Under the pieces are notes generated by a model that had not been told where the DNA came from, did not search any database, and worked only from the letters and a program-made list of their open reading frames with translations. Shown here piece after piece: positions 1 to 64,000 of a stretch of 64,000 nucleotides of DNA. The translations under genes and the position numbers were made by a program. Position 1 is the stretch's first letter, and each line of letters opens with the position of its first letter. Origin of the DNA: Amycolatopsis coloradensis (GTDB lineage Bacteria; Actinomycetota; Actinomycetes; Mycobacteriales; Pseudonocardiaceae); assembly GCF_001953865.1 (NCBI RefSeq), contig NZ_MQUQ01000021.1:1-64000 (forward strand). Direction: 5' to 3'.

Positions 1-6
1 GCCATC

Positions 7-71
7 CCGGGTGTCGCGAAAGCCACTTTCGGGACGTCTGATGTCCTGAAAGTGGCTTTCGCGACACCCGG
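7..71. terminator. Long perfect hairpin, 24-bp stem
   Basis: Bases 7-30 and 48-71 are perfectly complementary and enclose a 17-base loop. No run of T follows. It resembles the other long hairpins that lie at gene ends in this window, so a terminator or bidirectional transcription barrier for a gene left of the window is the likely role. Confidence 0.6.
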
Positions 72-124
72 CCACCAGGCAGTCGCGAGGAGACCTTCAC
101 GGACCCAACCTGCGATCAAACGCA

Positions 125-190
125 CCGGGAATCCAGTAGGTGCCTAAGGCACCGTTGGCTCTAACCCGAATCGCCCCTCGCGATCCCCAC
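125..190 (-). repeat. Copy of dispersed intergenic repeat (TTCGGGTT...CTTAGG module)
   Basis: Read on the minus strand, this stretch matches a module also seen at about 17729-17782 and 30931-30975 (plus strand): a TTCGGGTT block, then GCC, then a CTTAGG/ACCT block. The rest of bases 72-420 has no gene I can support, apart from an imperfect GTGAAGG/CCTTCAC hairpin near 312-358. Confidence 0.45.
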
Positions 191-420
191 GACCTGACGA
201 GAGCCGCTGTTCCCAATGGCGCATTGGAGGCACTGGCCGCGGGGCATTTTCCGTATCCTGGGAGCTGGCGTGACGTCCGTCCCAAAGTCACCAAGGAACC
301 ACCGCGGCGGGTGTGAAGGACCCTTTCACTACCTTCAGGGTTGGCAGGAGGCCTTCACGGCCAAGTGAACGCGTGCACAGGGCGGCCCCTCGCTCAGTTC
401 ACACACGACGTCCTGAGTAG

Positions 421-471
421 GTGAAGGCCCCCTTCACCGCGCTAGGCGCAATGAAGGGGGCCTTCATGTAC
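421..471. terminator. Hairpin, 15-bp GAAGGCCCCCTTC stem, dispersed family
   Basis: Bases 422-436 and 452-466 form a perfect 15-bp stem. The 29 bases from 443 to 471 recur identically at 44309-44337, so this is a dispersed palindrome and not a unique terminator. It lies 55 bases beyond the stop of the lectin gene on the minus strand and would end that transcript. Confidence 0.6.
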
Positions 472-526
472 TTGATGCGTGAGTGTCCGGGTCCTCAGCG
501 CGACCTGGAACAGTCACGGCTCAGCC

Positions 527-1165
527 TCAGGCGGGGGTGTCGCCCCACCACTGGCTGCGGCCACCGGCGATGAAGCTCCACAGCTGGAGCCGCGTGCCGT
601 TGGAGGCCGAGTTGCCCTCGGCGGTCAGGTACCGGCCGCTGCTCGGGTTCTGGAACCGGACGTAGCCCTCGGGGTTGACGGTGCCGCCCCACCACTGGTT
701 CTTGGCACCGGCGATGAAGTCCCACAGCTGGACGATGGTGCCGTTCTTGTTAATGGTGTTGAGGTCCGCGTCCAGGTAGCGGCCGCTGGCCACGTTCTGG
801 AAACGGGAGTAACCCTCGGGGTTGTCGGTGATGTAGAACGCCTGGTGGTCCGCGTCCAGGTTGCAGTCCCAAAGCTGCATCCTGGTGCCGTTGCGGTTGA
901 TGCTGTTGAGGTCCGCGTCCCAGCACTTGTTCGCGTCCAGCCCGGACGGGATCAGGTACATGTCCGCGTCGGCCACGCCGGCGGCCTGCGTGCGCGCGCC
1001 GGTCGAGGTGCGCTTGACCGGGATGAGCTTGATGCCGTGCACGGAGACCGTCTTGAACCCGTCGCCGGTGGGCTGCGGGGCCGCGGTGGCGGCGGGTGCG
1101 GTGACCAGGGTCAGCACACCGGCCGCGGCGGCGATGATTCCCGCCAGACGCTTCATTTTAGTCAT
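527..1165 (-). CDS. Secreted ricin-type beta-trefoil lectin-like protein
   Basis: 212 residues. Residues 1-29 form an Sec signal peptide (basic start, alanine/leucine core, cleavage near ATAA). Residues 68-208 hold three beta-trefoil repeats, each with a QLW motif (residues 97-99, 146-148, 194-196), the QxW signature of the ricin B lectin fold. No catalytic domain is attached, so it probably binds a carbohydrate outside the cell; the ligand is unknown. The ATG at 1165 has a GGGGAAG ribosome site. A LacI-type palindrome (1181-1196) sits just upstream, which would fit sugar-controlled expression. The protein is a free-standing trefoil, shorter than the usual glycosidase fusions. Confidence 0.8.
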   Translation of the reverse strand: MTKMKRLAGIIAAAAGVLTLVTAPAATAAPQPTGDGFKTVSVHGIKLIPVKRTSTGARTQAAGVADADMYLIPSGLDANKCWDADLNSINRNGTRMQLWDCNLDADHQAFYITDNPEGYSRFQNVASGRYLDADLNTINKNGTIVQLWDFIAGAKNQWWGGTVNPEGYVRFQNPSSGRYLTAEGNSASNGTRLQLWSFIAGGRSQWWGDTPA

Positions 1166-1180
1166 TTCTTCCCCTTTTAT

Positions 1181-1196
1181 GGAAAGCGTTTTCTCC
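1181..1196 (-). promoter_or_regulatory. Candidate LacI-family operator upstream of lectin
   Basis: GGAAAGCGTTTTCTCC is an imperfect palindrome centred on a CG step, the layout of LacI/GalR-family operators. It lies 16 bases upstream of the lectin start, where a bound repressor would block transcription. Sequence similarity only; no LacI-type regulator gene is in the window. Confidence 0.35.
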
Positions 1197-1451
1197 CAGT
1201 GAGGTGAGGGAGAACGGCAGGAATCGTCAGACCACGACGAAGCGCGGCCCTTTGGGTCCTGCCGGTGAATCCCCCTCGTGGAAGGCTCCGCGTAAACCCC
1301 CGAGAAGCGGACCTTCTTCGAACATCATTCAGGTCTGAACCACGGCCGTCGAGGAGATTTCCGGGAGCGGCAATGAGGCAGCTCAGCCATGTAACGGAAC
1401 GGCGTGGCTCGCGATCACACGGCGAAGACTCCGATCAAGGCGAGGACATCC

Positions 1452-2426
1452 GTGCGCATCGAGCTGACGTTGCAGGACCTGACGCGCGTCCGGCTCGCGC
1501 CCGAAGCCGATCCCTTGGCCGAGCTGGTTTCCAGCTTGCAGATCCTGCAACGGCGCGACGCGGGCTCGGCGTTGTTCAACCGGTGGCGGCACCGGGTCCG
1601 GCTGGGACTGACAGAGTCGGCCTCGGTGCTGCTGTGGCTGTGCCGCCCGTACACACCGATCCCGGCGTTTCTCGTGCCGGACGTCGACGAAAGCGGTTTG
1701 GAGGCGGGGCTCGCGGAGATCGCCCGGACCGACTCGGTGTGCTTGAAGGCGGCGTTGCGGGACGCCCCGGTCAACCGGGAACTGCCCGGTTGGGCGGCGG
1801 GACTGCCGGATGGGGACACCGCCGGGCTCCCGAGGCTCGTCCAGGCGATGCAGGACTACTTCGAACTGTCGTTGGCGCCGGGATGGGAACCGGCGCGGGC
1901 GCAGGTCGACGCGGATCGCGGGATGCGGGCGCAGCTTCTCCTGCACGACGGAGTGGGCGCGGTCCTGACGAGTCTGCGGCCGCTGGTGCGCTGGTCGTCT
2001 CCGGTGCTGGAGATCGCCGGTGGGATGATCGGTTCCCGCGGCGCGGGCGGGACCGGGCTCGTGCTCTCGCCGACCTACTTCGCGGTGTGCCCGGTAGTCG
2101 TCCCGGCGGCGGGTGAGGCGCCGGTCCGGCTGCTGTATCCGTCGGTGCGGCAAGCGGCCCCGTCGACCGGGTACGGCCGTGACGTGCGGAGGTCGCCGGA
2201 CAACGCTCTGGCCGACCTGCTGGGACCGACGCGGGCGGCGGCGCTGGCGGTCCTCGCCGTCGGGTGCAGCACGTCCGAGCTGGCCGCCAGGCTGGGAGTG
2301 ACGCCGTCGGCGATCAGCAAGCACACCACCGTGCTGCGGCGCGCGGGGCTGATCACCACCGAACGCGACCGCAACGCCGTGCTGCACTCGCTGACGCCGT
2401 TGGGCAGCGCCCTCCTGGGTGCTTAG
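1452..2426 (+). CDS. ArsR-type winged-helix transcriptional regulator, long form
   Basis: 324 residues from GTG 1452 (start MRIELT), the usual beginning of this actinobacterial family; an in-frame GTG at 1404 would add 16 atypical residues. A roughly 250-residue N-terminal domain precedes a C-terminal winged helix (ARLGVTPSAISKHTTVLRRAGLI, in two pieces ARLGVTPSAIS and KHTTVLRRAGL). Such long ArsR-like proteins usually act alone on nearby or distant promoters with an unknown ligand. It is convergent with the PAP2/kinase gene and shares a terminator-like inverted repeat with it. The target is not evident. Confidence 0.75.
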   Translation: MRIELTLQDLTRVRLAPEADPLAELVSSLQILQRRDAGSALFNRWRHRVRLGLTESASVLLWLCRPYTPIPAFLVPDVDESGLEAGLAEIARTDSVCLKAALRDAPVNRELPGWAAGLPDGDTAGLPRLVQAMQDYFELSLAPGWEPARAQVDADRGMRAQLLLHDGVGAVLTSLRPLVRWSSPVLEIAGGMIGSRGAGGTGLVLSPTYFAVCPVVVPAAGEAPVRLLYPSVRQAAPSTGYGRDVRRSPDNALADLLGPTRAAALAVLAVGCSTSELAARLGVTPSAISKHTTVLRRAGLITTERDRNAVLHSLTPLGSALLGA

Positions 2427-2510
2427 GGCGTGTTTCATGAGCCTGTTCGATGGGCTTCGTGATCCTGCTGGGCGCGAAGACCACGAACTTGGCTTGTGAA
2501 ACGCGCCCTA
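2424..2510. terminator. Inverted repeat between convergent genes
   Basis: Bases 2424-2437 (TAGGGCGTGTTTCA) pair with 2497-2510 with one mismatch, across a 59-base loop. It spans the whole gap between the convergent stops at 2426 and 2508, so a bidirectional terminator is likely, although the loop is long for a classic hairpin. Confidence 0.4.
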
Positions 2511-4016
2511 GTTCCGGTAGATGGTCAGCGCACTGGGCCGCGACCGGAAGCGGAAGTCGTTGCCGAGCGGCCCGACCTCGCCGTCGGTGGCGACGCGGCG
2601 GTTGCCGTTGAGTAGCCGGACATGCAGTTCCGGGACGTCGAGTTCCTGGTAGACGTGGCTCGCGTTGAGGCTGTTCGTGATCGTGGCCAGGATGAACCGC
2701 GCCCGGGAGTAGGGAAGGTCGGCTCGCAGGTAGCGGACGTCGAGGAGGCCGGTGTCGAGCGCCGGGCGGTGCGAGGGCGCGAACCCCTTCGGCGCGTAGG
2801 TGCCGTTGCCGACGAACAGCAGCCAGATGCTGGTCGTCTTCCCGTTGAGGGTCACTTCCAGCGGCTTGGCGCGCCGGAGCGCGCGGGCGAGCGCGATCGC
2901 CGCGGACGGCCATTTCGGGTGCCGCTTCTGCAGCCTTTCCCGCACCCGCACCATTTCCGGGTAGCCGCCGAGGCTGGCGGTGTTGACGAAGTAGCGGTGG
3001 TCATCGGCGTCGTTGATCTCGACCTCGCCGAGGTCGACGCCCACGGCGTTGCCCGCCTCGGTGGCGGCGTCCGCGTCGGGCATGGAGCGCATGCCGACGT
3101 CGCGGGCGAAGTGGTTGAGGGTGCCGGCCGGGATGAGCGCGAGCGGCAGGTCGTGGTCGGCCGCGACGGAGGCCACCGCGGCGACCGTCCCGTCCCCGCC
3201 GGCGACGCCGAGCGCACGCACGGTGCCGTCACGGGAGGTGATCTCGTCGACGAGCTGTTCGTGCAGGTTCCGCTTCGAGTCCGGGTACAGGATGGTCGCC
3301 TTGGGCCACGCGAAGCGGGCCTCCTCGGTCGGGTCCTGCCCGTCGATTCCGGAGCGCGGGTTGACCAGGACGAGCATGTCCTCGCCGTCGCGCATCTCGG
3401 GTGCTTCCGCGGTGTGCGCGGTGCGGCCGGGGATATCGGGGTTCAGCGGCCACCAGTGCCTGGTGAGCAGGCCGGCGCCGATGCCGATGCTGATCCCGAC
3501 GCCGACGTCACTCGGCCAGTGGACGCCGGTGTGGACCCGGGAGTAGGCCACGGCGGCGGCCAGCGGCACGAGGGCCGCGCCTGCCCTTGGCGATTCCATC
3601 GCGACGGCCGTGACGAAGGCGGCCGCGGACGCCGAGTGCCCGGAGGGGAACGACGACGAGGTCGGACGCCGGACGAGGCGCCGGTGCATCGGCACCTCCT
3701 CGGCCGCGGGACGGCGGCGGGGGAACAGCGGTTTGCCGATGAGGTTCGCCGCGGCGCTCGCTCCGGCGATGGCCGCCACACCGCGGAGCGCGCCCCGGCG
3801 TGTCGGGCCCTTCTTCGCCGCGAGCAGGACCGCGACACACCACCAGAGCTTGGATTTGTCCGCACTTTTGGAGAGCGAGGTGATCACGTCGTCGGCCCGG
3901 GTCCTCGGCAGCGCCGCACTTCGTGCCATCAGCCGCCTGTCGGTCCGCCCGACCTTGCGGAAAGGGCGCTTGAGCTGCTTCAACACGGTTCCACCGCTTC
4001 CGGGTCGGGATGTCAT
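2508..4016 (-). CDS. PAP2 phosphatase - diacylglycerol kinase-type lipid kinase fusion
   Basis: 502 residues from ATG 4016 (an upstream in-frame ATG at 4049 is possible). The N-terminal half is a PAP2 acid phosphatase: KPLFPRRRP at about 95-103, PSGHS at 124-128 and [12 protein letters not shown] at 159-170 are the three catalytic blocks. The C-terminal half (about 212-500) is a DAGK-type kinase with VNPRSG, GGDGT (273-277) and a PAGTLNHFA motif. The fused enzyme could dephosphorylate one lipid phosphate and phosphorylate another at the membrane; the substrates are not known. This fusion is widespread in actinobacteria. It is divergent from pafA with a short shared promoter gap. Confidence 0.85.
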
Positions 4017-4133
4017 GCGCGTGATACCCGATCGGGCCTTCCCGCACACCTTTCACCGAATGCAACGTACCGACCGCGTGTCGCCGCCCGAACGGCGCAC
4101 CGTCAGTGGGTCCTCACCGCCTACTCTGGTGGG

Positions 4134-5492
4134 ATGCAGCGGCGGATCTTTGGCATCGAGACCGAGTTCGGGGTCACGTGCACCTTTCACGGGCAACGCA
4201 GGCTCTCCCCGGACGAAGTGGCGCGTTACCTGTTTCGGCGTGTCGTGTCGTGGGGGCGTTCATCGAACGTCTTCCTGTCCAACGGCTCGCGGCTCTACCT
4301 CGACGTGGGCTCCCACCCGGAATACGCCACGGCCGAATGCGACGACCTCGTCCAGCTCGTCACGCACGACAAGGCGGGGGAGCGGATCCTCGAGGATCTG
4401 CTGGTCGACGCCGAGCGCCGGCTGGCGGACGAGGGCATCGGCGGCGACATCTTCCTGTTCAAGAACAACACCGACTCGGCGGGCAACTCCTACGGCTGTC
4501 ACGAGAACTACCTGGTGACCCGAGCCGGTGAGTTCTCCCGGATCGCCGACGTGCTGCTGCCGTTCCTGGTGACCCGGCAGCTGATCTGCGGCGCGGGGAA
4601 GGTCCTGCAGACGCCGCGTGGCGCGGTGTACTGCCTGTCCCAGCGAGCGGAACACATCTGGGAAGGCGTCTCCAGCGCCACCACCCGTTCGCGGCCGATC
4701 ATCAACACCCGCGACGAACCGCACGCCGACGCCGAGCGGTACCGGCGCCTGCACGTGATCGTCGGCGACTCGAACATGGCCGAACCGACCACGATGCTCA
4801 AGGTGGGGTCGGCGAACCTGGTGCTGGAGATGATCGAAGCGGGTGTCCAGTTCCGCGACTTCACCCTGGACAATCCGATAAGGGCGATCCGCGAGATCAG
4901 CCACGACCTCACCGGCCGCCGCCAGGTGCGGCTCGCCGGCGGCCGCGAGGCGTCCGCGCTGGACATCCAGCGCGAATACCACGCCCGCGCCGTCCAGCAT
5001 GTCAAGGAGACCGGTTCGTCGCCGCAGTCCGAGCGCGTCGTCGAGCTGTGGGGCCGGGCGCTGGAGGCGGTGGAGCAGCAGGACTTCAGCAAGATCGACA
5101 CCGAGATCGACTGGGCGATCAAGCACCGGCTGGTCGAGCGCTACCGCGCCAAGCACGACCTCGATCTGTCGAGCCCGCGGATCGCGCAGCTCGACCTCGC
5201 CTACCACGACATCCGGCGTGGCCGCGGCATCTTCGACTTGCTCCAGCGCAAGGGGCTCGTGCGCCGGGTCACCGACGACGGCGAGATCGAACTCGCCAAG
5301 GACACCCCGCCGCAAACCACGCGGGCGAAACTGCGCGGTGACTTCATCGCCGCCGCGCAAGCCGCCGGACGTGACTTCACCGTGGACTGGGTGCACCTGA
5401 AGCTGAACGACCAGGCGCAGCGGACCGTGCTGTGCAAGGACCCGTTCCGCTCGGTGGACGAACGCGTCGAGAGGCTGATCAGCTCACTTTGA
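4134..5492 (+). CDS. pafA: Pup-protein ligase PafA
   Basis: 452 residues, the normal PafA length. It attaches the prokaryotic ubiquitin-like protein Pup to lysines of target proteins and so marks them for the mycobacterial-type proteasome. GIETEFG (7-13) supplies a nucleotide/Mg ligand and Asp57 in [10 protein letters not shown] occupies the catalytic aspartate position. [16 protein letters not shown] and LKVGSANL are also typical of the glutamine-synthetase-like fold. In Mycobacterium tuberculosis pafA is followed directly by pafB-pafC; here a strong hairpin ends the gene and about 4.5 kb of other genes intervene. pup, dop and the proteasome subunit genes are not in the window. Confidence 0.97.
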
Positions 5493-5497
5493 TTGGT

Positions 5498-5548
5498 CCG
5501 TGAAGGCCACCTTAGGGGACTCTGGGTCCCCTAAGGTGGCCTTCACGG
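5498..5548. terminator. Perfect 23-bp hairpin after pafA
   Basis: Bases 5498-5520 and 5526-5548 are perfectly complementary with a 5-base loop, six bases after the pafA stop. This should efficiently separate pafA from downstream genes. The stem core GTGAAGGCCACCTT is shared with the hairpin at 18016-18062. Confidence 0.75.
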
Positions 5549-5573
5549 TTCCTCGACCGAGAAGGGTGCGCCC

Positions 5574-6614
5574 ATGCGTGCGTTGCTGGTCCTGCTGGGA
5601 GCGGTCGTCCCGCTGGCGTTCACCGGCGTCGCGCACGCCGCGCCGGAACGCCCCGATCCCGCGTGGACGGAGACCCCGACCGGCACGAGCGCGCAGTTGC
5701 GCGGGCTGTCCGCGGTGGACGCGAGGACGGCGTGGGTCAGCGGTAGCGGGGGCACCATCCTGCGTACCACCGACCGCGGCCGCACCTGGAAGCCCGTCGC
5801 CCCTCCCGAGACGGCGGCGCTCGACTTCCGTGACATCGAGGCCTTCGACGCCGACCACGCCGTCGCCCTGTCCATCGGACCCGGCGACGCGTCGCGGATC
5901 TACCGCACCGACAACGGCGGCAGGAGCTGGCGACTGTCCTTCCGGAACAGTGACCCGGCCGCCTTCTACGACTGCATCGCGTTCTTCGACGAGCGGCGGG
6001 GCCTCGCGATGAGCGATCCGGTGGACGGCAAGTTCCGATTGCGGTCCACTTCGGACGGCGGCCGCACCTGGAAACCCGTGCCCGCCGAAGGCATGGTGCC
6101 CGCGCTGGACGGCGAGTTCGGGTTCGCCGCCAGTGGCCAGTGCCTCACCACGTCGGGCCCGCGCGACGCCTGGATCGCCACCGGTGGCGGTGCCCGCGCC
6201 CGCGTCCTGCACTCCGGTGACGGCGGACGGACGTGGGAGGCCGCCGACACCCCGTTGCCCAGCGCCGCCTCGGCCGGGGTCTTCTCGGTGACGTTCCGGG
6301 ACCCGCGGCACGGCGTGGCCATCGGCGGTGACTACGCGGCCCCGAACGCGCCCGGCCCCGCCGTCGCGTTGAGCGCCGACAAGGGGCGAACCTGGCGGAC
6401 GCCGTCGGAGGCACCCGTCGGCTACCGATCCGGCCTGGCGTGGCTGGGGAACACGGTCATCGCCGTCGGCCCCGGCGGAAGCGATCTGAGTCCGGACGGC
6501 GGTCGGCATTGGAAGTCGTTCGACACCGGTTCGCTGGACTCCGTCGACTGCGCCCGCGGCGCGTGCTGGGCGAGCGGGGCGAAGGGGCGAGCCGCCCGGC
6601 TCGGCGGGGTTTAA
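5574..6614 (+). CDS. Secreted BNR/Asp-box beta-propeller protein
   Basis: 346 residues with an N-terminal signal peptide (about 1-22, ending AHA). Six Asp-box motifs of the form D-x-G-x-x-W (for example DRGRTWK, DNGGRSW, DGGRTWK, DKGRTWR, DGGRHWK) are spaced 40-60 residues apart, as in sialidase-like and Ycf48-like propellers. Sialidase catalytic residues cannot be recognised, so an enzymatic role is not claimed. A Cys pair near the C terminus (CARGACW) may form a disulfide. It follows the pafA terminator and is followed at short distance by an ArsR regulator. Function unknown. Confidence 0.75.
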   Translation: MRALLVLLGAVVPLAFTGVAHAAPERPDPAWTETPTGTSAQLRGLSAVDARTAWVSGSGGTILRTTDRGRTWKPVAPPETAALDFRDIEAFDADHAVALSIGPGDASRIYRTDNGGRSWRLSFRNSDPAAFYDCIAFFDERRGLAMSDPVDGKFRLRSTSDGGRTWKPVPAEGMVPALDGEFGFAASGQCLTTSGPRDAWIATGGGARARVLHSGDGGRTWEAADTPLPSAASAGVFSVTFRDPRHGVAIGGDYAAPNAPGPAVALSADKGRTWRTPSEAPVGYRSGLAWLGNTVIAVGPGGSDLSPDGGRHWKSFDTGSLDSVDCARGACWASGAKGRAARLGGV

Positions 6615-6626
6615 GCTCGAAGGACC

Positions 6627-6968
6627 ATGACCGCACACGCCGAACCCGTCCAGGACACCGCCGAGCACCTGGTCGAGGTGCTCAAGGCACTCGCCAACCC
6701 GGTCCGGCTCCAGGTGCTGGGGTGGCTGCGCGAGCCGGACCGGCATTTCCCGCCGGAGAAGGCGATAGCCGACCAGCACGAGGTCGGCGTCTGCGTGAGC
6801 CATCTCCAGGAGAAGCTGGGGCTGGCGCAATCCACGGTGTCGGCGTACATGGCGCTGCTGCAACGAGCCGGGCTCGTGAAGTCCACGCGCGTGGGGAAGT
6901 GGACCCACTACCGCCGTGACGAGCGGCGGATCGCACAGCTCGTCGACCTGCTCGGACGGTCCATCTGA
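6627..6968 (+). CDS. ArsR-family winged-helix regulator
   Basis: 113 residues, the normal size for this family. LKALANPVRLQVLGWLRE opens the fold and AQSTVSAYMALLQRAGLV is the recognition helix and wing region. No canonical CxC metal motif is seen in helix 3; the single Cys in GVCVSHLQE is not enough to call metal sensing. It starts 12 bases after the BNR gene. Downstream lies a perfect inverted repeat (6983-7016) directly before the F420 oxidoreductase gene, the best candidate for its operator; it would then control the downstream gene and not its own. Confidence 0.85.
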   Translation: MTAHAEPVQDTAEHLVEVLKALANPVRLQVLGWLREPDRHFPPEKAIADQHEVGVCVSHLQEKLGLAQSTVSAYMALLQRAGLVKSTRVGKWTHYRRDERRIAQLVDLLGRSI

Positions 6969-6982
6969 ACCTCGCCGGGAAT

Positions 6983-7016
6983 AACATATCGAGAATCTGC
7001 GATAATTCGATATGTT
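6983..7016. promoter_or_regulatory. Perfect inverted repeat, candidate ArsR operator
   Basis: AACATATCGA (6983-6992) and TCGATATGTT (7007-7016) are exact reverse complements, separated by 14 bases that contain a further CGATA half-site. The site is AT-rich in very GC-rich DNA and lies 25 bases upstream of the oxidoreductase start at 7042. ArsR-type proteins bind such AT-rich dyads. Confidence 0.6.
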
Positions 7017-7041
7017 AGGGACTCGAGCTGAGGAGAGACAG

Positions 7042-7905
7042 ATGGAACTGGGGCGTTTCGGGATCTGGACGTTCGACTTCGAGGATCAACCCGCGAGCAT
7101 GCTGCGGGATTCGGTGCGGGAACTGGACGAACTCGGCTGGCCCGCGATCTGGATCCCGGAACGGGACGGCCGTGAGGCGCTGACCCACGCCGGATTTCTG
7201 CTCTCGGCCAGTGAACGGATCGCCGTGGTCAACGGGATCGCGCGGATCGGATCCCGCGGGGCGCGCTGGGCCCACGGTGCGGCACTTCTGCTGGCCGACG
7301 CCTATCCGGGCAGGCACGTACTGGGGCTCGGCTTCGGCGGCGCGCGTCCCGGGGCCAAGCCGCTGGAGGCGATGAGCGAGTACCTCGACGAACTCGACAC
7401 CGTCACCAGCGCGAACCCGCTGCCCGCGGCGCCGATCCGGCGACTGCTCGCCGCGTACGGGCCGAAGATGCTCGGGCTCGCCCGCGACCGGTCCGAGGGC
7501 GCGCACACCTATCACGTGACGGTGCCGCATACCGCCGAGGCGAGGGAAGTGCTGGGGGACAAGGTTTTTCTCGGCGTCGAGCACGCGGTCCTGTTCGAGA
7601 CTGACCCCGGCAAGGCCCGTGAGATCGCCCGCGAGCACCTCCACCCGTATCTCACATCGGAGTACAACGTCGCCAAGTTCCTTCGGCTCGGCTACACCGA
7701 AGCCGACATCGACGGTGGCCGCGGCAGCGACAGGCTCGTCGACGACCTCGTGTTCTGGGGCGACCTCGACACCGTCGTCGCGAAGCTGCACGGACATCTC
7801 GACGCCGGTGCCGACCACGTCGGGATCCAGGTCATCGGTGCCGAACCCGGCGAATCGGCGATGCCGCACTGGCGGCGGCTGGCCGAGGCGCTGCTGCCGC
7901 GCTAG
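7042..7905 (+). CDS. LLM-class F420-dependent oxidoreductase
   Basis: 287 residues from ATG 7042, chosen over ATG 7012 because a GAGGAGA ribosome site stands just before it and 7012 lies inside the palindromic operator. The family is the luciferase-like (LLM) TIM-barrel oxidoreductases using deazaflavin F420 or FMN; GRFGIWTFDFE, AIWIPERDGREAL and LGLGFGGARPGA are typical of the actinobacterial TIGR03620-like group. The substrate is unknown. Regulation by the preceding ArsR protein through the 6983-7016 dyad is likely. Convergent with the SDR gene, the coding ends overlapping by 4 bases. Confidence 0.85.
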   Translation: MELGRFGIWTFDFEDQPASMLRDSVRELDELGWPAIWIPERDGREALTHAGFLLSASERIAVVNGIARIGSRGARWAHGAALLLADAYPGRHVLGLGFGGARPGAKPLEAMSEYLDELDTVTSANPLPAAPIRRLLAAYGPKMLGLARDRSEGAHTYHVTVPHTAEAREVLGDKVFLGVEHAVLFETDPGKAREIAREHLHPYLTSEYNVAKFLRLGYTEADIDGGRGSDRLVDDLVFWGDLDTVVAKLHGHLDAGADHVGIQVIGAEPGESAMPHWRRLAEALLPR

Positions 7906-8600
7906 CGGACCTGGCCGGTCGGGCGCACCACGATCTCGTTGACGTCGACCGAGGGCGGCTGCTCCAGCGCGTAGAGCACCGCCCTCGCGATGTCGTCGGG
8001 TTCCAGTTTCGGCTTGGACTTCGAATCCTCGGGGATCATGGCGGTGTCGACCAGTCCGGGTTGCACCACGGTGACCCGGACGCCGGTGCCGACGGCCTCC
8101 TCGCGGATGGACCCGGCGAGCCCGGTCACCGCCCATTTCGTCGCCGAATAGAGGTTGCCGGGCCGGTGATAGCGGCCGGCGACCGAGCCGGTGAGTACGA
8201 GATGTCCCTTCGAATCCGCCAGCGACGGGAGGGTCGCCCGTGCCGTGAGGGCCGTTCCGTAGACATTGGTCAGCACCATGTCCCGCCATTGCTCGGGTTC
8301 GGCGCCGCCGTCACCGAAGAAGGAGACGACGACGCTCTGGCCCGCGTTGGCGAACACCGCGTCCAGTCGGCCGAAGGTCTTCTTCACCGTCTCCACGGCG
8401 GAGGACAGCGAGGTCCAGTCGGTGACGTCCACCGCGAGCGCGAGGGCGCGATCCTCGCCGAACTCGGCGACGAGGGGGAGCAGGGCCTCGCGGTCGCGGG
8501 AGAGCAGCGCCAGGCGGAACCCGGCCGCCGCGGCCCGGCGTGCGGTGGCCTCGCCGAGGCCGCGGGAGGCGCCGGTGATCAGCAGTACTCGATCGTTCAT
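7902..8600 (-). CDS. Short-chain dehydrogenase/reductase
   Basis: 232 residues, classical SDR length. TGASRGLGEATA (9-20) is the NAD(P)-binding glycine motif, FANAGQS the NNAG-type motif, and YSATKWAV holds the catalytic Tyr and Lys; a Ser lies about 13 residues before it (TGSVAG). SRDREAL after the second strand suggests NADP preference. It is the second gene of an operon with the SRPBCC protein, overlapping it by 4 bases (8597-8600). The substrate is not predictable. Confidence 0.88.
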   Translation of the reverse strand: MNDRVLLITGASRGLGEATARRAAAAGFRLALLSRDREALLPLVAEFGEDRALALAVDVTDWTSLSSAVETVKKTFGRLDAVFANAGQSVVVSFFGDGGAEPEQWRDMVLTNVYGTALTARATLPSLADSKGHLVLTGSVAGRYHRPGNLYSATKWAVTGLAGSIREEAVGTGVRVTVVQPGLVDTAMIPEDSKSKPKLEPDDIARAVLYALEQPPSVDVNEIVVRPTGQVR

Positions 8601-9049
8601 ACGTCCAAACTAGGCGGCGTGTAGGTGTCCCACTCGGGCACCGGTTCGCCGACGAGCGAGGCGCCGAGCCGGTCGAGATAGAAGTGCCAGCCCTTGGCGA
8701 TGTCGGAGGTGTCCCACTCGGGCTTGGGCATCCGGTGCACGAACTCGAGCACCGTTCCCGTGCCGTGCGAGGTCAACGTCAGCTCCACCCGCCAGGTCGG
8801 CTCCTCGGTGTTGTGCAGATCCACCACCAGCCGTTTCGGCGGATCGCATTCGCGGATGACGGCAGGCCCCGGTTCGGACCCCTCCTCCGCGGTCATCAGC
8901 AGCATGATCGTGTTGCCGACCCCGGCCTCGCCCGTCCAGGTGCCGATCCAGCGGGCCGTGCGCTCGGATTCCGTGAGTGCCGACCAGACGTCTTCGATCG
9001 TGTCCGGGTACTCGCGCCGGAGTTCGAGCCGGGTTTCATCCTTGTCCAT
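8597..9049 (-). CDS. SRPBCC/AHSA1-domain protein
   Basis: 150 residues. RREYPDTIEDVWSALTESERTARWIG style text (RREYPDTIEDVWSAL, then ARWIGTW) and the C-terminal KGWHFYLDRLGASL helix are hallmarks of the START-like AHSA1 family, which binds hydrophobic ligands in a helix-grip pocket. In actinobacteria these genes are often paired with ArsR regulators. The ATG at 9049 lies where transcription should begin from the promoter at 9057-9085, so the message is probably leaderless. First gene of the SRPBCC-SDR operon. Confidence 0.85.
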   Translation of the reverse strand: MDKDETRLELRREYPDTIEDVWSALTESERTARWIGTWTGEAGVGNTIMLLMTAEEGSEPGPAVIRECDPPKRLVVDLHNTEEPTWRVELTLTSHGTGTVLEFVHRMPKPEWDTSDIAKGWHFYLDRLGASLVGEPVPEWDTYTPPSLDV

Positions 9050-9056
9050 GACGCGA

Positions 9057-9085
9057 AGATAACCATAGGCTTAATTAAGCGTCAA
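9057..9085 (-). promoter_or_regulatory. Sigma-70-like promoter with palindromic operator in the spacer
   Basis: On the minus strand TTGACG (9085-9080) and TTATCT (9062-9057) are separated by 17 bases. The perfect 12-bp palindrome GCTTAATTAAGC (9069-9080) lies in the spacer and overlaps the last base of the -35 box, where a repressor would block polymerase. The predicted start point falls at or next to the ATG at 9049, giving a leaderless SRPBCC-SDR transcript. Confidence 0.6.
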
Positions 9086-9094
9086 CTTATTCGT

Positions 9095-9478
9095 TGGTCG
9101 GAATCCGTCGGCCGGGGAGTCCGCCCGGCAAGGCGCTCGTGCGCCGGCGCGGCGCCGTCCGCGCGGATCCAGACGTGCTCGACCTTGACGCCACGCGAGA
9201 GAATCGGCGCCACTCCGGCCGCGGTCGGTCACTGCGTCGAGGACCTCGAGTCCGAACAGGGCCGCGTCGACGCCACCGCGGATCTCCGTCCGCACACGGT
9301 CGGCCAGGAAGTCTCCACGAGGCACGAAAACCTCCGCCTCCGCGTGCGTGCCGGGCGCGGTCGCGGGCCGATCCCGCAAGCCGATCACGGCGCCGACCGG
9401 GTGACCCCGGCCGCCGCCACCTTCACCCGCACCTGGCCGGTTCCCGGGACGGGCACCGGGATCTCGGCGAACGTATGG
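9095..9478 (-). pseudogene. Remnant of an NADPH:quinone oxidoreductase gene
   Basis: Three minus-strand frames carry pieces of the medium-chain quinone oxidoreductase family in the right order. About 9400-9475: FAEIPVPVPGTGQVRVKVAAAGV, i.e. the EIPVPVPG and VRVKVAAAGV N-terminal block. About 9230-9330: AEVFVPRGDFLADRV and GGVDAAL, from the C-terminal half. About 9120-9190: RGVKVEHVWIRADG, from near the end. The start, most of the cofactor domain and the reading frame are lost. The divergent HxlR regulator at 9544 is the usual neighbour of such genes, so the regulator seems to have outlived its target. Confidence 0.6.
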
Positions 9479-9543
9479 GGAGTTACTCTCCATCGGGAAG
9501 TACGCACTTCGAGGTGCCCAACCCACGCGGAGGTACGCGAACC

Positions 9544-9975
9544 GTGGTCACGCGCACGGCACAGGAACGCCGGAACGAGGAGAAGCGGGCCTATGACGCC
9601 TACCTCGCGGCCTGCCCGGCCCGGAAGCTGCTCGACGAGGTCTCGGGCAAATGGGTCAGTCTCGTCCTCGTCGCCCTCGGCGACGGGCCCGAGCGCTACA
9701 GCGATCTCTCCCGCCGGATCGCCGGCGTCAGCCAGAAGATGCTCACGCAGACACTGCGGACCTTGGAGCGGGACGGCCTGCTGACCCGCACCGTCACGCC
9801 GTGCGTGCCGGTCCGCGTGGACTACGAACTGACCGAACTCGGCCGGAGCCTGCTGCGGCTGGTGGCCGGGCTCAAGGACTGGGCGGAGACACGGTTCGAC
9901 GAGGTCGAGTCCGCCAGGGATCGTTACGACGCGCGATCGGCGGCTGTCACCATCGGGTCGGACGGCGCGGGCTAG
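9544..9975 (+). CDS. HxlR-family winged-helix regulator
   Basis: 143 residues from GTG 9544. CPARKLLDEVSGKWVSLVL is the family entry (Cys near the N terminus followed by the GKW helix), and SQKMLTQTLRTLERDGLLTR is the recognition helix and wing. The Cys in the N-terminal helix is where some HxlR proteins sense quinones or electrophiles. An alternative longer frame begins at 9094 but runs over the decayed oxidoreductase. It ends 9 bases before pafB, whose -10-like TAGGGT (9973-9978) overlaps the stop of this gene. Confidence 0.85.
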   Translation: MVTRTAQERRNEEKRAYDAYLAACPARKLLDEVSGKWVSLVLVALGDGPERYSDLSRRIAGVSQKMLTQTLRTLERDGLLTRTVTPCVPVRVDYELTELGRSLLRLVAGLKDWAETRFDEVESARDRYDARSAAVTIGSDGAG

Positions 9976-9984
9976 GGTAGCCGG

Positions 9985-10965
9985 GTGTCCACCGCACGCG
10001 CCGAACGATTGGTCAACCTGGTTCTGGCCCTCCTGTCCACCCGGCAGTACCTCACCGCCGAGCGGATCCGGGGCATCGTGCCCGGGTACGCCGACGCGGC
10101 CAGCGACGAGGCCTACTTCCGCATGTTCGAGCGCGACAAGACGGAACTGCGTGAACTCGGCATCCCGCTGGAGACCGGCCGCAACTCCGCGTTCGACGCG
10201 ATCGACGGCTACCGCATCGCGCGCCGCGACTACGAACTCGGCGAAATCGACCTCGCGCCCGACGAGGCGACCGCGGTGGGTCTCGCCGTCCGGCTGTGGG
10301 ACTCGCCGGAACTGACCGGAGAAGCGCAGGGCGCGCTGGTGAAACTCCGCGCCGCCGGGGTCGAGGTCGACGACCACGCACCCACCGTCGTCGAACCCCG
10401 CGTCCGCGCGGAGCCCGCGTTCGGCCCGCTGCTCGCCGCCGTCCAGGCCGGGCAGGCGGTGCGCTTCGAGTACCGGCGCAGCGGTTCGGCCGAACGCAGG
10501 ATCCGCACCCTCGAACCGTGGGGCGTGGTGTCCTGGCGAGGCCGCTGGTACGTCGTCGGACATGACAGGGACCGTGGCGCGTCCCGGTGTTTCCGGCTCT
10601 CCCGCGTGACCGGGAAGGTCGACGCCTTCGGGGAATTCGGCGTCGTCGAACGCCCGGAAGGGGTCAACCTGCTGCGGATGGTCTCGGCCAGCAGCAGCGA
10701 GGACCCGTCCGCGCCGACCACCGCCAGCGTGTGGGTCGCCGACGGCCGGGCCGCCGGTGTCCGCCGTCGTGGCCGGGTCGTCGGCCGCAGCGACGCCGGG
10801 GGAGAAGAAGGCGACCTCGTGGAGATCGAGCTGTACTACCCCGAATCCGCCGCCGACTGGCTCACCGCCCACGGCCCGGACGTCCTGGTCCTCGAACCCG
10901 AGGTGCTCGCGAAGTCGGTCTTCAGCCGCCTCGAAGCCATCGCTCACGCCGGTGGTGCCCGATGA
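9985..10965 (+). CDS. pafB: WYL-domain transcriptional activator subunit PafB
   Basis: 326 residues. An N-terminal HTH (RAERLVNLVLALLSTRQYLTAERI, in part) is followed by a WYL domain (about 140-230; WGVVSWRGRWYVVGHD contains the W..W..V signature) and a C-terminal WCX extension. With PafC it forms the PafBC activator that switches on the LexA-independent DNA-damage response in mycobacteria. The GTG at 9985 stands 6 bases after TAGGGT, which suggests leaderless transcription and an own promoter now that pafA is remote. It overlaps pafC by 4 bases. Confidence 0.93.
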   Translation: MSTARAERLVNLVLALLSTRQYLTAERIRGIVPGYADAASDEAYFRMFERDKTELRELGIPLETGRNSAFDAIDGYRIARRDYELGEIDLAPDEATAVGLAVRLWDSPELTGEAQGALVKLRAAGVEVDDHAPTVVEPRVRAEPAFGPLLAAVQAGQAVRFEYRRSGSAERRIRTLEPWGVVSWRGRWYVVGHDRDRGASRCFRLSRVTGKVDAFGEFGVVERPEGVNLLRMVSASSSEDPSAPTTASVWVADGRAAGVRRRGRVVGRSDAGGEEGDLVEIELYYPESAADWLTAHGPDVLVLEPEVLAKSVFSRLEAIAHAGGAR

Positions 10966-11939
10966 GCACCACCGGACGGATGCCGCGCCTGCTCGCGCTC
11001 GTGCCGTATCTGCTCGCCCGGCCGGGTATCAAGATCACCGACGCCGCCCACGATTTCGACGTCACGCCCAAGCAGCTGCGCAAGGACCTCGAACTGCTCT
11101 GGATGTGCGGGCTGCCCGGCTACGGCCCCGGCGACCTGATCGACCTCTCCTTCGAGGGCGACACGATCGTCGTCACCCACGACGCCGGCATGAACCGCCC
11201 GCTGCGGCTCACCGGCGGCGAGGCGACCGCCATGCTCGTCGCGTTGCGGGCGCTGGCCGAGACGCCCGGCGTGCTCGACGCCGACGCCGTCCGCCGCGCC
11301 ATCGCGAAGATCGAAGCCGCCGCGGGCCAGGCCCAGCCGTCGGGAATCGTCGTCGGTGGGGGAGTCCGCGAAGGCAAGAAGACCGCTAGTACCCGCGAAG
11401 CCGTCCGGGCCGCGCTCACCGCGAAGCGCGCGTTGCGGATCCGGTACTACACCGCGTCCAAGGATCAGATCACCGAACGCACCGTCGACCCGATGCGGCT
11501 GCTCATCGTCCAGGCGGTCGGCTACCTCGAAGCGTGGTGCCGCCGCGCGGAGGACGTCCGGCTGTTCCGGCTCGACCGCATCGACGAACTCACCGTGCTC
11601 GACGAACCCGCCGTCCCGCCAGCGCACGCGCGGCCGACCGACATCTCCGACGGAGTTTTCCGCCCTCGTCCCGATCAGCAGGAAGCCGTCATCCTCCTCG
11701 ATCCCGACGCACGCTGGGTAGCCGAGTACTACCCTTGCGACGAACTCGACGAGCTCGACGGTGGACGCCTGCGGATCCGGATGCGGTACGCCGACGAGTC
11801 GTGGATGGTCCGGCTGATCCTCGGCTTGGGCGGAGACGCGCAGGTCGAGAGCCCGGTCACGCTCGGAGAGGCAGTTCGTCAGCGGGCGGCCGACGCGCTG
11901 GCGCGGGCTTGTCACCTTGCGTCAACCTACGAGCAGTAG
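10962..11939 (+). CDS. pafC: WYL-domain transcriptional activator subunit PafC
   Basis: 325 residues from ATG 10962, overlapping the pafB stop (ATGA). LLALVPYLLARPGIKITDAA opens the N-terminal HTH; the WYL domain lies at about 150-220 (VQAVGYLEAWCRRAEDVRLFRLDRI region) and is followed by a WCX-type C terminus with DARWVAEYYPCDE. It acts with PafB as a heterodimer in DNA-damage gene activation. Translational coupling should keep the two subunits equal in amount. Confidence 0.93.
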   Translation: MSTTGRMPRLLALVPYLLARPGIKITDAAHDFDVTPKQLRKDLELLWMCGLPGYGPGDLIDLSFEGDTIVVTHDAGMNRPLRLTGGEATAMLVALRALAETPGVLDADAVRRAIAKIEAAAGQAQPSGIVVGGGVREGKKTASTREAVRAALTAKRALRIRYYTASKDQITERTVDPMRLLIVQAVGYLEAWCRRAEDVRLFRLDRIDELTVLDEPAVPPAHARPTDISDGVFRPRPDQQEAVILLDPDARWVAEYYPCDELDELDGGRLRIRMRYADESWMVRLILGLGGDAQVESPVTLGEAVRQRAADALARACHLASTYEQ

Positions 11940-11948
11940 GGTGACGCC

Positions 11949-12158
11949 GTGTCGTACCTGCCGAGCATCGCGCTCGCCGTCGCCGGGCTGCTCGCTCTCT
12001 TTGTTCTGCTCATCAAAGTACGCAGAGTCTTGCGCGTGCTCACCCATACGATGAGCATGGTGGCTACGAACACCCAAAAACGGACAGGGCTCCTTCGCGC
12101 CCGGTCGGCCGCGCTCCGCGTGGCGATCGCGCAACGACGTGGGCCCGAAGACCGGTAA
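11949..12158 (+). CDS. Small conserved membrane protein between pafC and tatA
   Basis: 69 residues from GTG 11949, nine bases after the pafC stop. Residues 5-23 ([19 protein letters not shown]) form one membrane helix, followed by a strongly basic tail with RRVLRVL and a predicted amphipathic stretch. Position and size resemble the short proteins found at this place in related actinomycetes. A link with the Tat translocase encoded next is possible but rests on position only. Confidence 0.65.
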
Positions 12159-12195
12159 CATCTCACTCAGAGACTCGAGAAGGAGGCCGCAAACG

Positions 12196-12531
12196 ATGAA
12201 CGCGCTGCAGCCGTGGCACATCATCATCCTGGTGCTCGTCGTTGTTCTGCTGTTCGGCGCCAAGAGGCTTCCGGACGCCGCGCGGTCCATCGGCAAGTCC
12301 ATGAAGATCTTCAAGGCCGAGACCAAGGACATGGCCGGAGACAAGGACAAGGCCGCCGAGACCGAAGAGGTCGAAACCAAGCAGCTACCGCAGGCCACCA
12401 CGCCCGCGCCCGCCGCCTCGGCCGCGCAGGACAAGCAGGTCGCCGACCTCCAGCGCCAGCTCGACGAACTCAAGAAGCAGCAGGCCACCGCGCCCGCTCC
12501 GGCCGAGCAGGCGCAGAAGAACGTCAGCTGA
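12196..12531 (+). CDS. tatA: Twin-arginine translocase subunit TatA
   Basis: 111 residues; ATG 12196 has an AGGAGG site at 12181-12186. A single N-terminal membrane helix (about 7-21, [17 protein letters not shown]) is followed by the [16 protein letters not shown] hinge and amphipathic helix, diagnostic of TatA/E. A long acidic-basic and Ala/Pro-rich tail with a heptad-like segment ([15 protein letters not shown]) closes the protein. TatA polymerises to form the pore for folded, twin-arginine substrates. It is followed by tatC after a 10-bp hairpin. Confidence 0.95.
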
Positions 12532-12580
12532 GCGGTCTGGCAAGCAGCTTCTAACCAGCTCAGCGGAGCCTGTTCGCGGA

Positions 12581-12608
12581 TGAGCGCGCCGAAGCCACGG
12601 CGCGCTCA
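12581..12608. terminator. 10-bp hairpin between tatA and tatC
   Basis: TGAGCGCGCC (12581-12590) pairs with GGCGCGCTCA (12599-12608) around an 8-base loop. No T run follows. It may be an RNA-stability or partial-termination element that lets TatA exceed TatC, which matches the known excess of TatA over TatC in Tat systems; that role is inference. Confidence 0.4.
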
Positions 12609-12638
12609 CGGTGGACCCTGACTAGAACGGACTGTCCA

Positions 12639-13610
12639 GTGGCGGATTCCGCCTCCGGTGAGGAACGTCGCGGGTCGAAGCGGCGTAAGCGCAGCCGTCG
12701 GACCAATCCCGACGGCACGATGACGCTCATCGAGCACATCTACGAATTCCGGCGCCGTCTGGGCTTCGCGCTGCTCGCCATCCTGGCGGGCGGGATCATC
12801 GGCTTCCTCTGGTTCCAGACCAGGGTGGGGGCGCTCCCGTCGTTGGGCGACATCATGACCGGCCCGTACTGCGGCATCCCGTGGGAGCGCAGGCTCGGAG
12901 CCAAACCGGACGGCCCCTGTCAGCTGCTCCAGACGGTCCCGTTCGAAGCCTTCATGATCCAGCTGAAAGTCGGTATCGCCGCGGGCGCGGTGCTGCTGGC
13001 GCCGCTGTGGCTCTACCAGGTCTGGGCGTTCATCGCGCCCGGTCTCTACTCGAAGGAGCGCAAGTACGCGCTCACCTTCGTCTTCTTCGCGTCGATCCTC
13101 TTCGCCACCGGCGCCGTGCTCGCGTACCTGCTCATCCCGCACGCTCTCGAACTGCTGATGAACTTCGGTGGCGACCAGTTCATCACCGCCCTCACCGGTG
13201 ACAAGTACATCTCGTTCATCCTGTCACTGCTGCTGATCTTCGGCGTCAGCTTCGAACTCCCGCTGTTCGTGGTGATGCTGAACCGCGTCGGCGTCCTGAA
13301 GTACCAGACGCTGAAGAAGTGGCGCCGCGGCCTGATCATGGTCGTGTTTGTCTTCGCCGCGTTCGCCACACCCGGCTCCGACCCGTTCTCGATGATCGCG
13401 CTGGCCGGCGCACTCGTGGTGCTCCTGGAGCTGTCCATCCAGATCGCGCGCTTCCACGATCGCAAGCTCGACAAGGACCGCGGCACCGAGGGCTGGGACA
13501 AGCTCGACGACGACGAGGCCGCGCCGTTCGACTACACGCCGAGCACGATCGACGACGAGCCCTCGGCCACCACCGGTGGCAAGCGGACCAGCACCGACGA
13601 CGTCACCTGA
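12639..13610 (+). CDS. tatC: Sec-independent (Tat) translocase subunit TatC
   Basis: 323 residues from GTG 12639. Six membrane helices are visible between about 45 and 275. MTLIEHIYEFRRRL (about 28-41) is the conserved cytosolic signal-binding N terminus, and PFEAFMIQLKVG and FGVSFELPLFVVML are typical TatC blocks. It recognises twin-arginine signal peptides and recruits TatA. The C-terminal tail of about 50 residues is acidic and specific to actinobacteria. No tatB is seen here. Confidence 0.95.
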   Translation: MADSASGEERRGSKRRKRSRRTNPDGTMTLIEHIYEFRRRLGFALLAILAGGIIGFLWFQTRVGALPSLGDIMTGPYCGIPWERRLGAKPDGPCQLLQTVPFEAFMIQLKVGIAAGAVLLAPLWLYQVWAFIAPGLYSKERKYALTFVFFASILFATGAVLAYLLIPHALELLMNFGGDQFITALTGDKYISFILSLLLIFGVSFELPLFVVMLNRVGVLKYQTLKKWRRGLIMVVFVFAAFATPGSDPFSMIALAGALVVLLELSIQIARFHDRKLDKDRGTEGWDKLDDDEAAPFDYTPSTIDDEPSATTGGKRTSTDDVT

Positions 13611-13617
13611 GCCCGGG

Positions 13618-14493
13618 ATGCACGCGGCACTGGCCGTCCACCCCGCGTCCGGTAACGGGGCCGCGGGACGGCTGATGGAGTCGGTCGCGGCGCGGCTGCG
13701 GCCCGTCGTGGACCGGCTCGACGTCCTCGCCGCCAACACGGTCGAGGAATCCCGAGCACTGATGACCGACTCGCGCGCGGCCGGGCTGGACGTCCTCGTC
13801 GTCCTCGGCGGTGACGGCGCGGCACACCAAGGCGTCCAGTTCTGCGCCGAATCGGGGGTCGCCCTCGGCCTCGTCCCGGCGGGCACCGGCAACGACTTCG
13901 CCAGGGCTCTCGGCATTCCGGAGAGCCCGCACGCGGCCGTCGACCTCGTCGCCAGGCAGCTCGCGAAGGGGAAAAGGCGGAGGATCGACCTCGGCCGGGC
14001 CGGTGGCGAATGGTTCGCCACCGTTCTGTGCTCCGGCTTCGACGCCCTGGTCACCGAACGCGCCAACCGGCTGACTTGGCCTCGCGGACCGCGCCGCTAC
14101 GACGTCGCGATCCTGGCCGAACTCGCCGCTTTCCGGCCCCGGCCGGTGGTGCTTCGCACCGACGTCGAGACGCTCGAACTCGACGCCACCATGATCGCCG
14201 TGGGCAACACCCCGTGCTACGGCGGCGGCATGCGGATCTGCCCGGGAGCCGACCCGGAAGACGGTTTGTTCGACGTCACCGTCGTGGGGAACGCGACCCG
14301 GCGTGACCTCCTCCGGATGCTGCCCGGCGTCCGCTCCGGCGGTCACCTCGCGCATCCGGCGGTGCGGACCCTCAAAGCCGCCCGGATCCACCTCGCGGGC
14401 AGCGACCTGCCCGTCTACGCCGACGGCGAACCGCTGGGCAGGCCGCCGGTCGACATCACCTGCGTCCCCGGAGCGCTCACCGTCCTCGGCTGA
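13618..14493 (+). CDS. Diacylglycerol kinase-family lipid kinase
   Basis: 291 residues from ATG 13618, seven bases after tatC. VVLGGDGAAHQ (about 62-72) and VPAGTGNDFARALGI are the nucleotide-binding and active-site motifs of the DAGK/sphingosine kinase/YegS fold; YADGEPLGRPPV near the end completes it. It phosphorylates a lipid at the membrane, substrate unproven. Its place between tatC and helY is common in actinobacteria. The window thus has two DAGK-type kinases, the other fused to PAP2 at 2508-4016. Confidence 0.88.
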   Translation: MHAALAVHPASGNGAAGRLMESVAARLRPVVDRLDVLAANTVEESRALMTDSRAAGLDVLVVLGGDGAAHQGVQFCAESGVALGLVPAGTGNDFARALGIPESPHAAVDLVARQLAKGKRRRIDLGRAGGEWFATVLCSGFDALVTERANRLTWPRGPRRYDVAILAELAAFRPRPVVLRTDVETLELDATMIAVGNTPCYGGGMRICPGADPEDGLFDVTVVGNATRRDLLRMLPGVRSGGHLAHPAVRTLKAARIHLAGSDLPVYADGEPLGRPPVDITCVPGALTVLG

Positions 14494-14812
14494 GCCCGGC
14501 GTAGCCGCCCGCGCGCCATACCTGGCCCCGGAACGTCGCGGCCGCCATCAAAGCGCCGCGCGGAAAGAAAGTGCCGTCGCGGCGATGACAGAACCAGCCC
14601 TGCCGCCAGTACGCGAGCGCGTCCGGGATGCCGCGGCGGATCCTGGCGTTGCGCCGCAACCGGAGCACGAACAACACGGCGAAGAGCGCGACCAGCGCGA
14701 ACGCGCCGAACGGGAAGATCGCCGCCTCGGCGCACCCGCCCGCGGTCACCGACACGCCGCGATGCGCCGTCACGGCGTAGACCACGCCGTCACCCGCGGG
14801 GACGGCCGTCAT
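14477..14812 (-). CDS. Small membrane protein, unknown function
   Basis: 111 residues. One clear membrane helix (about 35-52, FGAFALVALFAVLFVLRLRR) separates a short outer part with Cys27 from a cytosolic part rich in Trp, Arg and Gly. The C-terminal end overlaps the lipid kinase gene by 17 bases on the opposite strand, and its start faces helY. I do not recognise a family. It is accepted as real because it fills a gap and has a sensible helix and start, but confidence is moderate. Confidence 0.55.
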   Translation of the reverse strand: MTAVPAGDGVVYAVTAHRGVSVTAGGCAEAAIFPFGAFALVALFAVLFVLRLRRNARIRRGIPDALAYWRQGWFCHRRDGTFFPRGALMAAATFRGQVWRAGGYAGLSRGR

Positions 14813-14875
14813 CGACCGTTCCCGGGATCGTCACACCGAGTGCGAACTGTCGGTGGGGTATGGAACCCTGACGAA

Positions 14876-17653
14876 GTGGTCAACAGCCCTTCTCAGACCC
14901 CGGCCGAGGCGTACGCAGCCTCCCAGCGCCGCGCTCGCTACCCCCAGCTGACCCGGTTCGCCGCGGAATCGTCGTTCGAGTTCGACGACTTCCAGATCCG
15001 CGGCTGCGAGGCGCTCGAAGACGGCCACGGTGTGCTCGTCTGCGCGCCCACCGGCGCCGGGAAGACCGTGGTCGGCGAGTTCGCGGTGCACCTCGCCCTC
15101 GCCGAGGGCCGCAAATGCTTCTACACGACACCCATCAAGGCGCTGTCGAACCAGAAGTACGCAGACCTCGTCGCCCGCCACGGCGCCGACGCCGTCGGCC
15201 TGCTGACCGGTGACACCTCGATCAACGGCAACGCGCAGGTCGTGGTCATGACCACCGAGGTCCTGCGCAACATGCTCTACGCCGGGTCCTCGACCATCGG
15301 CGAGCTCGCGTACGTGGTGATGGACGAGGTCCATTACCTCGCCGACCGGTTCCGCGGCGCCGTCTGGGAAGAGGTCATCCTCCATCTGCCGGAGCACGTC
15401 CGGGTCGTCGGCCTGTCGGCCACGGTGAGCAACGCCGAGGAGTTCGGTGAATGGCTGGTCGAGGTCCGCGGCGACACCACCGTCGTCGTCGACGAGCACC
15501 GTCCCGTCCCGCTGTGGCAGCACATGCTCGTCGGCAACCGGTTGCTGGATCTGTTCGCCGGCCAGGAGGAGCACGCGCCAGGCGCCGAACTGCGGATCAA
15601 CCCCGGCCTGCTGCGCCGCACCGAGGAGATCGGCGGACGTTTCGCCCCGGCCGGATTGCGCGGGCCGAGAGGACGGCGGGGGGTGCCCTCGCGGATGCCG
15701 AGGTACCGGCCGCCGTCCCGCACCGACACCGTCGAGCGGCTGGACAGCGCCGGTCTGCTCCCGGCCATCGTGTTCATCTTCTCCCGCGCCGGCTGCGACG
15801 CCGCCGTCGGTCAGTGTGTCCGGTCCGGCCTGCGGCTCAACGGCCCCGAAGAGGTCGAGAAGGTCCGGCGCATCGTCGCCGAGCGCACCAAGGACCTGCC
15901 CGAAGGCGACCTCGGCGTCCTCGGTTACTGGGAATGGCGTGAGGCGCTCGAACGCGGGATCGCCGGGCACCACGCCGGGTTGCTCCCGGCGTTCAAGGAG
16001 ACCGTCGAGGAATTGTTCGTCCAGGGCCTGGTGAAGGTCGTCTTCGCCACCGAGACGCTCGCGCTGGGCATCAACATGCCCGCGCGCACCGTCGTCCTGG
16101 AACGGCTGGTGAAGTACAACGGCGAGGCACACGTCGACCTGACACCGGGGGAGTACACGCAGCTCACCGGGCGGGCCGGGCGGCGCGGGATCGACGTCGA
16201 AGGTCACGCCGTCGTCGCCTGGCAGCCGGGGATCGATCCGAAGCAGGTCGGCGGTCTCGCCTCGACCCGGACGTACCCGCTGCGGTCGTCGTTCCGGCCC
16301 GGCTACAACATGGCGGTGAACCTGGTTGCCCAGGTCGGCGCCGAGGCGGCCCGCGATCTGCTGGAGCAGTCCTTCGCCCAGTTCCAGGCCGACCGGTCGG
16401 TGGTCGGGACGGCGCGGCGGATCGAGCGGAACAAGGAGGCCCTGCGGGGTTACACCGCCGCCATCACCGGCGAGTTCGACGAGATGCTCGAGTACGTCGA
16501 GCTGCGCGCGAAGATCTCGGCCAGGGAGAAGGCGCTCTCGCGGCAGAACACCTCCGCGCGCCGGGCGGGCACGGCCGAGTCGCTGGAGAAGCTCCGCAAG
16601 GGCGACGTCATCGCCGTGCCCGCGGGCAGGCGCGCGGGGCTCGCGGTCGTCGTCGACCCGGGCCTCGACCCGATCCGCGAACCGCGCCCCGTCGTGGTCA
16701 CCGAGGACCGCTGGTCCGGCCCGCTCTCGGTCTCCGACTTCCCGGCGCCGGTGGAGGCGCTGGGGAACATCAAGCTGCCGAAGCACATCGAGTTGCGTTC
16801 ACCCAAGACTCGTCGTGACATCGCGTCGAGCCTGCGCAACGCGGGAATCTCCTTGCCTGGCAGGCAAAAACGCCGCGCCGGGGCGAATGAGGACGGTGAA
16901 CTGGCCGCACTGCGGCGAGCCTTGCGAGCGCACCCTTGCCACGGGCTCGCCGAGCGCGAGGCGAACCTGCGCTGGGTCGAGCGGCACCAGCGTCTCTCGG
17001 CGGAGACCGAGCAACTGGAACGCAAGGTCGCCGCGACCACGCATTCGCTCGCGCGTGCCTTCGACCGCATCCTGCGGCTGCTCGGCGAGCGCGGCTACCT
17101 GGGCCCCGAGTCCAAAGGCGACGGTGAGGACCGCGTCACCGAACACGGCCAGCGCCTCACCCGCCTCTACAGCGAGTCCGACCTGCTCGCCGCCGAATGC
17201 ATCCGGCACGACGTCTGGAAGGGCCTGGCCCCCGCCGAACTCGCGGCCGTCGTCTCGACGCTGGTCTTCGAGGCACGCCGCGACACCGCGGGCGAGCCGC
17301 GCCTGCCCGCGGGCAAGGTGCCGGACGCCTGGCAGGCGACCACACGTCTGTGGATGGAACTCACCGAAGACGAGCGCCGGCACAAACTGGACCGCACCCG
17401 CGAGCCCGACGCCGGCTTCGCCTGGCCCATCTACCGCTGGGCGCGCGGCGAATCACTGGAGAAGGTCCTCACCGCCGCCGAGGCTAACGGGCAGGAGCTG
17501 TCCGCCGGTGACTTCGTGCGGTGGTCACGGCAGGTCATCGACCTACTGGACCAGATCCGCGACGTCCTCGGGCGGGCCGATCCGGTGGGCGCGGCGGCCT
17601 CGGACGCGGTGAAGGCCTTGCGGCGCGGCGTCGTGGCGGCGGGCGGCGCGTAA
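14876..17653 (+). CDS. helY: Ski2/Mtr4-like DEAD/DEVH-box RNA helicase HelY
   Basis: 925 residues from GTG 14876. APTGAGKTVVGE (Walker A, about 60), TTPIKALSNQK (Ia), TTEVLRN (Ib), MDEVHYLAD (motif II, DEVH), LSATVSN (III), and TGRAGRRGID (VI) are all present in order; the C-terminal half holds the arch-like and helical DSHCT region. Homologues next to tatAC in mycobacteria are called HelY and resemble eukaryotic Ski2/Mtr4 RNA helicases. ATP-dependent RNA unwinding is expected; the bacterial partner is unknown. The longer frame starting at 14303 crosses the lipid kinase and is rejected. Confidence 0.93.
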   Translation: MVNSPSQTPAEAYAASQRRARYPQLTRFAAESSFEFDDFQIRGCEALEDGHGVLVCAPTGAGKTVVGEFAVHLALAEGRKCFYTTPIKALSNQKYADLVARHGADAVGLLTGDTSINGNAQVVVMTTEVLRNMLYAGSSTIGELAYVVMDEVHYLADRFRGAVWEEVILHLPEHVRVVGLSATVSNAEEFGEWLVEVRGDTTVVVDEHRPVPLWQHMLVGNRLLDLFAGQEEHAPGAELRINPGLLRRTEEIGGRFAPAGLRGPRGRRGVPSRMPRYRPPSRTDTVERLDSAGLLPAIVFIFSRAGCDAAVGQCVRSGLRLNGPEEVEKVRRIVAERTKDLPEGDLGVLGYWEWREALERGIAGHHAGLLPAFKETVEELFVQGLVKVVFATETLALGINMPARTVVLERLVKYNGEAHVDLTPGEYTQLTGRAGRRGIDVEGHAVVAWQPGIDPKQVGGLASTRTYPLRSSFRPGYNMAVNLVAQVGAEAARDLLEQSFAQFQADRSVVGTARRIERNKEALRGYTAAITGEFDEMLEYVELRAKISAREKALSRQNTSARRAGTAESLEKLRKGDVIAVPAGRRAGLAVVVDPGLDPIREPRPVVVTEDRWSGPLSVSDFPAPVEALGNIKLPKHIELRSPKTRRDIASSLRNAGISLPGRQKRRAGANEDGELAALRRALRAHPCHGLAEREANLRWVERHQRLSAETEQLERKVAATTHSLARAFDRILRLLGERGYLGPESKGDGEDRVTEHGQRLTRLYSESDLLAAECIRHDVWKGLAPAELAAVVSTLVFEARRDTAGEPRLPAGKVPDAWQATTRLWMELTEDERRHKLDRTREPDAGFAWPIYRWARGESLEKVLTAAEANGQELSAGDFVRWSRQVIDLLDQIRDVLGRADPVGAAASDAVKALRRGVVAAGGA

Positions 17654-18000
17654 CGGTCTCGTCCTCTGGCGCCTTGGCCTACGAAGTCACTTCAAGCGAC
17701 CACGGCGCCGGGCCTGGAGGGTCGGGGTGGTCGTGAGTGGTGTTTCGGGTTAGGGCCAAGAGTGTTCTTGGTACCTGCGGCAGGCGACTTGGAGCACTCG
17801 CGGGGAGCCTCACTAGCCCCACTGGTCACGATGAGGGCGCGTGAAGGCCCCCTTCCCTCGGCTGAGCCGAAGAAACGCGACCTTCACACCTTCCTGTACT
17901 CCAAGCGACCAGGGTGCCGGTACCGGGAGGCTCCGGGTGGTCGTGAGTGGCGATTCGAGTTGGAACACGAATCGCCATTCACGAGGGACCGGTCGCGGTG
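17654..18000 (+). repeat. Intergenic gap with two diverged copies of a repeat
   Basis: No gene is supported between 17654 and 18382. Two related stretches begin near 17693 and 17903 (AAGCGACCA, then GGGTGGTCGTGAGTGG, then TTCG-GTT). The first continues with the CTTGGTACCTGCGG block shared with 30931-30975 and, inverted, with 125-190. The second holds a 17-bp hairpin (17941-17957 with 17968-17984, one mismatch). Confidence 0.5.
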
Positions 18001-18015
18001 CCTGTCGCAGGCGTC

Positions 18016-18062
18016 CTGAAGGCCACCTTCGAGACGTTGAGCGTCCTGAAGGTGGCCTTCAG
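18016..18062. terminator. 15-bp hairpin of the GAAGGCCACCTTC family
   Basis: CTGAAGGCCACCTTC (18016-18030) pairs perfectly with 18048-18062. The loop is 17 bases. The stem core is nearly the same as that of the hairpin after pafA. It separates helY from the DUF4333/Eis block. Confidence 0.6.
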
Positions 18063-18382
18063 AGCACCGGCCGGGTAGCCGTGAGGACAATGCGGAACAC
18101 TCACCGCCCGGTCTGAAGACCGTCAGCCGCTACGGAACGTGCCTGAGTCGCGCTTCGGCCGGAATGCTCGTGGATGGCGACGACGGTCAGAACCGCCTCA
18201 CCACTCACGAGACGTTGGGCTGACCGGCGGATTCGACGCCCCGCCGGTGTGAGCACGGTCGCGTCGAGTTGCCCCGACACCACCCGGGAACAGTGGGCAG
18301 GGGCGCCGACCTGTGGTTGGATCGCCCACGACGGCCAGGTGACACCGGCCGGTGACGATGGCGGAACAGGCGGAGGCGAACG

Positions 18383-19159
18383 ATGAGCACGCCGTATGGC
18401 GGCAACGACCCGCAGCAGCAGCCCCCATGGGGGCAGCAGCCGGGCTACGGGCAACAGCCGGGAGGCGCTCAACCGCCGAGCGGGCCGCAACAGCAACCGC
18501 AATGGGGGCAGCAGCCGCAGCACGACCCGTCGCAGACGCAGCAACAGCCCCAGTGGGGCCAGCAGCCCGCGCCCTACGATCCGTCCCAGCAGCAGCCCGG
18601 GTATCCGCAGACCGGTCAGCAGCCCGGCTACGACCCCTCTCAGACGCAGCAACAGCAGCCGCAGTGGGGCCAGCAGCCGCCGCAGTACGGCCAGCAGCCG
18701 GGCTACCCGCAGAGCGGACCCCAGCAGCAGCCCGGTTACCCGCAGAGCGGCCCGCAGCAGCAGCCGCAGTACGGGCAGCCGCAGCAGCAGGGCCAGTTCG
18801 CGGGCGCCCAGGGCGAGGCGCAGGACAAGCCGAAGTCCAAGAAGGGCCTGTTCATCGGGATCGGCGCGCTCGTGGTGATCATCGCCGCGGTCGGCATTCT
18901 CGGGTTCGTCACGCCGGGCTGGTTCAACACCCAGGTCTTCAACAACACCCAGATGCAGACCGACGTGCAGAAGCTGCTCACCGAGACCTACGGGATCAAG
19001 GAGATCAGCGCGGTCACCTGCCCCGCGGGCCAGGAGGTCAAGGACGGTGTGAAGTTCACGTGCACCGCCACGATCGAGGGCAAGCCGCAGGAGGTGCCGA
19101 TCACCGTGAAGGGTGACACCGGCAACTACGAGGTCTCGCCGCCGGCCACCACCAAGTAA
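18383..19159 (+). CDS. Gln/Pro-rich membrane protein with extracellular DUF4333 domain
   Basis: 258 residues. Residues 1-145 are low-complexity Gln, Pro, Gly and Tyr (QQPQWGQQP-type repeats), residues 153-174 a membrane helix after a KSKKG stop signal, and residues about 188-254 a DUF4333 domain with CPAGQEVKDG and a second Cys (FTC) that likely form a disulfide. Topology: disordered tail in the cytosol, domain outside. Homologous to the lipoprotein at 20435-20833; each precedes an Eis-like acetyltransferase. GGAGGCG serves as ribosome site. Function unknown. Confidence 0.8.
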   Translation: MSTPYGGNDPQQQPPWGQQPGYGQQPGGAQPPSGPQQQPQWGQQPQHDPSQTQQQPQWGQQPAPYDPSQQQPGYPQTGQQPGYDPSQTQQQQPQWGQQPPQYGQQPGYPQSGPQQQPGYPQSGPQQQPQYGQPQQQGQFAGAQGEAQDKPKSKKGLFIGIGALVVIIAAVGILGFVTPGWFNTQVFNNTQMQTDVQKLLTETYGIKEISAVTCPAGQEVKDGVKFTCTATIEGKPQEVPITVKGDTGNYEVSPPATTK

Positions 19160-19200
19160 ACGGCGGGCGTCCGGGGCGGTCGATCCTGCATGATCGTCTC

Positions 19201-20400
19201 ATGAGCGACTTCTCAGTACGGCCGCTCCGGTCCGACGAAGACCGGGCGGCGTTGGATCTGTTCAGGCGGGCCTTGCACGTCAAGGAGATGACCGACGAGG
19301 AATGGTCGGCCGCCGCCATGTCGTTCCAGCCGGACCGGGGTTTGGGCGCGTTCGATCCGGAACTGATCGGTACAGTGCGGTCGTTCGACTCGGAAGTGAC
19401 GCTGCCCGGTGGCGGCACCACCCCGCTCGCCGCGGTCAGCCTCGTCGGCGTCCGAGCCGACCGCATCCGCCGCGGTGTGCTGACGGCGTTGATGCGTGCC
19501 CAGTTCGAGGATTTCGCCGCCCGCGGCTTTCCCGCGGCGATGCTGCACGCGTCCGAAGGCGCGATCTACGGCCGGTTCGGCTACGGCGTCGCCGCGCGGG
19601 GCAAGTCGATCGAGGTCGACAGGCACCGTGCCCGGTTCCGTCCCGAGGTCCCGTCCGGTGGGCAGATCTCCTTGCTGGATCTGGAAGGCACCATCGAGCA
19701 GTGGCCGTCGCTCTTCGACGCCCTCCCGCGGACCCGCCCCGGCATGATCGCGCGGAGCCCGAATCTGTGGCCGGGCTACGTCCGGGAGGTGCGCCGGTCG
19801 ACCACCCCGATCGCGACCGCTGTGCATCAGGGCCCGGACGGGACCGACGGCTATGTCACCTACACCGTCGAGAGGTCCCATTTCGGCGCACCGGCGCAGC
19901 TGAAGATCCAGTCCTTCCATTACGCGAGCCCTGACGCGTTCGCCGGGCTGTGGCGGTACTTGCTGTCCGTGGACCTGGTCGACCGCATCACCGCCGAGAA
20001 ACGGCCGCTCGACGAACCTGTCGAGTTGCTGTTCACCGACCCGCGCCACGCGGCGGTGCAGAAGACCCTGGACGAAGGCTGGCTCCGGTTGGTCGATGTC
20101 CCCGCGATGCTCGACGCCCGGACGTACCACGGTGAACCGGTCGTCATCGAGGTGAACGATCCCTTCCTGGAGCACAACTCCGGCCGCTATCGCCTTTCCG
20201 AGGAAGGCGCGGCCCGCACGACGGACCCGGCGGACCTCGGACTGGACGCCGACACGCTGTCGATGCTGTACCTGGGTGGCTGGCGCGCGTCGGATCTCGC
20301 GACCGCGGGACGGGTCCGCGCGACCGGTGAGTCCGCGTTGGAGCGAGCGGACCTGCTGTTCGGCACGCGGGTGAACCCCTGGTGCGGTACCTTCTTCTGA
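19201..20400 (+). CDS. Eis-like GNAT N-acetyltransferase (copy 1)
   Basis: 399 residues, the length of Mycobacterium Eis (enhanced intracellular survival). An N-terminal GNAT domain with the acetyl-CoA loop VRADRIRRGVLTAL (about 84-97), a second degenerate GNAT-like region and a C-terminal SCP2-like domain are expected; HASEGAIYGRFGYG and the very C-terminal WCGTFF are family marks, the terminal carboxylate acting as base in Eis. Eis enzymes acetylate several amines of aminoglycosides, but substrates vary and resistance is not implied. Paralogue of 20878-22098. Confidence 0.88.
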   Translation: MSDFSVRPLRSDEDRAALDLFRRALHVKEMTDEEWSAAAMSFQPDRGLGAFDPELIGTVRSFDSEVTLPGGGTTPLAAVSLVGVRADRIRRGVLTALMRAQFEDFAARGFPAAMLHASEGAIYGRFGYGVAARGKSIEVDRHRARFRPEVPSGGQISLLDLEGTIEQWPSLFDALPRTRPGMIARSPNLWPGYVREVRRSTTPIATAVHQGPDGTDGYVTYTVERSHFGAPAQLKIQSFHYASPDAFAGLWRYLLSVDLVDRITAEKRPLDEPVELLFTDPRHAAVQKTLDEGWLRLVDVPAMLDARTYHGEPVVIEVNDPFLEHNSGRYRLSEEGAARTTDPADLGLDADTLSMLYLGGWRASDLATAGRVRATGESALERADLLFGTRVNPWCGTFF

Positions 20401-20434
20401 CGTGGGGAGATCACGTTTCCGGGGGTGGAGAAGC

Positions 20435-20833
20435 TTGAGCAGGCGAGCCGTCGCGACGGTCGGTCTGTGCTGTGCCGCTTTCGTGGTGCTGGCGGCGTGT
20501 TCGGACACGCCGCCAGCACCGCCGGCGACGAAGACCGTCACAGTTCCGCCGTCGACGAGCACGCAGGTCACCGCCAGCACGTCGGGCGGCTCGTCCTCCT
20601 CCAGCGCTCCGGGCAGGGTCTTCGACCCCAGGACCATGCAAGCGGACGTGAAGAAGGTCCTCACCGAGACCTACCAGCTCCGCAACGTCGGTGACGTGCT
20701 TTGCCCGGCGAACCAGGCGGTCAAGGACGGCAGCACGTTCAGCTGCACCGTCCAGGTCGGCGGGGAGGGCAAGACCGTCACGATCACCGTCACCGGTGAG
20801 GACGGCCGCTACGAAGTCGGCGCACCCGGCTGA
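20435..20833 (+). CDS. DUF4333 lipoprotein
   Basis: 132 residues from TTG 20435, chosen for the GGAG site just before it; GTG 20402 would add 11 residues and lacks one. A signal peptide ends in the lipobox VLAAC, so the protein is lipid-anchored. A Thr/Ser/Pro linker is followed by DUF4333 (about 68-130; MQADVKKVLTETY, CPANQAVKDG, FSC) matching the domain of 18383-19159. The same fold is thus held at the membrane in two ways, by a helix and by a lipid. It stands between the two Eis-like genes. Confidence 0.78.
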   Translation: MSRRAVATVGLCCAAFVVLAACSDTPPAPPATKTVTVPPSTSTQVTASTSGGSSSSSAPGRVFDPRTMQADVKKVLTETYQLRNVGDVLCPANQAVKDGSTFSCTVQVGGEGKTVTITVTGEDGRYEVGAPG

Positions 20834-20877
20834 AAACCGGTTGGGATTCTCCGGTTTCGGGCGGCAGGATCGCTGCC

Positions 20878-22098
20878 ATGAGCGAATTCCACGTACGTGC
20901 CGTGGCCGAAGGTGAACAGCGAGCCTGTCTCGAACTGCTCGAACAGGCCTTGCACGCCAAGCCGATCTCGGACGAAGCCTGGGCCAAGATGGCCCGGACC
21001 TGGCCCGCGGCCGGGAAGTTCGCCGCGTTCGACGACCATGGCACCCCGGTGGGGATCGCCAGTTCCTTCGGCACCGAACTCACCGTCCCAGGTGGACGGA
21101 AGCTCGCGACCGCCGCCGTCGACGGGATCGCCGTCCGCGCCGACTGGACCCGCCGCGGAATCCTCACCGCGATGATGGCCACCCAGCTGGAGGACATCGC
21201 CGCGCGCGGCGTCCCGCTCGCCGCGTTGCACGCCTCGGAAGGCGTCATTTACGGCCGCTTCGGCTACGGCGTGGCCACCTATGGCAAGGGCGTTCTCGTC
21301 GAGCGTCCCCGGGCCAGGCTCCGTGACGGCCTGGGACGGGACGGCGTGGTCCGCTTCCTCACCCCGGCCGAGGCGGTCGAGCGGGTTCCCGCCCTGTATC
21401 GCCGATTCACCGGCGAACGGCCGGGTTTCGCCGCCCGCCCGGAAATGTGGTGGCCGGGCTTCTTCGAGCGGGTCGTCACCGGGAACGACGGCTACCGTGT
21501 CGCCGTCCACAGTGGACCGGACGGCGAGGACGGTTTCGTCGTCTACCAGACCGTCGACATGCGCGACCGGCAGGCGCCGGAGCGCGGTGCGCTGCTCGAC
21601 ATCCGTGAACTGCATGCCGCGACACCGCGGGCGTGGGCGGGACTGTGGCGTTTCCTGCTGTCGATCGACCTGGTCTCGGCCGTCGCCGGACGAGGCCGCC
21701 CGATGGACGAGCCGATCGCCGAAATGCTCACCGACCCGCGTGCGGTCACCACCACCGAGGTCATCGACGATCTGTGGCTGCGACTCGTCGACGTACTCGC
21801 CGCGCTTCAGGCGCGCACCTACGGAACCGCCGAAGCCGTGGTGCTGGAAGTGTTCGACAGGCAGCTTCCGGACAACAACGGCCGCTATGCCGTCGGCCAG
21901 GACGGCGTGGATCGCACCACCGCCGAAGCCGACCTGAGGTTGGACGTCGACACCTTGGCGTCGCTGTACCTCGGCCACGGCCTTTTCAGCGACCTGGTGA
22001 CGGCAGGCCGCGTCGAGGTACTGAACGAGGCGGCGGTCGCCCGTGCCGACGCGTTGTTCCACACCGTGCGCGCCCCGTGGTGCGGGACGTTCTTCTAG
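20878..22098 (+). CDS. Eis-like GNAT N-acetyltransferase (copy 2)
   Basis: 406 residues, aligned over its full length with the copy at 19201-20400: same N-terminal MSxFxVR start, VRADWTRRGILTAM acetyl-CoA loop, HASEGVIYGRFGYG and terminal APWCGTFF. The sequences are well diverged, so the duplication is old. ATG 20878 is 44 bases after the DUF4333 lipoprotein. Together with the previous three genes it forms a duplicated two-gene unit. Convergent with the pirin gene, sharing 4 bases. Confidence 0.88.
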   Translation: MSEFHVRAVAEGEQRACLELLEQALHAKPISDEAWAKMARTWPAAGKFAAFDDHGTPVGIASSFGTELTVPGGRKLATAAVDGIAVRADWTRRGILTAMMATQLEDIAARGVPLAALHASEGVIYGRFGYGVATYGKGVLVERPRARLRDGLGRDGVVRFLTPAEAVERVPALYRRFTGERPGFAARPEMWWPGFFERVVTGNDGYRVAVHSGPDGEDGFVVYQTVDMRDRQAPERGALLDIRELHAATPRAWAGLWRFLLSIDLVSAVAGRGRPMDEPIAEMLTDPRAVTTTEVIDDLWLRLVDVLAALQARTYGTAEAVVLEVFDRQLPDNNGRYAVGQDGVDRTTAEADLRLDVDTLASLYLGHGLFSDLVTAGRVEVLNEAAVARADALFHTVRAPWCGTFF

Positions 22099-23063
22099 GC
22101 CGGGTTGTGACGCGGTTTGATCCGCACCCGCGGCAGCGTGGGTGCGGGCAACCACGCCGTGGCACCCTGATAGCCCTCCACTCGGCCGAATCGATCCGCT
22201 TGTGCTTGCCACGCCTCGCGGTACTCGGCGATCTCGTCGTGGCTGCGGCCGACGAAGTTCCACCACAGGACGAGTTCCTCGGTGAACGGGGTCCCGCCGA
22301 GGAGGAGCACACGGGCCGCTTCGCCGCCGTGGTTGGCCAGGTCCAGCCGCCCGGGGCCGGGGGCGAGGTAGGCGAGTTCCCCGTTGCCCAGCGCGGTTCC
22401 GGCGACGGTGACGGAGCCGATGTCCTGAAGGACACCATGTTCGAAGGCCGGGTCGACGTCGAGACGCACTGTCGACTCAGGCTCCACGGTGAGTTCGGCG
22501 CCCAGCAGGGGAGTGAACGCCGGGACCGGTGACGTGGTCCCGGCGAGGCTGCCGAGGAAGACCCGTGCGGTGGCGCCGTCCAGCCGGAGCAGCGGCGGCG
22601 CGTAGTGCCGGAAATCCCGTAAGGTGTCGCGGTGTTCGTCCGGCAGCGCGATCCACAGCTGGACGCCGTGCAGCGTCGAAGTGTCCGGTGTGGACACTTC
22701 CGAATGCGCTATGCCGTGCCCCGCGGTCATCAGGTTGAGTTCACCGGGCCGGACCATGGCACGCGTGCCGATGCTGTCGCGGTGCTCGATCTCGCCGCTG
22801 AACAGCCAGCTCGCGGTCTGGAGCCCGGTGTGCGGATGCGGCGCGACGTCCATCCCGCCGGATTCCGACACGTCTTGCGGCCCGTAGTGGTCGGCGAAAC
22901 ACCACGCGCCGATCAGGGACCGCTGCCGTTGCGGAAGCGTCCGGCGGACGCGGATGGCCCTCGGCCCGCCGAGTGGGACCTCGCGCGGGGTCAGCACGGT
23001 GACGCCGTCACCCGGCCGGTCCCGGCACAGCAGTTCGGCCGGGTCGGTCTCGGTGTTGCTCAC
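22095..23063 (-). CDS. Pirin-family bicupin protein
   Basis: 322 residues. GMDVAPHPHTGLQT and the later HGIAHSE supply the His/Glu metal site of the N-terminal cupin, and GVQLWIALPDEHRD is a signature of pirins. Some pirins act as quercetin dioxygenases, others as redox-sensitive iron proteins; which applies here is unknown. The start overlaps the stop of the exonuclease gene (GTGA), so the two are translated together. Confidence 0.88.
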   Translation of the reverse strand: MSNTETDPAELLCRDRPGDGVTVLTPREVPLGGPRAIRVRRTLPQRQRSLIGAWCFADHYGPQDVSESGGMDVAPHPHTGLQTASWLFSGEIEHRDSIGTRAMVRPGELNLMTAGHGIAHSEVSTPDTSTLHGVQLWIALPDEHRDTLRDFRHYAPPLLRLDGATARVFLGSLAGTTSPVPAFTPLLGAELTVEPESTVRLDVDPAFEHGVLQDIGSVTVAGTALGNGELAYLAPGPGRLDLANHGGEAARVLLLGGTPFTEELVLWWNFVGRSHDEIAEYREAWQAQADRFGRVEGYQGATAWLPAPTLPRVRIKPRHNPA

Positions 23064-24004
23064 GACTGGGGGAGCGCTGCCAGCAGACGCTCCACCGAAC
23101 GGCCGAGATTCCAGCGTTCCGCCAGTTCCGCGACCTTGTCCGGGTCGGCTGGCTCGGACGGCACGGTGTCCGGCCGGGACTGCTCTACCGGCGCGTCGGC
23201 GGCGACCCGGACGACGGTCGGCGCGACCGCGAGATAGTCGGCGGCGTCGGTCAAGCGAAGCCTGGTCTTGAGCGGCACGCGCGAGTCGCCGGCATTGGAC
23301 GCCTCGATGAGTTCCTGCAGTGAGCCGAACTGCGTGATCAGTTTCGCCGCGGTCTTCTCGCCGATCCCGGCCACGCCGGGCAACCCGTCCGACGGGTCCC
23401 CGCGCAGCGCGGCCATGTCGGCGTACCCGGGGCCGGCGTTCCCCGCCGGGATCCCGTACTTCTCGGCGAGCTCGTCCGGGCCGAGGATCTCGGCCTTGTT
23501 CCAGCCCTTGCCGACGTAGATGACGACCGTGGACGTCGGCTCGTGACGGACCAGCTGGAACAGGTCACGGTCGCCGGTGATGACCTCGACCGGTGCCTTC
23601 TCCTCGCGGATCGCGAGCGCACCGATGACGTCGTCGGCCTCGTATCCGGCCGCCTCGGCCGTCGCGAGCCCGAAGGCCTCCAGCAGTTCCAGGATGATCG
23701 GGACCTGCGGGGTGAGCGTGTCCGGTACTTCTTCGACGTCGCCGCCCTCCGGAACCTCTTCGGCCACGCGGTGCGCTTTGTAGCTGGGCAGCAGATCGGT
23801 GCGGAACTTCGGCCGCCAGTCCGCGTCCAGGCACGCCACGAGCCGGGCGGGCCGCCGGTCGACGAGGATCCGTGCGACGGTGTCGGTGAACCCGCGTACG
23901 GCGTTGACCGGCGTCCCGTCCGGGGCGGTCATCGACTCGGGCAGTGCGTAGAACGAGCGGAAGTAGAGGCTCGCGGAATCAAGGAGGGCGAGAGGTCCGG
24001 TCAC
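23060..24004 (-). CDS. 5'-3' exonuclease (FEN/PolA N-domain type)
   Basis: 314 residues. LLDSASLYFRSFYALP, DADWRPKFR, YEADDVIGAL and TGDRDLFQLV carry the acidic metal ligands of the flap nuclease fold, and GVAGIGEKTAAKLI is the helix-hairpin-helix DNA clamp (here GIGEKTA). It resembles the free-standing 5' nuclease of actinobacteria, separate from DNA polymerase I, and would remove RNA primers or flaps. GTG start at 24004. It is first in a two-gene operon with pirin. Confidence 0.9.
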   Translation of the reverse strand: MTGPLALLDSASLYFRSFYALPESMTAPDGTPVNAVRGFTDTVARILVDRRPARLVACLDADWRPKFRTDLLPSYKAHRVAEEVPEGGDVEEVPDTLTPQVPIILELLEAFGLATAEAAGYEADDVIGALAIREEKAPVEVITGDRDLFQLVRHEPTSTVVIYVGKGWNKAEILGPDELAEKYGIPAGNAGPGYADMAALRGDPSDGLPGVAGIGEKTAAKLITQFGSLQELIEASNAGDSRVPLKTRLRLTDAADYLAVAPTVVRVAADAPVEQSRPDTVPSEPADPDKVAELAERWNLGRSVERLLAALPQS

Positions 24005-24033
24005 GCGGACAGCCTGCCATGTTCCGGCCCGGA

Positions 24034-24076
24034 TGTCCGTGGAGGACCCGACCCCCAGCCGAGTCCTCCACGGACA
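24034..24076. terminator. 14-bp hairpin
   Basis: TGTCCGTGGAGGAC (24034-24047) pairs perfectly with GTCCTCCACGGACA (24063-24076) around 15 bases. It stands between the stop at 24117 of the split gene and the start of the exonuclease gene, both on the minus strand, and should end the former transcript. Confidence 0.6.
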
Positions 24077-24116
24077 CCTGTCAGGCGGCCGGTGCCGGGC
24101 CCCGCGCCTGACGGAC

Positions 24117-24713
24117 TCAGATCTCGACCATGGACTCCTGGACCCGGTTCAGGTCGTCCTCGCTCAGCGGGATCCCCGCTACCAGCGTGAACCGCAGGCC
24201 GTCGGCGTTCCAGGTGTAAACGTGGCCCGATCCTTCCCCGGGCTGGAAGGGAGCACCGTCTTCCGGACGCTGGTCCACGACGACCTGGTACCGGCCGGCG
24301 GGGACCATGAGCGAGGTTTGGTAGGCGCCGGTGATCCAGTTGCCACTGCTGGACCTCGTCCCCACGCCACCCGGCCAGTAACGCGGGATCCGCGCCTGCC
24401 GCGCCGCGGCGGCCCGGACCGAATAGGGCTGCTCCAGGAGTTCCCGAGACCGTGCGGTGCTCGGGATCGGGCGCTCCGGCCCGTCCCAGGTGAACAACTC
24501 GTCGCCGAGATCCATGTCCGTCGTGAACTCGGTGAACTCCACGACGTGCGTGAACTCCGGCGAGCCGATACGCCGGAAGAGCCGGACCCCGGTGGCGGCG
24601 TCGACCGCCACCAGTTCGCCGTCTTCCGTCTCGTACTCCCACGTCGGGCGGCCGAGCCGGGTGCCGGCGGAGATCCCGGACGGCGTGGTTTCCCACCAGT
24701 GGTCGTCCAGCAC
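24117..24713 (-). CDS. C-terminal part of a frame-disrupted protein
   Basis: 198 residues from a GTG that overlaps the stop of the next upstream frame (TAGTG). The text LGRPTWEYETEDGELVAVDA, LFTWDGPE and a C-terminal beta-rich part resemble a little-characterised actinobacterial family in which a regulator-like or envelope protein compares its own domain to a signal, but I cannot name it. The frame continues upstream of the GTG (VCHHLVGRVVLDDHWWE) without a start, which suggests that 24117-25048 was one gene and that one base has been gained or lost near 24740-24765. Translational coupling as two genes is the alternative. Confidence 0.55.
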   Translation of the reverse strand: MLDDHWWETTPSGISAGTRLGRPTWEYETEDGELVAVDAATGVRLFRRIGSPEFTHVVEFTEFTTDMDLGDELFTWDGPERPIPSTARSRELLEQPYSVRAAAARQARIPRYWPGGVGTRSSSGNWITGAYQTSLMVPAGRYQVVVDQRPEDGAPFQPGEGSGHVYTWNADGLRFTLVAGIPLSEDDLNRVQESMVEI

Positions 24714-25048
24714 TACGCGACCGACGAGGTGGTGGCAGACCGCGGTGATCGAGTGATGTGTCGAAGAGACGGCCCGCCGACGGGGACCACTTCGTAGGAC
24801 GGCGGCTCACCCGGCTGATCGAAGATCCAGTGCGCCCGCTCGTCGCTGATGTAGAGCGGTTCGCCGTCCGCGTCGGCGAACCGGCGTTCGTCGACGGAGC
24901 GGTGCCACAGCTTGATCGTGCGTGGCTCCGCTCCCGGGCTGGTCACCCTTATGGTGCCCGCCACGGCGACCCGGTACGCGGCGGCCAGCAGGCCGCTCAG
25001 TTCGGGCCAGCTCGGCACGCGCGAAGCCGCGTGAACATCCCCGGTCAT
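24713..25048 (-). CDS. N-terminal part of the same frame-disrupted protein
   Basis: 111 residues, start MTGDVHAASRVPSWPEL with an AGGAGG-like site (CAAGGAGGA) 7 bases before ATG 25048. The segment TIKLWHRSVDERRFADADG is beta-rich and reads like the front of one domain with the following frame. The last 14 residues (after GGPSLRHI) look out of frame. No signal peptide and no membrane helix. If the two parts are joined the protein would have about 310 residues. Confidence 0.5.
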   Translation of the reverse strand: MTGDVHAASRVPSWPELSGLLAAAYRVAVAGTIRVTSPGAEPRTIKLWHRSVDERRFADADGEPLYISDERAHWIFDQPGEPPSYEVVPVGGPSLRHITRSPRSATTSSVA

Positions 25049-25111
25049 TTCTCCTCCTTGGTACTCGAGGGGAAGCTAGCGGTGGGCACCGACAGTTCCG
25101 TCGTCCCCTCG

Positions 25112-25648
25112 TCAGGCGGAGTAAGGCCGGGCCTGACGCGCGTCACGCAGGGCGTGAGCCCACCAGCCCAGCTGGTTCAGCTGGGTGGTGGCCGCGAGAT
25201 CGGCGCCGTCGGCGTCCAGGTGTTCACCGTCGGACCCGAAGTTGTTCCAGGCGTAGGGGAAGCTCACGGTCTCGCGGATCGTCATGGCGTGGAGTTCGGC
25301 GAAGACCGGGCGCAGGTGCTCGACCGCGCGCAGGCCGCCGGAGATCCCACCATAGGAGACGAAGGCGACTGGCTTCCCGTGCCATTCGCTGCCGGTGTTG
25401 TCGAGAGCGGTCTTGAACGGGCCGGGGTAGCTGTGGTTGTACTCGGGGACGATCACGACGACGGCGTCCGCGGCGGCGACGCCGGAGGAGAGTCCGTCGG
25501 GGGATTCGGCCAGGTCGATGACGGACAGGTTGACGTCTTCGCGTTGTTTGGCGCGGTCTAGGAACCAGTTCGCGACTACCGGAGCGAAGCGTCCTTCACG
25601 GACGCTTCCGATCACGACGGCGAGGTTGTAAGGCGTCTCAGTTGTCAT
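25112..25648 (-). CDS. NAD(P)H-dependent FMN reductase
   Basis: 178 residues of flavodoxin-like fold. VVIGSVREGRFAPVVANWF (2-strand phosphate loop GSVREGR), VPEYNHSYPGPFKTALDN and VSYGGISGGLRA are the FMN-binding motifs of the NADPH-dependent FMN reductase family. It would reduce flavins, quinones or azo compounds in the cytosol. It is divergent from the ArsR-like gene at 25768, and the operator at 25716-25753 stands between them, so it may be under the same control. Confidence 0.9.
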   Translation of the reverse strand: MTTETPYNLAVVIGSVREGRFAPVVANWFLDRAKQREDVNLSVIDLAESPDGLSSGVAAADAVVVIVPEYNHSYPGPFKTALDNTGSEWHGKPVAFVSYGGISGGLRAVEHLRPVFAELHAMTIRETVSFPYAWNNFGSDGEHLDADGADLAATTQLNQLGWWAHALRDARQARPYSA

Positions 25649-25715
25649 GTCGCAAACCGTAAAACCTGAACCTTGCTAGAGGTCAAACTCCGGATTCGCC
25701 AATGCCTGAACCGAT

Positions 25716-25753
25716 AACCGCAGAGAACTCTTTGCAGAGAAGTCTCTGCGGTT
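25716..25753. promoter_or_regulatory. Perfect operator dyad with overlapping promoter
   Basis: AACCGCAGAGA (25716-25726) and TCTCTGCGGTT (25743-25753) are exact reverse complements, with a third GCAGAGA copy (25734-25740) between them. TTGCAG (25732-25737) and TAGGGT (25755-25760), 17 bases apart, form a promoter that the dyad covers; the start point would be at the GTG at 25768. This is a strong design for autorepression of the ArsR-MFS operon. Confidence 0.7.
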
Positions 25754-25767
25754 GTAGGGTCGGCGGC

Positions 25768-26346
25768 GTGGGGAAGAGCGAGAGGTATCTCGCGCGGATC
25801 GACGGCCGCCTTCTGCGAGCGTTGTCGCATCCGCTGCGAGTCCGGATCCTGGAACTGCTGCGAGAGGACGGCCCGGCGACGGCGTCCGGGCTGGCGAAGC
25901 GGGTGGGGGAGAGTTCGGGGACCACGAGCTGGCATCTGCGGCAGCTGGCCGAGTGCGGCCTGATCACGGACGACGCCGAACGCGGCAGCAGGCGCGACCG
26001 GTGGTGGAAGGCCGTGCACGAGGGCGACCGAATGCAGGCAAGGGACTTCATCGACGATCCCGACCTCGCCGGTCCTTTCAACGCGTACGCCCACACGATG
26101 ATCGAGCGGCGCCACGCCGCCGAAGCGCAGTTCGTCGCCGAGGTGCGGGACTGGGCCGACGAGTGGATCGACAAGGTCAACTTTCACGACTCGCCGCTCC
26201 CGCTGACACCCGACGAGGCAGCCGCGCTGAGCGACGAGATCCTCGACGTGATCGACCGTTACCGCCGTCCGGAGCGGGACGGCGACACCCAGGTCCGCGT
26301 CCACTGGGCGGCCTTCCCGAGACGATCGCGGCCGGAACGGTCATGA
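25768..26346 (+). CDS. ArsR/DUF2087-like winged-helix regulator of MFS operon
   Basis: 192 residues from GTG 25768 (leaderless by the predicted promoter; the longer frame from ATG 25702 would begin within the operator). LLRALSHPLRVRILELLRED and SSGTTSWHLRQLAECGLI form the HTH; GSRRDRWWKAV is the wing. The C-terminal half (FNAYAHTMIERRHAAE) is typical of actinobacterial helix-turn-helix proteins that sense drugs. It overlaps the MFS transporter by 4 bases (ATGA), so it very likely represses that transporter until an exported compound binds. Confidence 0.85.
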   Translation: MGKSERYLARIDGRLLRALSHPLRVRILELLREDGPATASGLAKRVGESSGTTSWHLRQLAECGLITDDAERGSRRDRWWKAVHEGDRMQARDFIDDPDLAGPFNAYAHTMIERRHAAEAQFVAEVRDWADEWIDKVNFHDSPLPLTPDEAAALSDEILDVIDRYRRPERDGDTQVRVHWAAFPRRSRPERS

Positions 26347-27593
26347 GCAGGCTGCCGCTGGGGGCCCTGGTCGCGGCTTCGGGGATCTCCTCGGCCGGGG
26401 TGATGATGACGCTGATCGCGATTCCCTGGTATGTCCTGCAAAGCACCGGCAGCGGGACGAAGACCGGCCTCGTGACCGCGGCCGAAGTGCTCGGCCTGAC
26501 GGTCGCCGCGCTGCTGGGCGGGCCGATCGTGGACCGGGTCGGCACGCGCCGGGCCAGCGTCGGCGCGGACCTGCTGACCACCGTCACGGTCCTGCTGGTC
26601 CCGCTCGCCGTGAGCACGACGGGGCTCAGTCTGCCGGGGCTGATCGTGCTGTCGTTCGTTATGGGCGTGTCGCGAGGCCCCGCCGACACCGCGAAACAGG
26701 TCCTGCTCGCGGGCGTCGTCGAACTCGGCGGAATCCGGCCCAGCCGGGGCGCCAGCGCCGTCGAGGCCGCGATGAGGACCGGCCGGATGGTGGGCGGCCC
26801 CGCGGCGGGCGCGCTCATCGCCCTGATCGGGCCCGTGACGGTGCTGTTCGTCGACGCCGGCGCGCTCCTGGTGTCCGCCGCGCTGGTGTCCAGCCTGATC
26901 CCCGCCGCGGCCGGTCCGCCGCGGGCGTCCTCGGACGGTTATCTCGACCAACTGCGCGAGGGGCTCGGGTACGTCAAACGCGATCGGGTACTGCGGGCGA
27001 TGGTCGGCATGTTGATGCTCACCAACAGCCTCGATTTCGGCCTGCTCGGTGTCCTGTACCCGGCATATGGCGATCAGGTCCTGCACAGCACCGCCCTCAT
27101 CGGCGCGATGATCACCGCCGTCGCCGTCGGGGGCCTGATGGGGTCGGCGCTCTACGGCTGGATCGGTCACCGGTTCTCGCGCCGCTCGGCGCTCCTGGCC
27201 GCCGTCGCCATCGAAGGCGCGCCGAGGTTCGCCCTGCTGGCGCTGGAACCCACGCCGGTCGTCCTGCTCGCGGGACTGGTGGTCGCCGGGATCGGGGCGG
27301 GCGCGCTCAACCCGATCGTGCTGCCGGTGGTCTACGAACGGGTACCCGAAGCCGTCCGCGGCCGCGTGTTCAGTCTCCTCGTCGGCGGAGTGCTGGCCGC
27401 GATGCCGCTCGGCTCGATGGCGGCAGGGCTGTTGCTGGACGGAGCCGGACTCGTCGGCGCGCTCGCGACGTTCGGTGGCCTGTACCTGATCGCCACCACC
27501 TTCCCGGCGATCTTCCCGGTCTGGCGGGGGCTCGACGACCCTGCCCCGATCGGGGGTGACCGGCTGGTGAGCCAAGGGGCGCGGACCGACTAG
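26343..27593 (+). CDS. MFS transporter, probable multidrug efflux
   Basis: 416 residues with about 10-12 membrane helices. GPIVDRVGTRRA (about 60-71) is the cytosolic loop 2-3 motif A of the major facilitator superfamily, repeated more weakly as GWIGHRFSRRS. Similarity is to the drug:H+ antiporter-like group that includes macrolide exporters of the MFS_3 type. Translationally coupled to the ArsR-like repressor. The substrate cannot be inferred. Confidence 0.87.
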   Translation: MSRLPLGALVAASGISSAGVMMTLIAIPWYVLQSTGSGTKTGLVTAAEVLGLTVAALLGGPIVDRVGTRRASVGADLLTTVTVLLVPLAVSTTGLSLPGLIVLSFVMGVSRGPADTAKQVLLAGVVELGGIRPSRGASAVEAAMRTGRMVGGPAAGALIALIGPVTVLFVDAGALLVSAALVSSLIPAAAGPPRASSDGYLDQLREGLGYVKRDRVLRAMVGMLMLTNSLDFGLLGVLYPAYGDQVLHSTALIGAMITAVAVGGLMGSALYGWIGHRFSRRSALLAAVAIEGAPRFALLALEPTPVVLLAGLVVAGIGAGALNPIVLPVVYERVPEAVRGRVFSLLVGGVLAAMPLGSMAAGLLLDGAGLVGALATFGGLYLIATTFPAIFPVWRGLDDPAPIGGDRLVSQGARTD

Positions 27594-27603
27594 GCTCGGC
27601 GTC

Positions 27604-28746
27604 ATGTCGCGCCGTTCCCTTCACCACCCAGCTCCCGATGTCGCCAGCCTCCGCGCCCGCCTCGACCGGGCCCGTGCCGCGGCGGCCGCCGCGGACACCG
27701 ACGCCCTGCTGATCGCGCCCGGCTCGGACCTGCGCTACCTGATCGGACAGGCCGGGGGCTCCTTCGAGCGGCTGACCACTCTCGTGATCCCGGCCGACGG
27801 CGTCCCGGCGCTGGTGCTGCCGAAGCTCGAGGCTCCCGGCTACGCCGACGTCCCGGCCGAGGAACTCGGCATCGAGGTCGTCACCTGGGTCGACGGGGAC
27901 AACGCCTACGAACTGGTCGCCGGCAGGCTGGGCAAACCAGGCCGGGTCGCGGTCAGCGACTTCACCCCGGCACTGCACGTGCTCGCCTTCCGCGGCGCGC
28001 TCGGCGACGCCGACCAGACGCTCGCCGGTCCGATCGTGCGCGAACTGCGGATGCGCAAGGACGCGGCCGAAATCCAGGCGCTGCGCGACGCGGGGGCGGC
28101 CATCGACCGCGTCCACGCCCGGGTCCACGAGTGGCTGCGGCCGGGCCGGACCGAGGCCGAGGTCGGCGCGGACATCACCGCCGCGATCGTCGAAGAGGGC
28201 CACACCCACGCGGACTTCGTGATCGTCGGCTCGGGCCCCAACGGCGCCAGCCCGCACCACGACGTCTCCGAGCGGGTCATCGAACGCGGCGACGTCGTCG
28301 TGGTCGACATCGGCGGCCCGATCGCCGAGGGCTACAACTCCGACTCCACCCGCACCTACGCGGTCGGCGAACCGCGTGACGCCGACGTCGCCGAGACGTA
28401 CGCGGTCCTGCAGCGCGCCCAGCGCGCCGCGGTCGAGGCCGTCCGCCCCGGCGTCACCGCCGAGCAGATCGACGCCGCCGCGCGCGACATCATCGACGGC
28501 GCGGGCTACGGCGAGTTCTTCATCCACCGCACCGGCCACGGCATCGGCCTCGACGTGCACGAGGAGCCCTACATCATCAAGGGCAACGCGCTGCCGCTGG
28601 AGCCGGGCATGGCCTTCAGCGTCGAACCCGGCATCTACCAGCCGGGTCGCTGGGGCGCCCGCATCGAGGACATCGTCGTGGTCACCGAGGACGGCGTCGA
28701 ATCGGTCAACCAGCGTCCGCACGACCTGATCGTGCTCGACGCATGA
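27604..28746 (+). CDS. M24-family metallopeptidase (Xaa-Pro aminopeptidase-like)
   Basis: 380 residues. The N-terminal creatinase-like domain (about 1-145) precedes the pita-bread catalytic domain, in which VVDIGGPIAEGYNSDSTR (two metal Asp), HRTGHGIGLDVHE (metal His and catalytic His) and FSVEPGIY plus RIEDIVVV (metal Glu) are visible. It would remove N-terminal residues before proline from peptides in the cytosol. It overlaps the AsnC-type regulator by 4 bases. Confidence 0.92.
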   Translation: MSRRSLHHPAPDVASLRARLDRARAAAAAADTDALLIAPGSDLRYLIGQAGGSFERLTTLVIPADGVPALVLPKLEAPGYADVPAEELGIEVVTWVDGDNAYELVAGRLGKPGRVAVSDFTPALHVLAFRGALGDADQTLAGPIVRELRMRKDAAEIQALRDAGAAIDRVHARVHEWLRPGRTEAEVGADITAAIVEEGHTHADFVIVGSGPNGASPHHDVSERVIERGDVVVVDIGGPIAEGYNSDSTRTYAVGEPRDADVAETYAVLQRAQRAAVEAVRPGVTAEQIDAAARDIIDGAGYGEFFIHRTGHGIGLDVHEEPYIIKGNALPLEPGMAFSVEPGIYQPGRWGARIEDIVVVTEDGVESVNQRPHDLIVLDA

Positions 28747-29195
28747 CCGGTTCTCTGGAGCCGCTGGACCAGGCGATCGTGGGTGAACTGGCGGCTGACG
28801 GGCGGCGTAGTTTCACCGATCTCGCCGAGCGGGTCGGACTCTCGGTGTCGGCGGTGCACCAGCGGGTGCGGCGGCTGGAGCAGCGCGGCGTGATCCTCGG
28901 GTACACCGCGCGGCTCGACGGCGAGCAGATCGGCCTCCCGCTCACGGCGCTGATCTCGCTGACCCCGAACGACCCCGCCGCCCCGGACGACTATCCGCAG
29001 CGTCTCGAGCACATCAAGGAGATCGAGTCCTGCTACTCGGTCGCCGGGGACGAGTCGTACATCCTCCTGGTCCGGGTGGCTTCGCCGCTCGGACTGGAGG
29101 ATCTGCTCCGCCGGATCCGCGAGTCCGCCAAGGTCTCGACCCGGACCACGGTGGTGCTGTCGACGCCGTTCGAAGGGCGCTCGCCGACGCTGTGA
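28743..29195 (+). CDS. Lrp/AsnC-family regulator
   Basis: 150 residues: N-terminal HTH (LDQAIVGELAADGRRSF ... SVSAVHQRVRRLEQRGVI) and C-terminal RAM domain (about 70-145), with ESCYSVAGDESYILLV the usual effector pocket region. These proteins respond to amino acids or related small molecules. Coupling with the peptidase gene suggests a role in amino acid or peptide supply. Confidence 0.9.
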   Translation: MTGSLEPLDQAIVGELAADGRRSFTDLAERVGLSVSAVHQRVRRLEQRGVILGYTARLDGEQIGLPLTALISLTPNDPAAPDDYPQRLEHIKEIESCYSVAGDESYILLVRVASPLGLEDLLRRIRESAKVSTRTTVVLSTPFEGRSPTL

Positions 29196-29250
29196 CCGGG
29201 CCCTTCCCGGTAAATGGGTGGACTTGCGCGACGCTGGTACGATAAAAGGT

Positions 29251-29478
29251 ATGGCAACACGTAAGGTCACTCTTTCACTCGACAGCGGTGCGCTCGAGTT
29301 CGCCGAGCGGGCCGCCAAGGCACACGGGATCTCGGTCTCGTCGTGGTTGTCCAAGGCAGCCCGCAGGGAAGCCGTCCGCACCGGGTACACCCCGCAGCGC
29401 GCTCCGGTCGCACCGTCCGCCGAATCGGACGAGGCCGAGCTGACCGCCGCGGAGAAGGATCTGCGTGCACAGGGGTGA
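29251..29478 (+). CDS. Antitoxin-like protein of a MazEF-type module
   Basis: 75 residues from ATG 29251 (the longer frame from 29218 lacks a ribosome site). KVTLSLDSGALEFAERAAKAHG (in part LSLDSGALEFAERA) and VSSWLSKAARREA are the strand and helices of a ribbon-helix-helix DNA-binding fold. The C-terminal half is charged and disordered, as in toxin-binding antitoxin tails. It overlaps the toxin gene by 14 bases. It probably binds toxin and represses its own promoter. Confidence 0.75.
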   Translation: MATRKVTLSLDSGALEFAERAAKAHGISVSSWLSKAARREAVRTGYTPQRAPVAPSAESDEAELTAAEKDLRAQG

Positions 29479-29764
29479 AGTCTGGACGTACCACCCCCCG
29501 ACCGAACCGGCACGGCAGCGCACCGTCGTGCTGCTGTCCTCGGACGGGGTGAACGAATCCGAGCGGCCGTGGCTGCTCGGCACCGAACTGCTCGACCGTG
29601 ATCCACAGGACATCCTCGGTGTCGCCGTCGACGCGCGCTACTGGGTCTCCACGCTGAACCTCACACGTCTGTACCGGCCGTGGTTCGACGAAAAGATCGC
29701 GGAGATCGACCAAGAGGTCCAGGAGCGCATCGACATCGCGCTACGCGCCGCACTCGACCTTTAG
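29465..29764 (+). CDS. MazF/PemK-family toxin
   Basis: 99 residues from GTG 29465 (MHRGEVWTYHPP), which lies inside the antitoxin gene. The start RGEVW and RTVVLLSSDGVN match the beta-barrel endoribonuclease fold; the C-terminal LNLTRLYRPW replaces the typical drup-like end with some divergence. MazF enzymes cut mRNA at short sites. The stop overlaps that of the convergent hydrolase gene by 4 bases. Activity is inferred from fold and context only. Confidence 0.75.
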   Translation: MHRGEVWTYHPPTEPARQRTVVLLSSDGVNESERPWLLGTELLDRDPQDILGVAVDARYWVSTLNLTRLYRPWFDEKIAEIDQEVQERIDIALRAALDL

Positions 29765-30840
29765 CGGGCGATCACTTCGGGCGCGGCGTGCAGTTTGCGG
29801 TCGGGCCCGGCGAGGCACGACGCGTTACCGCCGCGTGCGGCGAGGAACTCGTTGAGGCAGTTCGCGATCTGAGCGTGCCCGTTCGCGTTGGGGTGGAACG
29901 ACTCCTGGAGCGCGTGGCTCGCACGGTCCACCTGGCCGAGGTCGCGCAGTTGCAGCGTCAGCCTGCTGAACCACTCGTTCGCCGGGTCGCTGCTGCACGC
30001 CTCGCGGCCGGCGCCCGCCCGCGAAAGGTCGAGGAACCGCGCGCTGGTCGCCCTCGACGCCTGCTTGAGCCCGTCCGACAGGACGGAGACGCCGTCGCGC
30101 CGCATCCACTCCAGATCCTCGGTGCGGAACGGGCAGCCGTTGAGGCTGCGCAGCGCTTCCGGGATCTGAGGGCCGACAGGCGAGGCGTACGACATCAGCA
30201 CGAGCTGGTAGTCCGCCGGGACGTAACCGGCCTGTGCCAGCACCTTCTTGACGTCAGCGACGGCGTTGGTCACCTTCGGCACCATCGCGTCCACTTTGGA
30301 CTTCCAGGTGGTGCGAAGTGCTTCGCTGCACGGCGGATTCTGGGGCGAGAACCACGCCTTGAAACACTCGTTGACCTGGGCGGAAAACTTCGGCTCGTCG
30401 TTCGCGCCGATCGCGATCACCACCGCCGCGACCCGGTGATCCTTGACCAGGTTCGCGAGCTGCTGAGCCTGCGAGGGCTCGGTCCACTGCTTCGCCTCGC
30501 CAAGCGCGACCTGCTCCGAAGGCGCCCCGGAACACGCGAGGTTCACGCGCGCGGTGACGCCGGGGATCTTGATCTGCTCCACGAAGGCGTTGGGGGAGCG
30601 GTGGCACCAGTTGCCGCCCTGCCCGTTGGTCGTGGGCGTGTAGTCGCCCGCGCCTTCACCGGAAACGGTGCTGTCGCCGATGGAGACGACCGTCAGCGGC
30701 CCCGTCCCCGGTGGGCCCTGGCGCGGGGACGGCTGCCCTGGGCGGCTTTCCGACCCGCTAAAGGCAATGAACCCGACGAGAACCACCACGAACGTGAGCG
30801 CGAGAGCACCCCACCACCACCGGAAACGTCGCATCGTCAT
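29761..30840 (-). CDS. Membrane-anchored SGNH/GDSL hydrolase
   Basis: 359 residues. One N-terminal membrane helix (about 9-27), then a Pro/Ser linker and an SGNH domain: SIGDSTVSGEG (catalytic Ser in GDS), a Gly/Asn pair in IGANDEPKF, and SFHPNANGHAQ with the catalytic Asp/His relay (here FHPN). Cysteines at several places suggest folding outside the membrane. Likely an esterase acting on envelope or external substrates; exact ester unknown. Its upstream DNA contains the 21-bp repeat element. Confidence 0.85.
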   Translation of the reverse strand: MTMRRFRWWWGALALTFVVVLVGFIAFSGSESRPGQPSPRQGPPGTGPLTVVSIGDSTVSGEGAGDYTPTTNGQGGNWCHRSPNAFVEQIKIPGVTARVNLACSGAPSEQVALGEAKQWTEPSQAQQLANLVKDHRVAAVVIAIGANDEPKFSAQVNECFKAWFSPQNPPCSEALRTTWKSKVDAMVPKVTNAVADVKKVLAQAGYVPADYQLVLMSYASPVGPQIPEALRSLNGCPFRTEDLEWMRRDGVSVLSDGLKQASRATSARFLDLSRAGAGREACSSDPANEWFSRLTLQLRDLGQVDRASHALQESFHPNANGHAQIANCLNEFLAARGGNASCLAGPDRKLHAAPEVIAR

Positions 30841-30930
30841 CGGAGTCTACGGACACCTGACCCGACCGGGTGATCATGGCGGATGTGACGGTGGCGATGC
30901 CGGGTCCCGACGCAGGTCTGGAGGGGGTCT

Positions 30931-31219
30931 TGAGTGGCGTTCGGGTTGGAGCCGAGGGTGGCTTAGGTACCTATCGCGGTGCGCCGGTGGCGGTTTCGCG
31001 TGATCAGCCGGACGACACACGTGACGGGATGGACGACACACGTGACGGGATGGACGACACACGTGATCGGATGGACGACGCGCGTGTCCAGCCGGACGAC
31101 ACGCGACGGGACCGGCTGCGTCCGTGTGTCGTCCGTCCGATCACACGTGTCGTCCGTCGGGTCACACGTGTCGTCCATCCGATCACGCGTGCCGTCCCAT
31201 CAGCCACGCGAAACCGGCC
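30931..31219. repeat. Modular intergenic repeat with two convergent 21-bp-period arrays
   Basis: No gene is supported in 30841-31246. A TTCGGGTT/CTTAGGTACCT module (30940-30975) is followed by terminal block GGTGGCGGTTTCGCGTG (30986-31002). Five copies of the core GACGACACACGTG begin at 31011, 31032, 31053, 31074 and 31095, exactly 21 bases apart. The inverse core follows four times with GTCGTC ending at 31133, 31154, 31175 and 31196, again 21 bases apart. The inverted terminal block CACGCGAAACC begins at 31205. Nine cores thus face each other in two arms. Related copies lie at about 37861 and 57049. Confidence 0.85.
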
Positions 31220-31246
31220 CGGTCCGATCACGACCTGAGGAACCTC

Positions 31247-31500
31247 AGGCGCCTACCCAACGCCGGACCGCGGTATCGAGCAACTTCCGCGCGTTCTCGT
31301 CGGACGCCTCTTCGGCGTCGGCCCAGACGATGGTCCCGTCCGGGCGCACGAACAGGCTCGGCAGCGAGGCGACCGCGGCGATCGCCATCAGGAGTGCCTC
31401 GCCGGGAGCGTGGACCTCCAGCCCGGATCCGGCCGACCAGTCGAGGTCCGTCGCGACGAGCCGGAGCCCGCGCGGGCTCGAGACCGGAAGCGGCCGACGA
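31247..31500 (-). pseudogene. Debris: end of a maleylpyruvate isomerase-like gene joined to another 3' end
   Basis: One open minus-strand frame reads LRLVATDLDWSAGSG then APGEALLMAIAA, which is the C-terminal signature of mycothiol-dependent maleylpyruvate isomerase-type (TIGR03083) proteins. It continues in frame into FVRPDGTIVWADAEE and a short helix to the stop at 31247, which resembles the end of a different family (redox or monooxygenase type). No start, no helical DinB-like domain. Most likely a fusion of two gene ends left by deletions. Confidence 0.5.
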
Positions 31501-31662
31501 GGTCGGCGCCGGGGGTGTCACGGTCTGGGCCGGGGGAGCGGAGTACGACGTGGGCGGAGGGTCGGCTTGCGGTATCGGGAGGCTGCCTCGGCACGCCGAC
31601 ACTGCCGTGCCGAGGCCGATCAAGAGCACGCCCGCCCGGGCACGCGAAGTCAGAGGTCTCAC
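31480..31662 (-). pseudogene. Truncated lipoprotein gene (5' end only)
   Basis: ATG 31662 opens a signal peptide with lipobox (VSAC after GLGTA) and a Pro/Thr/Ser linker of the kind seen in secreted lipoproteins. After about 60 residues the frame runs into the debris of 31247-31500 in the wrong register and becomes Arg-rich nonsense. The real C-terminal domain is missing, so a functional product is unlikely. Confidence 0.5.
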
Positions 31663-31782
31663 GTGGCCGACGCCAAGGCGCTTTCATGAAATTTGGATGA
31701 AACGGCCTAGCGCCTTGCCCAGTGGTACCGGAGCAGGCTCTCCAGCGGACGGAAACGCTTCCCCCGTACAGCCACCACTCGC

Positions 31783-33246
31783 TCAGCAGTTCGCCAGGAA
31801 GTGCCGCAACACCCGCGTGCCGAACCGCAGGCCCTCGACCGGGACGCGTTCGTCGACACCGTGCGCCATCGCGCGGTAGGGAAAGCCTTCCGGCAACCAC
31901 AGCGGCGCGAAGCCGTAGCAGTCGATCCCGAGCGGACTGAACGCCTTCGCGTCCGTGCCGCCACCCATGCAGTAGGGCACCACGACGGCTTCGGGGTCTT
32001 CCGAGCGCAGCGCGCCCGCCATCGCGTCGAACCACGGCGAATCCACCGGAGCCTGGACCGGCGGCTGGTGCGCGACGAACTCGCGGGTGACGCCTTCGCC
32101 GAGCATCGCGTCGAGCTCCGCGAACAGGTCCGGCTCGGTACCGGGGAGGACGCGGACGTCCACCTGGGCCTCCGCCGAACTGGGGATCACGTTCACCTTG
32201 TACCCGGCGTCGAGCATGGTCGGTGTCGTGCTGTTGCGGACGGTGGGCACCACCAGTGCCCCGGCGGGGCCCAGCCGCGCGATCGTCCCGTCCACATCGG
32301 ACAGATCGACCGGGACGCCGAGCGCCTCCCCGGTGCGCTCGAGGAAAGCCTGGACGGTCGGGGTCAGCTGGATCGGCCAGCGGTGCGCGGAGATCTTGCC
32401 GAGCGCGGTGACCAGCCGGGTGACCGCGTTCTCGTCGTTGGGCCGCGACCCGTGCCCGGCGCGGCCGTTGGCGGTTAGCCGCAGGTGGGCGGTGCCGCGT
32501 TCGGCGGTCGCCACCGGGTAGAGCCGCACGGTCCGGCCGTCGGCGTCGGGCACGTGGTAGCTGTAGGCGCCCGACTCGCTGATCGCGGCCGCGCACCCCT
32601 CGAACAGGTGCCGGTGCTCCGCGGCGAGCCAGTGCGCGCCGAACTCACCCTTGTCCTCCTCGTCGGCCACGAACGCCAGGACGATGTCCCGCCGCGGCCG
32701 GACGCCGGTGGCGAGGGCGGCGAGGACCATCGCGATGAAGTCCTTCATGTCGACCGCGCCGCGGCCCCACAGGAACCCGTCACGGACCTCGCCCGAGAAC
32801 GGGTCCACCGACCAGTCGGCGGCGTCGGCCGGGACAACGTCGAGATGCCCCTGCACCAGCAGCGCGGGCAGGCTCGGGTCGGTGCCGGGGACACGCGCGA
32901 TCACGTTCGCGCGGCGGTGCGCGGACTCGATGATCTTCGCGCCGATCCCGAGCCCGGACAGCAGCGACGCGACGTACTCGGCCGCTTCGCGCTCGCCTTC
33001 GGAATCCCCGTTGCCCCGGTTCGTGGTGTCGAACCGGATCAACCGCGAACAAACGTCGACGACATCCATCTCAGCGTTGTTTCGGGGACCCGCGCCCGCG
33101 ATCGCGTCGCCGGGGCGTACCTTTTCGCCGCCTGACATGCCCTCGCTCAGGGCGCCCTGCCGCCGCGATAGCGGGGACTGCGGCCGAGCGGGTTCCGTGT
33201 CGGTGGCCCGGTCGGGAAGCTCGCCCTGTGTTTCCATTTCAGCCAT
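31783..33246 (-). CDS. M20-family metallopeptidase
   Basis: 487 residues from ATG 33246; the catalytic protein proper starts near MDVVDVCSRLIRFDTTN (about residue 60), and the leading 58 residues are low-complexity, so a later start is possible. GHLDVVP (metal His), WGRGAVDMKD (bridging Asp), ADEEDKGEFGAHW (catalytic and metal Glu) and the late GGTDAKAFSP (metal His/Asp region) define the M20/ArgE/DapE fold. It cleaves an amide bond of a peptide or acylamino acid with two zinc ions. It overlaps the M55 gene by 8 bases. Confidence 0.88.
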   Translation of the reverse strand: MAEMETQGELPDRATDTEPARPQSPLSRRQGALSEGMSGGEKVRPGDAIAGAGPRNNAEMDVVDVCSRLIRFDTTNRGNGDSEGEREAAEYVASLLSGLGIGAKIIESAHRRANVIARVPGTDPSLPALLVQGHLDVVPADAADWSVDPFSGEVRDGFLWGRGAVDMKDFIAMVLAALATGVRPRRDIVLAFVADEEDKGEFGAHWLAAEHRHLFEGCAAAISESGAYSYHVPDADGRTVRLYPVATAERGTAHLRLTANGRAGHGSRPNDENAVTRLVTALGKISAHRWPIQLTPTVQAFLERTGEALGVPVDLSDVDGTIARLGPAGALVVPTVRNSTTPTMLDAGYKVNVIPSSAEAQVDVRVLPGTEPDLFAELDAMLGEGVTREFVAHQPPVQAPVDSPWFDAMAGALRSEDPEAVVVPYCMGGGTDAKAFSPLGIDCYGFAPLWLPEGFPYRAMAHGVDERVPVEGLRFGTRVLRHFLANC

Positions 33247-34066
33247 AGATACCTTGCACCGCCCCAGCCGCGATCGCCGTGACGATCTTGAACGCCTTCA
33301 TCGCTTCGGTCATGTCCGGCGCGTCGAAGCCGACCCGCCGCACGCCGATCTGTTCCACCGTCGGGATCACCGCCGCGGCCTGCGCGAGATGACTCGCGTC
33401 GAACTCGACCTCGATCCGGTGCGGGGTGGTGAACCGCTCGACCCGGCCCGCCCGGTTCATCGAGTCCGCCGCGGCCGAGGACAGCAGTTCGGCGGTCCTG
33501 GCGGGCGGCAGGCAGATCGCGGCGTAGCGGCTGACGCACTCCTTCACCGTGACCAATTCGGCCTCCGGCGCGTAGTCCTGGGCGTCGTCACAAGCCTTGT
33601 CGTCACCGGAGACGACCAGCACCGGGACGCCGTATTCGGCGGCCATCGCGGCGTTGAGCCTGCCTTCGCTGGCGGGGACGTCGTCGAGCCACACCCCGGT
33701 GATCTGGTTCTCCAGGTACGTGTGGGACAGGACGCCGTCGAACCCGGCGCCGGCGTGATAGCCGAGGAAGACGACGCCGTCGACGCCGGTGTCGATGCCC
33801 TGCATCATCGAGAGTGGCTTGTGTCTGCCGGTGAGCATGCGTGCCCGGCCGTCGAGGTCTTCGAGCAGGAGGTTCCGCTGGGACGAATGCGCCTCGTTGA
33901 CCAATACGTCGGTGGCGCCGGAGTCGAACAGGCCGGCGATGGTGGCGTTGACGTCGCCGGTGAACAGGCGCCGGAATCGCTGCCACTGCTCGGTGCCGGG
34001 GATGACGTCTTCGGTCCAGGTGACGCCGGTGGCGCCCTCCATGTCCGCCGAGATCATGATGCGCAT
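33239..34066 (-). CDS. M55-family D-aminopeptidase (DppA-like)
   Basis: 275 residues. The zinc ligands of Bacillus DppA are all in place: Asp8 and Glu10 (SADMEG), His60 (NEAHSS) and His104 (GYHAG). DppA is a self-compartmentalising decamer that removes D-Ala from D-Ala peptides. Coupled with the M20 peptidase downstream, it could feed on peptidoglycan-derived peptides. Start ATG 34066. Confidence 0.92.
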   Translation of the reverse strand: MRIMISADMEGATGVTWTEDVIPGTEQWQRFRRLFTGDVNATIAGLFDSGATDVLVNEAHSSQRNLLLEDLDGRARMLTGRHKPLSMMQGIDTGVDGVVFLGYHAGAGFDGVLSHTYLENQITGVWLDDVPASEGRLNAAMAAEYGVPVLVVSGDDKACDDAQDYAPEAELVTVKECVSRYAAICLPPARTAELLSSAAADSMNRAGRVERFTTPHRIEVEFDASHLAQAAAVIPTVEQIGVRRVGFDAPDMTEAMKAFKIVTAIAAGAVQGIYG

Positions 34067-34107
34067 CCGGGCACCCTAACCGAGGCGCTTTGCCCTCGCC
34101 GCCGGAT

Positions 34108-34716
34108 TCAGGGCCACGAACCGGAACGGGGGTAGACCGCCCAAGCGCGCTCCCAGGCCGCGGCCCGGTGCCGGTCCAGCACCAGCCGGACGATCCGGTG
34201 GAGCAGGACGAGCCCGGCGACCACCGCGAACCACAGCCAGAGGCCGACGAGCACGGAATCGAAGACGGCCGTGGACGTGGTCCTCGGGGCGGCGGCCAGC
34301 TCACCGCGGGCGTCGATCCAGATCGGCACGGGCGATCCGGCGGGGCTGCCGGGCGTCGCGAGCACACCGCCGGTGTGCCGGGCGCCGCGTGAGTCGGTCC
34401 ACGTCGCCTCGGTGGTGGAGTTTTCGGTCCCGACGCTCTCGCTGTCGACGATGCGGACGGGCGCGGACTTCAGCAGGTACGCGGTGGTGGCCTGACGTCC
34501 GATCGCGTCGGCGGCGGCCGCGGCGACCTGCCTGCCGTGGTTGGCCGAGCCCGCGGCGGCCGCGACCGGGACGGCGAGGAGCGCGGCGAGGATGACGAGC
34601 TTCAGGAGGAGGGCTTCGAAGCGGTCCGAGCCGCGCGCGAGCGAGTTGTGACCGGGAAAGAGCCGTCGCCGGAACCGGGCGATCGGACCGCTGGACCCGT
34701 GCACGAGGAACCCCAT
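34108..34716 (-). CDS. Rv1733c-like double-spanning membrane protein
   Basis: 202 residues. Two membrane helices (about 35-54 and 158-178) frame an outer domain containing ATWTDSRGARHTGGV and PVPIWIDARGEL, a pattern typical of the Rv1733c family of mycobacterial and streptomycete membrane proteins. The family has no known biochemical role; Rv1733c itself is a dormancy-regulon antigen. The GDSL-like name is not warranted. Start ATG 34716 is about 140 bases away from the ABC-F promoter, in divergent orientation. Confidence 0.8.
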   Translation of the reverse strand: MGFLVHGSSGPIARFRRRLFPGHNSLARGSDRFEALLLKLVILAALLAVPVAAAAGSANHGRQVAAAAADAIGRQATTAYLLKSAPVRIVDSESVGTENSTTEATWTDSRGARHTGGVLATPGSPAGSPVPIWIDARGELAAAPRTTSTAVFDSVLVGLWLWFAVVAGLVLLHRIVRLVLDRHRAAAWERAWAVYPRSGSWP

Positions 34717-34817
34717 TCCCTCAGACCGCGAAAAACCTCCGGCTTTGATTCTCGGTCACCGGGGCGCCCCTGTCGCGATAGGGGGACAGAGACCACTCTG
34801 TGAACCCGTACACAACC

Positions 34818-34856
34818 TTTAATTCGTTTTGCCCGCCCGCGTTCTCCCGCTACCGT
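34818..34856 (+). promoter_or_regulatory. WhiB7-like promoter of the ABC-F gene
   Basis: TTGCCC (34829-34834) and TACCGT (34851-34856), 16 bases apart, give a promoter. The AT-rich stretch TTTAATTCGTTTT (34818-34830) stands directly before and into the -35 box. WhiB7/WblC promoters have this design: an AT-hook target just upstream of -35. The start point would be next to the ATG at 34864. The assignment is by pattern; no whiB7 gene is in the window. Confidence 0.55.
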
Positions 34857-34863
34857 CTTCGTC

Positions 34864-34890
34864 ATGGGGATTTTCTACTTCTACCTGTGA
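34864..34890 (+). CDS. Leader peptide MGIFYFYL of the ABC-F gene
   Basis: Eight codons and a TGA: Met-Gly-Ile-Phe-Tyr-Phe-Tyr-Leu. The ATG is 8 bases after the -10 box, so the ORF is at the very 5' end of the transcript and leaderless. It ends 12 bases before a strong hairpin (34903-34943) and 144 bases before the ABC-F start. Short hydrophobic/aromatic leader peptides upstream of antibiotic-resistance ABC-F genes act as drug-sensing stall sites; a stalled ribosome on this ORF would cover the base of the hairpin. Confidence 0.6.
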   Translation: MGIFYFYL

Positions 34891-34902
34891 TTCTCGTCTT
34901 CG

Positions 34903-34943
34903 ACGCGGCCCTGGCGTAGAGCCTTCGCTCCGCCGGGCCGCGT
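34903..34943 (+). terminator. Attenuator-like hairpin before the ABC-F gene
   Basis: ACGCGGCCCTGGCG (34903-34916) pairs with CGCCGGGCCGCGT (34931-34943) with one bulged base and a 14-base loop. A pyrimidine-rich run (CCTTCC, then CTCTTCTTCCTTC at 34957-34969) follows. It should terminate or pause transcription unless the leader ORF is being occupied by a ribosome. Confidence 0.55.
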
Positions 34944-35034
34944 CCTTCCGCGTGCGCTCTTCTTCCTTCGCCGTGCGCGGAACCTCCCCTGCCCGATCGC
35001 GATCGGCCGTGCCGAGAATCAGGAGGACGCCCCT

Positions 35035-36663
35035 ATGCGTACCCCGCATCGGAATCCCGGAACACAACTCGTGCTCTCCGGTGTCACCAAACGTTTCGAC
35101 GACCACGTTGTGTTCGACCAGGTCGGCTTCACCGTCAAACCGGGGGAGCGGGCGGGTGTCATCGGCGACAACGGCTCAGGCAAGTCCACCCTGCTGAGGC
35201 TGATCGCCGGCCGCGAAGAGGCGGACAACGGCACGGTGACCGTCACCGCGCCCGGCGGCGTCGGCTATCTCCCGCAGACGCTGGAGTTGCCCGAAACCGC
35301 CACGGTCGGCGATGCGATCGACTTCGCGCTCGCCGACATCCGGGAACTGGAATCCCGGCTGCGGGCGGCCGAGGCGGCGTTGGAATCCGCCGAAGAGCTG
35401 GCCGTGTACGGCGACCTCACGGCCGCCTACGAAGCCCGCGGCGGTTACGAGGCCGACGCCAGGGTGGAGGTCGCCCTGCACGGGCTTGGTCAGCCGGGTC
35501 TCGACCGCGCGCGAGCGCTGGGCAGTCTGTCCGGCGGGCAGCGGTCCCGGCTCGCCCTCGCCGCCACCTTGGCCGCGTCGCCGGAATTGCTGTTGCTGGA
35601 CGAGCCGACCAACGATCTGGACGACGAAGCCGTCGCCTGGCTGGAGAACCACCTTCGCGGGCATCGCGGAAGGCTCGTCGCGATCACCCACGACCGGACG
35701 TTCCTCAGCCGAGTGACCACCACGATCCTCGAGGTCGACGCGGACCGCCGGACCGTGCATCGGCATGGCAACGGCTACGCGGGCTACCTCGCGGCGAAGG
35801 AGGCCGCCCGGGCCCGGCGGGTCCGGGAGTACGAGGAATGGAAACAGCAGAAGGCCCGGAACGAAGCACTGGCGGACGTCAATATCGACCGGTTCTCGGC
35901 GATCCCGCGCAAGGCCCCGGCGGCTTTCAGCGGGGCAGGCGCGTTCCGGGCCCGGTCTCGGGCGCACGGGGCGATGAGCCGCATCCGGTCGGCTCGTGAG
36001 CGGATCCAGCGGCTGGAGGCCGACCCGGTTCCGCCGCCGCCTGAGCCACTCCGGTTCTCCGCGCGGATCGCCGCCGGTGAGGCGGGAGCCGATCAGCACG
36101 TGGTGAAGGTGGACAACGTGTCGGTGGCCGGACGACTGCTGCCGACGTCGCTCAGTGTGCTGCCGGGGGAGCGAGTACTCGTGACCGGTCCCAATGGAGC
36201 GGGCAAGACGACCCTCATGCGGGTGCTCGCCGGTGAACTGGCCCCGTCGGCGGGTTCGGCGGACCGGTCGGGCCGGATCGGGTTCCTGCACCAGAACGGC
36301 GGCCTCGTCGGCGACGCTCGAAGCGTCTTGGCGGTGTTCGCGGGGGAAGGTGATCAGGAGGAGGCCGCCGGGAAGCTGTTGTCGCTGGGCCTGTTCCGCG
36401 CCGCTGATCTGCGCAAACCGGTCCGGGAGTTGTCCGTCGGACAGCGCCGCAGGCTGGAGCTGGCCAGGCTCGTGACCGCCAGGACCGACCTGTTGCTGCT
36501 CGACGAGCCGACGAACCATCTCGCCCCCGATCTGGTGGAGGAGATGGAGCAGGCACTCGCGGAGTACCCCGGCGCGCTGGTGGTCGTCACCCACGACCGG
36601 CGGATGCGGCGGACGTTCGAGGGCAGGCGCCTCGAACTGGCGCCCGAACCGGTCGCCGTCTGA
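35035..36663 (+). CDS. ABC-F ribosome-protection ATPase (antibiotic-resistance type)
   Basis: 542 residues with two fused ATPase domains and no membrane part. Domain 1: GDNGSGKST (Walker A, about 43), LSGGQRSRLAL, LLLLDEPTND. Linker (about 235-335): charged, with a KAPAAFSGAGAFRARSR section, the region that reaches the ribosome drug site. Domain 2: GPNGAGKTT, LSVGQRRRLEL, LLLLDEPTNHL. ABC-F proteins of this shape in actinomycetes (TlrC, OleB, LmrC relatives) protect ribosomes from macrolides, lincosamides, streptogramins or pleuromutilins; the drug cannot be told from sequence. AGGAGG site at 35021. Control by WhiB7-like promoter plus leader attenuation. Confidence 0.88.
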   Translation: MRTPHRNPGTQLVLSGVTKRFDDHVVFDQVGFTVKPGERAGVIGDNGSGKSTLLRLIAGREEADNGTVTVTAPGGVGYLPQTLELPETATVGDAIDFALADIRELESRLRAAEAALESAEELAVYGDLTAAYEARGGYEADARVEVALHGLGQPGLDRARALGSLSGGQRSRLALAATLAASPELLLLDEPTNDLDDEAVAWLENHLRGHRGRLVAITHDRTFLSRVTTTILEVDADRRTVHRHGNGYAGYLAAKEAARARRVREYEEWKQQKARNEALADVNIDRFSAIPRKAPAAFSGAGAFRARSRAHGAMSRIRSARERIQRLEADPVPPPPEPLRFSARIAAGEAGADQHVVKVDNVSVAGRLLPTSLSVLPGERVLVTGPNGAGKTTLMRVLAGELAPSAGSADRSGRIGFLHQNGGLVGDARSVLAVFAGEGDQEEAAGKLLSLGLFRAADLRKPVRELSVGQRRRLELARLVTARTDLLLLDEPTNHLAPDLVEEMEQALAEYPGALVVVTHDRRMRRTFEGRRLELAPEPVAV

Positions 36664-36681
36664 CGTGTCTCTTGTGGACGG

Positions 36682-36868
36682 TCAGGTCAAGGGTGCGAGC
36701 GGTCCGTCCACGAGTGAAGTCCCGGGACCAGTCGTCATCCTGCGATGCGGACGCGTGCACAGCCGAAAGTGTCGCGCATAGTGAGACGGCGACCGCCAAA
36801 GCCACCGCCCGGCGTAACCTTTCCCGATGCTCCGGCCACTTCGTCGATCGTTCACCGCTGCCCGCCAT
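36682..36868 (-). CDS. Possible small secreted protein or remnant
   Basis: From ATG 36868 the minus strand reads a basic start followed by a convincing signal-peptide core (LRRAVALAVAVSLCATLSA) and SQDDDW. The frame then continues past 36663 into the ABC-F gene as Arg-rich nonsense, so no natural C-terminal end is seen. It may be a truncated secreted protein gene. Low confidence; otherwise 36664-36941 has nothing I can support. The stop is at 36587 inside the ABC-F gene, so the end given is arbitrary. Confidence 0.2.
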
Positions 36869-36941
36869 CTTCCGGACGCCAACGCGGGTGAACGGCGTAA
36901 ACAAGCGGCCGTCCGGGGACCACGACGATGACGTTGGGGAG

Positions 36942-37787
36942 ATGATCGACTTGACCGGCAGCACGGTCCGGCACGCTGTCTATCTGCCGCCTTTCGGCCC
37001 GTTCGGTGAGCCCGCTGTGCTCGTCGACCTCGCCGTACGGGCCGAAGCGGCGGGCTGGGACGGGTTTTTCCTGTGGGACCACGTCGTCGCGGACACGATG
37101 CCCATCGCCGATCCGTGGACGACGCTCGGCGCCATCGCGCACGCCACCAGCGGCCTGCTGTTCGGGCCGATGATCACGCCGCCCGCCCGGCGCCGTCCCT
37201 GGGTGGTCGCGCGGCACGCGTCGACGGTCAGCCGGCTCTCCGGTGGGCGGCTGATCCTCGGCACCGGCCTCGGTTCGGACGAATCCGGTGACTTCAGCCG
37301 GTTCGGTGAACAGACCGACTTGCTGACCCGGTCGGCGATGTTCGACGAAGGCCTCGACGTCATCCGCGCGATCTGGTCCGGGCGGCGGTTCGACCACGAC
37401 GGCGCGCACTATCAGGTCGCGCTGGCCGAGGCGCCGCCCGAGCCGTTCCGGATCCCGATCTGGGTGGCGAGCTCCACCGACAACCCGCGCGTGGTCCGGC
37501 GAGCGGCGTTGTGCGACGGGATCTTCCCGAATCCGGAGGACCACACGCCGACCGCCGAAGAGATCGCCGACACCCACCGCGCGCTCGGCCTCGCCGGACT
37601 GGAACCGGGGCGCTCCTTCGACGTCGCGGTCGCCGGGAACGCCAGCCCCGCGTGGGAGGAGCCGATCAAGGTGGACCTGCCCGCGCTGGGGGAGGCCGGG
37701 ATGACGTGGTGGATGGAGTCGCTGATGCACCACGATCCGCTGGAGCTTTCGCAGAAGATCGTGGACGACGGGCCGCCGCGGTGGTGA
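36942..37787 (+). CDS. LLM-class F420-dependent oxidoreductase
   Basis: 281 residues from ATG 36942 with a GGGGAG site; the long upstream frame from 36672 has no family similarity. RAEAAGWDGFFLWDHVV, PRRRPWVVARHASTVSRLSGGRL (in part TVSRLSGGRLILGTG) and the later IPIWVASSTDNP place it in the luciferase-like family. It binds F420 or FMN in a TIM barrel. Substrate unknown. A second member of this family lies at 7042-7905. Confidence 0.87.
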   Translation: MIDLTGSTVRHAVYLPPFGPFGEPAVLVDLAVRAEAAGWDGFFLWDHVVADTMPIADPWTTLGAIAHATSGLLFGPMITPPARRRPWVVARHASTVSRLSGGRLILGTGLGSDESGDFSRFGEQTDLLTRSAMFDEGLDVIRAIWSGRRFDHDGAHYQVALAEAPPEPFRIPIWVASSTDNPRVVRRAALCDGIFPNPEDHTPTAEEIADTHRALGLAGLEPGRSFDVAVAGNASPAWEEPIKVDLPALGEAGMTWWMESLMHHDPLELSQKIVDDGPPRW

Positions 37788-37860
37788 GGCGGTCACGGGG
37801 TAGTGAGCGCCGTTTCAGGTTCTGACTGTCGCCACTCGCTGGTGGGACCAGTGGGCTGGC

Positions 37861-38000
37861 CGTGTCGCGTGAGTGGTTGGACGGCACATGTGATCAGATG
37901 GACGACACGCGTGAGGGAATGGACGACACACGCGCGGCGGCGGCTGCACGCGAGACCGCCACTCGCGCACCGCAGTAGGCACCTAAGACACCCCGGACCC
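37861..38000. repeat. Modular 21-bp-period repeat, second locus
   Basis: Cores begin at 37880 (GACGGCACATGTG), 37901 (GACGACACGCGTG) and 37922 (GACGACACACGCG), 21 bases apart. An inverted terminal block CACGCGAGACCGCCACTCGC begins at 37947, followed by the inverted CGCACCGCAGTAGGCACCTAAG module that matches 30957-30985. The arm with inverse cores seen at 31123-31196 is missing. The element fills the gap between two convergent genes. Confidence 0.8.
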
Positions 38001-38056
38001 CGCCCGGCGCCGCGGTGCGATCAGGTCCACCTCGACGCGAGCCCGCGCGCTCGGGT

Positions 38057-38809
38057 TCAGGGCCGTGGGCGGGATGGTGTCGCGTCGATGTACCACTCAC
38101 GGTTGAACACGAGGCCGAAGAGTGGCGCGGGAAGCCGGGTCAGGACGCGCATCAGCGGCGCGAGCCTGCCGTTTCCCCTCACCTGCGAGGAATGGGCGGC
38201 GATCGCGGCCTGCTTCTGACGCGCGAAGCGCCGGACGGCGAAGGTGTGCGTGATTTCGGACCGGGCACTGTAGGCGCGGAGCAGCGCGTCGACGTCGTAG
38301 CGGAACGGGATCCGCGCGAGCCGCACCAGCCGTACCAGGCGTGCGACGGCGTCGCGGGGAATGGTCGCTTCCAGCAGCCGGACGTTGACGGCGAGCTCCG
38401 CCGCCCGTCTGCCGACCTCATGCACTTTGACGTGGTCGGGGTGGCCGTAGCCACCGTTCCGGTCGTAGCTCAGCAGGACGGACGCCTTCTCTTCACGCAG
38501 GATCGCCACGAGACGCGCTGCCGCGTCCTCAGTGCTCGCGCGGACGAACCGGACCCAACCCGGCGGATCCGGGTGGAGGATCGGGCCATGGCCGCTACCG
38601 GCGTATCCGAGGTGGACGACCCGTTCGACGCCCAGCACCTTCGCGCTCGCCTCGAGTTCTGACAGCCGTGCCGGGTCCTCGCCTCGCATGCCGATGGTGG
38701 CGACCACCAGGACGACGCGATGCCCGTCCGCCGCGGCGCGGGCGAGGGTGCCCCCGGTCAGCAGCGCTTCGTCATCTGGGTGCGCGTGGAAGGCCACGAT
38801 GGTCGTCAC
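38057..38809 (-). CDS. PIG-L-family zinc deacetylase
   Basis: 250 residues from GTG 38809 (VTTIVAFHAHPDDE); the upstream ATG at 38851 would add 14 residues without a family match. AHPDDE (8-13) gives two zinc ligands plus the catalytic Asp, and GHPDHVKVHE the third zinc ligand. The group includes MshB, mycothiol conjugate amidase and glycopeptide pseudoaglycone deacetylases. Lacking the MshB-specific context, the substrate stays open. Convergent with the LLM oxidoreductase, with the 21-bp repeat element between. Confidence 0.87.
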   Translation of the reverse strand: MTTIVAFHAHPDDEALLTGGTLARAAADGHRVVLVVATIGMRGEDPARLSELEASAKVLGVERVVHLGYAGSGHGPILHPDPPGWVRFVRASTEDAAARLVAILREEKASVLLSYDRNGGYGHPDHVKVHEVGRRAAELAVNVRLLEATIPRDAVARLVRLVRLARIPFRYDVDALLRAYSARSEITHTFAVRRFARQKQAAIAAHSSQVRGNGRLAPLMRVLTRLPAPLFGLVFNREWYIDATPSRPRP

Positions 38810-38904
38810 GCTCCGAGCATGCCCGAGGACGCCGAAACAGTCGGTGGTCAAGTCTTGACCGTCCGTCGAGCCCGTGGGTAATCTCTCCTTTACTTTCCGA
38901 TAGT

Positions 38905-38919
38905 AAGGAAAGTTTCCTT
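38905..38919. promoter_or_regulatory. Palindrome upstream of the endoglucanase gene
   Basis: AAGGAAA (38905-38911) and TTTCCTT (38913-38919) are perfect complements around one G, in a short AT-rich island 68 bases before the GH5 start. AGGAAA-TTTCCT dyads stand before many secreted glycosidase genes of actinomycetes, consistent with a ROK- or LacI-type sugar repressor. Regulator not identified. Confidence 0.45.
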
Positions 38920-38986
38920 TTTAACTCCGCCGCCCTGACCGTCGGCCCACCAACGCCGGTGCCGCCGACGCGAGAGGAGAAGCCGA

Positions 38987-40066
38987 ATGCGCTGGGACAA
39001 GATCCGTCTCCGGGTGACGGCCGCACTGGCCGCCGGACTGCTGGCCCCGATCGCCACCGCGAGCACCTCGACGGCGGCCGAGACCGCGACAGAACCCGCG
39101 ACGCAGGCCGCCGCCGCGCTGCCGCCCGGCACCCCGGCCGCGGTCAACGGGCAGCTGAAGGTCTGCGGCCTCCAGCTCTGCAACTCCGCGGGCAAGCCGA
39201 TCCAGCTCCGTGGCATGAGCACCCACGGAATCCAGTGGTACAGCCAATGTGTCAAGACCGCTTCGCTCGACGCGCTGGCCAACGACTGGAAGGCCGACGT
39301 CCTCCGGATCTCGATGTACATCCAGGAAGGCGGCTACGAGACCAACCCGCGCAAGTTCACCGACATGGTGCACGGGTACATCGAAGAAGCCACCAAACGC
39401 GGCCTGTACGCCCTGGTCGACTGGCATCAGCTCACCCCAGGCGACCCGAACGCGAACCTCAGCCGCGCCAAGACGTTCTTCACCGAGATCGCCCAGCGGC
39501 ACAAGGACAAGACCAACATCATCTACGACATCGCCAACGAGCCCAACAACGTCGGCTGGGACCGTGTCCGCAGCTACGCGGAGCAGATGATCCCGGTCAT
39601 CCGCGCCCAGGACTCCGACGGTGTCGTGCTCGTCGGCACCCACGGATGGGGCTCGCTCGGCATCTCCGACGGTCGCGACGAGACCGACATCGTCAACAAC
39701 CCGGTGCGCGCCACCAACTTCATGTACACGTTCCACTTCTACGCGGCGTCGCACAAAACCGAGTACTTCAACGCCCTGACCAGGGCCGCGAGCAAGATCC
39801 CGCTGTTCGTGACCGAGTTCGGCACCCAGACCGCCAGCGGTGACGGCGGGAACGATTTCACCAACTCCCAGAAGTACCTCGACTTCCTGGCATCGAAGAA
39901 GATCAGCTGGACCAACTGGAACTTCTCCGACGACAGCCGTTCGGGCGCGGTGTTCAAGCCGGGCACCTGCTCGGGCAGTTCCTTCACCGGCACGGCTCCG
40001 CTGAAGCCCGCCGGTGTCTGGATCCGGGACCGGATCCGCACCGCGGACAACTTCCCGACCTCCTGA
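38987..40066 (+). CDS. Secreted GH5 endoglucanase (cellulase)
   Basis: 359 residues with a signal peptide (about 1-31) and an Ala/Thr-rich linker to about 55. The catalytic barrel follows: QLRGMSTHGIQWY, YALVDWHQL, IYDIANEPNN (acid/base Glu in the NEP motif), YTFHFYA and PLFVTEFGT (nucleophile Glu). This is the cellulase pattern of GH5 (subfamily 2-like). No cellulose-binding module is attached. It hydrolyses beta-1,4 glucan outside the cell. GAGAGGAGA ribosome site; upstream palindrome at 38905. A strong hairpin follows the stop. Confidence 0.93.
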   Translation: MRWDKIRLRVTAALAAGLLAPIATASTSTAAETATEPATQAAAALPPGTPAAVNGQLKVCGLQLCNSAGKPIQLRGMSTHGIQWYSQCVKTASLDALANDWKADVLRISMYIQEGGYETNPRKFTDMVHGYIEEATKRGLYALVDWHQLTPGDPNANLSRAKTFFTEIAQRHKDKTNIIYDIANEPNNVGWDRVRSYAEQMIPVIRAQDSDGVVLVGTHGWGSLGISDGRDETDIVNNPVRATNFMYTFHFYAASHKTEYFNALTRAASKIPLFVTEFGTQTASGDGGNDFTNSQKYLDFLASKKISWTNWNFSDDSRSGAVFKPGTCSGSSFTGTAPLKPAGVWIRDRIRTADNFPTS

Positions 40067-40082
40067 TCCGGGGAGCGCGCAC

Positions 40083-40135
40083 GTCATAAAAGGGTCTTTC
40101 CTGACGAGATTCGCCGGGAAAGACCCTTTCATGAC
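40083..40135. terminator. 19-bp hairpin between convergent genes
   Basis: GTCATAAAAGGGTCTTTCC (40083-40101) pairs with 40117-40135 with one mismatch. It lies in the 75-base gap between the endoglucanase and sigma-factor genes and should end both transcripts. Confidence 0.75.
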
Positions 40136-40141
40136 ATTTGC

Positions 40142-41038
40142 TCAGCCCAGCGTCTCGAAGTCGAGCGCGGCGAGGCGGTCCGGGTCGGCGAGGATGTCGA
40201 TCGCCGCGATCTTGCCGTCCACGACGGTGAAAGCGAAGACCGTCTGCGGCACGCCGTCCTTGGTGACGACCATCCCGGCCGCGCCGTTGACCAGCGCGGG
40301 GAGCAGCTCTCCGCCCGCGCCTGCCTGCCGGAACACGAGCGCCTGACCGGCGACCGTCGCCGCCCCCCGCACGGAGCGCGAGGTTCCCGCCGGAGCCGCG
40401 CCGCCCTCGGCACGGAGCACCACGTCCGGGTCGAGCACCGAAACCAGCGCGTCGAAGTCGCCGCCCCGTGCGGCGGCGAAGAAGGCGTCGACGACTTCCC
40501 GCTGACGGCCCAGGTCCGCGTCGGGCACGATCGGCGAGCCTTGAAGGCGGCGGCGGGCGCGGCTGGCGAGCTGCCTGGTCGCCCCCGGCGTCCGGCCCAC
40601 GATCGGCGCGATCTCGTCGAACGGCAGGGCGAACATGTCGTGCAGCACGAACGCGAGCCGCTCGGCGGGGTCCAAGGTGCCGAGTACGACCAGGAGCGCG
40701 AGCCCGACCGAATCCGCCAGCAGGACCTCGTGTTCCGGATCGATCCCGCCCTCCCGGCCGATGATCGGGTCGGGAAGCTGCGCGCCGACCGGGTCCTCGT
40801 GCCGTGACTTGCGCGAACGCAGCATGTCGAGACAGATCCGGCCGACGACGGTGGTCAGCCAGCCGCCGAGGTTGTCCACGTCCTCGGAGCCTGCCCGGCT
40901 GAGCCGCAGCCAGGACTCCTGTACGGCGTCGTCCGCTTCGCTCAGCGAACCGAGCATCCGGTAGGCCACCGCCCTCAGGTGTGTCCGGTGCCCCTCGAAG
41001 CGCCGCGCCAGCCAATCGTGTTCGTCCACGGTCCCCAT
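40142..41038 (-). CDS. ECF sigma factor with SnoaL-like C-terminal domain (SigJ/ECF41 type)
   Basis: 298 residues. Sigma region 2 (FEGHRTHLRAVAYRMLGS ... DAVQESWLRL), region 4 (LDPAERLAFVLHDMFALPF, then DEIAPIVGRTPGATRQLASRARRRL in two stretches), then a SnoaL/NTF2-like domain (about 185-295; VVDAFFAAARGGDFDALV). In this group the C-terminal fold replaces the anti-sigma factor and tunes activity. Typical partners are carboxymuconolactone decarboxylase-type genes; the neighbour here is instead a decayed DHFR-like gene. Signal unknown. Confidence 0.92.
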   Translation of the reverse strand: MGTVDEHDWLARRFEGHRTHLRAVAYRMLGSLSEADDAVQESWLRLSRAGSEDVDNLGGWLTTVVGRICLDMLRSRKSRHEDPVGAQLPDPIIGREGGIDPEHEVLLADSVGLALLVVLGTLDPAERLAFVLHDMFALPFDEIAPIVGRTPGATRQLASRARRRLQGSPIVPDADLGRQREVVDAFFAAARGGDFDALVSVLDPDVVLRAEGGAAPAGTSRSVRGAATVAGQALVFRQAGAGGELLPALVNGAAGMVVTKDGVPQTVFAFTVVDGKIAAIDILADPDRLAALDFETLG

Positions 41039-41176
41039 CCTTCATCACTGTCCGTCGCAACCCTGACGGATGGCGGACGGCAGATGTGACAGCGAGGCCC
41101 CCTTCGCGCGCCCACCGTGTCGGAAACCGGGTACGCCGTTCGACGTGTAGGCAGAACCGACCGAAGGCGCGAACCC

Positions 41177-41525
41177 ATGTCCTCGACCGTGCTGTACATG
41201 TCGATGTCCCTCGACGGCTTCATCGCCGGACGCGGGACCTTCGAACCGGCCGAAGGTGCGCTACTCGAACGACGTCGAGGCCGCGGTGCGCGCCACCAAA
41301 CGGGCCGCCGGTGACAAGGATGTGCTGATGCACGGCGCGAGTACAGCTCAGCGGATGCTGCGCGGGCCTGCTCGACGAACTCGGAATCCACCTGATCCCC
41401 GTGTTGCTGGGGGACGGGGTCCGGCTGTTCGAGCACCTCGGCATCGCACACCGAGAGCTGGAGCGAGTGCGGGTTCTCGAAGGCGAAGACGGCGTCATCC
41501 ACCTCCACTACCGCGTTGTCGGATA
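41177..41525 (+). pseudogene. Decayed dihydrofolate reductase-like (RibD C-domain) gene
   Basis: Pieces of one family appear in order in different plus frames: MSSTVLYMSMSLDGFIAG (41177-41230), then AAVRATKRAAGDKDVLMHG with STAQ (41279-41350), then LLDELGIHLIPVLLGDGVRL to HLHYRVVG (41371-41525). About 200 bases of the middle are missing and at least two frame shifts are needed. These are NADPH-dependent reductases of unknown substrate. The gene next door encodes an ECF sigma factor of a type that often drives such genes. Confidence 0.75.
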
Positions 41526-42545
41526 GCCGCCGTCGACCTCCTTCACCGGCTTGTGCGGAAACCGGCGTTCGGCGTGGTCCTTCGCCGCCGAACCCGGTTG
41601 CACGTAGAGCGTCTCCACCTTGTCCTGCAAGGGTTTCACCACGGTTCCGAGAAAGCCGCGGCGGTCGTCGAGGTAGGGCCCGAGCACGTCCTCGCCCGCT
41701 GGGCAGACGGCCATGCAATACGCGGCCTTGTAGTTCGGCTTGAACGCGAGGCTCTGCCACATCGACACGTTCTCCGAGTCGGTCACCCTTGACCGGAAGT
41801 CGGCGGCGTCCTCGCTGTCGGCCACGGTCTGCGCCCATTCGGTGAAGCCGCTCATGAACTCGCGGTAGTTGTGCGTCGAGCAGGCGAGGAAGTCGAACTC
41901 GCCGGTCTTCGAGATCGCCCCGATCGGACAGGCCGCGACGCACAACTTGCACTCCAGACACAGGTTGTAGTCGAGGGGCTCGCCGTGGGCGGAGACCTCG
42001 GCGTCGACCAGAAGCGTCGCCAGGAGCACGAAGTTGCCGAACTTCGGGTGGATCACGTTGCGGTGCAGCCCCATGGCGCCGAGTCCGGCCGCGACGGCGA
42101 CCGTCTTGTGCGCGACCACCCAGATCCGGCCGGGGTAGTTCTCCATCTCCATCGGAAACGTCGCCGACGGGTTGATCGCGCGGTACCCGGCGTCCTGCAA
42201 CGCCCGGACGATCGTGTGCCCCGCCTCGTTGATGATCTCCCCGCTGCGGTGGAACTCCTGGTTGGCGACGCTCCGGGCGGGGGAGCGGACGTCGTCGCGG
42301 TTCATCCGCACCACGAGCGAGACCAGGGTTTTGGTGCCGGGCAGCGCCCGCAGGACGTGTGCACGTTCGCCGGCCAGATCCGGGTGGTCGAGCGAGACAG
42401 CCGCCGCGTCGTCGGCGCCCGCGGCGAGGCAGATCTCCTTGAGCCAGGCGGCGTCGATCACCGGTGCCGGGGTGCCGCGCGGTTTGGCGAGTACCGCTTG
42501 GACTGACGGATGTCCGGCGAGTTTCTTGGGGAGCCTGCCGGTCAC
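41508..42545 (-). CDS. 4Fe-4S protein related to epoxyqueuosine reductase/reductive dehalogenase
   Basis: 345 residues from GTG 42545 (GTGA overlap with the thiolase stop). A QueG-like N-terminal part (LKEICLAAGADDAAAV) precedes CLECKLCVAACPIGAI (about 205-220), a classic C-x2-C-x2-C-x3-CP cluster motif, and a second partial motif CMAVCPAGED. It therefore probably binds two [4Fe-4S] clusters. The queuosine-specific function is doubtful because QueG is not usually paired with thiolase. Its end overlaps the decayed DHFR-like gene by 18 bases. Confidence 0.75.
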   Translation of the reverse strand: MTGRLPKKLAGHPSVQAVLAKPRGTPAPVIDAAWLKEICLAAGADDAAAVSLDHPDLAGERAHVLRALPGTKTLVSLVVRMNRDDVRSPARSVANQEFHRSGEIINEAGHTIVRALQDAGYRAINPSATFPMEMENYPGRIWVVAHKTVAVAAGLGAMGLHRNVIHPKFGNFVLLATLLVDAEVSAHGEPLDYNLCLECKLCVAACPIGAISKTGEFDFLACSTHNYREFMSGFTEWAQTVADSEDAADFRSRVTDSENVSMWQSLAFKPNYKAAYCMAVCPAGEDVLGPYLDDRRGFLGTVVKPLQDKVETLYVQPGSAAKDHAERRFPHKPVKEVDGGYPTTR

Positions 42546-43723
42546 AGGGCCTCCACGATGGTCGCGTTCGCCTGGCCGCCGCCCTCGCACATGGCTTGCA
42601 GGCCGTAGCGGGCGCCGTGGTGGTGCAGCGCGTTGACCAGGGTGCCCATCAGCCGGGTCCCGCTCGCGCCGAGGGGATGGCCGAGCGCGATCGCGCCGCC
42701 GTGGACGTTCACCTTGGCCGGATCGGCGCCGGTCTCCTGCTGCCACGCCAGTACGACACTGGCGAAAGCCTCGTTGATCTCGAACAGGTCGATGTCCCCC
42801 AGCCGCAGGCCCGCGCGTCGCAGCACCTTCTCCGTCGCCGGGATGACGCCGGTGAGCATGAGCAGCGGGTCGGATCCGGTGACGGCGAAACTGTGCAGGC
42901 GGGCGCGAGGCCGGAGGCCCAGCCGGGCCGCGGTCGCGCTGGAGGTGATGAGGACGGCGGAGGCCCCGTCGTTGATCGGGCTGCTGTTGCCCGCGGTCAC
43001 CGACCAATCGATCTGGGGGAAACGCCTGGAGATCGCCGGATCCTGGAACGCCGGACGGAGTTTAGCCAGCGTCTCGAGGTTCGTGCCGGGGCGCACTGAT
43101 TCGTCGGTGGACACCAGACCGGACGGCGTTTCGATCGGTACGATCTGGCTCGCGAACCGCCCGAGTTCGTGCGCCCGCGCCGCCTTCCGGTGCGACGACA
43201 CCGCGAACTCGTCCATCGCCTCGCGGCTGAGCGACCACTTCGCGGCGATGAGTTCGGCGCTGATCCCCTGCGGTATCAGGCCTTCCGGATAGCGCTCGGC
43301 CACGCCTGGGCCGAGGGGATCGGTACCGGGCAGCACGTTCGACCACATCGGGACGCGGCTCATGGACTCGACGCCACAGGCGATGACGACGTCGTAGGCG
43401 CCGGCCAGCACGCCTTGCGCGGCGAAGTGCACGGCCTGCTGACTGCTTCCGCACTGCCGGTCGACGGTGGTCGCGGGCACGCTTTCCGGCAGTCCCGCCG
43501 CGAGCGCCGCCCACCGCGTGACGTTCTGGGCCTGCTCACCGACCTGGTCGACCGCGCCGCCGATGACGTCGTCGATCAGCGCCGGGTCGAGGCCGTTGCG
43601 TTCGACGAGTGACCGCAGAGTGTGGGCCAGCAACTGGACCGGGTGAATCTCGTGCAGGGCGCCGCCGGGCTTCCCCTTGCCGATCGGTGTACGGACGGCG
43701 TCCACGATGACCGCGTCGAGCAC
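42542..43723 (-). CDS. Acetyl-CoA acetyltransferase (thiolase)
   Basis: 393 residues from GTG 43723 (VLDAVIVDAVRTPIGKG), the normal thiolase start; an ATG at 43789 would overlap the operator. TVDRQCGSSQQAV holds the nucleophile Cys, GGAIALGHPLGASG the active-site His and CEGGGQANATI the second Cys. It cleaves or forms beta-ketoacyl-CoA in fatty acid or aromatic acid breakdown. It is first in an operon with the Fe-S protein and divergent from an HxlR regulator. Confidence 0.93.
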   Translation of the reverse strand: MLDAVIVDAVRTPIGKGKPGGALHEIHPVQLLAHTLRSLVERNGLDPALIDDVIGGAVDQVGEQAQNVTRWAALAAGLPESVPATTVDRQCGSSQQAVHFAAQGVLAGAYDVVIACGVESMSRVPMWSNVLPGTDPLGPGVAERYPEGLIPQGISAELIAAKWSLSREAMDEFAVSSHRKAARAHELGRFASQIVPIETPSGLVSTDESVRPGTNLETLAKLRPAFQDPAISRRFPQIDWSVTAGNSSPINDGASAVLITSSATAARLGLRPRARLHSFAVTGSDPLLMLTGVIPATEKVLRRAGLRLGDIDLFEINEAFASVVLAWQQETGADPAKVNVHGGAIALGHPLGASGTRLMGTLVNALHHHGARYGLQAMCEGGGQANATIVEAL

Positions 43724-43740
43724 GGCTGCCTCCAGCAGAG

Positions 43741-43761
43741 TGAGTTGGGATCTCCAACTCA
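43741..43761. promoter_or_regulatory. Perfect operator dyad between thiolase and HxlR genes
   Basis: TGAGTTGG and CCAACTCA (43741-43748 and 43754-43761) are exact complements with a 5-base centre. A related half (GAGTGGGTTGG) follows at 43772-43782. Position in a 91-base divergent gap next to an HxlR gene makes it the likely HxlR operator for thiolase control and autoregulation. Confidence 0.65.
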
Positions 43762-43814
43762 CTGTGGCATCGAGTGGGTTGGAAATCAAGACTCAGTGGG
43801 TTTACGCTGGTCGT

Positions 43815-44261
43815 ATGACCGAAGGACCGAGGGACTGCTCGATCGCCAACGCGATGGAGGTGATCGGGGAGCGCTGGAGCCTCCTCGCGCTGCGCGAGGT
43901 GTTCTTCGGGGCGCGGCGGTTCGACCAGATCGTCCGGAACACCGGGGCGAGCCGGGACATCCTGACCGCGCGGCTACGCAAACTCGTGGAGACGGGGATC
44001 CTCGAAAAGCGGCTTTACGAGGAGCATCCGCCCCGGTACGAATACGTGCTCACCGCGGCGGGGCACGCACTCAACCACGTGCTGCTGAACTTGATGGCGT
44101 GGGGCGACAAGTACGTCACCGAGGGGCCGCCGCCGACGGTCTGGCGGCACTCCTGCGGGCAGGATCTCGCGCCGGAGACGGTGTGCGCGCACTGCCACGA
44201 ACCAGTGCGGGAGAAGGACATGACGTTGGTGCGGAGCACGCGCCGCGTGGTCGGATCGTGA
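43815..44261 (+). CDS. HxlR-family regulator with C-terminal Cys/His cluster
   Basis: 148 residues from ATG 43815. CSIANAMEVIGERWSLLALRE is the family N terminus (Cys8 region) and SRDILTARLRKLVETGILEK the recognition helix. Beyond the winged helix comes an extra tail with HSCGQDLAPETVCAHCHE, four Cys/His residues in zinc-ribbon-like spacing, uncommon for HxlR proteins. It should bind the dyad at 43741-43761 and control the divergent thiolase operon. Confidence 0.85.
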   Translation: MTEGPRDCSIANAMEVIGERWSLLALREVFFGARRFDQIVRNTGASRDILTARLRKLVETGILEKRLYEEHPPRYEYVLTAAGHALNHVLLNLMAWGDKYVTEGPPPTVWRHSCGQDLAPETVCAHCHEPVREKDMTLVRSTRRVVGS

Positions 44262-44286
44262 GTGGTGAGACCTTCGCGCGAAGTAC

Positions 44287-44346
44287 ATGAAGGCCCCCTT
44301 CATGTACATAGGCGCAATGAAGGGGGCCTTCATGTACATAGGCGCA
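44287..44346. repeat. Dispersed GAAGGCCCCCTTC hairpin with short tandem repeat
   Basis: ATGAAGGCCCCCTTCAT (44287-44303) pairs perfectly with 44317-44333. CATGTACATAGGCGCA occurs twice in tandem (44301-44316 and 44331-44346). Bases 44309-44337 equal 443-471. It is downstream of the HxlR gene. Confidence 0.65.
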
Positions 44347-44351
44347 AGGGT

Positions 44352-44400
44352 CGAGCGGGGAGGATTTCGGACGGTGAACGTCCGAAATCCTCCCCGCTCG
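44352..44400. terminator. Perfect 22-bp hairpin
   Basis: Bases 44352-44373 and 44379-44400 are perfectly complementary around GTGAA. With the preceding hairpin it forms a double stem-loop between the convergent HxlR and DUF2867 genes. The remaining bases to 44502 show no gene. Confidence 0.7.
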
Positions 44401-44502
44401 GGGGTTCCGCACCGGTATGTCCCCATACCTCCATCGCCAGCCTCACACAGCGACAAATAGCAGCCTGAACTGCAAGATCCCGACGGTGGCCGGGCGAAGG
44501 CC

Positions 44503-45081
44503 TCAGGAACCGGCAGCCCACTTCCGCTCGATCAGCCGCATCAGCGCCGGATAGACGAACAGGTACCGGAACGGCTTGATGAACCCCATGTACGCCCGTC
44601 CGAACCGGCCGTTGGGCCGGACCAGCACCGCCATCTGGCCGCGATAGTGCCCAGGCTCATCTTCGACCCACGCGAGATGCAGGATCCCGTGCATGGTGCT
44701 GTTCGCCATCTCCGCGGCGAATTCCTCGTCCAGCCGGTAGATCGGCGTGAACGGCAGCCAGTCCTCGTCCGGGCCGGTGAGAGTTTCGCGGAGGTCGTCC
44801 GGCAGCCTGTCCCGGACTGATTCGACCCGTGAGTCGAGGCCGGAATCCCGTCCGTCCAGCCGGAACAGCGCGCCGAGTTTCCAGCGCAGCGCCCACAGTG
44901 CGCGGACGATCAGGGGCGCGCCCGCCGGGAAGTCGCCCGACGAGAACTGCTTGACCAGTCTGGCGAAGTCGTCCGGCCCGCCCGGTGTTTCCAGCGCCCA
45001 GACGTCTTCGACGTCGAAGTCTCCGGCGATCTCGTGGATCCGCCAGGACCGCGTGGTGTGCGCGGTGTTCGCGAGTTTCAT
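44503..45081 (-). CDS. DUF2867-family protein
   Basis: 192 residues from ATG 45081, which overlaps the stop of the next gene by 4 bases. HEIAGDFDVEDVWAL near the start and MHGILHLAWVEDEPGHYRGQMAVLV plus YMGFIKPFRY near the end match DUF2867, a START-like group of unknown function that occurs alone or with SDR-like domains. Probably cytosolic or peripherally membrane-bound (hydrophobic C terminus FRYLFVYPALM). Paired with a small ABM-domain protein. Confidence 0.75.
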   Translation of the reverse strand: MKLANTAHTTRSWRIHEIAGDFDVEDVWALETPGGPDDFARLVKQFSSGDFPAGAPLIVRALWALRWKLGALFRLDGRDSGLDSRVESVRDRLPDDLRETLTGPDEDWLPFTPIYRLDEEFAAEMANSTMHGILHLAWVEDEPGHYRGQMAVLVRPNGRFGRAYMGFIKPFRYLFVYPALMRLIERKWAAGS

Positions 45082-45362
45082 GTCGACACCAGCCGCACGA
45101 TCTCGCGAGGCCGGACTTCGCAGTCGTCGAAGGCGACGTCCACGTCCGCCGATCCCAGTGCCCGCATCGAGGCGGCCTGCGCGGTTTCCGATTCCCAGCG
45201 CACGATCGAGACGACCGCGTCGCCCGCCGCGGTGACCCAGCATTCGGCGGCGAGGCAACCCGGAGTGGCTCGCAAGGCGTCGGCGACTCGCTGGACTCGC
45301 GTGACGAAGTCGTCGTGGTGGTCGGGACGAGGATAGTGCGTCGCCACGAATCCGACAGTCAT
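45078..45362 (-). CDS. ABM-domain (antibiotic biosynthesis monooxygenase-like) protein
   Basis: 94 residues from ATG 45362. TVGFVATHYPRPDHHDDFVTRV (in part HYPRPDHHDDF) and CLAAECWVTAAGDAVVSIVRWESE form the ferredoxin-like ABM fold of dimeric monooxygenases and heme-degrading-like proteins. No specific catalytic set is clear. Operon with DUF2867. Expression is probably repressed by the divergent TetR protein via the 45393 dyad. Confidence 0.75.
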   Translation of the reverse strand: MTVGFVATHYPRPDHHDDFVTRVQRVADALRATPGCLAAECWVTAAGDAVVSIVRWESETAQAASMRALGSADVDVAFDDCEVRPREIVRLVST

Positions 45363-45392
45363 GTTTGGTGCCTCCCAGTGTGTTCCGCCATC

Positions 45393-45408
45393 TATACGGT
45401 AGCGTATA
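45393..45408. promoter_or_regulatory. TetR-type operator dyad
   Basis: TATACG (45393-45398) and CGTATA (45403-45408) are exact complements with a 4-base centre, in the only AT-rich piece of the 91-base divergent gap. Suitable for the TetR-family protein encoded at 45454 to control both itself and the ABM-DUF2867 pair. Confidence 0.6.
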
Positions 45409-45453
45409 TATCGCCGTCGTGGTGGCGGGGTGACGCGAGATACGGTGATCGTC

Positions 45454-46059
45454 ATGGCCGCGGGAATCCGGACACCGCCGAGTGCGTGGATCGACGCCGG
45501 GCTGCGCGCGCTGTCGACAGGCGGTCCCGACGCGGTCCGCGTCGAGGCGCTCGCGAAGACGTTGGGCGTCACCAAAGGCGGGTTCTACGGGCATTTCGCC
45601 GATCGTGGCGCGCTGATCGAGGAAATGCTCGCCACCTGGGAGCGGATGAGCACCGGGGAGCTGTTCGAAAGCGTCGAGCGCGGAGGTGGGGACGCCAGGG
45701 CGAAGATCCGGCGCGCCGGAATGCTCGCGGGCGACCGTCTCCTGCCGATCGACCTCGCGATTCGCGACTGGTCGCGGCGCGATCCGGCGGTCGCCGAGCG
45801 GCTCCGGCGGGTGGACAACCAGCGGATGGACTACCTGCGGTCCCTCATGCGCGAGATCTTCACCGACGAGGACGAGATCGAGGCCCGGTGCCTGCTCGCG
45901 TTCTCACTGCTCGTCGGGAAGCACTTCATGGCCGCCGATCACGGTGGCCGCAGCCGCGACGAAGTCACCGAACTGGCCGGGAAACTGCTGCTCGGCGGTG
46001 GTCAGGCCGAGTCGTCATCCTCTTCGGGCGTCGTCGGGACCTGCTTGCGCGCGACGTAG
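45454..46059 (+). CDS. TetR-family regulator
   Basis: 201 residues from ATG 45454; TACGGT (45441-45446) just before it gives a leaderless start and argues against the GTG at 45430. GPDAVRVEALAKTLGVTKGGFYGHFADR is the HTH, given here as VEALAKTLGV and TKGGFYGHF. The C-terminal ligand domain is typical in length. The last 58 bases overlap the small membrane protein gene on the other strand. It probably controls the ABM-DUF2867 operon. Confidence 0.87.
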   Translation: MAAGIRTPPSAWIDAGLRALSTGGPDAVRVEALAKTLGVTKGGFYGHFADRGALIEEMLATWERMSTGELFESVERGGGDARAKIRRAGMLAGDRLLPIDLAIRDWSRRDPAVAERLRRVDNQRMDYLRSLMREIFTDEDEIEARCLLAFSLLVGKHFMAADHGGRSRDEVTELAGKLLLGGGQAESSSSSGVVGTCLRAT

Positions 46060-46154
46060 ATGAGCAGCCCGATGATGACCACGGGACCGACGAAGATGAG
46101 GATCTCGTCCCAGCCGCCCTGGTGCATCATCATCACCCGCGCCGCGATGGTCAT
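46002..46154 (-). CDS. Small single-helix membrane protein of the 46-49.6 kb cluster
   Basis: 50 residues. Residues 18-38 (DEILIFVGPVVIIGLLIYVARK) form one membrane helix; the N terminus is MTIAARVMMMHQGGW with three consecutive Met and a His, and the tail is acidic (PEEDDDSA). Met/His at the membrane face is reminiscent of copper-handling proteins, but this is only suggestive. ATG 46154 overlaps the stop of the large membrane protein by 4 bases, so it is the third gene of a coupled three-gene operon. Confidence 0.7.
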   Translation of the reverse strand: MTIAARVMMMHQGGWDEILIFVGPVVIIGLLIYVARKQVPTTPEEDDDSA

Positions 46155-47374
46155 GAGCCGGAGACCAGCGCGATCCCGAGTGCGGTGTAGCCGATCATCA
46201 GCGCCAGCATGGGGTACTGGCCCACCTTGACGTAGTTCGCGCGCAGCACGCCGACGGAGCGATCGTGGGCGGAGGTCACGGCCAGCACGTGCCCGGCGAC
46301 GATCCCGGCGATCTGCACCAGCGCGATCACCCCGGCCGAGACCACCGTGTAGTCGATCGCGCGACCGAAGCCCTGCTGCCCGGAGAACACGGCGAACGAG
46401 AAGTAATGCGCGACGGTGTAGCCGACCATGATCGGGATCAGGGACGGCGCGAACGCGGGATACGGGTCGAACCCGCGGCGCAGATACGGCCTGGTCAGGC
46501 TGATGGCACCCGCGTAGGCGCCGTAGGTGAGCGCGATACAGACCGCGAGCCCCGCGGTGCCGCCGAGGACACCGGCGTCCAGCGACCTCCAGAACGGAAG
46601 GCGGGTCAGGCCGTCGAACGCCGTCGAGCCGAGCACCACCAGCACCAGCGCGGTCAGCCACGGCGCTGGGGAGAGGGTGAGCAGTCCGTCGAGCGGATTC
46701 CTGACCACGAGACGCCCGTCGCCGCGCCTGCCGAAAGGGGAGAGGGCCGCGATCAGGCGCGCGTAGACCTCGAAAGCGTCGCCGCGGTCGAACCAGCGCG
46801 GACCGAAGACCACACCGAAAGCAATGTGTATAACGGCATACATGGCGCAGAAAAGAGCGATCGCGCGTGGTGAGTCCGAATGCGGGAAGACCAGTTCCAG
46901 CCAAAGAAACGCGAGGAGGCCGATGATCGCGGGCAGGTAGCCCAGCCGGTCCGGGAGTTCGCGGTGCCGGGCGGGAATCAGCGACGCGACCGTCCTCAGT
47001 GGATTCAGCCGTCGCCAGACCGGGCCGAACAGCAGCGAAAGCGGGACCAGGCCGACCCAGAACCAGGCGTAGAACCACGCCGGAGCCGGGTTGCCTGCCG
47101 AACTGTCGGGACCGGCCGTCGCCATCACGAGGAACCCCGCGAACAACGCCACGCCGAGCACGCGCAAAGCGATCCGGGTGAAGGCGCTGTCGACGAACCG
47201 TTGCAGTGGCAGGGGAAGCTCGCGGCCGGCTTCAGCGCCGCGGAGCTTCGGTTCCTTCCAGAAGATCGTGAGCGCGAAGAAGGAGACCACCACGGCCGCC
47301 GCTCCCGCGTAGAGCGCGAGCCACAACGGGACCGGCAGATCGGACCGGCCGCCGAGACCGTGCGCCAGGATCAT
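46151..47374 (-). CDS. Polytopic membrane protein, unknown function
   Basis: 407 residues from ATG 47374 (4-base overlap with the lipoprotein stop). About ten membrane helices. HGLGGRSDLPVPLWLALYAG at the start, FGPVWRRLNPLRT, GPRWFDRGDAFEVYARL and the late GYTVAHYFSFAVF with conserved His are the parts that look constrained. Homologues that I recall in actinobacteria and haloarchaea carry doubtful names such as fenitrothion hydrolase; I would not use that name. Position between a cupredoxin-like lipoprotein and a Met-rich peptide suggests metal or redox work at the membrane. Confidence 0.75.
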   Translation of the reverse strand: MILAHGLGGRSDLPVPLWLALYAGAAAVVVSFFALTIFWKEPKLRGAEAGRELPLPLQRFVDSAFTRIALRVLGVALFAGFLVMATAGPDSSAGNPAPAWFYAWFWVGLVPLSLLFGPVWRRLNPLRTVASLIPARHRELPDRLGYLPAIIGLLAFLWLELVFPHSDSPRAIALFCAMYAVIHIAFGVVFGPRWFDRGDAFEVYARLIAALSPFGRRGDGRLVVRNPLDGLLTLSPAPWLTALVLVVLGSTAFDGLTRLPFWRSLDAGVLGGTAGLAVCIALTYGAYAGAISLTRPYLRRGFDPYPAFAPSLIPIMVGYTVAHYFSFAVFSGQQGFGRAIDYTVVSAGVIALVQIAGIVAGHVLAVTSAHDRSVGVLRANYVKVGQYPMLALMIGYTALGIALVSGS

Positions 47375-47727
47375 CCGCCCACCCGGAGCTTGGTCACCGC
47401 CGCGCCGCTCTTGTGCAGTTCCACCTCGAAGATGCCGTCGATGTTCGCGGTGAAGGAGACGGTCCCCGGCACGCCGGGCGCCAGCCGGGCGGCCTTGTCG
47501 TAGCCGTGGACGTGCAGTTCGTCCGCCTGGTCGGAAGTGACCTCCAGTGCGACGTTCTCGCCGGTGCGCACCGCGACTTCTTCCGGGCCCGCCGTGCGCT
47601 TGCCCTCGGCGATCGAGAACTTCACGGTGCGGGTTCCGGTGTCCGGCGGCTGTGCGGAACCGGTCGATCCCGAACAGCCGGTCACGGCCAGCAGCGCGGC
47701 CACGGTGATTCCGCCGATCCTCCGCAT
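47371..47727 (-). CDS. Cupredoxin-like lipoprotein
   Basis: 118 residues. The lipobox VTGC lies at about 15-18. The remainder is an all-beta domain (VKFSIAEGKRT, ENVALEVTSDQADELHVHGYD, GTVSFTANIDGIFEVELH) with the cupredoxin strand order and two His in ELHVHGYD plus a late ELH; a blue-copper Cys is absent. EfeO/CopC-like cupredoxin domains bind Cu or Fe this way. First gene of the three-gene operon, divergent from the 598-residue membrane protein. Confidence 0.75.
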   Translation of the reverse strand: MRRIGGITVAALLAVTGCSGSTGSAQPPDTGTRTVKFSIAEGKRTAGPEEVAVRTGENVALEVTSDQADELHVHGYDKAARLAPGVPGTVSFTANIDGIFEVELHKSGAAVTKLRVGG

Positions 47728-47783
47728 CGAGGTTCCTCCAAGTCGTCCCCCCGGCTTGCCTGGCCGGGACCATGCCCCTATCG

Positions 47784-47801
47784 TGTTACCCCAAGGTAAC
47801 A
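47784..47801. promoter_or_regulatory. Operator-like palindrome in the divergent gap
   Basis: TGTTACC (47784-47790) and GGTAACA (47795-47801) are perfect complements around CCAA. Directly after it, TTAGGTTAGC (47806-47815) equals one half of the DtxR/IdeR iron-box consensus. The gap lies between the two transcription units of the cluster, so one regulator could control both. Confidence 0.5.
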
Positions 47802-47831
47802 GTTACTTAGGTTAGCAGGAAGGCGAGATCG

Positions 47832-49628
47832 GTGTTCTTGGCTCAGGAGAGCCCGCCTGCCGGCGGCGCGCAATTCGGGCAGATCGTCATCGCGGGCCTG
47901 ATGTTCACCGCGGTCTTCCTGCCCTTGGCTGTTTTCGTCCTTCGCGAGCGCGCGGGGAAGCGGACCGTCTTCGGTCGCGTAGCCGATTGGATGGGCGACT
48001 TCAGTGGCCTGCCCCGCTGGGCGGCGCTGCCGATGTTCGTCGCCTTCCTCTCCGGGATGTCGGCACTGATCGGCGTCTACTGGGACGTGCCGATCCACAT
48101 GGAACTCGGCCGTGACGAAGGACCGCTCGCGAACCCGTCGCACTATCCGATCTACTTCGGACTGATGGGCATCTTCGCCAGCGGCGTGCTCAGCGCGACA
48201 CTGGCGACCAAGGACCTGCCGAAGCGCACGTTCAAGATCGGCCCGCACTGGCGGGCGCCGATGGGCTCCATCCAGATGATGGCCACCGGTCTCGTCGGCA
48301 TCGCCGGATTCCCGCTCGACGACGTCTGGCATCGGCTGTTCGGTCAGGACGTCACCGAATGGGGACCGACGCACGTCCTGATGATCGGCGGCGGCGTATG
48401 TGTCGTGCTCGGTTTGCAGCTGCTGCTCGGCGAGGCACGCCAGGTCGGCGCGACCGGGCCGATCGTGCGCCTGCTCGGCCCGGTGCTCGCCGGTGCCTGG
48501 ATGATGGGGGCTTCGGCGTTCCTCATGGAGTTCGACCTCGGCGTCCCGCAGTTCCCGATGCTGTCCCAGGTCGTGCTCGTCGGCCTGATCGGTGCCTGGA
48601 CGCTGACCTACGGGCGGCTGTCCTGGGGTCCCGGCGGCGCGTTGATCGTCGTCGCGGTCTTCCTCGCCACCCGTGCTTCTTTCACGATCATCCCGCTGTT
48701 CGCGGACCTGCACGTCGCGTCGCTGCTGCCCTATGTCGCCGAAGCGGTGATCATCGAGGTCGTCGCGCTGGCGATGCGCAACCGTCAGGGTTACTCGTTC
48801 GCCGCTGTCGCCGGTCTGCTCGTGGGGACGGCCGGGATGCTCGCCGAGGCCGCGCTCACCCACTGGCTGATGCCGAACCCCTGGCCGGCGGCGCATCTGC
48901 CGTTGTTCGTCCTGTTCGGGACCGGCGCGGCACTCACGGGCGCGTTCATCGGCGTCTGGCAGTTCCACCGGGTCGAGGAGACGGCGACGCTGGAGCCCGC
49001 GGCCGGTCCCCGGCACCGGGTCGGGCTGGTCGGCGCGCTGGGCGCGGTCGCCCTGATGTCGGCGGTCGCCGTCCCGCAGGACCCGGAGGCGGGGTTCGCC
49101 GCCGACATCCGGCTGACCGAGGCCGCCGCCGGGCTGCCGATCTCGAACCCGCACGGCGGTGGCACTCCCCGATGGGTCGATGCGACCGTCACGATCTCCC
49201 GGCCCGATCTCGCGGACGACGCCGTATGGCTGACCGGCTTCGCTTGGCAGGGTGGCGACTTCTTCACCGCTCCGCTGGAGAAGATCGGCGAAGGCATCTA
49301 TCGCACGGCGCAGCCCCTGCCGGTGTTCGGGCAGTGGAAGACCGGGATCCGCGTGCACGTCCCGAACCGGATGATGGGGCTCGCCCCGATCTACGCGCCC
49401 GCCGACCCGGCCGCGAACGCCCCGGCGATCGACGCGGCATCGGGTTCGCGCGCGTTCATGTCCGAGATCGAGTTCCTGCAACGGGAGCGGAAGTCGGAGA
49501 CGCCCGCCGTGCTGTGGACGATCGCGTACGCCACCGTCGGGATCATCTTCGCCGGCATGTGGGCGCTGTTCGCGTGGCTCTACGCCGCCGCCGCCACCGC
49601 GCGGCGTCGTGAGGTCCCCGTCGGCTGA
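47832..49628 (+). CDS. Large membrane protein with duplicated D-H-G-D-P-H motif
   Basis: 598 residues from GTG 47832. About ten helices, then an outer domain (about 430-550; FAWQGGDFFTAPLEKI and YRTAQPLPVFGQWKTGIRVH, which resembles FixH/CopC-like modules) and a last helix (about 565-587). Two similar segments stand out: WDVPIHMELGRDEGPLANPSH (20 of these residues: DVPIHMELGRDEGPLANPSH, about 91-110) and DDVWHRLFGQDVTEWGPTH (about 161-179). Both read D-x3-H-x3-G-x-D-x(5,6)-P-x-H, so an internal duplication holding likely metal ligands. Function unknown; related proteins exist widely in my memory but unnamed. Confidence 0.75.
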   Translation: MFLAQESPPAGGAQFGQIVIAGLMFTAVFLPLAVFVLRERAGKRTVFGRVADWMGDFSGLPRWAALPMFVAFLSGMSALIGVYWDVPIHMELGRDEGPLANPSHYPIYFGLMGIFASGVLSATLATKDLPKRTFKIGPHWRAPMGSIQMMATGLVGIAGFPLDDVWHRLFGQDVTEWGPTHVLMIGGGVCVVLGLQLLLGEARQVGATGPIVRLLGPVLAGAWMMGASAFLMEFDLGVPQFPMLSQVVLVGLIGAWTLTYGRLSWGPGGALIVVAVFLATRASFTIIPLFADLHVASLLPYVAEAVIIEVVALAMRNRQGYSFAAVAGLLVGTAGMLAEAALTHWLMPNPWPAAHLPLFVLFGTGAALTGAFIGVWQFHRVEETATLEPAAGPRHRVGLVGALGAVALMSAVAVPQDPEAGFAADIRLTEAAAGLPISNPHGGGTPRWVDATVTISRPDLADDAVWLTGFAWQGGDFFTAPLEKIGEGIYRTAQPLPVFGQWKTGIRVHVPNRMMGLAPIYAPADPAANAPAIDAASGSRAFMSEIEFLQRERKSETPAVLWTIAYATVGIIFAGMWALFAWLYAAAATARRREVPVG

Positions 49629-49635
49629 CTCCTCA

Positions 49636-49695
49636 CGTTTCGTCCTCTGGTTGCGGTACTTGCGTGCGCAACGACCGCAACCAGAGGACGAAACG
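49636..49695. terminator. Perfect 22-bp hairpin
   Basis: Bases 49636-49657 and 49674-49695 are perfectly complementary, 8 bases after the stop of the membrane protein gene. It ends that transcript. A further weak dyad AGCTACT/AGTAGCT (49824-49830, 49845-49851) lies in the AT-richer upstream region of the ABC transporter; otherwise 49696-49977 holds no gene I can support. Confidence 0.75.
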
Positions 49696-49977
49696 CTTTG
49701 CTCGCCCTTTGTCGTACGTATCGATTGAGCATCATCACGCGCAAGCCTTTTGCAAGCTCGCTTCCCTTGAATACCCAGGACAGTGCACGTGTTCCCAGCT
49801 CGCGCGCCGGAAGGGTGACTTAAAGCTACTGCCGTCGAACATAAAGTAGCTGTCGACCACGCGACGGCATCCGTCGTGCACGATCGGTATTGGCGAGTCA
49901 TTGCGCGGTTACCGCGACATGTGGTTACTTTTCCGCTTCGGGGGTTGGGCACAGCGAGTTTCGATGGGGTGGTCTTC

Positions 49978-51807
49978 GTGCGCACAGAGCGTTTTCCCAG
50001 GCGACGGCGCGGTCTTCGCGTGGTCGCGGTCCTCGCCGCTTCGGCGGTCGCGACGGTACCTTTCGTACCGGCCGCGACGGCGCAGCAGCAGGGGAAGGTG
50101 CTGCGGGTGGCGCTCACGACCGGCATCGACCACCTGAACCCCTTCACCGCCCAGCTGGCGGCGTCGACACAGGTCGGCCGGTTCACCTATGAGTTTTTGA
50201 CCCTGCCCTCGGCCGAAGACACCCAGCCCACCGGCGGTGTCGCGGAATCGTGGAAGGCCTCGGACGACAAGCTCACCTGGACCTTCACCATCCGCCAGGG
50301 GATGAAGTGGTCGGACGGCAAGCCGGTGACCGCGCAGGACCCCGCGTACACCTTCCAGCGGATGCTCGACGACGAGAACGCCCGCACCGCGAACGGCAGC
50401 TACGTCACCAACTTCGCTTCGGTGTCGGCGACGGACGACAAGACGCTCGTCATCAAGACCAAGACGCCGCAGGCGAGTATGACCGCGCTCGACGTCCCGA
50501 TCGTGCCCAAGCACATCTGGGAGCCGATCAAGGATCTCAACGCCCCCTCGACCGACGAGATGGCCGTCGTCGGCGTCGGCAGCGGGCCGTACCTGCTGAC
50601 CGAGTACAAGAAGAACGAGTTCGTGAAGTTCAAGGCGAACAAGGACTACTGGCGCGGCGCCCCCAAGGTCGACGAACTGCAGCTGCTGCAGTTCAAGGAC
50701 GCCGAGGCGGCGGTGAACGCGCTCAAACAGGGCGAGGTCGACGTCATCAACCGGCTCACGCCGACGCAGTTCGACGCGCTCAAGGGCGAGAAGAACATCA
50801 CCACGAACAAGGCTCCCGGGCGCCGGTACAACGAGCTCATCATCAACTTCGGCGTGAAGAACGTGGCGGACCAGCCGATCGGTGACGGCAACCCGCTGCT
50901 GAAGGACATCCGCGTCCGCAAGGCGATCGCGCAGGCCATCGACACCAAGTCGATCGTCGAAAAGGTGATGAGCGGCTACGGCCAGCCCGGGACCGGTGTC
51001 GTCCCGGCTATCTACAAGGCCTACACCTGGACCCCGTCCGACGCGGAGAAGACCAAGTTCGACATCGGCGCCGCGAACGCCACGCTCGACCAGGCAGGCT
51101 TCGCCAAGGGGCCCGACGGCATCCGCGTCGGCCCTGGCGGCGCGAAGCTGGAGTTCCGGCTCACCGGCCACGCGAACCGTCCGTTCGACCAGCGCACCGC
51201 GCAGTTCGTCAGCGGCTGGCTCAAGGACGTCGGCATCGGCATCAAGCAGGATCTCGTCTCCGACGACGAAATGGACGACCGCACCACCGCGGGCAACTAC
51301 GATCTCGCGATCTCCGGTTACGGCACTTCGCCCGACCCGGATTACGCGCTGTCGCTCAACACCTGCGCCGCCCGCCCGAACGCCGAGGGCAACGGCGGCA
51401 GCAGCGCGACCTTCTTCTGCGACCCGCAGTTCGAAGAGCTGTACAAGAAGCAGCTGACCGAGTTCGACCCGGCCAAGCGCGCCGAAATCGTCAAGCAGGC
51501 CCAGGCCGTGCTCGCGAACCAGTACGTCGACGTCGTCCTGGACTACGACAACGTGCTCGAGGCCTACCGTTCGGACAAGTTCGCCTCGTTCACCAAGCAG
51601 CCCCAGCCCGACGGCGCGATCCTCGAGCAGTCCGGCTACTGGGGCGTGTACGGCGCCACCCCGGCCGACGCGGCCGCGGCGAACGCTGAGGACAGTGGCG
51701 GTAACACCGGACTGTGGATCGGCATCGGCGCGGTCGTGCTCGTGGTGCTCGTCGGCGGCGGCGTGCTGCTCGGGCGACGCGGCAAGTCGGCCGACGACCG
51801 GGAGTAA
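49978..51807 (+). CDS. ABC importer substrate-binding protein (family 5), with C-terminal membrane anchor
   Basis: 609 residues from GTG 49978; upstream in-frame codons to 49876 are not typical. Signal sequence about 8-32 with AATA cleavage site and no lipobox. LTTGIDHLNPFTAQ, WKASDDKLTWTFTIRQGMKWSDG and YDLAISGYGTSPDPDYALS are hallmarks of peptide/nickel-binding proteins (SBP_bac_5). Unusually a membrane helix (about 574-597) with a basic stop (RRGK) ends the protein, so it is anchored at its C terminus. First gene of a four-gene operon. Confidence 0.88.
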   Translation: MRTERFPRRRRGLRVVAVLAASAVATVPFVPAATAQQQGKVLRVALTTGIDHLNPFTAQLAASTQVGRFTYEFLTLPSAEDTQPTGGVAESWKASDDKLTWTFTIRQGMKWSDGKPVTAQDPAYTFQRMLDDENARTANGSYVTNFASVSATDDKTLVIKTKTPQASMTALDVPIVPKHIWEPIKDLNAPSTDEMAVVGVGSGPYLLTEYKKNEFVKFKANKDYWRGAPKVDELQLLQFKDAEAAVNALKQGEVDVINRLTPTQFDALKGEKNITTNKAPGRRYNELIINFGVKNVADQPIGDGNPLLKDIRVRKAIAQAIDTKSIVEKVMSGYGQPGTGVVPAIYKAYTWTPSDAEKTKFDIGAANATLDQAGFAKGPDGIRVGPGGAKLEFRLTGHANRPFDQRTAQFVSGWLKDVGIGIKQDLVSDDEMDDRTTAGNYDLAISGYGTSPDPDYALSLNTCAARPNAEGNGGSSATFFCDPQFEELYKKQLTEFDPAKRAEIVKQAQAVLANQYVDVVLDYDNVLEAYRSDKFASFTKQPQPDGAILEQSGYWGVYGATPADAAAANAEDSGGNTGLWIGIGAVVLVVLVGGGVLLGRRGKSADDRE

Positions 51808-51815
51808 GGACCGCG

Positions 51816-52847
51816 TTGACCGAAGCACTCAGTTCCCTCGACAAGACCCCGGCGCTCATAGACCCCGACGAGCGCCGGGGCGGGATCGGTACCACCCGGT
51901 TCGTCCTCTCCAAGATCGGTGGCGCGCTGGCGAGTCTCGCGCTCGTCATCGTGCTCGGGTTCTTCCTGTTCCGGACACTGCCCGGCGATCCCGTGCGGTT
52001 CATGGTCCGCGACCGGCCGACGGATCCGAAGATGATGGCGGAGCTGCGAGAGCAGATGGGCGTGGACAAGCCGCTGTTGCAGCAGTTCTGGGATTACGTC
52101 GTCGGTCTGTTCCAAGGCACCATGGGCGACTCGTATCTGCAGAAGCGTCCGGTCTTCGACATGATCGGCGAGAGGTTGTGGCCGACCATCCTGCTCGTCG
52201 GCAGCGCGACCGTACTCGCGATCGCGCTCGGCCTGTGGCTCGGCATCCGCGCGGGCTGGCACCGGGGGAGCAGGTTCGACAAGGTCCAAACAGGACTGGC
52301 GCTGACCCTCTGGTCGGTGCCGCAGTTCTGGCTCGGACTCATGCTGCTGGTGGCGAGCAACGGGCTCTTCCCCAGCCGGGGCATGCATTCCCCGGATGCC
52401 GCGCCGGGCTTCTTCAGCGAAGGTCTCGACGTCCTCCACCATCTCGTGCTGCCGTGCGTGACCCTTCTGGTGGTGTTCTACGCCCAGTACATGCTGGTCA
52501 TGCGATCTTCGCTGATCGGTGAGATGAACGCGGACTACCTCACCACCGCGCGGGCCAAGGGGCTGCGGGACGACCTCGTGCGCAAGCGGCACGCCGTGCC
52601 CAACGCCCTGCTCCCGACGGTGACGCTGGTCTTCATGCAGTTCGGCATGGTGGTCTCGGGTGCGGTCTCCGTCGAGGCCGTGTTCAGCTGGCCGGGTCTC
52701 GGGCAGTTGCTCTACGAAGCGCTCCGCGGCCCTGATCTGCCTGTGCTGCAAGGCGTCTTCGTCACGCTCGCCGGCGCGGTGGTGCTGATGAACCTGCTCG
52801 CGGAGTTGCTCTACCGCGTGCTCGACCCCAGGGTGCGGACGGCATGA
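51816..52847 (+). CDS. ABC importer permease, DppB-like
   Basis: 343 residues from TTG 51816 with AAGGA just before it; no other start fits after the previous stop. Six membrane helices. FFLFRTLPGDPVRFMV is the DppB/OppB N-terminal signature and NADYLTTARAKGLRDD the EAA loop that contacts the ATPase. Transports oligopeptides or similar substrates together with the following permease. Overlaps it by 4 bases. Confidence 0.93.
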   Translation: MTEALSSLDKTPALIDPDERRGGIGTTRFVLSKIGGALASLALVIVLGFFLFRTLPGDPVRFMVRDRPTDPKMMAELREQMGVDKPLLQQFWDYVVGLFQGTMGDSYLQKRPVFDMIGERLWPTILLVGSATVLAIALGLWLGIRAGWHRGSRFDKVQTGLALTLWSVPQFWLGLMLLVASNGLFPSRGMHSPDAAPGFFSEGLDVLHHLVLPCVTLLVVFYAQYMLVMRSSLIGEMNADYLTTARAKGLRDDLVRKRHAVPNALLPTVTLVFMQFGMVVSGAVSVEAVFSWPGLGQLLYEALRGPDLPVLQGVFVTLAGAVVLMNLLAELLYRVLDPRVRTA

Positions 52848-53749
52848 CCACAGCGGAGAAACCCGGTTCGATCGTCTGGCGGCGCCGTCGCGCGGCCGTG
52901 GCGAAACACTGGCACGAGTTCACCACGAACAAGGCGGGTGTCTTCGGGCTCGCGTTCCTCGGCGTCATCACGGTGCTGGCGATTCTCGCACCGGTGATCT
53001 CGGACGAGTCCGGCCTCGACGTCACCAAGGCCACCGGCGGTTCGCTGAACCCGCCCAGCGGGGAGTTCTGGCTGGGCACCGAAATCGACGGCCGCTCGGT
53101 GCTGCTCATGACGTTCTGGGGCGCGCGTATCTCCCTGCTCGTCGGCTTCTCGGCGGCGTTCCTGTCGGTGCTGATCGGTACGATCGTCGGGATCGCGGCC
53201 GCGCATTTCGGTGGCTGGTTGTCCGGGCTGTTGCTGCGGTTCACGGACTTCTTCCTGGTGCTGCCGTCGCTCGTGCTCGCCGTGGCGCTGGCCTCGGTGC
53301 TGGAGCAGGGCACGATGACGGTGATCGTCGCGATCGGCGTCACCGCCTGGCCGAGCACCGCGCGCCTGGTCCGGGCGCAGACACTGACGATCGAGGGCCG
53401 CCCGTACATCGAGCGCGCGAAAGCGCTCGGAGGCGGCCACCTGCACGTCATCGGCAAGCACGTCCTGCCCGGTGTCATGCCGCTCGTGCTGGCCAACACC
53501 ACCCTCGTCGTCGGCAACGCGGTCATCGCGGACGCGACGCTGGCTTTCCTCGGCGTCGGCAACCCGAACAGCATCTCGTGGGGCGCCATGCTGCAAGCCG
53601 CGCTGAACAACGGCGCGATCAGCAAGGGCGCCTGGTGGAACCTGCTGCCGCCGGGCCTGGCGATCGTCGTGGTCGTCCTCGCCTTCACCCTCGTCGGTCG
53701 CGCGCTGGAAACCGTGCTGAACCCGCGCCTGAAGGGACAGCACTCATGA
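52844..53749 (+). CDS. ABC importer permease, DppC-like
   Basis: 301 residues. An N-terminal cytosolic stretch, then FTTNKAGVFGLAFLGVI, LGTEIDGRSVLLMTFWGARISLLVG (in part GTEIDGRSVLL) and the EAA loop RPYIERAKALGGGHLHV, all typical of OppC/DppC. Coupled by 4-base overlaps to both neighbours. Confidence 0.93.
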   Translation: MTTAEKPGSIVWRRRRAAVAKHWHEFTTNKAGVFGLAFLGVITVLAILAPVISDESGLDVTKATGGSLNPPSGEFWLGTEIDGRSVLLMTFWGARISLLVGFSAAFLSVLIGTIVGIAAAHFGGWLSGLLLRFTDFFLVLPSLVLAVALASVLEQGTMTVIVAIGVTAWPSTARLVRAQTLTIEGRPYIERAKALGGGHLHVIGKHVLPGVMPLVLANTTLVVGNAVIADATLAFLGVGNPNSISWGAMLQAALNNGAISKGAWWNLLPPGLAIVVVVLAFTLVGRALETVLNPRLKGQHS

Positions 53750-55395
53750 GCCTCTTGCTGGAACTGAAGAATCTCGGCGTCACCTACACCACGGGAAGCG
53801 GTGAAATCGCCGCCGTCCGTGGTGTCGACCTGGTCCTCGAACCCGGCGACACCCTCGGGGTGGCGGGGGAGTCGGGCTCGGGGAAGTCGACCGTCGCGAT
53901 GAGCGTCCTGCGGCTGCTCCCGCGTTCGGCGTCGGTCAGCGGAGAGATCCTGCTGGACGGTGAAGACGTCACGGCCATGAAATGGGGACGGCTGCGCGCG
54001 GTGCGCTGGGCCGAAGCCTCGGTCGTGTTCCAGGGCGCGATGCACGCGCTCAACCCGGTCCGGAAGATCGGCGAACAGATCGCCGAGCCGATCCGCCTGC
54101 ACCCGCCCGAGGGCAAGGCCCTGTCGGACGCCGCCGTCCAGGCCAAGGTCGCGGAACTGCTCGAACAGGTCGACCTGCCGCCCGGTCGGGCCGGGGCGTA
54201 TCCGCATGAACTGTCCGGCGGCCAGAAGCAGCGCGTCATGATCGCGATGGCGCTGGCCTGCTCGCCGCGGCTGATCATCGCGGACGAGCCGACCACCGCG
54301 CTCGACGTCGTCGTCCAGGCGCAGGTACTGGACCTGCTGGGCAGGCTGGTCGCCGAGCAGGGGATCGGGCTGATCATGATCAGTCACGACCTGTCGGTGC
54401 TCGCCGCGACCTGCCGCCGGATCGCGGTGATGTACGACGGCGAGATCGTCGAGGAGCGGCCCAGCGCGGAGCTGATGAGCGCGCCGCACCACGAGCACAG
54501 CAAGGCGCTGGCGGCCGCGTTCCCGACCGTCGGCGATCCGGTGTCCCGGTTCGCGCCCGCCACCAGCACTCCGTTGCCGCCGGAACCGGAACGCGTCGGC
54601 GAACAGCCCGCGTTGCTGGAGGCCGAAGACCTGCGCGTGAGTTTCCGTGACCGCATCGGAAAACGGATCAACGCCGTCGCCGGGGTGAACCTCCAGGTGC
54701 GGAAGGACGAGATCGTCGCACTCGTCGGCCAGTCCGGCTCCGGCAAGACGACGTTGGCCAGGACACTGCTCGGGCTGCAGAAACCCGACTCCGGCGCGGT
54801 GCGCTACGACGGCAAATCCGTTCCGCTCGGTGGCGCCGGGCTCAAGGCGTACCGGCGGCAGGTCCAGCTGGTCCTGCAAGACCCGACCAGCGCGCTGAAC
54901 CCGAACCACACCGTCTACGAGGCCGTCGCGGAGGGCCCCCGCATCCACGGCATGGGCGCGAACGAGCACGAGATCGTCACCAAGGCACTCGAAGCGGCCG
55001 AACTGCGGCCCGCCGAGAAGTTCCTCGACCGGCTCCCGCATGAGCTGTCCGGGGGACAGCGGCAGCGGGTGGTCATCGCCGGTGCGCTCGCGCTGCACCC
55101 CAGCGTGATCGTGGCCGACGAACCGGTGGCGTCGCTCGACGCGTCCGTGCGAGGGGAGATCCTCGCGCTGCTGCTGCGCCTGCGGCGTGAACTGGGTCTC
55201 GCCGGGCTGGTGATCACCCACGACCTCGGGCTGGCGTGGAACATCGCCGACCGCGTCGCGGTGATGTACCGCGGCGAACTGGTGGAGGTCGGTACCGTGG
55301 AAGAGGTCCTGCTGGACCCGAAACACGACTACACGAAATCGCTGCTCGCCGCGTTGCCCGGCGGCGTCGCCCAGCGCACGGCGGTCGACCGCTGA
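53746..55395 (+). CDS. ABC importer ATPase with two fused nucleotide-binding domains (DppD-DppF type)
   Basis: 549 residues from ATG 53746. Domain 1: GESGSGKSTVAM, LSGGQKQRVMI, LIIADEPTTALD, with the oligopeptide-type C-terminal extension. Domain 2 starts near 285: GQSGSGKTTLAR, LSGGQRQRVVI, VIVADEPVASLD. Energises uptake through the two permeases. The fused form is common in actinobacteria. It has its own full set of motifs in both halves, so both sites should hydrolyse ATP. Confidence 0.94.
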   Translation: MSLLLELKNLGVTYTTGSGEIAAVRGVDLVLEPGDTLGVAGESGSGKSTVAMSVLRLLPRSASVSGEILLDGEDVTAMKWGRLRAVRWAEASVVFQGAMHALNPVRKIGEQIAEPIRLHPPEGKALSDAAVQAKVAELLEQVDLPPGRAGAYPHELSGGQKQRVMIAMALACSPRLIIADEPTTALDVVVQAQVLDLLGRLVAEQGIGLIMISHDLSVLAATCRRIAVMYDGEIVEERPSAELMSAPHHEHSKALAAAFPTVGDPVSRFAPATSTPLPPEPERVGEQPALLEAEDLRVSFRDRIGKRINAVAGVNLQVRKDEIVALVGQSGSGKTTLARTLLGLQKPDSGAVRYDGKSVPLGGAGLKAYRRQVQLVLQDPTSALNPNHTVYEAVAEGPRIHGMGANEHEIVTKALEAAELRPAEKFLDRLPHELSGGQRQRVVIAGALALHPSVIVADEPVASLDASVRGEILALLLRLRRELGLAGLVITHDLGLAWNIADRVAVMYRGELVEVGTVEEVLLDPKHDYTKSLLAALPGGVAQRTAVDR

Positions 55396-55478
55396 GCGAC
55401 GGAATCCCCGTGCCCGAAGCGGGAGACACCCATTGCCGCGCACACGCACAGGCGCGGTGTGTAACCTCCAATCTCGAA

Positions 55479-57038
55479 ATGGCGACCACGACAGACTCCC
55501 CGCAGATGCCCTCGGCCGGTTCGCTCGGCGAGCGGCTCCGGGTGCCATCCCGGTTCCCGTACCGCACGATCGCGATGGGAACCGTGGGCAGCACGCTGCT
55601 GATGCTGGCCGCGCTCGGCGCGGGCGGCATCCTCATCCGTGACCCCATCCTCGGCCACGGGCCGTTGTCGTGGATCCGCTACGGTCACGGCCGCATCCTG
55701 GCCGACGTGATGCTCTACACGGGCTTCGCGCTGATCATCTGGGCGTGGGTGCGGCTGGGCCGCTACGCGCTCGCCGGCCGGATCGGCAGCCGTCCGATCG
55801 TGATCGCCGCGGGCTGCTGGATGGCTCCGCTGCTGGTGTCGCCGCCGCTGTTCACCCGCGACGTCTTCTCCTACCTCGCACAGGGCGCGCAGCTGCTGAA
55901 CGGACTCGACCCGTACGCCAACGGCCCGGCCGAGCTGGACGTGCTGCCGGACGTCGTGCAGAACGTCCACCCGCTGTGGCAGACCACCCCCGCGCCGTAC
56001 GGCCCGCTGTTCCTGTTGGTGGCGAAGGGGATCGTCGCGGTCACCGGCAACGACATGATCTCCGGGGTCATCGCGACCCGCCTGGTGCTGATGATCGGCC
56101 TCGTCGGGATGCTGTGGTCGCTGCCGCGGCTGGTGAAACACCTCGGCGGCAAGCTGCCGATCACGCTGTGGCTCGCCATCGCCAGCCCGATGACGGTGAT
56201 CCACCTCGTCGGCGGTCCGCACAACGACCTGCTGATGCTGGGCTTCCTCACCGTCGGTGTACTGGCCGCGTTGGAGCGCAAGCACGTCGTCGCGATCGTC
56301 CTGGTCACCATCGGCATGCTGATCAAGCCCACCGCGGCCTGGGCGCTGCCGTTCCTGGTCTGGGTGTGGGCGAACCACCTGCCCGGCGACCGCAAAGTGG
56401 CCAACTTCTTCCGCGCGGGCGCCGCGTCGGTCGGGATCTTCCTGCCGGTGTTCGTCGCGGGCACCTGGCTCTCGCTCGGCTCGGTCAACCTCGGCTGGCT
56501 GACCGGCCTCAAGGCGCCGACGCTGATCGCGAACTGGATGAACTTCCCGACCGGCATCGGTGAGGTCTTCTACTCGCTGGTGAACCTGGTGATCGACGTC
56601 GAGGTCTCGCCGTTCGTCACCGTGTTCCGGGCGATCGCGATGGTCGGCCTGTTCGTCTTCGCCGGCCGTCAGTGGTGGCTGGCCCGCGACGGCGGCAACC
56701 CCGCTATCCATCGGATGGCGATCGTCCTGCTGGCTGGTGCGATCGTCCCGCCGCCTTCGCTGCCGTGGTACCTGACCTGGGGTTTCGTGGTCCTGTCCGC
56801 CTTCGAATGGCGGCGCCGGAACCTCGCGGTCGTCGTCGCGGTCTCGGTGTTCGTGACGCTGGTGTACTACCCGACCGGCGAACAGGCACTGTACGACTGG
56901 TGGTTCATGGCCGGTGTCGTCGCCGCGAGCGTGTACGCGGCGGCTTCGCTGCTGCGGCCGGACCCGTTGGGTGTCATCGCGGCTTGGCGGGGGAAGCCGG
57001 TGGAGCAGTTCCTGCCCGCCGAGGCTCCGCGCCCCTGA
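55479..57038 (+). CDS. Polyprenol-phosphate-mannose-dependent alpha-1,6-mannosyltransferase (MptA/MptB-like, GT-C)
   Basis: 519 residues from ATG 55479. About 12 membrane helices. SPPLFTRDVFSYLAQGAQL holds the R-D pair of the first outer loop that GT-C mannosyltransferases use, and GLDPYANGPAEL, HLVGGPHNDLLML and IKPTAAWALPFLVWVW are typical of the mycobacterial MptA/MptB group. It would extend the mannan core of lipomannan from polyprenyl-phospho-mannose. A nucleotide-sugar donor is not used. Its 3' gap contains the third 21-bp repeat locus. Confidence 0.9.
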   Translation: MATTTDSPQMPSAGSLGERLRVPSRFPYRTIAMGTVGSTLLMLAALGAGGILIRDPILGHGPLSWIRYGHGRILADVMLYTGFALIIWAWVRLGRYALAGRIGSRPIVIAAGCWMAPLLVSPPLFTRDVFSYLAQGAQLLNGLDPYANGPAELDVLPDVVQNVHPLWQTTPAPYGPLFLLVAKGIVAVTGNDMISGVIATRLVLMIGLVGMLWSLPRLVKHLGGKLPITLWLAIASPMTVIHLVGGPHNDLLMLGFLTVGVLAALERKHVVAIVLVTIGMLIKPTAAWALPFLVWVWANHLPGDRKVANFFRAGAASVGIFLPVFVAGTWLSLGSVNLGWLTGLKAPTLIANWMNFPTGIGEVFYSLVNLVIDVEVSPFVTVFRAIAMVGLFVFAGRQWWLARDGGNPAIHRMAIVLLAGAIVPPPSLPWYLTWGFVVLSAFEWRRRNLAVVVAVSVFVTLVYYPTGEQALYDWWFMAGVVAASVYAAASLLRPDPLGVIAAWRGKPVEQFLPAEAPRP

Positions 57039-57048
57039 CTTGGGGGAG

Positions 57049-57236
57049 GGTGGTCGTTTCGCGTGTCCGGTCGGACGACACGCGTGTGCAGACGGACGAC
57101 ACGCGTGACGGGGTGGACGACACGCAGCGCAGCCGGGATCACGCGAGATGTCCATCTGGACACGCGTGTCGTCCACCTGATCACGTGTGTCGTCCCGCTG
57201 ATCACGCGAAATCGCCACCCGCGCACCGCAGCAGGA
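57049..57236. repeat. Modular 21-bp-period repeat, third locus, with inverted ends
   Basis: Cores GACGACACGCGTG begin at 57074, 57095 and 57116 (21 bases apart). Inverse cores end at 57173 and 57194 (21 apart), with a degenerate one ending at 57152. Flanking blocks GGTGGTCGTTTCGCGTG (57049-57065) and CACGCGAAATCGCCACC (57203-57219) are inverted copies of each other with two mismatches; the CGCACCGCAG module follows. It occupies the gap between two convergent genes (57039-57309), which has no gene. Confidence 0.85.
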
Positions 57237-57309
57237 CTTCAAACTGTATAACGACCTATACGGCACGGCGAAGGCGCTGTTGCCGTAAAACGGCAATAGC
57301 GCAAAACCG

Positions 57310-57726
57310 CTAGGAAGCCCGCCACCCACTCCAAGAGTGAACCCACACGCTGACCACGGCATGCGGAGGAGGCTGCGCCTCGTACTGCGGATACTTCTCC
57401 CGCAGCAGCCGCATCAGTGGCGCCTGCTCCTCAGGATCGGCCAGCACCCGGGCGACCCCGTCGGCTCGCGCCCACCAGAGCCCGGCCCAGTCCTCGTCGT
57501 AACGGTCGGCCAGGAAGCTGACCGCGGGGTTCTCGGCGATGTTCTTCAGCCGCCGCAACGCCGTCGTGCTCTTCGGCTTGTGATCGATCGCGAACGCGAC
57601 CGAATCACCCTCGACGACGAACGTCACCGGCACCAGGTGGGGCACGCCGTCCGAACCCGCCGACGCCAGTCTCGCGATCCGCTCTCCCTCGAACCGGGCG
57701 CGGGCTTCCGTCGGCGTCAACCGCAT
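57310..57726 (-). CDS. PPOX-class F420-dependent oxidoreductase
   Basis: 138 residues from ATG 57726. The split-barrel flavin fold is indicated by RIARLASAGSDGVPHLVPVTF near the start (in part ASAGSDGVPHLVPV), and KPKSTTALRRLKNIAENP plus SFLADRYDEDWAGLWW are typical for the TIGR03668 subgroup. These proteins bind F420 and reduce small molecules. A longer frame exists but reads into the methyltransferase. It is 14 bases from the methyltransferase gene stop. Confidence 0.87.
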   Translation of the reverse strand: MRLTPTEARARFEGERIARLASAGSDGVPHLVPVTFVVEGDSVAFAIDHKPKSTTALRRLKNIAENPAVSFLADRYDEDWAGLWWARADGVARVLADPEEQAPLMRLLREKYPQYEAQPPPHAVVSVWVHSWSGWRAS

Positions 57727-57740
57727 GCCCGCAACGGTAC

Positions 57741-58367
57741 CTAGACCGAACGCCGGACGCGGAGCACGTTGTCCGAACGTGTTCCCCGCTGTCCTTCCGG
57801 GCCGGGGAAGTCGCGGGTGATCACTTCCTGGACGTCGACGGTCCATTCGCCGTCGGCCAGTGCCAGTGCTTCGAGTACCTCGGCGGGGGTCGGGAAGTGG
57901 ACGTGCTCGTGTGGCGGCTCGTCCATCCACGTCGGCCAGCCCGCGTGGCCCGCGACCACCAGGGTGCCGCCAGGCGCCACGGCTTCGGTGGCGCGGCGGA
58001 GTGCCTTGTCCCGTTCGCCGTCCTCGGCGACGGGGGAGTGGAAGAACTGCGCGGAGACGAGGTCGAAGCGCCCCTCCGGGAACGACTTCGCCAGGTCGTG
58101 ACGCTCCCAGACGATGCCGTCGACACCGGCTTCGGCCGCGTGGCCCGCGGCACGCTTCAGCGCGGTGTCGGAGATGTCGACGGCGGTGACGCGCCAGCCC
58201 TGCTGGGCGAGCCAGATCGCGTCGCCGCCCTCGCCGCATCCGAGGTCGAGTGCGGTCCCCGGCGCCAGCTCGGCGACTTCGCGCACGAGGAGCGGGTTCG
58301 CGTTCCCGCTCCAGACCTGGTCCTTGTCCCGATAGAAGTCTTCCCAGAACTGCTGTGTGGAATCCAT
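57741..58367 (-). CDS. Class I SAM-dependent methyltransferase
   Basis: 208 residues. FWEDFYRDKDQVWSGNANPLLV at the start and ALDLGCGEGGDAIWLAQQGW (SAM motif I) match the methyltransferase group that includes TehB- and thiol/chloride-type enzymes. VTAVDISDTALKRA carries the ribose-binding Asp. The substrate is open. Start ATG 58367. Confidence 0.88.
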   Translation of the reverse strand: MDSTQQFWEDFYRDKDQVWSGNANPLLVREVAELAPGTALDLGCGEGGDAIWLAQQGWRVTAVDISDTALKRAAGHAAEAGVDGIVWERHDLAKSFPEGRFDLVSAQFFHSPVAEDGERDKALRRATEAVAPGGTLVVAGHAGWPTWMDEPPHEHVHFPTPAEVLEALALADGEWTVDVQEVITRDFPGPEGQRGTRSDNVLRVRRSV

Positions 58368-58415
58368 GACCGTAAGATGCCTTCGATGCGGCCGAATCCG
58401 CCAGTTCCGTTGCCG

Positions 58416-59303
58416 TTATGGCAAAATCAGGAGCGTGCCCGCGTCCGCGTCGAGGGTGGCCCGCGCGCCGAGGGGGATGGTCGGCGACGCCGGAACATGA
58501 CCGAAACCGAAGTCCCACACCATCGGTACCCCGAGCGGGCCCAGCCGGTCGAGCATCAGGTCACGGATCGCCTCGGGGGCACCGCAGTGGTTCCACGAGC
58601 CCAGCGCGACCCCTCGGACGCCGTCCAGCCAGCCGGAACGCAGCAGCTGGGTGAGCATCCGGTCGATCCGGTACGGACTTTCGGTGACGTCCTCCAGCAG
58701 GAGGATCGCCTCACGCGCCGAGCCCTGCTCCGGAGTGCCGAGACCGGAGGCCAGCAGAGCGAGGTTGCCGCCGATGAGGGTGCCGGTCGCGGTGCCCGGA
58801 ACCAGCGTCGACGCCGTCGGCGAGGCGATCGTCCGTATCCCGTCCGGCTCGAACAACGACAGTCGCAGGTGCTCGGCGGCCACCTCGTCGAACAGTGTGG
58901 TCATGGGCAAGGGGGAGAACAGCGTCTCCAGTCCCAAGTGGACGTTCACGGCCCGGTGCAACGCGGTCACATCGCTCGACCCGGCGAACACCTTGGGACC
59001 GGCCGCGCGCAACTCCGCCCAGTCGACCAGGTCGAGCATTCTCTGCGAGCCGTAGCCGCCGCGGGCGGTGAGGACGCAGGTCACCCCCGGATCCAGCCAG
59101 GCTTGGGTGAACTCGGCGGCCCGCGCCTCGTCGGGTGCCGACAGATAGCCCGTGGACGCCGCCCGGACACACTCGCCGACGCGGATCTCGACACCCCAGC
59201 CGTGCAGCACCGGCAGCGTCTTCTCGAGGAGGTCCGCGGGGACCGGACTCGCCGGAGCGACCAGGGCGATCGTGTCGCCCGGACGTACTTTCGGTGGCCT
59301 CAC
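58416..59303 (-). CDS. S66-family LD-carboxypeptidase / MccF-like peptidase
   Basis: 295 residues from GTG 59303 (VRPPKVRPGDTIALVAPAS), overlapping the S9 gene stop. TARGGYGSQRMLD, FAGSSDVTALH (catalytic Ser in GSSD) and LLLEDVTESPYRIDRML (catalytic Glu) and GFGHVP (His) are in the right order. Members cut L,D-bonds of recycled muropeptides or inactivate microcin C-type aminoacyl nucleotides. Coupled to the S9 peptidase. Confidence 0.88.
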   Translation of the reverse strand: MRPPKVRPGDTIALVAPASPVPADLLEKTLPVLHGWGVEIRVGECVRAASTGYLSAPDEARAAEFTQAWLDPGVTCVLTARGGYGSQRMLDLVDWAELRAAGPKVFAGSSDVTALHRAVNVHLGLETLFSPLPMTTLFDEVAAEHLRLSLFEPDGIRTIASPTASTLVPGTATGTLIGGNLALLASGLGTPEQGSAREAILLLEDVTESPYRIDRMLTQLLRSGWLDGVRGVALGSWNHCGAPEAIRDLMLDRLGPLGVPMVWDFGFGHVPASPTIPLGARATLDADAGTLLILP

Positions 59304-61240
59304 CGGCTCAGCCGGAGCTTCGGAACGCCGGGCGTCTCGAACTCGAAAACCTGGCCATAGAACGAAAGTTCCGCTTCGAGTGCCGCCACGATCGTCTCCG
59401 CTTTCCGGAAGCCGTGCTGCTCGCCCTCGAACCTCAGGTAGGCGTGGTCGATGCCGCGCCCCGCCAGCCCGGCAACGAACCGGTCCGCCTGCTCCGGAGG
59501 GCAGATCTCGTCCTCCAGGCCTTGCAGGAACAACAGCGGGCCGGCGAGGGTGCCCGCGTTGTTGATCGGCGAGCGGTCCCGGTACCGCTGCTCGGTCTCC
59601 GGCAGCTGCCCGATCAGCCCGTCGAGGTAGCGGGACTCGAAGTCGTGCGTCTCGCCGCCGTCGCCGGTCCACTGGGAAAGATCGAGGATCGGGTACATCA
59701 CGGTGCCCGCGCGGTAGGTCGTCGTGGTGGTCAGCGACGCGGCGGAGGTGTACCCGCCCGCGCTGCCGCCGCGGATCGCCAGCCGGTCACCGTCGACGGT
59801 GCCTTCGGCGGCGAGCGCTTCGGCGACGGCGACGCAGTCCGCGACGTCGACGACGCCCCACTGCTCTCGCAGCCGTTCGCGGTAGGCGCGGCCATAGCCG
59901 GTCGAGCCGCCGTAGTTCACCGTGACGACGGCGATGCCGCGGCTGGTGAAGTAGGCGATCTCGAAGTCGAGGACCGCGCTGTCCCGGCCGGTGGGCCCGC
60001 CGTGCGGGTACACGAACAGCGGCGGAAGTTCTCCGTCCGGCGCGGTGAAGTCCGCGTTCGCGGGCAGGTAGAGGAAGGCCGGGACCTGGTCGCCGTCGTC
60101 GGTCTTGAAGATCCGCTCCACGGGCGTCGACAGGTAGGCGGGCGACGGCGGTTCGGGCGTCGTCGCGAGTTCGGTCACCGTCCCGGCTTCGAGATCGACC
60201 TTCACGACAGCGCCTTCACGTTTCGGGCCTGCCGCGACGCCGACCACCTCGCCTTCGTGGATGGCGAAACCGTTGGTGGACCACGCGGTCAGGTCGGCGG
60301 CGGCCGTCACCGGGACCACTTCCCGGCTCGTTTCGTCGAGGATGGCGAGCTTGCCCGACGCGAGGACGGCGAACCGGCCGTCCCCGAGCGGCGTGAACCA
60401 GCGTGCGCCGAGTTTCCACTGTGCGCCGCCGATTTCCTGCTCCGTCGGCGCCAGATTCGTGATGCCGCCGTCGAGTCCGACGCGGTGCAGATTCCACCAG
60501 CCGTCGGGGTCGAGCAGCGCCAGCAGGCTGTCCGCCGACTCCCATGCGAACTGGCAGACGGCGACGTCCGCCGCACCCGCGAGCACGCGGTGGGGTCCGA
60601 ACGTCCCGTCCTCGCGGAGGTCCGCGACGCACAGTTCCGTGCCGTCCCACGGCATCGCGGGGTGATTCCAGCCGACCCACGCCGCTCGCGCGCCATCGGG
60701 CGACAGCCGCGGCGCGGTGAGGAAGTGGTGGCTGGCGGTCAGCACCCGTTCCGGGCCGCCGTCGAGGGGAACCGCGATGAGGTCGCGGGCGATGTCGACG
60801 CGCCTGGCGCCGGTGCTGCGTTCGCGCACCAGCCACACTTCGCCGTCGCGGCCGGGTGTGAGGTCGCTGTAGCGGACGCCGTGCCGGGTCGCCGGTTCGG
60901 GGGTCAGGGGTGTCGTTTCGCCGGTGGTCAGATCGCGGAGGTAGACGCGCTGATCGGCCCAGTGGGTGAAGACGAGGACGTCGCCGAGCACGAGCCAGGG
61001 GCGGCCGCCGTACTCGTGGACGCGGTTCCGGACGTTCCAGGGAGCGGGAAGCACGTCTTCGACAGTGCCGTCGGCGCGTGACCTCACGAGGGTGACGCGG
61101 CCGCCTTCACCGGTTCTCGCTTCGGCCCACCAGACCTCGTCTCCCACCGTGTCGAGCCATTGCGCGCTGACTCCCGATGCCGCGACGTCAGCGGCCGACA
61201 GGGGAGACGTCCAGGTGCCGTAAGGGGCGATCTCAACCAC
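59300..61240 (-). CDS. S9-family prolyl oligopeptidase-like peptidase
   Basis: 646 residues. An N-terminal seven-bladed propeller (about 1-370) precedes the alpha/beta-hydrolase domain. RGGSAGGYTSAAS contains the nucleophile Ser in GGSAGG, QGLEDEICPPEQ the Asp, and FEGEQHGFR the His. It trims short peptides; the family includes dipeptidyl- and acylaminoacyl-peptidases. No signal peptide is visible, so probably cytosolic. First gene of the S9-S66 pair. Confidence 0.92.
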   Translation of the reverse strand: MVEIAPYGTWTSPLSAADVAASGVSAQWLDTVGDEVWWAEARTGEGGRVTLVRSRADGTVEDVLPAPWNVRNRVHEYGGRPWLVLGDVLVFTHWADQRVYLRDLTTGETTPLTPEPATRHGVRYSDLTPGRDGEVWLVRERSTGARRVDIARDLIAVPLDGGPERVLTASHHFLTAPRLSPDGARAAWVGWNHPAMPWDGTELCVADLREDGTFGPHRVLAGAADVAVCQFAWESADSLLALLDPDGWWNLHRVGLDGGITNLAPTEQEIGGAQWKLGARWFTPLGDGRFAVLASGKLAILDETSREVVPVTAAADLTAWSTNGFAIHEGEVVGVAAGPKREGAVVKVDLEAGTVTELATTPEPPSPAYLSTPVERIFKTDDGDQVPAFLYLPANADFTAPDGELPPLFVYPHGGPTGRDSAVLDFEIAYFTSRGIAVVTVNYGGSTGYGRAYRERLREQWGVVDVADCVAVAEALAAEGTVDGDRLAIRGGSAGGYTSAASLTTTTTYRAGTVMYPILDLSQWTGDGGETHDFESRYLDGLIGQLPETEQRYRDRSPINNAGTLAGPLLFLQGLEDEICPPEQADRFVAGLAGRGIDHAYLRFEGEQHGFRKAETIVAALEAELSFYGQVFEFETPGVPKLRLSR

Positions 61241-61373
61241 GGTTGAAGACTAGGATCGGCTCTTTGCCCGTGGTGGCCCGGGGCACACCTGGCCCCGGCG
61301 GAGTTTCGCCCTTGGCGGAACCGTGGGGCAGTGGATGCCGATCAAGGGGCGGTGGCCTAGGGTCAAAGGTGCC

Positions 61374-61949
61374 ATGTCTCGCGTAATCCACGTCTTCCGC
61401 CAGCCCGACCGGTTCGTTGCCGGGACCGTCGGTGAGCCCGGCGACCGCACGTTCTACCTCCAGGCGTCCGAGGACGTCCGCACGATCAGTGTGACGATCG
61501 AAAAACAGCAGGTCGTGGTCTTGGCCGAAAGGCTCGGCTCGCTGTTGGAAGAGGTCGCCAACCGGTTCGGCGCGGACGTACCGGACGACGCGCCCGACGA
61601 GCTGCTCGACGTCGACCCCCTGACCGTTCCGGTCGAGGAGGAGTTCCGCGTCGGCACGATGGGCCTCGGCTGGGATGCCGACAGCAGCGCCGTCGTGATC
61701 GAACTGCTCGCGATGACCGAGGGCGAGGTGGACGAAACGGTCGTTCTGGACGACACCGAGGAAGGGCCGGACGCCGTCCGTGTGTTCCTGACCCCTGGCG
61801 CGGCGCGCGCGTTCGCCGAGCGCGCCGACAGGGTGGTCAACGCCGGCCGCAAGCCGTGCCCGCTGTGTGCCGAGCCGCTCGATCCGGCGGGCCACATCTG
61901 CCCGCGGCAGAACGGGTACCGGCGCGACGTCGACGTCCTCGAGGACTGA
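61374..61949 (+). CDS. DUF3090-family protein
   Basis: 191 residues from ATG 61374, ten bases after TAGGGT (61358-61363), so the message is almost leaderless; a GTG upstream is not needed. MSRVIHVFRQPDRFVAG is the conserved start and CPLCAEPLDPAGHICPR the C-terminal zinc-ribbon-like pair. The family is found nearly always with an SCO1664-type kinase and often near mycothiol genes in actinobacteria. No activity is known. Confidence 0.88.
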   Translation: MSRVIHVFRQPDRFVAGTVGEPGDRTFYLQASEDVRTISVTIEKQQVVVLAERLGSLLEEVANRFGADVPDDAPDELLDVDPLTVPVEEEFRVGTMGLGWDADSSAVVIELLAMTEGEVDETVVLDDTEEGPDAVRVFLTPGAARAFAERADRVVNAGRKPCPLCAEPLDPAGHICPRQNGYRRDVDVLED

Positions 61950-61953
61950 TCAG

Positions 61954-62736
61954 GTGGCGGAGACTTCGCTGGAGCTGGTGACGCGCGGCAAGATCGACGT
62001 CGAAGGCAGGCTCGTCGACGCCTCCAACGTCACGCTCTTCTGCAAGATCGAACTCGACGGAGTGACCGGCGACGTCGTATACAAGCCGGTGTCGGGCGAG
62101 CGGCCGCTGTGGGACTTCCCGGACGGGACGCTCGCCGGACGCGAGGTCGCGACGGCGATGGTCGCCGAAGCGTCCGGGCTCGGCGCGATCCCGCCGACTG
62201 TGCTGCGCGACGGGCCGTTCGGTCCCGGCATGGTGCAGCTGTGGATCGAGACCACCGAAGAGGAACTGGTCGACGTCCGATCCCCGGAGAGCCTGCCGGA
62301 CGACTGGCGCGTCGTGCTGCACGCGCACGATCGTGACGGCGAGCCCGCGGTGCTCGCGCACGCGGACCGCCAGGGCATGCGGGAACTGGCCGTGCTCGAC
62401 ATCGTCGTCAACAACACCGATCGCAAGGGCGGGCATCTGCTCGCCGGCGTCGACGGCCGGATCTACGGCGTGGACCACGGGATCTGCCTGCACACCGACC
62501 CGAAGCTGCGGACGGTGCTGTGGGGCTGGATCGGCGAGCGGCTCACCGAGGCCGAGGTCGGCAAGCTGCGCGGCCTGCGTGAACGGCTGGACGGTGAGTT
62601 CGGTGAGGCGCTGAGCGAGCACCTCACCGGATTCGAGATCCGCGCGCTCGCCGAGCGCACCGACGCTCTTCTGACCGAAGGTGTCTTCCCCGCACCTGGT
62701 GACGACTGGCGCGCGATTCCGTGGCCGTTGTTCTGA
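61954..62736 (+). CDS. SCO1664-family PI-kinase-like protein
   Basis: 260 residues from GTG 61954, four bases after the DUF3090 stop. VVYKPVSGERPLWDFPDG, LAVLDIVVNNTDRKGGHLL and IYGVDHGICLH give the lysine, the catalytic loop Asp/Asn and the metal Asp of the PI3K/PI4K-like kinase fold. It is the usual partner of DUF3090. Substrate unknown. Its end overlaps the next kinase gene by 16 bases. Confidence 0.88.
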   Translation: MAETSLELVTRGKIDVEGRLVDASNVTLFCKIELDGVTGDVVYKPVSGERPLWDFPDGTLAGREVATAMVAEASGLGAIPPTVLRDGPFGPGMVQLWIETTEEELVDVRSPESLPDDWRVVLHAHDRDGEPAVLAHADRQGMRELAVLDIVVNNTDRKGGHLLAGVDGRIYGVDHGICLHTDPKLRTVLWGWIGERLTEAEVGKLRGLRERLDGEFGEALSEHLTGFEIRALAERTDALLTEGVFPAPGDDWRAIPWPLF

Positions 62737-63620
62737 TCGACGATCAGGCGCGTGCACGCCTGATCACGCGATTCGGTGACGACGTCGCGAACTGGTGCGA
62801 CGCTCTGCCCGCACTCGTGGCGCGGCTGGCGAAGCGATGGGGTCTCACCGTCATCGACGTGAAACCGGGCAACACCGGGCGCACCCTGGTCTGCGTCGGT
62901 GACGACGGTGCCAAAAAGGTCCTCAAGCTGACCCCCGAGCACGCGATCGCGGAATCCGAGGCCGCGGCGTTGCGGGCGTGGGACGGCTGCTCTCGCGTCG
63001 TCCAGGTACTCGCCACGGAACTCGCCGATGGGGCGATCCTGTTGGAAGGCATCGATCCGGGTACGCAGCTGCGGGAGTCCGGGGCGAAGGTCCCATGGGC
63101 CGAGGTCGGCGACCTGCTGACCCAGATTCATTCGGTGACCCCGCCCGCCGGCTTCTCGACGCTCGAGGACCGCGTCACCTTCATGTACGGGCTCGCGGAG
63201 CGGGGGCTGCGCGGCTCGGTGGCCGAAGCCACCCTCTCGCTGGAGACCCTCGACCGTGCCCGCCTGCGTGCGCTCGACCTCGCGACCAGCGGGGAAGGGA
63301 ACTCGATCGTGCACGGCGATCTGCATCCGGGCAACGTCCTCGACGGCGGACCAGCCAGGGGAGCGGTCGCGATCGACCCGCGCCCCAGCGTGGGCGACCC
63401 GTCCTTCGACCTTCCCGACTGGGTCACGTTGCCGATGCGTGAGGGTGGCACGCTCGAAGACGGCTTCGACGCGATCGCACCGCATTTGCCGGGCTTCGAC
63501 GCCGAGCGTGTCCGCGCGTGGTGCGTCGCGCTCTCTCCGCTGTTCGTGATGCCCCCGCTCGAACGCGGTGAGCGGACTCCGTTCGTCGAAGCGATGCTGT
63601 CTTTCTGTTGGCGAACCTGA
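62721..63620 (+). CDS. APH(6)/hydroxyurea-type phosphotransferase
   Basis: 299 residues from GTG 62721. IVHGDLHPGNVLDGG (catalytic Asp, metal Asn) and AIDPRPSVGDPSFDLPDWV (metal Asp in IDP) are typical of the streptomycin 6-kinase-like family, which includes hydroxyurea kinase. The N lobe KKVLKLTPEHA carries the ATP lysine. The family is broad, and being inside a conserved metabolic block makes a housekeeping kinase more likely than drug resistance. Translationally coupled to the SCO1664 gene. Confidence 0.85.
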   Translation: MAVVLIDDQARARLITRFGDDVANWCDALPALVARLAKRWGLTVIDVKPGNTGRTLVCVGDDGAKKVLKLTPEHAIAESEAAALRAWDGCSRVVQVLATELADGAILLEGIDPGTQLRESGAKVPWAEVGDLLTQIHSVTPPAGFSTLEDRVTFMYGLAERGLRGSVAEATLSLETLDRARLRALDLATSGEGNSIVHGDLHPGNVLDGGPARGAVAIDPRPSVGDPSFDLPDWVTLPMREGGTLEDGFDAIAPHLPGFDAERVRAWCVALSPLFVMPPLERGERTPFVEAMLSFCWRT

Positions 63621-63712
63621 GTCCGCGATCGACGTCGGCAGGGCGGTGGATGGCCGCTTGACCGGCGTGGCGGGGAGACGCTGACCCCCGGCCACCGCTA
63701 GCGTCGTCCGCC

Positions 63713-64000
63713 GTGCGCTCCCATTCGTACGACGACGTGCTGTCCGGCCCGCGTAAGCGGAAGATCCCCGAGGTGCCTGCCGAACCGGGCCTCGTGGTAG
63801 AAGACCCTGCCAGCGGGTACTGCGGCGCCGTGGTGAAGATCGAGTACGGCAACGTGGTGCTCGAGGACCGGCACGGCAAGCACCGGGTGTTCCCGCTGAA
63901 CCCCGCGGGCTTCCTGCTCGAAGGGAAACCGGTCACGCTGGTGCCCGCGAAGGCGGCCCCGAAGACCCCTGCCCGGCGAATCTCCGCGTCCGGGTCGGTG
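63713..64000 (+). CDS. DUF3097-family protein, 5' part
   Basis: 96 codons are in the window from GTG 63713; the gene runs past the end. RSHSYDDVLSGPRKRKIPEV, PAEPGLVVEDPASGYCGAVV (split here for length) and LEDRHGKHRVFPLNPAGFLLEG are the conserved start of DUF3097, an actinobacterial family of unknown function that includes a nucleotide-binding-like region later on. It is 92 bases after the kinase gene on the same strand. TAGCGT (63698-63703) could be its -10 box, giving a leaderless start. Confidence 0.8.
   Translation, partial: MRSHSYDDVLSGPRKRKIPEVPAEPGLVVEDPASGYCGAVVKIEYGNVVLEDRHGKHRVFPLNPAGFLLEGKPVTLVPAKAAPKTPARRISASGSV

Follow-up and report, generated by a model that had tools for sequence, protein, structure and literature searches.

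The window analysed here is a stretch of 64,000 nt from Amycolatopsis coloradensis (contig NZ_MQUQ01000021.1). On its plus strand lies an ABC-F gene (35035-36663), identified by NCBIfam profile matches and encoding a protein of 542 aa. The top match of the protein is to the TlrC/CarA/OleB/SrmB family (NF000171), where its 773 bits fall under the cut-off of 800, and it clears the ribosomal protection-like ABC-F model of NCBIfam (412 vs. a threshold of 380). The TlrC/CarA/OleB/SrmB name is annotated on two of the leader-bearing relatives discussed below (L222 and L229). Along 34820-35034 one meets an AT-rich box, promoter hexamers, an 8-codon ORF, a hairpin, AGGAGG and then the ABC-F ATG, the last two lying 76 nt past the end of the hairpin. 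The small ORF (34864-34890, plus strand) was read directly from the sequence. It encodes MGIFYFYL, ends in TGA and is predicted to be leaderless, its ATG following the -10 hexamer by 7 nt; an in-frame leader is present at 68 loci, the window included. A preliminary description of this DNA had proposed a leader ORF and an attenuator-like 5′ region ahead of an ABC-F resistance-type gene at just this place, and that proposal is confirmed.

It is the comparison with relatives that takes the ORF beyond chance. Homologues were collected from 80 genomes of the genus, 200 of the family and 298 of the order, and by a pattern scan of contigs, whose patterns were general to ABC-F proteins and which yielded only one close relative (L063) among 80 loci. 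Absence of the ORF from close relatives would, by the preliminary description, have refuted its reading, and the outcome was the opposite: within the genus, each of the 20 loci whose protein is at least 71% identical (L002-L021; most places of 40-45% identity were left out) has a leader in the same position. The family set, from which 16 of 46 listed places were left out, including a partial one of 68% (G185), has it in seven of eight homologues of 61-64% (L041-L048), and the order in 11 of 16 new homologues of 57-63% (L143-L158). In L063, from Actinomadura oligospora (64%), the leader is present and starts with GTG. In total, of the 45 closest homologues that were fetched, the leader is found in 39 and missing from L046 in the family and from L143, L144, L145, L147, and L152 in the order. 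L046 (G109:C41) was seen to lie directly behind a frame that resembles, by eye, an HflX-type GTPase. Among 14 remoter family loci (L049-L062, 53-57%), none has the leader together with the hairpin core.

A covariance model (R1) built from 19 leader-region stretches extended the family. In the genus g104, which is probably Streptomyces since named Streptomyces records contain these leaders too, 25 of 295 genomes have one match each (E ≤ 3e-4). A leader MGSL-stop or MGTL-stop accompanies 24 of the 25 matches, and an ABC-F frame lies downstream of 24. The exceptions are L208 (G1073:C4), which has the hairpin, lacks a leader ATG and matches ABC-F only from residue 207 onwards, and L212 (G1022:C96), with MGSL-stop and the hairpin and no ABC-F match within the stretch examined. 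Plasmid records add further cases: 10 of 13 matching records were fetched (H6, H7, and H12 were left out), and MGSL-stop with the hairpin core is present in five (L222, L223, L224 from Nonomuraea gerenzanensis, L225 from Streptomyces albogriseolus, and L229), the other five (L220, L221, L226, L227, and L228) being without this combination. In L222 and L229, the only two of the five that are annotated there, no annotated feature covers the leader in a gene table that is incomplete. In the genome of the window itself R1 scores 49 bits at the window and 30.1 bits at the next of seven matches, and further strong copies were accordingly dismissed. Across 396 genomes of the phylum, 34 have a match at E ≤ 0.01. 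Three of the 38 matches listed exceed 40 bits (the window, L160, and L161; the next has 32.2), and all three precede an ABC-F gene; a spread of the element over unrelated genes was rejected on this ground, with 21 of the 38 matches inspected. Membership in a known Rfam family was discarded as well, as 4227 models run over 34600-35100 at E up to 5 gave only a chance-level sucC match on the opposite strand (E 2.9).

Leader-bearing proteins cluster in the ABC-F tree. Of 103 proteins, 77 entered the tree once near-copies and two short sequences (L208 and L209) had been dropped. All 39 leader proteins that remain after thinning fall in a group of 45, at a fork whose support of 91/92 is short of the mark set by the tree program. 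The leaderless rows inside the group are L143, L046, L144, L145, L147, and L152, and at least four label changes are needed. Such a pattern would fit one old gain of the leader and a few losses.

The 68 leaders comprise 28 DNA versions and 22 peptides of 4-8 codons. They start with ATG (67) or GTG (1) and stop with TGA (57), TAG (7), or TAA (4). The start MG[S/T]L is found in 42, and Ser or Thr likewise stands immediately before Leu4 in 42. Members of the genus have MGIFFTL, MGIFFNL, MGFFFYL, MGFFFYM, MGTLFYL, MGTLSFL, and MGTLHFL; in the wider family the peptides are mostly of the forms MG[S/T]L... or ...L[I/Y]FL, and one order-level group has MLIFL, MLIFFL, MLIFFS, MWLYLR, and MWLYFI. Five leaders (L043, L063, L149, L153, and L154) end in LIFL-stop. 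In L043 and L063 the L-I-F-L is spelled with four different codons each, and the MGTL-type leaders use all four Gly and all four Thr codons; this variety favours coding. The ratio of synonymous to nonsynonymous changes among MG[S/T]L leaders, 170/50, is partly circular, the group having been chosen by its peptide. The expectation that the window peptide itself would be conserved in relatives failed. The window leader is an outlier, one codon longer than those of other genus members, and its ending IFYFYL is not kept where the others have MGIFFTL, MGTLFYL and the like.

The promoter of the leader (34820-34856, plus strand) resembles those activated by WhiB7/WblC, with a TAATTC box (34820-34825), TTGCCC as -35 (34829-34834), and TACCGT as -10 (34851-34856). 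The WblC consensus is GAAAWY, 3 bp, TKGMNN, 16-19 bp, TANNNT (PMC7157823). The window has TAATTC, 3 bp, TTGCCC, 16 bp, TACCGT, 7 nt, ATG (34864), and agrees with it at 11 of 13 scored positions, with the box at only 4/6; none of 100 shuffles reached this score. Over the 68 leader loci the mean is 10.1, vs. 6.5 in shuffled sequence, and the match is complete in three (L202, L209, and L216). The same genome codes for a WhiB protein (L038) with the motif RPRGRPRK, presumably AT-hook-like, and upstream of its gene an AT-rich box followed by GTTGCC is visible by eye. The WhiB7-like promoter of the preliminary description stands on these matches, and control of the leader promoter by WhiB7 is likely.

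At WblC-activated promoters of Streptomyces coelicolor, most transcription start sites are described as lying 7 or 8 bp past the -10 (PMC7157823). For the promoter and LEADERLESSNESS, the distance from the end of TANNNT to the leader start is 7 nt at 50 of the 68 loci, 8 nt at nine, 10 nt at seven, and 6 nt at two. Because this distance fits the start spacing of WblC promoters (PMC7157823), the RNA is predicted to start at or beside the leader AUG, which would make the ORF leaderless or almost leaderless. The leaderless geometry noticed at the window, with its 7 nt, thus extends to all 68 loci within 6-10 nt. Inverted repeats were also seen by eye near the -35 of some leader promoters: GGTGAGC..GCTCACC at the f15 loci L149, L150, L153-L155, and L157, and GAGACGTATCGTCTTG at the Streptomyces-type loci L160, L197-L199, L205-L207, L215, and L225, the latter repeat being seen in one g104 subgroup. 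These repeats are like repressor operator sites. The transcription input seems to differ among lineages, with the leader retained.

Past the leader stop, by 11 nt, begins a predicted hairpin (34902-34944, plus strand), whose outer stem pairs 34902-34911 with 34935-34944. It was found by folding, and its outer pairs show compensatory changes. The fold of 34888-34960 has -36.3 kcal/mol (z -3.5; none of 200 shuffles is equally stable), and the entire 5′ region (34864-35060) has z -3.2. The strong hairpin of the preliminary description is borne out by folding, with bounds of 34902-34944 rather than 34903-34943 and a distance of 11 rather than 12 nt from the stop. Inside it is the core GCG-UA-GAGC-CUUC-GCUC-CGC (34914-34933, plus strand), with a two-base bulge on the 5′ side. 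In the general form GCG-UN-GAGC-loop-GCUC-CGC the core is unchanged, save one G-C to G-U, in 19 of 19 aligned sequences, the alignment covering 19 of 39 leader loci without group f8. Minimum-energy folds leave the two 5′-side bases unpaired at 26 of 27 loci, L153 being the exception. The four loci of f8 have a longer loop and fail the strict core pattern, which 35 of the 39 loci pass. The core is the most conserved element, above the peptide. The outer stem varies with compensation: pair 35-59 is CG in eight, GC in four, GU in one, and broken or gapped in six, and pair 34-60 has four both-sided changes and is broken in five. From the hairpin to the Shine-Dalgarno (SD) sequence the relatives vary in length and sequence. 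In the window, this stretch (34945-35012) has about 45 nt with CCCGATCGCGATCGG that are shared by L002, L004, L006, L015, and partly by L003, and are absent in other genus members.

The core is found in seven of 41 other ABC-F upstream regions, vs. six of 4100 shuffled ones and none of the 41 on the opposite strand. The seven are L063, which is a true member, L028-L031, L067, and L218. Tiny ORFs were noticed by eye at several of these. L028-L031 have a possible 3-codon MRN-stop and L067 (Arthrobacter globiformis) has MKS-stop ahead of the bulged GAGC/GCUC core, and in L218 (G000:C57:26200-28600), an ABC-F gene of the same genome as the window, MDN-stop lies shortly past a -10-like box and is followed by the same hairpin core. 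Another ABC-F gene of that genome, L219 (G000:C15:900-3300), has (V)MQQLLFL-stop shortly past a -10-like box and then another strong hairpin. Remoter ABC-F genes of the family, which are without the core, show by eye MIF-stop (L051), GTG-IF-stop (L056), GTG-VI-stop (L049), and MDF-stop (L057 and L060), and L228, on a Streptomyces cadmiisoli plasmid, has an apparently leaderless MAFLFFV-stop past a -10-like box before its ABC-F gene, again without the core.

How might such a leader control the gene? The region had been compared at the outset with the msrD-type layout, in which a terminator does the work. The leader and the attenuator-like region are there; a recognisable intrinsic terminator is not. 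A scan for Rho-independent terminators left the big hairpin uncalled and returned only two overlapping weak 5-bp stems (34939-34956), and in the sequences inspected no T-run directly follows the hairpin. The pyrimidine run reported earlier exists (at about 34957-34969), separated from the hairpin by about 12 nt of mixed sequence rather than directly after it. An intrinsic terminator was therefore rejected as the main element, with a transcriptional reading kept as a rival since the scan covers intrinsic terminators only. An antiterminator in which leader codons would pair with the GUAGAG in the hairpin was also put aside; such pairing is visible by eye in some leaders and not in MGIFFTL.

The evidence favours sequestration of the SD of the ABC-F gene by the end of the leader. 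The anti-SD arm, CCTGTGATTCTCG (34884-34896, plus strand), consists of the CCU of the last codons, the stop codon and the following bases; the SD arm (35013-35026, plus strand) consists of CGAGAATC (35013-35020) and AGGAGG (35021-35026), the latter read directly. In the window fold, UGAUUCUCG (the stop codon and what follows) pairs with CGAGAAUCA, and the leader CCU with AGG of the SD region. Different letters serve the same pairing elsewhere, as read by eye: CCUGUG/CACAGG in L021, GAAGCAG/CUGCUUC in f15, CUUCCUGU/ACAGGAGG in f8, UUCUCG/CGAGAA in Nonomuraea, and, just before the SD, CUGAUCGACA/UGUCGAUCAG in Actinomadura. Summed over nine clades, the duplex energy of matched leaders and SD regions is -252, whereas permuted partners give -219 (sd 10; p 0.002). 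With three g104 subgroups added (12 clades) p is 0.011, and 30 redraws of the representatives gave a median p of 0.0018 and a largest of 0.057; in this set the start codons of L195, L209, L210, and L217 are probably misplaced and L203, L208, and L212 are left out. The own partner ranks first in two of the nine clades, second to fourth in six, and sixth in one; it is seldom first because CCUGU/ACAGG is widely shared.

Folding of the 5′ region points the same way. With the SD taken computationally as the best match and an SD-anchored rule applied to 66 of the 68 loci (L195 and L212 left out), the SD pairs with its own leader at 0.63 and with foreign leaders at 0.27 (means over 11 clades). Own pairing is above the control in nine of the 11 clades, not in g29 and Actinomadura, and is at or below 0.05 in eight of 26 Streptomyces-type loci. 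Masking the leader in the way a stalled ribosome would, with the SD again a computational best match, raises the probability of an unpaired SD from 0.15 to 0.23 (39 loci, nine clades), compared with 0.15 for a mask in the middle and 0.22 for a shuffled leader, and the effect runs the opposite way in three clades (g2, g29, and Actinomadura). Within these folding models a lid on the SD is well supported in most clades and appears weak or different in some. Translational attenuation is favoured because the leader end pairs with the ABC-F SD above controls in most clades.

We therefore consider it probable, by a modest measure, that the mRNA is leaderless and carries a translational attenuator worked by ribosome stalling. 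WhiB7 would switch on transcription, and the RNA would begin at or next to the leader AUG. When the drug is absent, the ribosome would complete the leader and depart, and the leader end would pair with the sequence before and within the SD, enclosing the central hairpin and leaving the ABC-F gene untranslated. The drug would stall the ribosome at the leader end, so that the lid is covered, the SD freed and the ABC-F protein made. Stalled so that its P site holds the last sense codon (34885-34887), the ribosome would cover the full anti-SD arm (34884-34896) and reach, 15-16 nt ahead, the foot of the hairpin; the same reach was used in PMC6851288. Stalling, the drug class, SD release, WhiB7 control and the role of the hairpin core are what we infer. 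A macrolide as the inducer is suggested, by analogy, by the protein family and by the likeness of leader endings to MsrDL.

Several lines support this translational attenuator: the frame and conservation of the leader, its fixed distance from the -10, the leader-SD pairing above controls, and the clustering of leader proteins in the ABC-F tree; the three stop codons, the 4-8 whole-codon lengths, and the synonymous changes; the LIFL-stop spacing like that of MsrDL, the TlrC/CarA/OleB/SrmB match, and the precedent of tlrB. Against it stand the weak lid in g29, Actinomadura, and eight of 26 Streptomyces-type loci, the own partner ranking first in only two of nine clades, the redraw with p 0.057, and the small effect of masking, close to that of a shuffled leader; so do the shortness of MGSL-stop beside MsrDL, the lack of LIF in the window peptide, and the transcription attenuation of the Streptomyces ABC-F leaders of lmrC and are5sc. 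That the ORF is untranslated, selection acting on the RNA only (anti-SD arm and hairpin), is very improbable. The leader end is indeed constrained as RNA and the hairpin core is better conserved than the peptide, but lengths in whole codons, a start set by the promoter at 68 of 68 loci, three different stop codons, and MGTL-type leaders that draw on every Gly and every Thr codon speak for translation. If the ORF is translated, it could report slow translation in general, or a shortage of amino acids, and not be tuned to a drug; such a role has been proposed for the whiB7/wblC uORF. The wblC gene does respond to many drugs and to amino acid starvation (PMC12421871); these leaders, however, are very short, have no runs of one rare amino acid and retain hydrophobic ends, and we think such a sensor improbable.

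More weight belongs to transcriptional attenuation, in which RNA polymerase would pause or stop at the hairpin and be let through when a ribosome has stalled on the leader, a mechanism that would act either alone or together with SD sequestration. A strong hairpin 11 nt past the leader stop, whose foot the stalled ribosome would touch and whose core is the most conserved element, suits this possibility, as do the precedents: msrD (PMC10314930), lmrC, mapped so by RT-PCR and mutants (PMC8546547), and are5sc, whose transcription is drug-induced (PMC12421871). Set against them, the hairpin draws no terminator call, no T-run comes right after it in the sequences inspected, and the specific leader-SD pairing exceeds its control; transcriptional attenuation is a serious candidate that we nevertheless hold to be unlikely. 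Rather unlikely, too, is that the same switch answers to inducers other than macrolides, namely phenicols, oxazolidinones, lincosamides, or pleuromutilins. Chloramphenicol prefers a Ser/Thr-like residue behind the P site, and Ser or Thr precedes Leu4 in those 42 leaders. Streptomyces uORFs encoding MLV and MVGDDDISG respond to lincosamides, streptogramin A, and pleuromutilins (PMC12421871). But the protein family is closest to macrolide-type ABC-F proteins, MLIFL, MLYFL, and MWLYLR have no Ser or Thr, and the hydrophobic LIFL ending is like that of MsrDL.

Beyond the ribosome-stalling translational attenuator itself, we put forward a broader and more tentative idea: an undescribed actinomycete switch in which the last codons of a leaderless 4-8-codon ORF would be both the drug-sensing code and the anti-SD, joined to a GAGC/GCUC hairpin module that is reused before ABC-F genes with other leaders. 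Its LIF-[L/M]-stop would have arisen independently of MsrDL, and leader length would tune the response to macrolide ring size. Earlier work prompts the idea that 16-membered macrolides, or phenicols, might be what the 4-codon MGSL-stop leaders respond to. Actinomycetes are the lineage where macrolide self-resistance is best known, and the attenuator, if true, would extend drug-sensing leader peptides to their TlrC/CarA/OleB/SrmB-like ABC-F proteins. It would also be a minimal design, with about a dozen bases acting as peptide code and as RNA lid on a resistance gene. MGSL, MGTL, MGTLIFL, MLIFL, MWLYLR and others form a natural set for learning with which nascent peptides each drug can block termination, and the bulged hairpin is a well-defined piece of RNA common to several ABC-F leaders.

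The literature covered by our search holds no description of the leader family, the leaderless design, the dual use of the anti-SD or the shared bulged hairpin; the older tlrC, srmB, carA, and oleB papers lie largely outside that coverage. Control of ABC-F genes by uORF attenuation is, by contrast, already known, both in low-GC bacteria and in Streptomyces lmrC, are5sc, and tiaA. These Streptomyces cases, too, are ABC-F genes of actinomycetes, preceded by uORFs and by 5′ regions with alternative folds, are5sc being in addition a member of the WblC regulon, and the lmrC and are5sc leaders use transcription attenuation. They differ in encoding ARE5 proteins for lincosamide, streptogramin A, and pleuromutilin, in their long 5′ UTRs, and in having ribosome binding sites for the uORFs MLV and MVGDDDISG (PMC8546547, PMC12421871). 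Low-GC bacteria have uORFs before the ABC-F genes cplR, vmlR, vmlR2, and lsaA, with different peptides (MR[I/M], MIN, MK[L/Q], MAGN); cplR of C. difficile combines translational and transcriptional attenuation and has a polyU terminator (PMC10201436).

Among the closest known systems is msrD of Streptococcus, with a very short leader before an ABC-F gene and a hairpin after the leader. Its leader peptide MsrDL (MYLIFM-stop) stalls with erythromycin at the stop codon, where release factors cannot act, and its L3 and I4 have been probed by alanine changes. The L3-I4-F5-M6-stop spacing of MsrDL equals the L-I-F-L-stop of five of the 68 leaders. MsrDL has its own SD, a Rho-independent terminator and a UAA stop, whereas here the leader is predicted to be leaderless, no T-run follows the hairpin and the SD is predicted to pair with the leader (PMC10314930). 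The window peptide MGIFYFYL lacks the MsrDL-type L-I-F before the last residue and stop, the 4-codon MGSL-stop is shorter than MsrDL, and no homology was seen. Another is tlrB (yxjB) of Bacillus subtilis, where a ribosome on the leader MIIQFIRYR frees the SD in response to a macrolide. That gene encodes an rRNA methyltransferase, its leader has an RYR motif, and a terminator and RNA polymerase pausing take part (PMC6851288). Both B. subtilis tlrB and C. difficile cplR are precedents for a structure that hides the SD and is opened by a ribosome on the leader, and the likeness to tlrB is that a leader ribosome prevents such a structure from forming.
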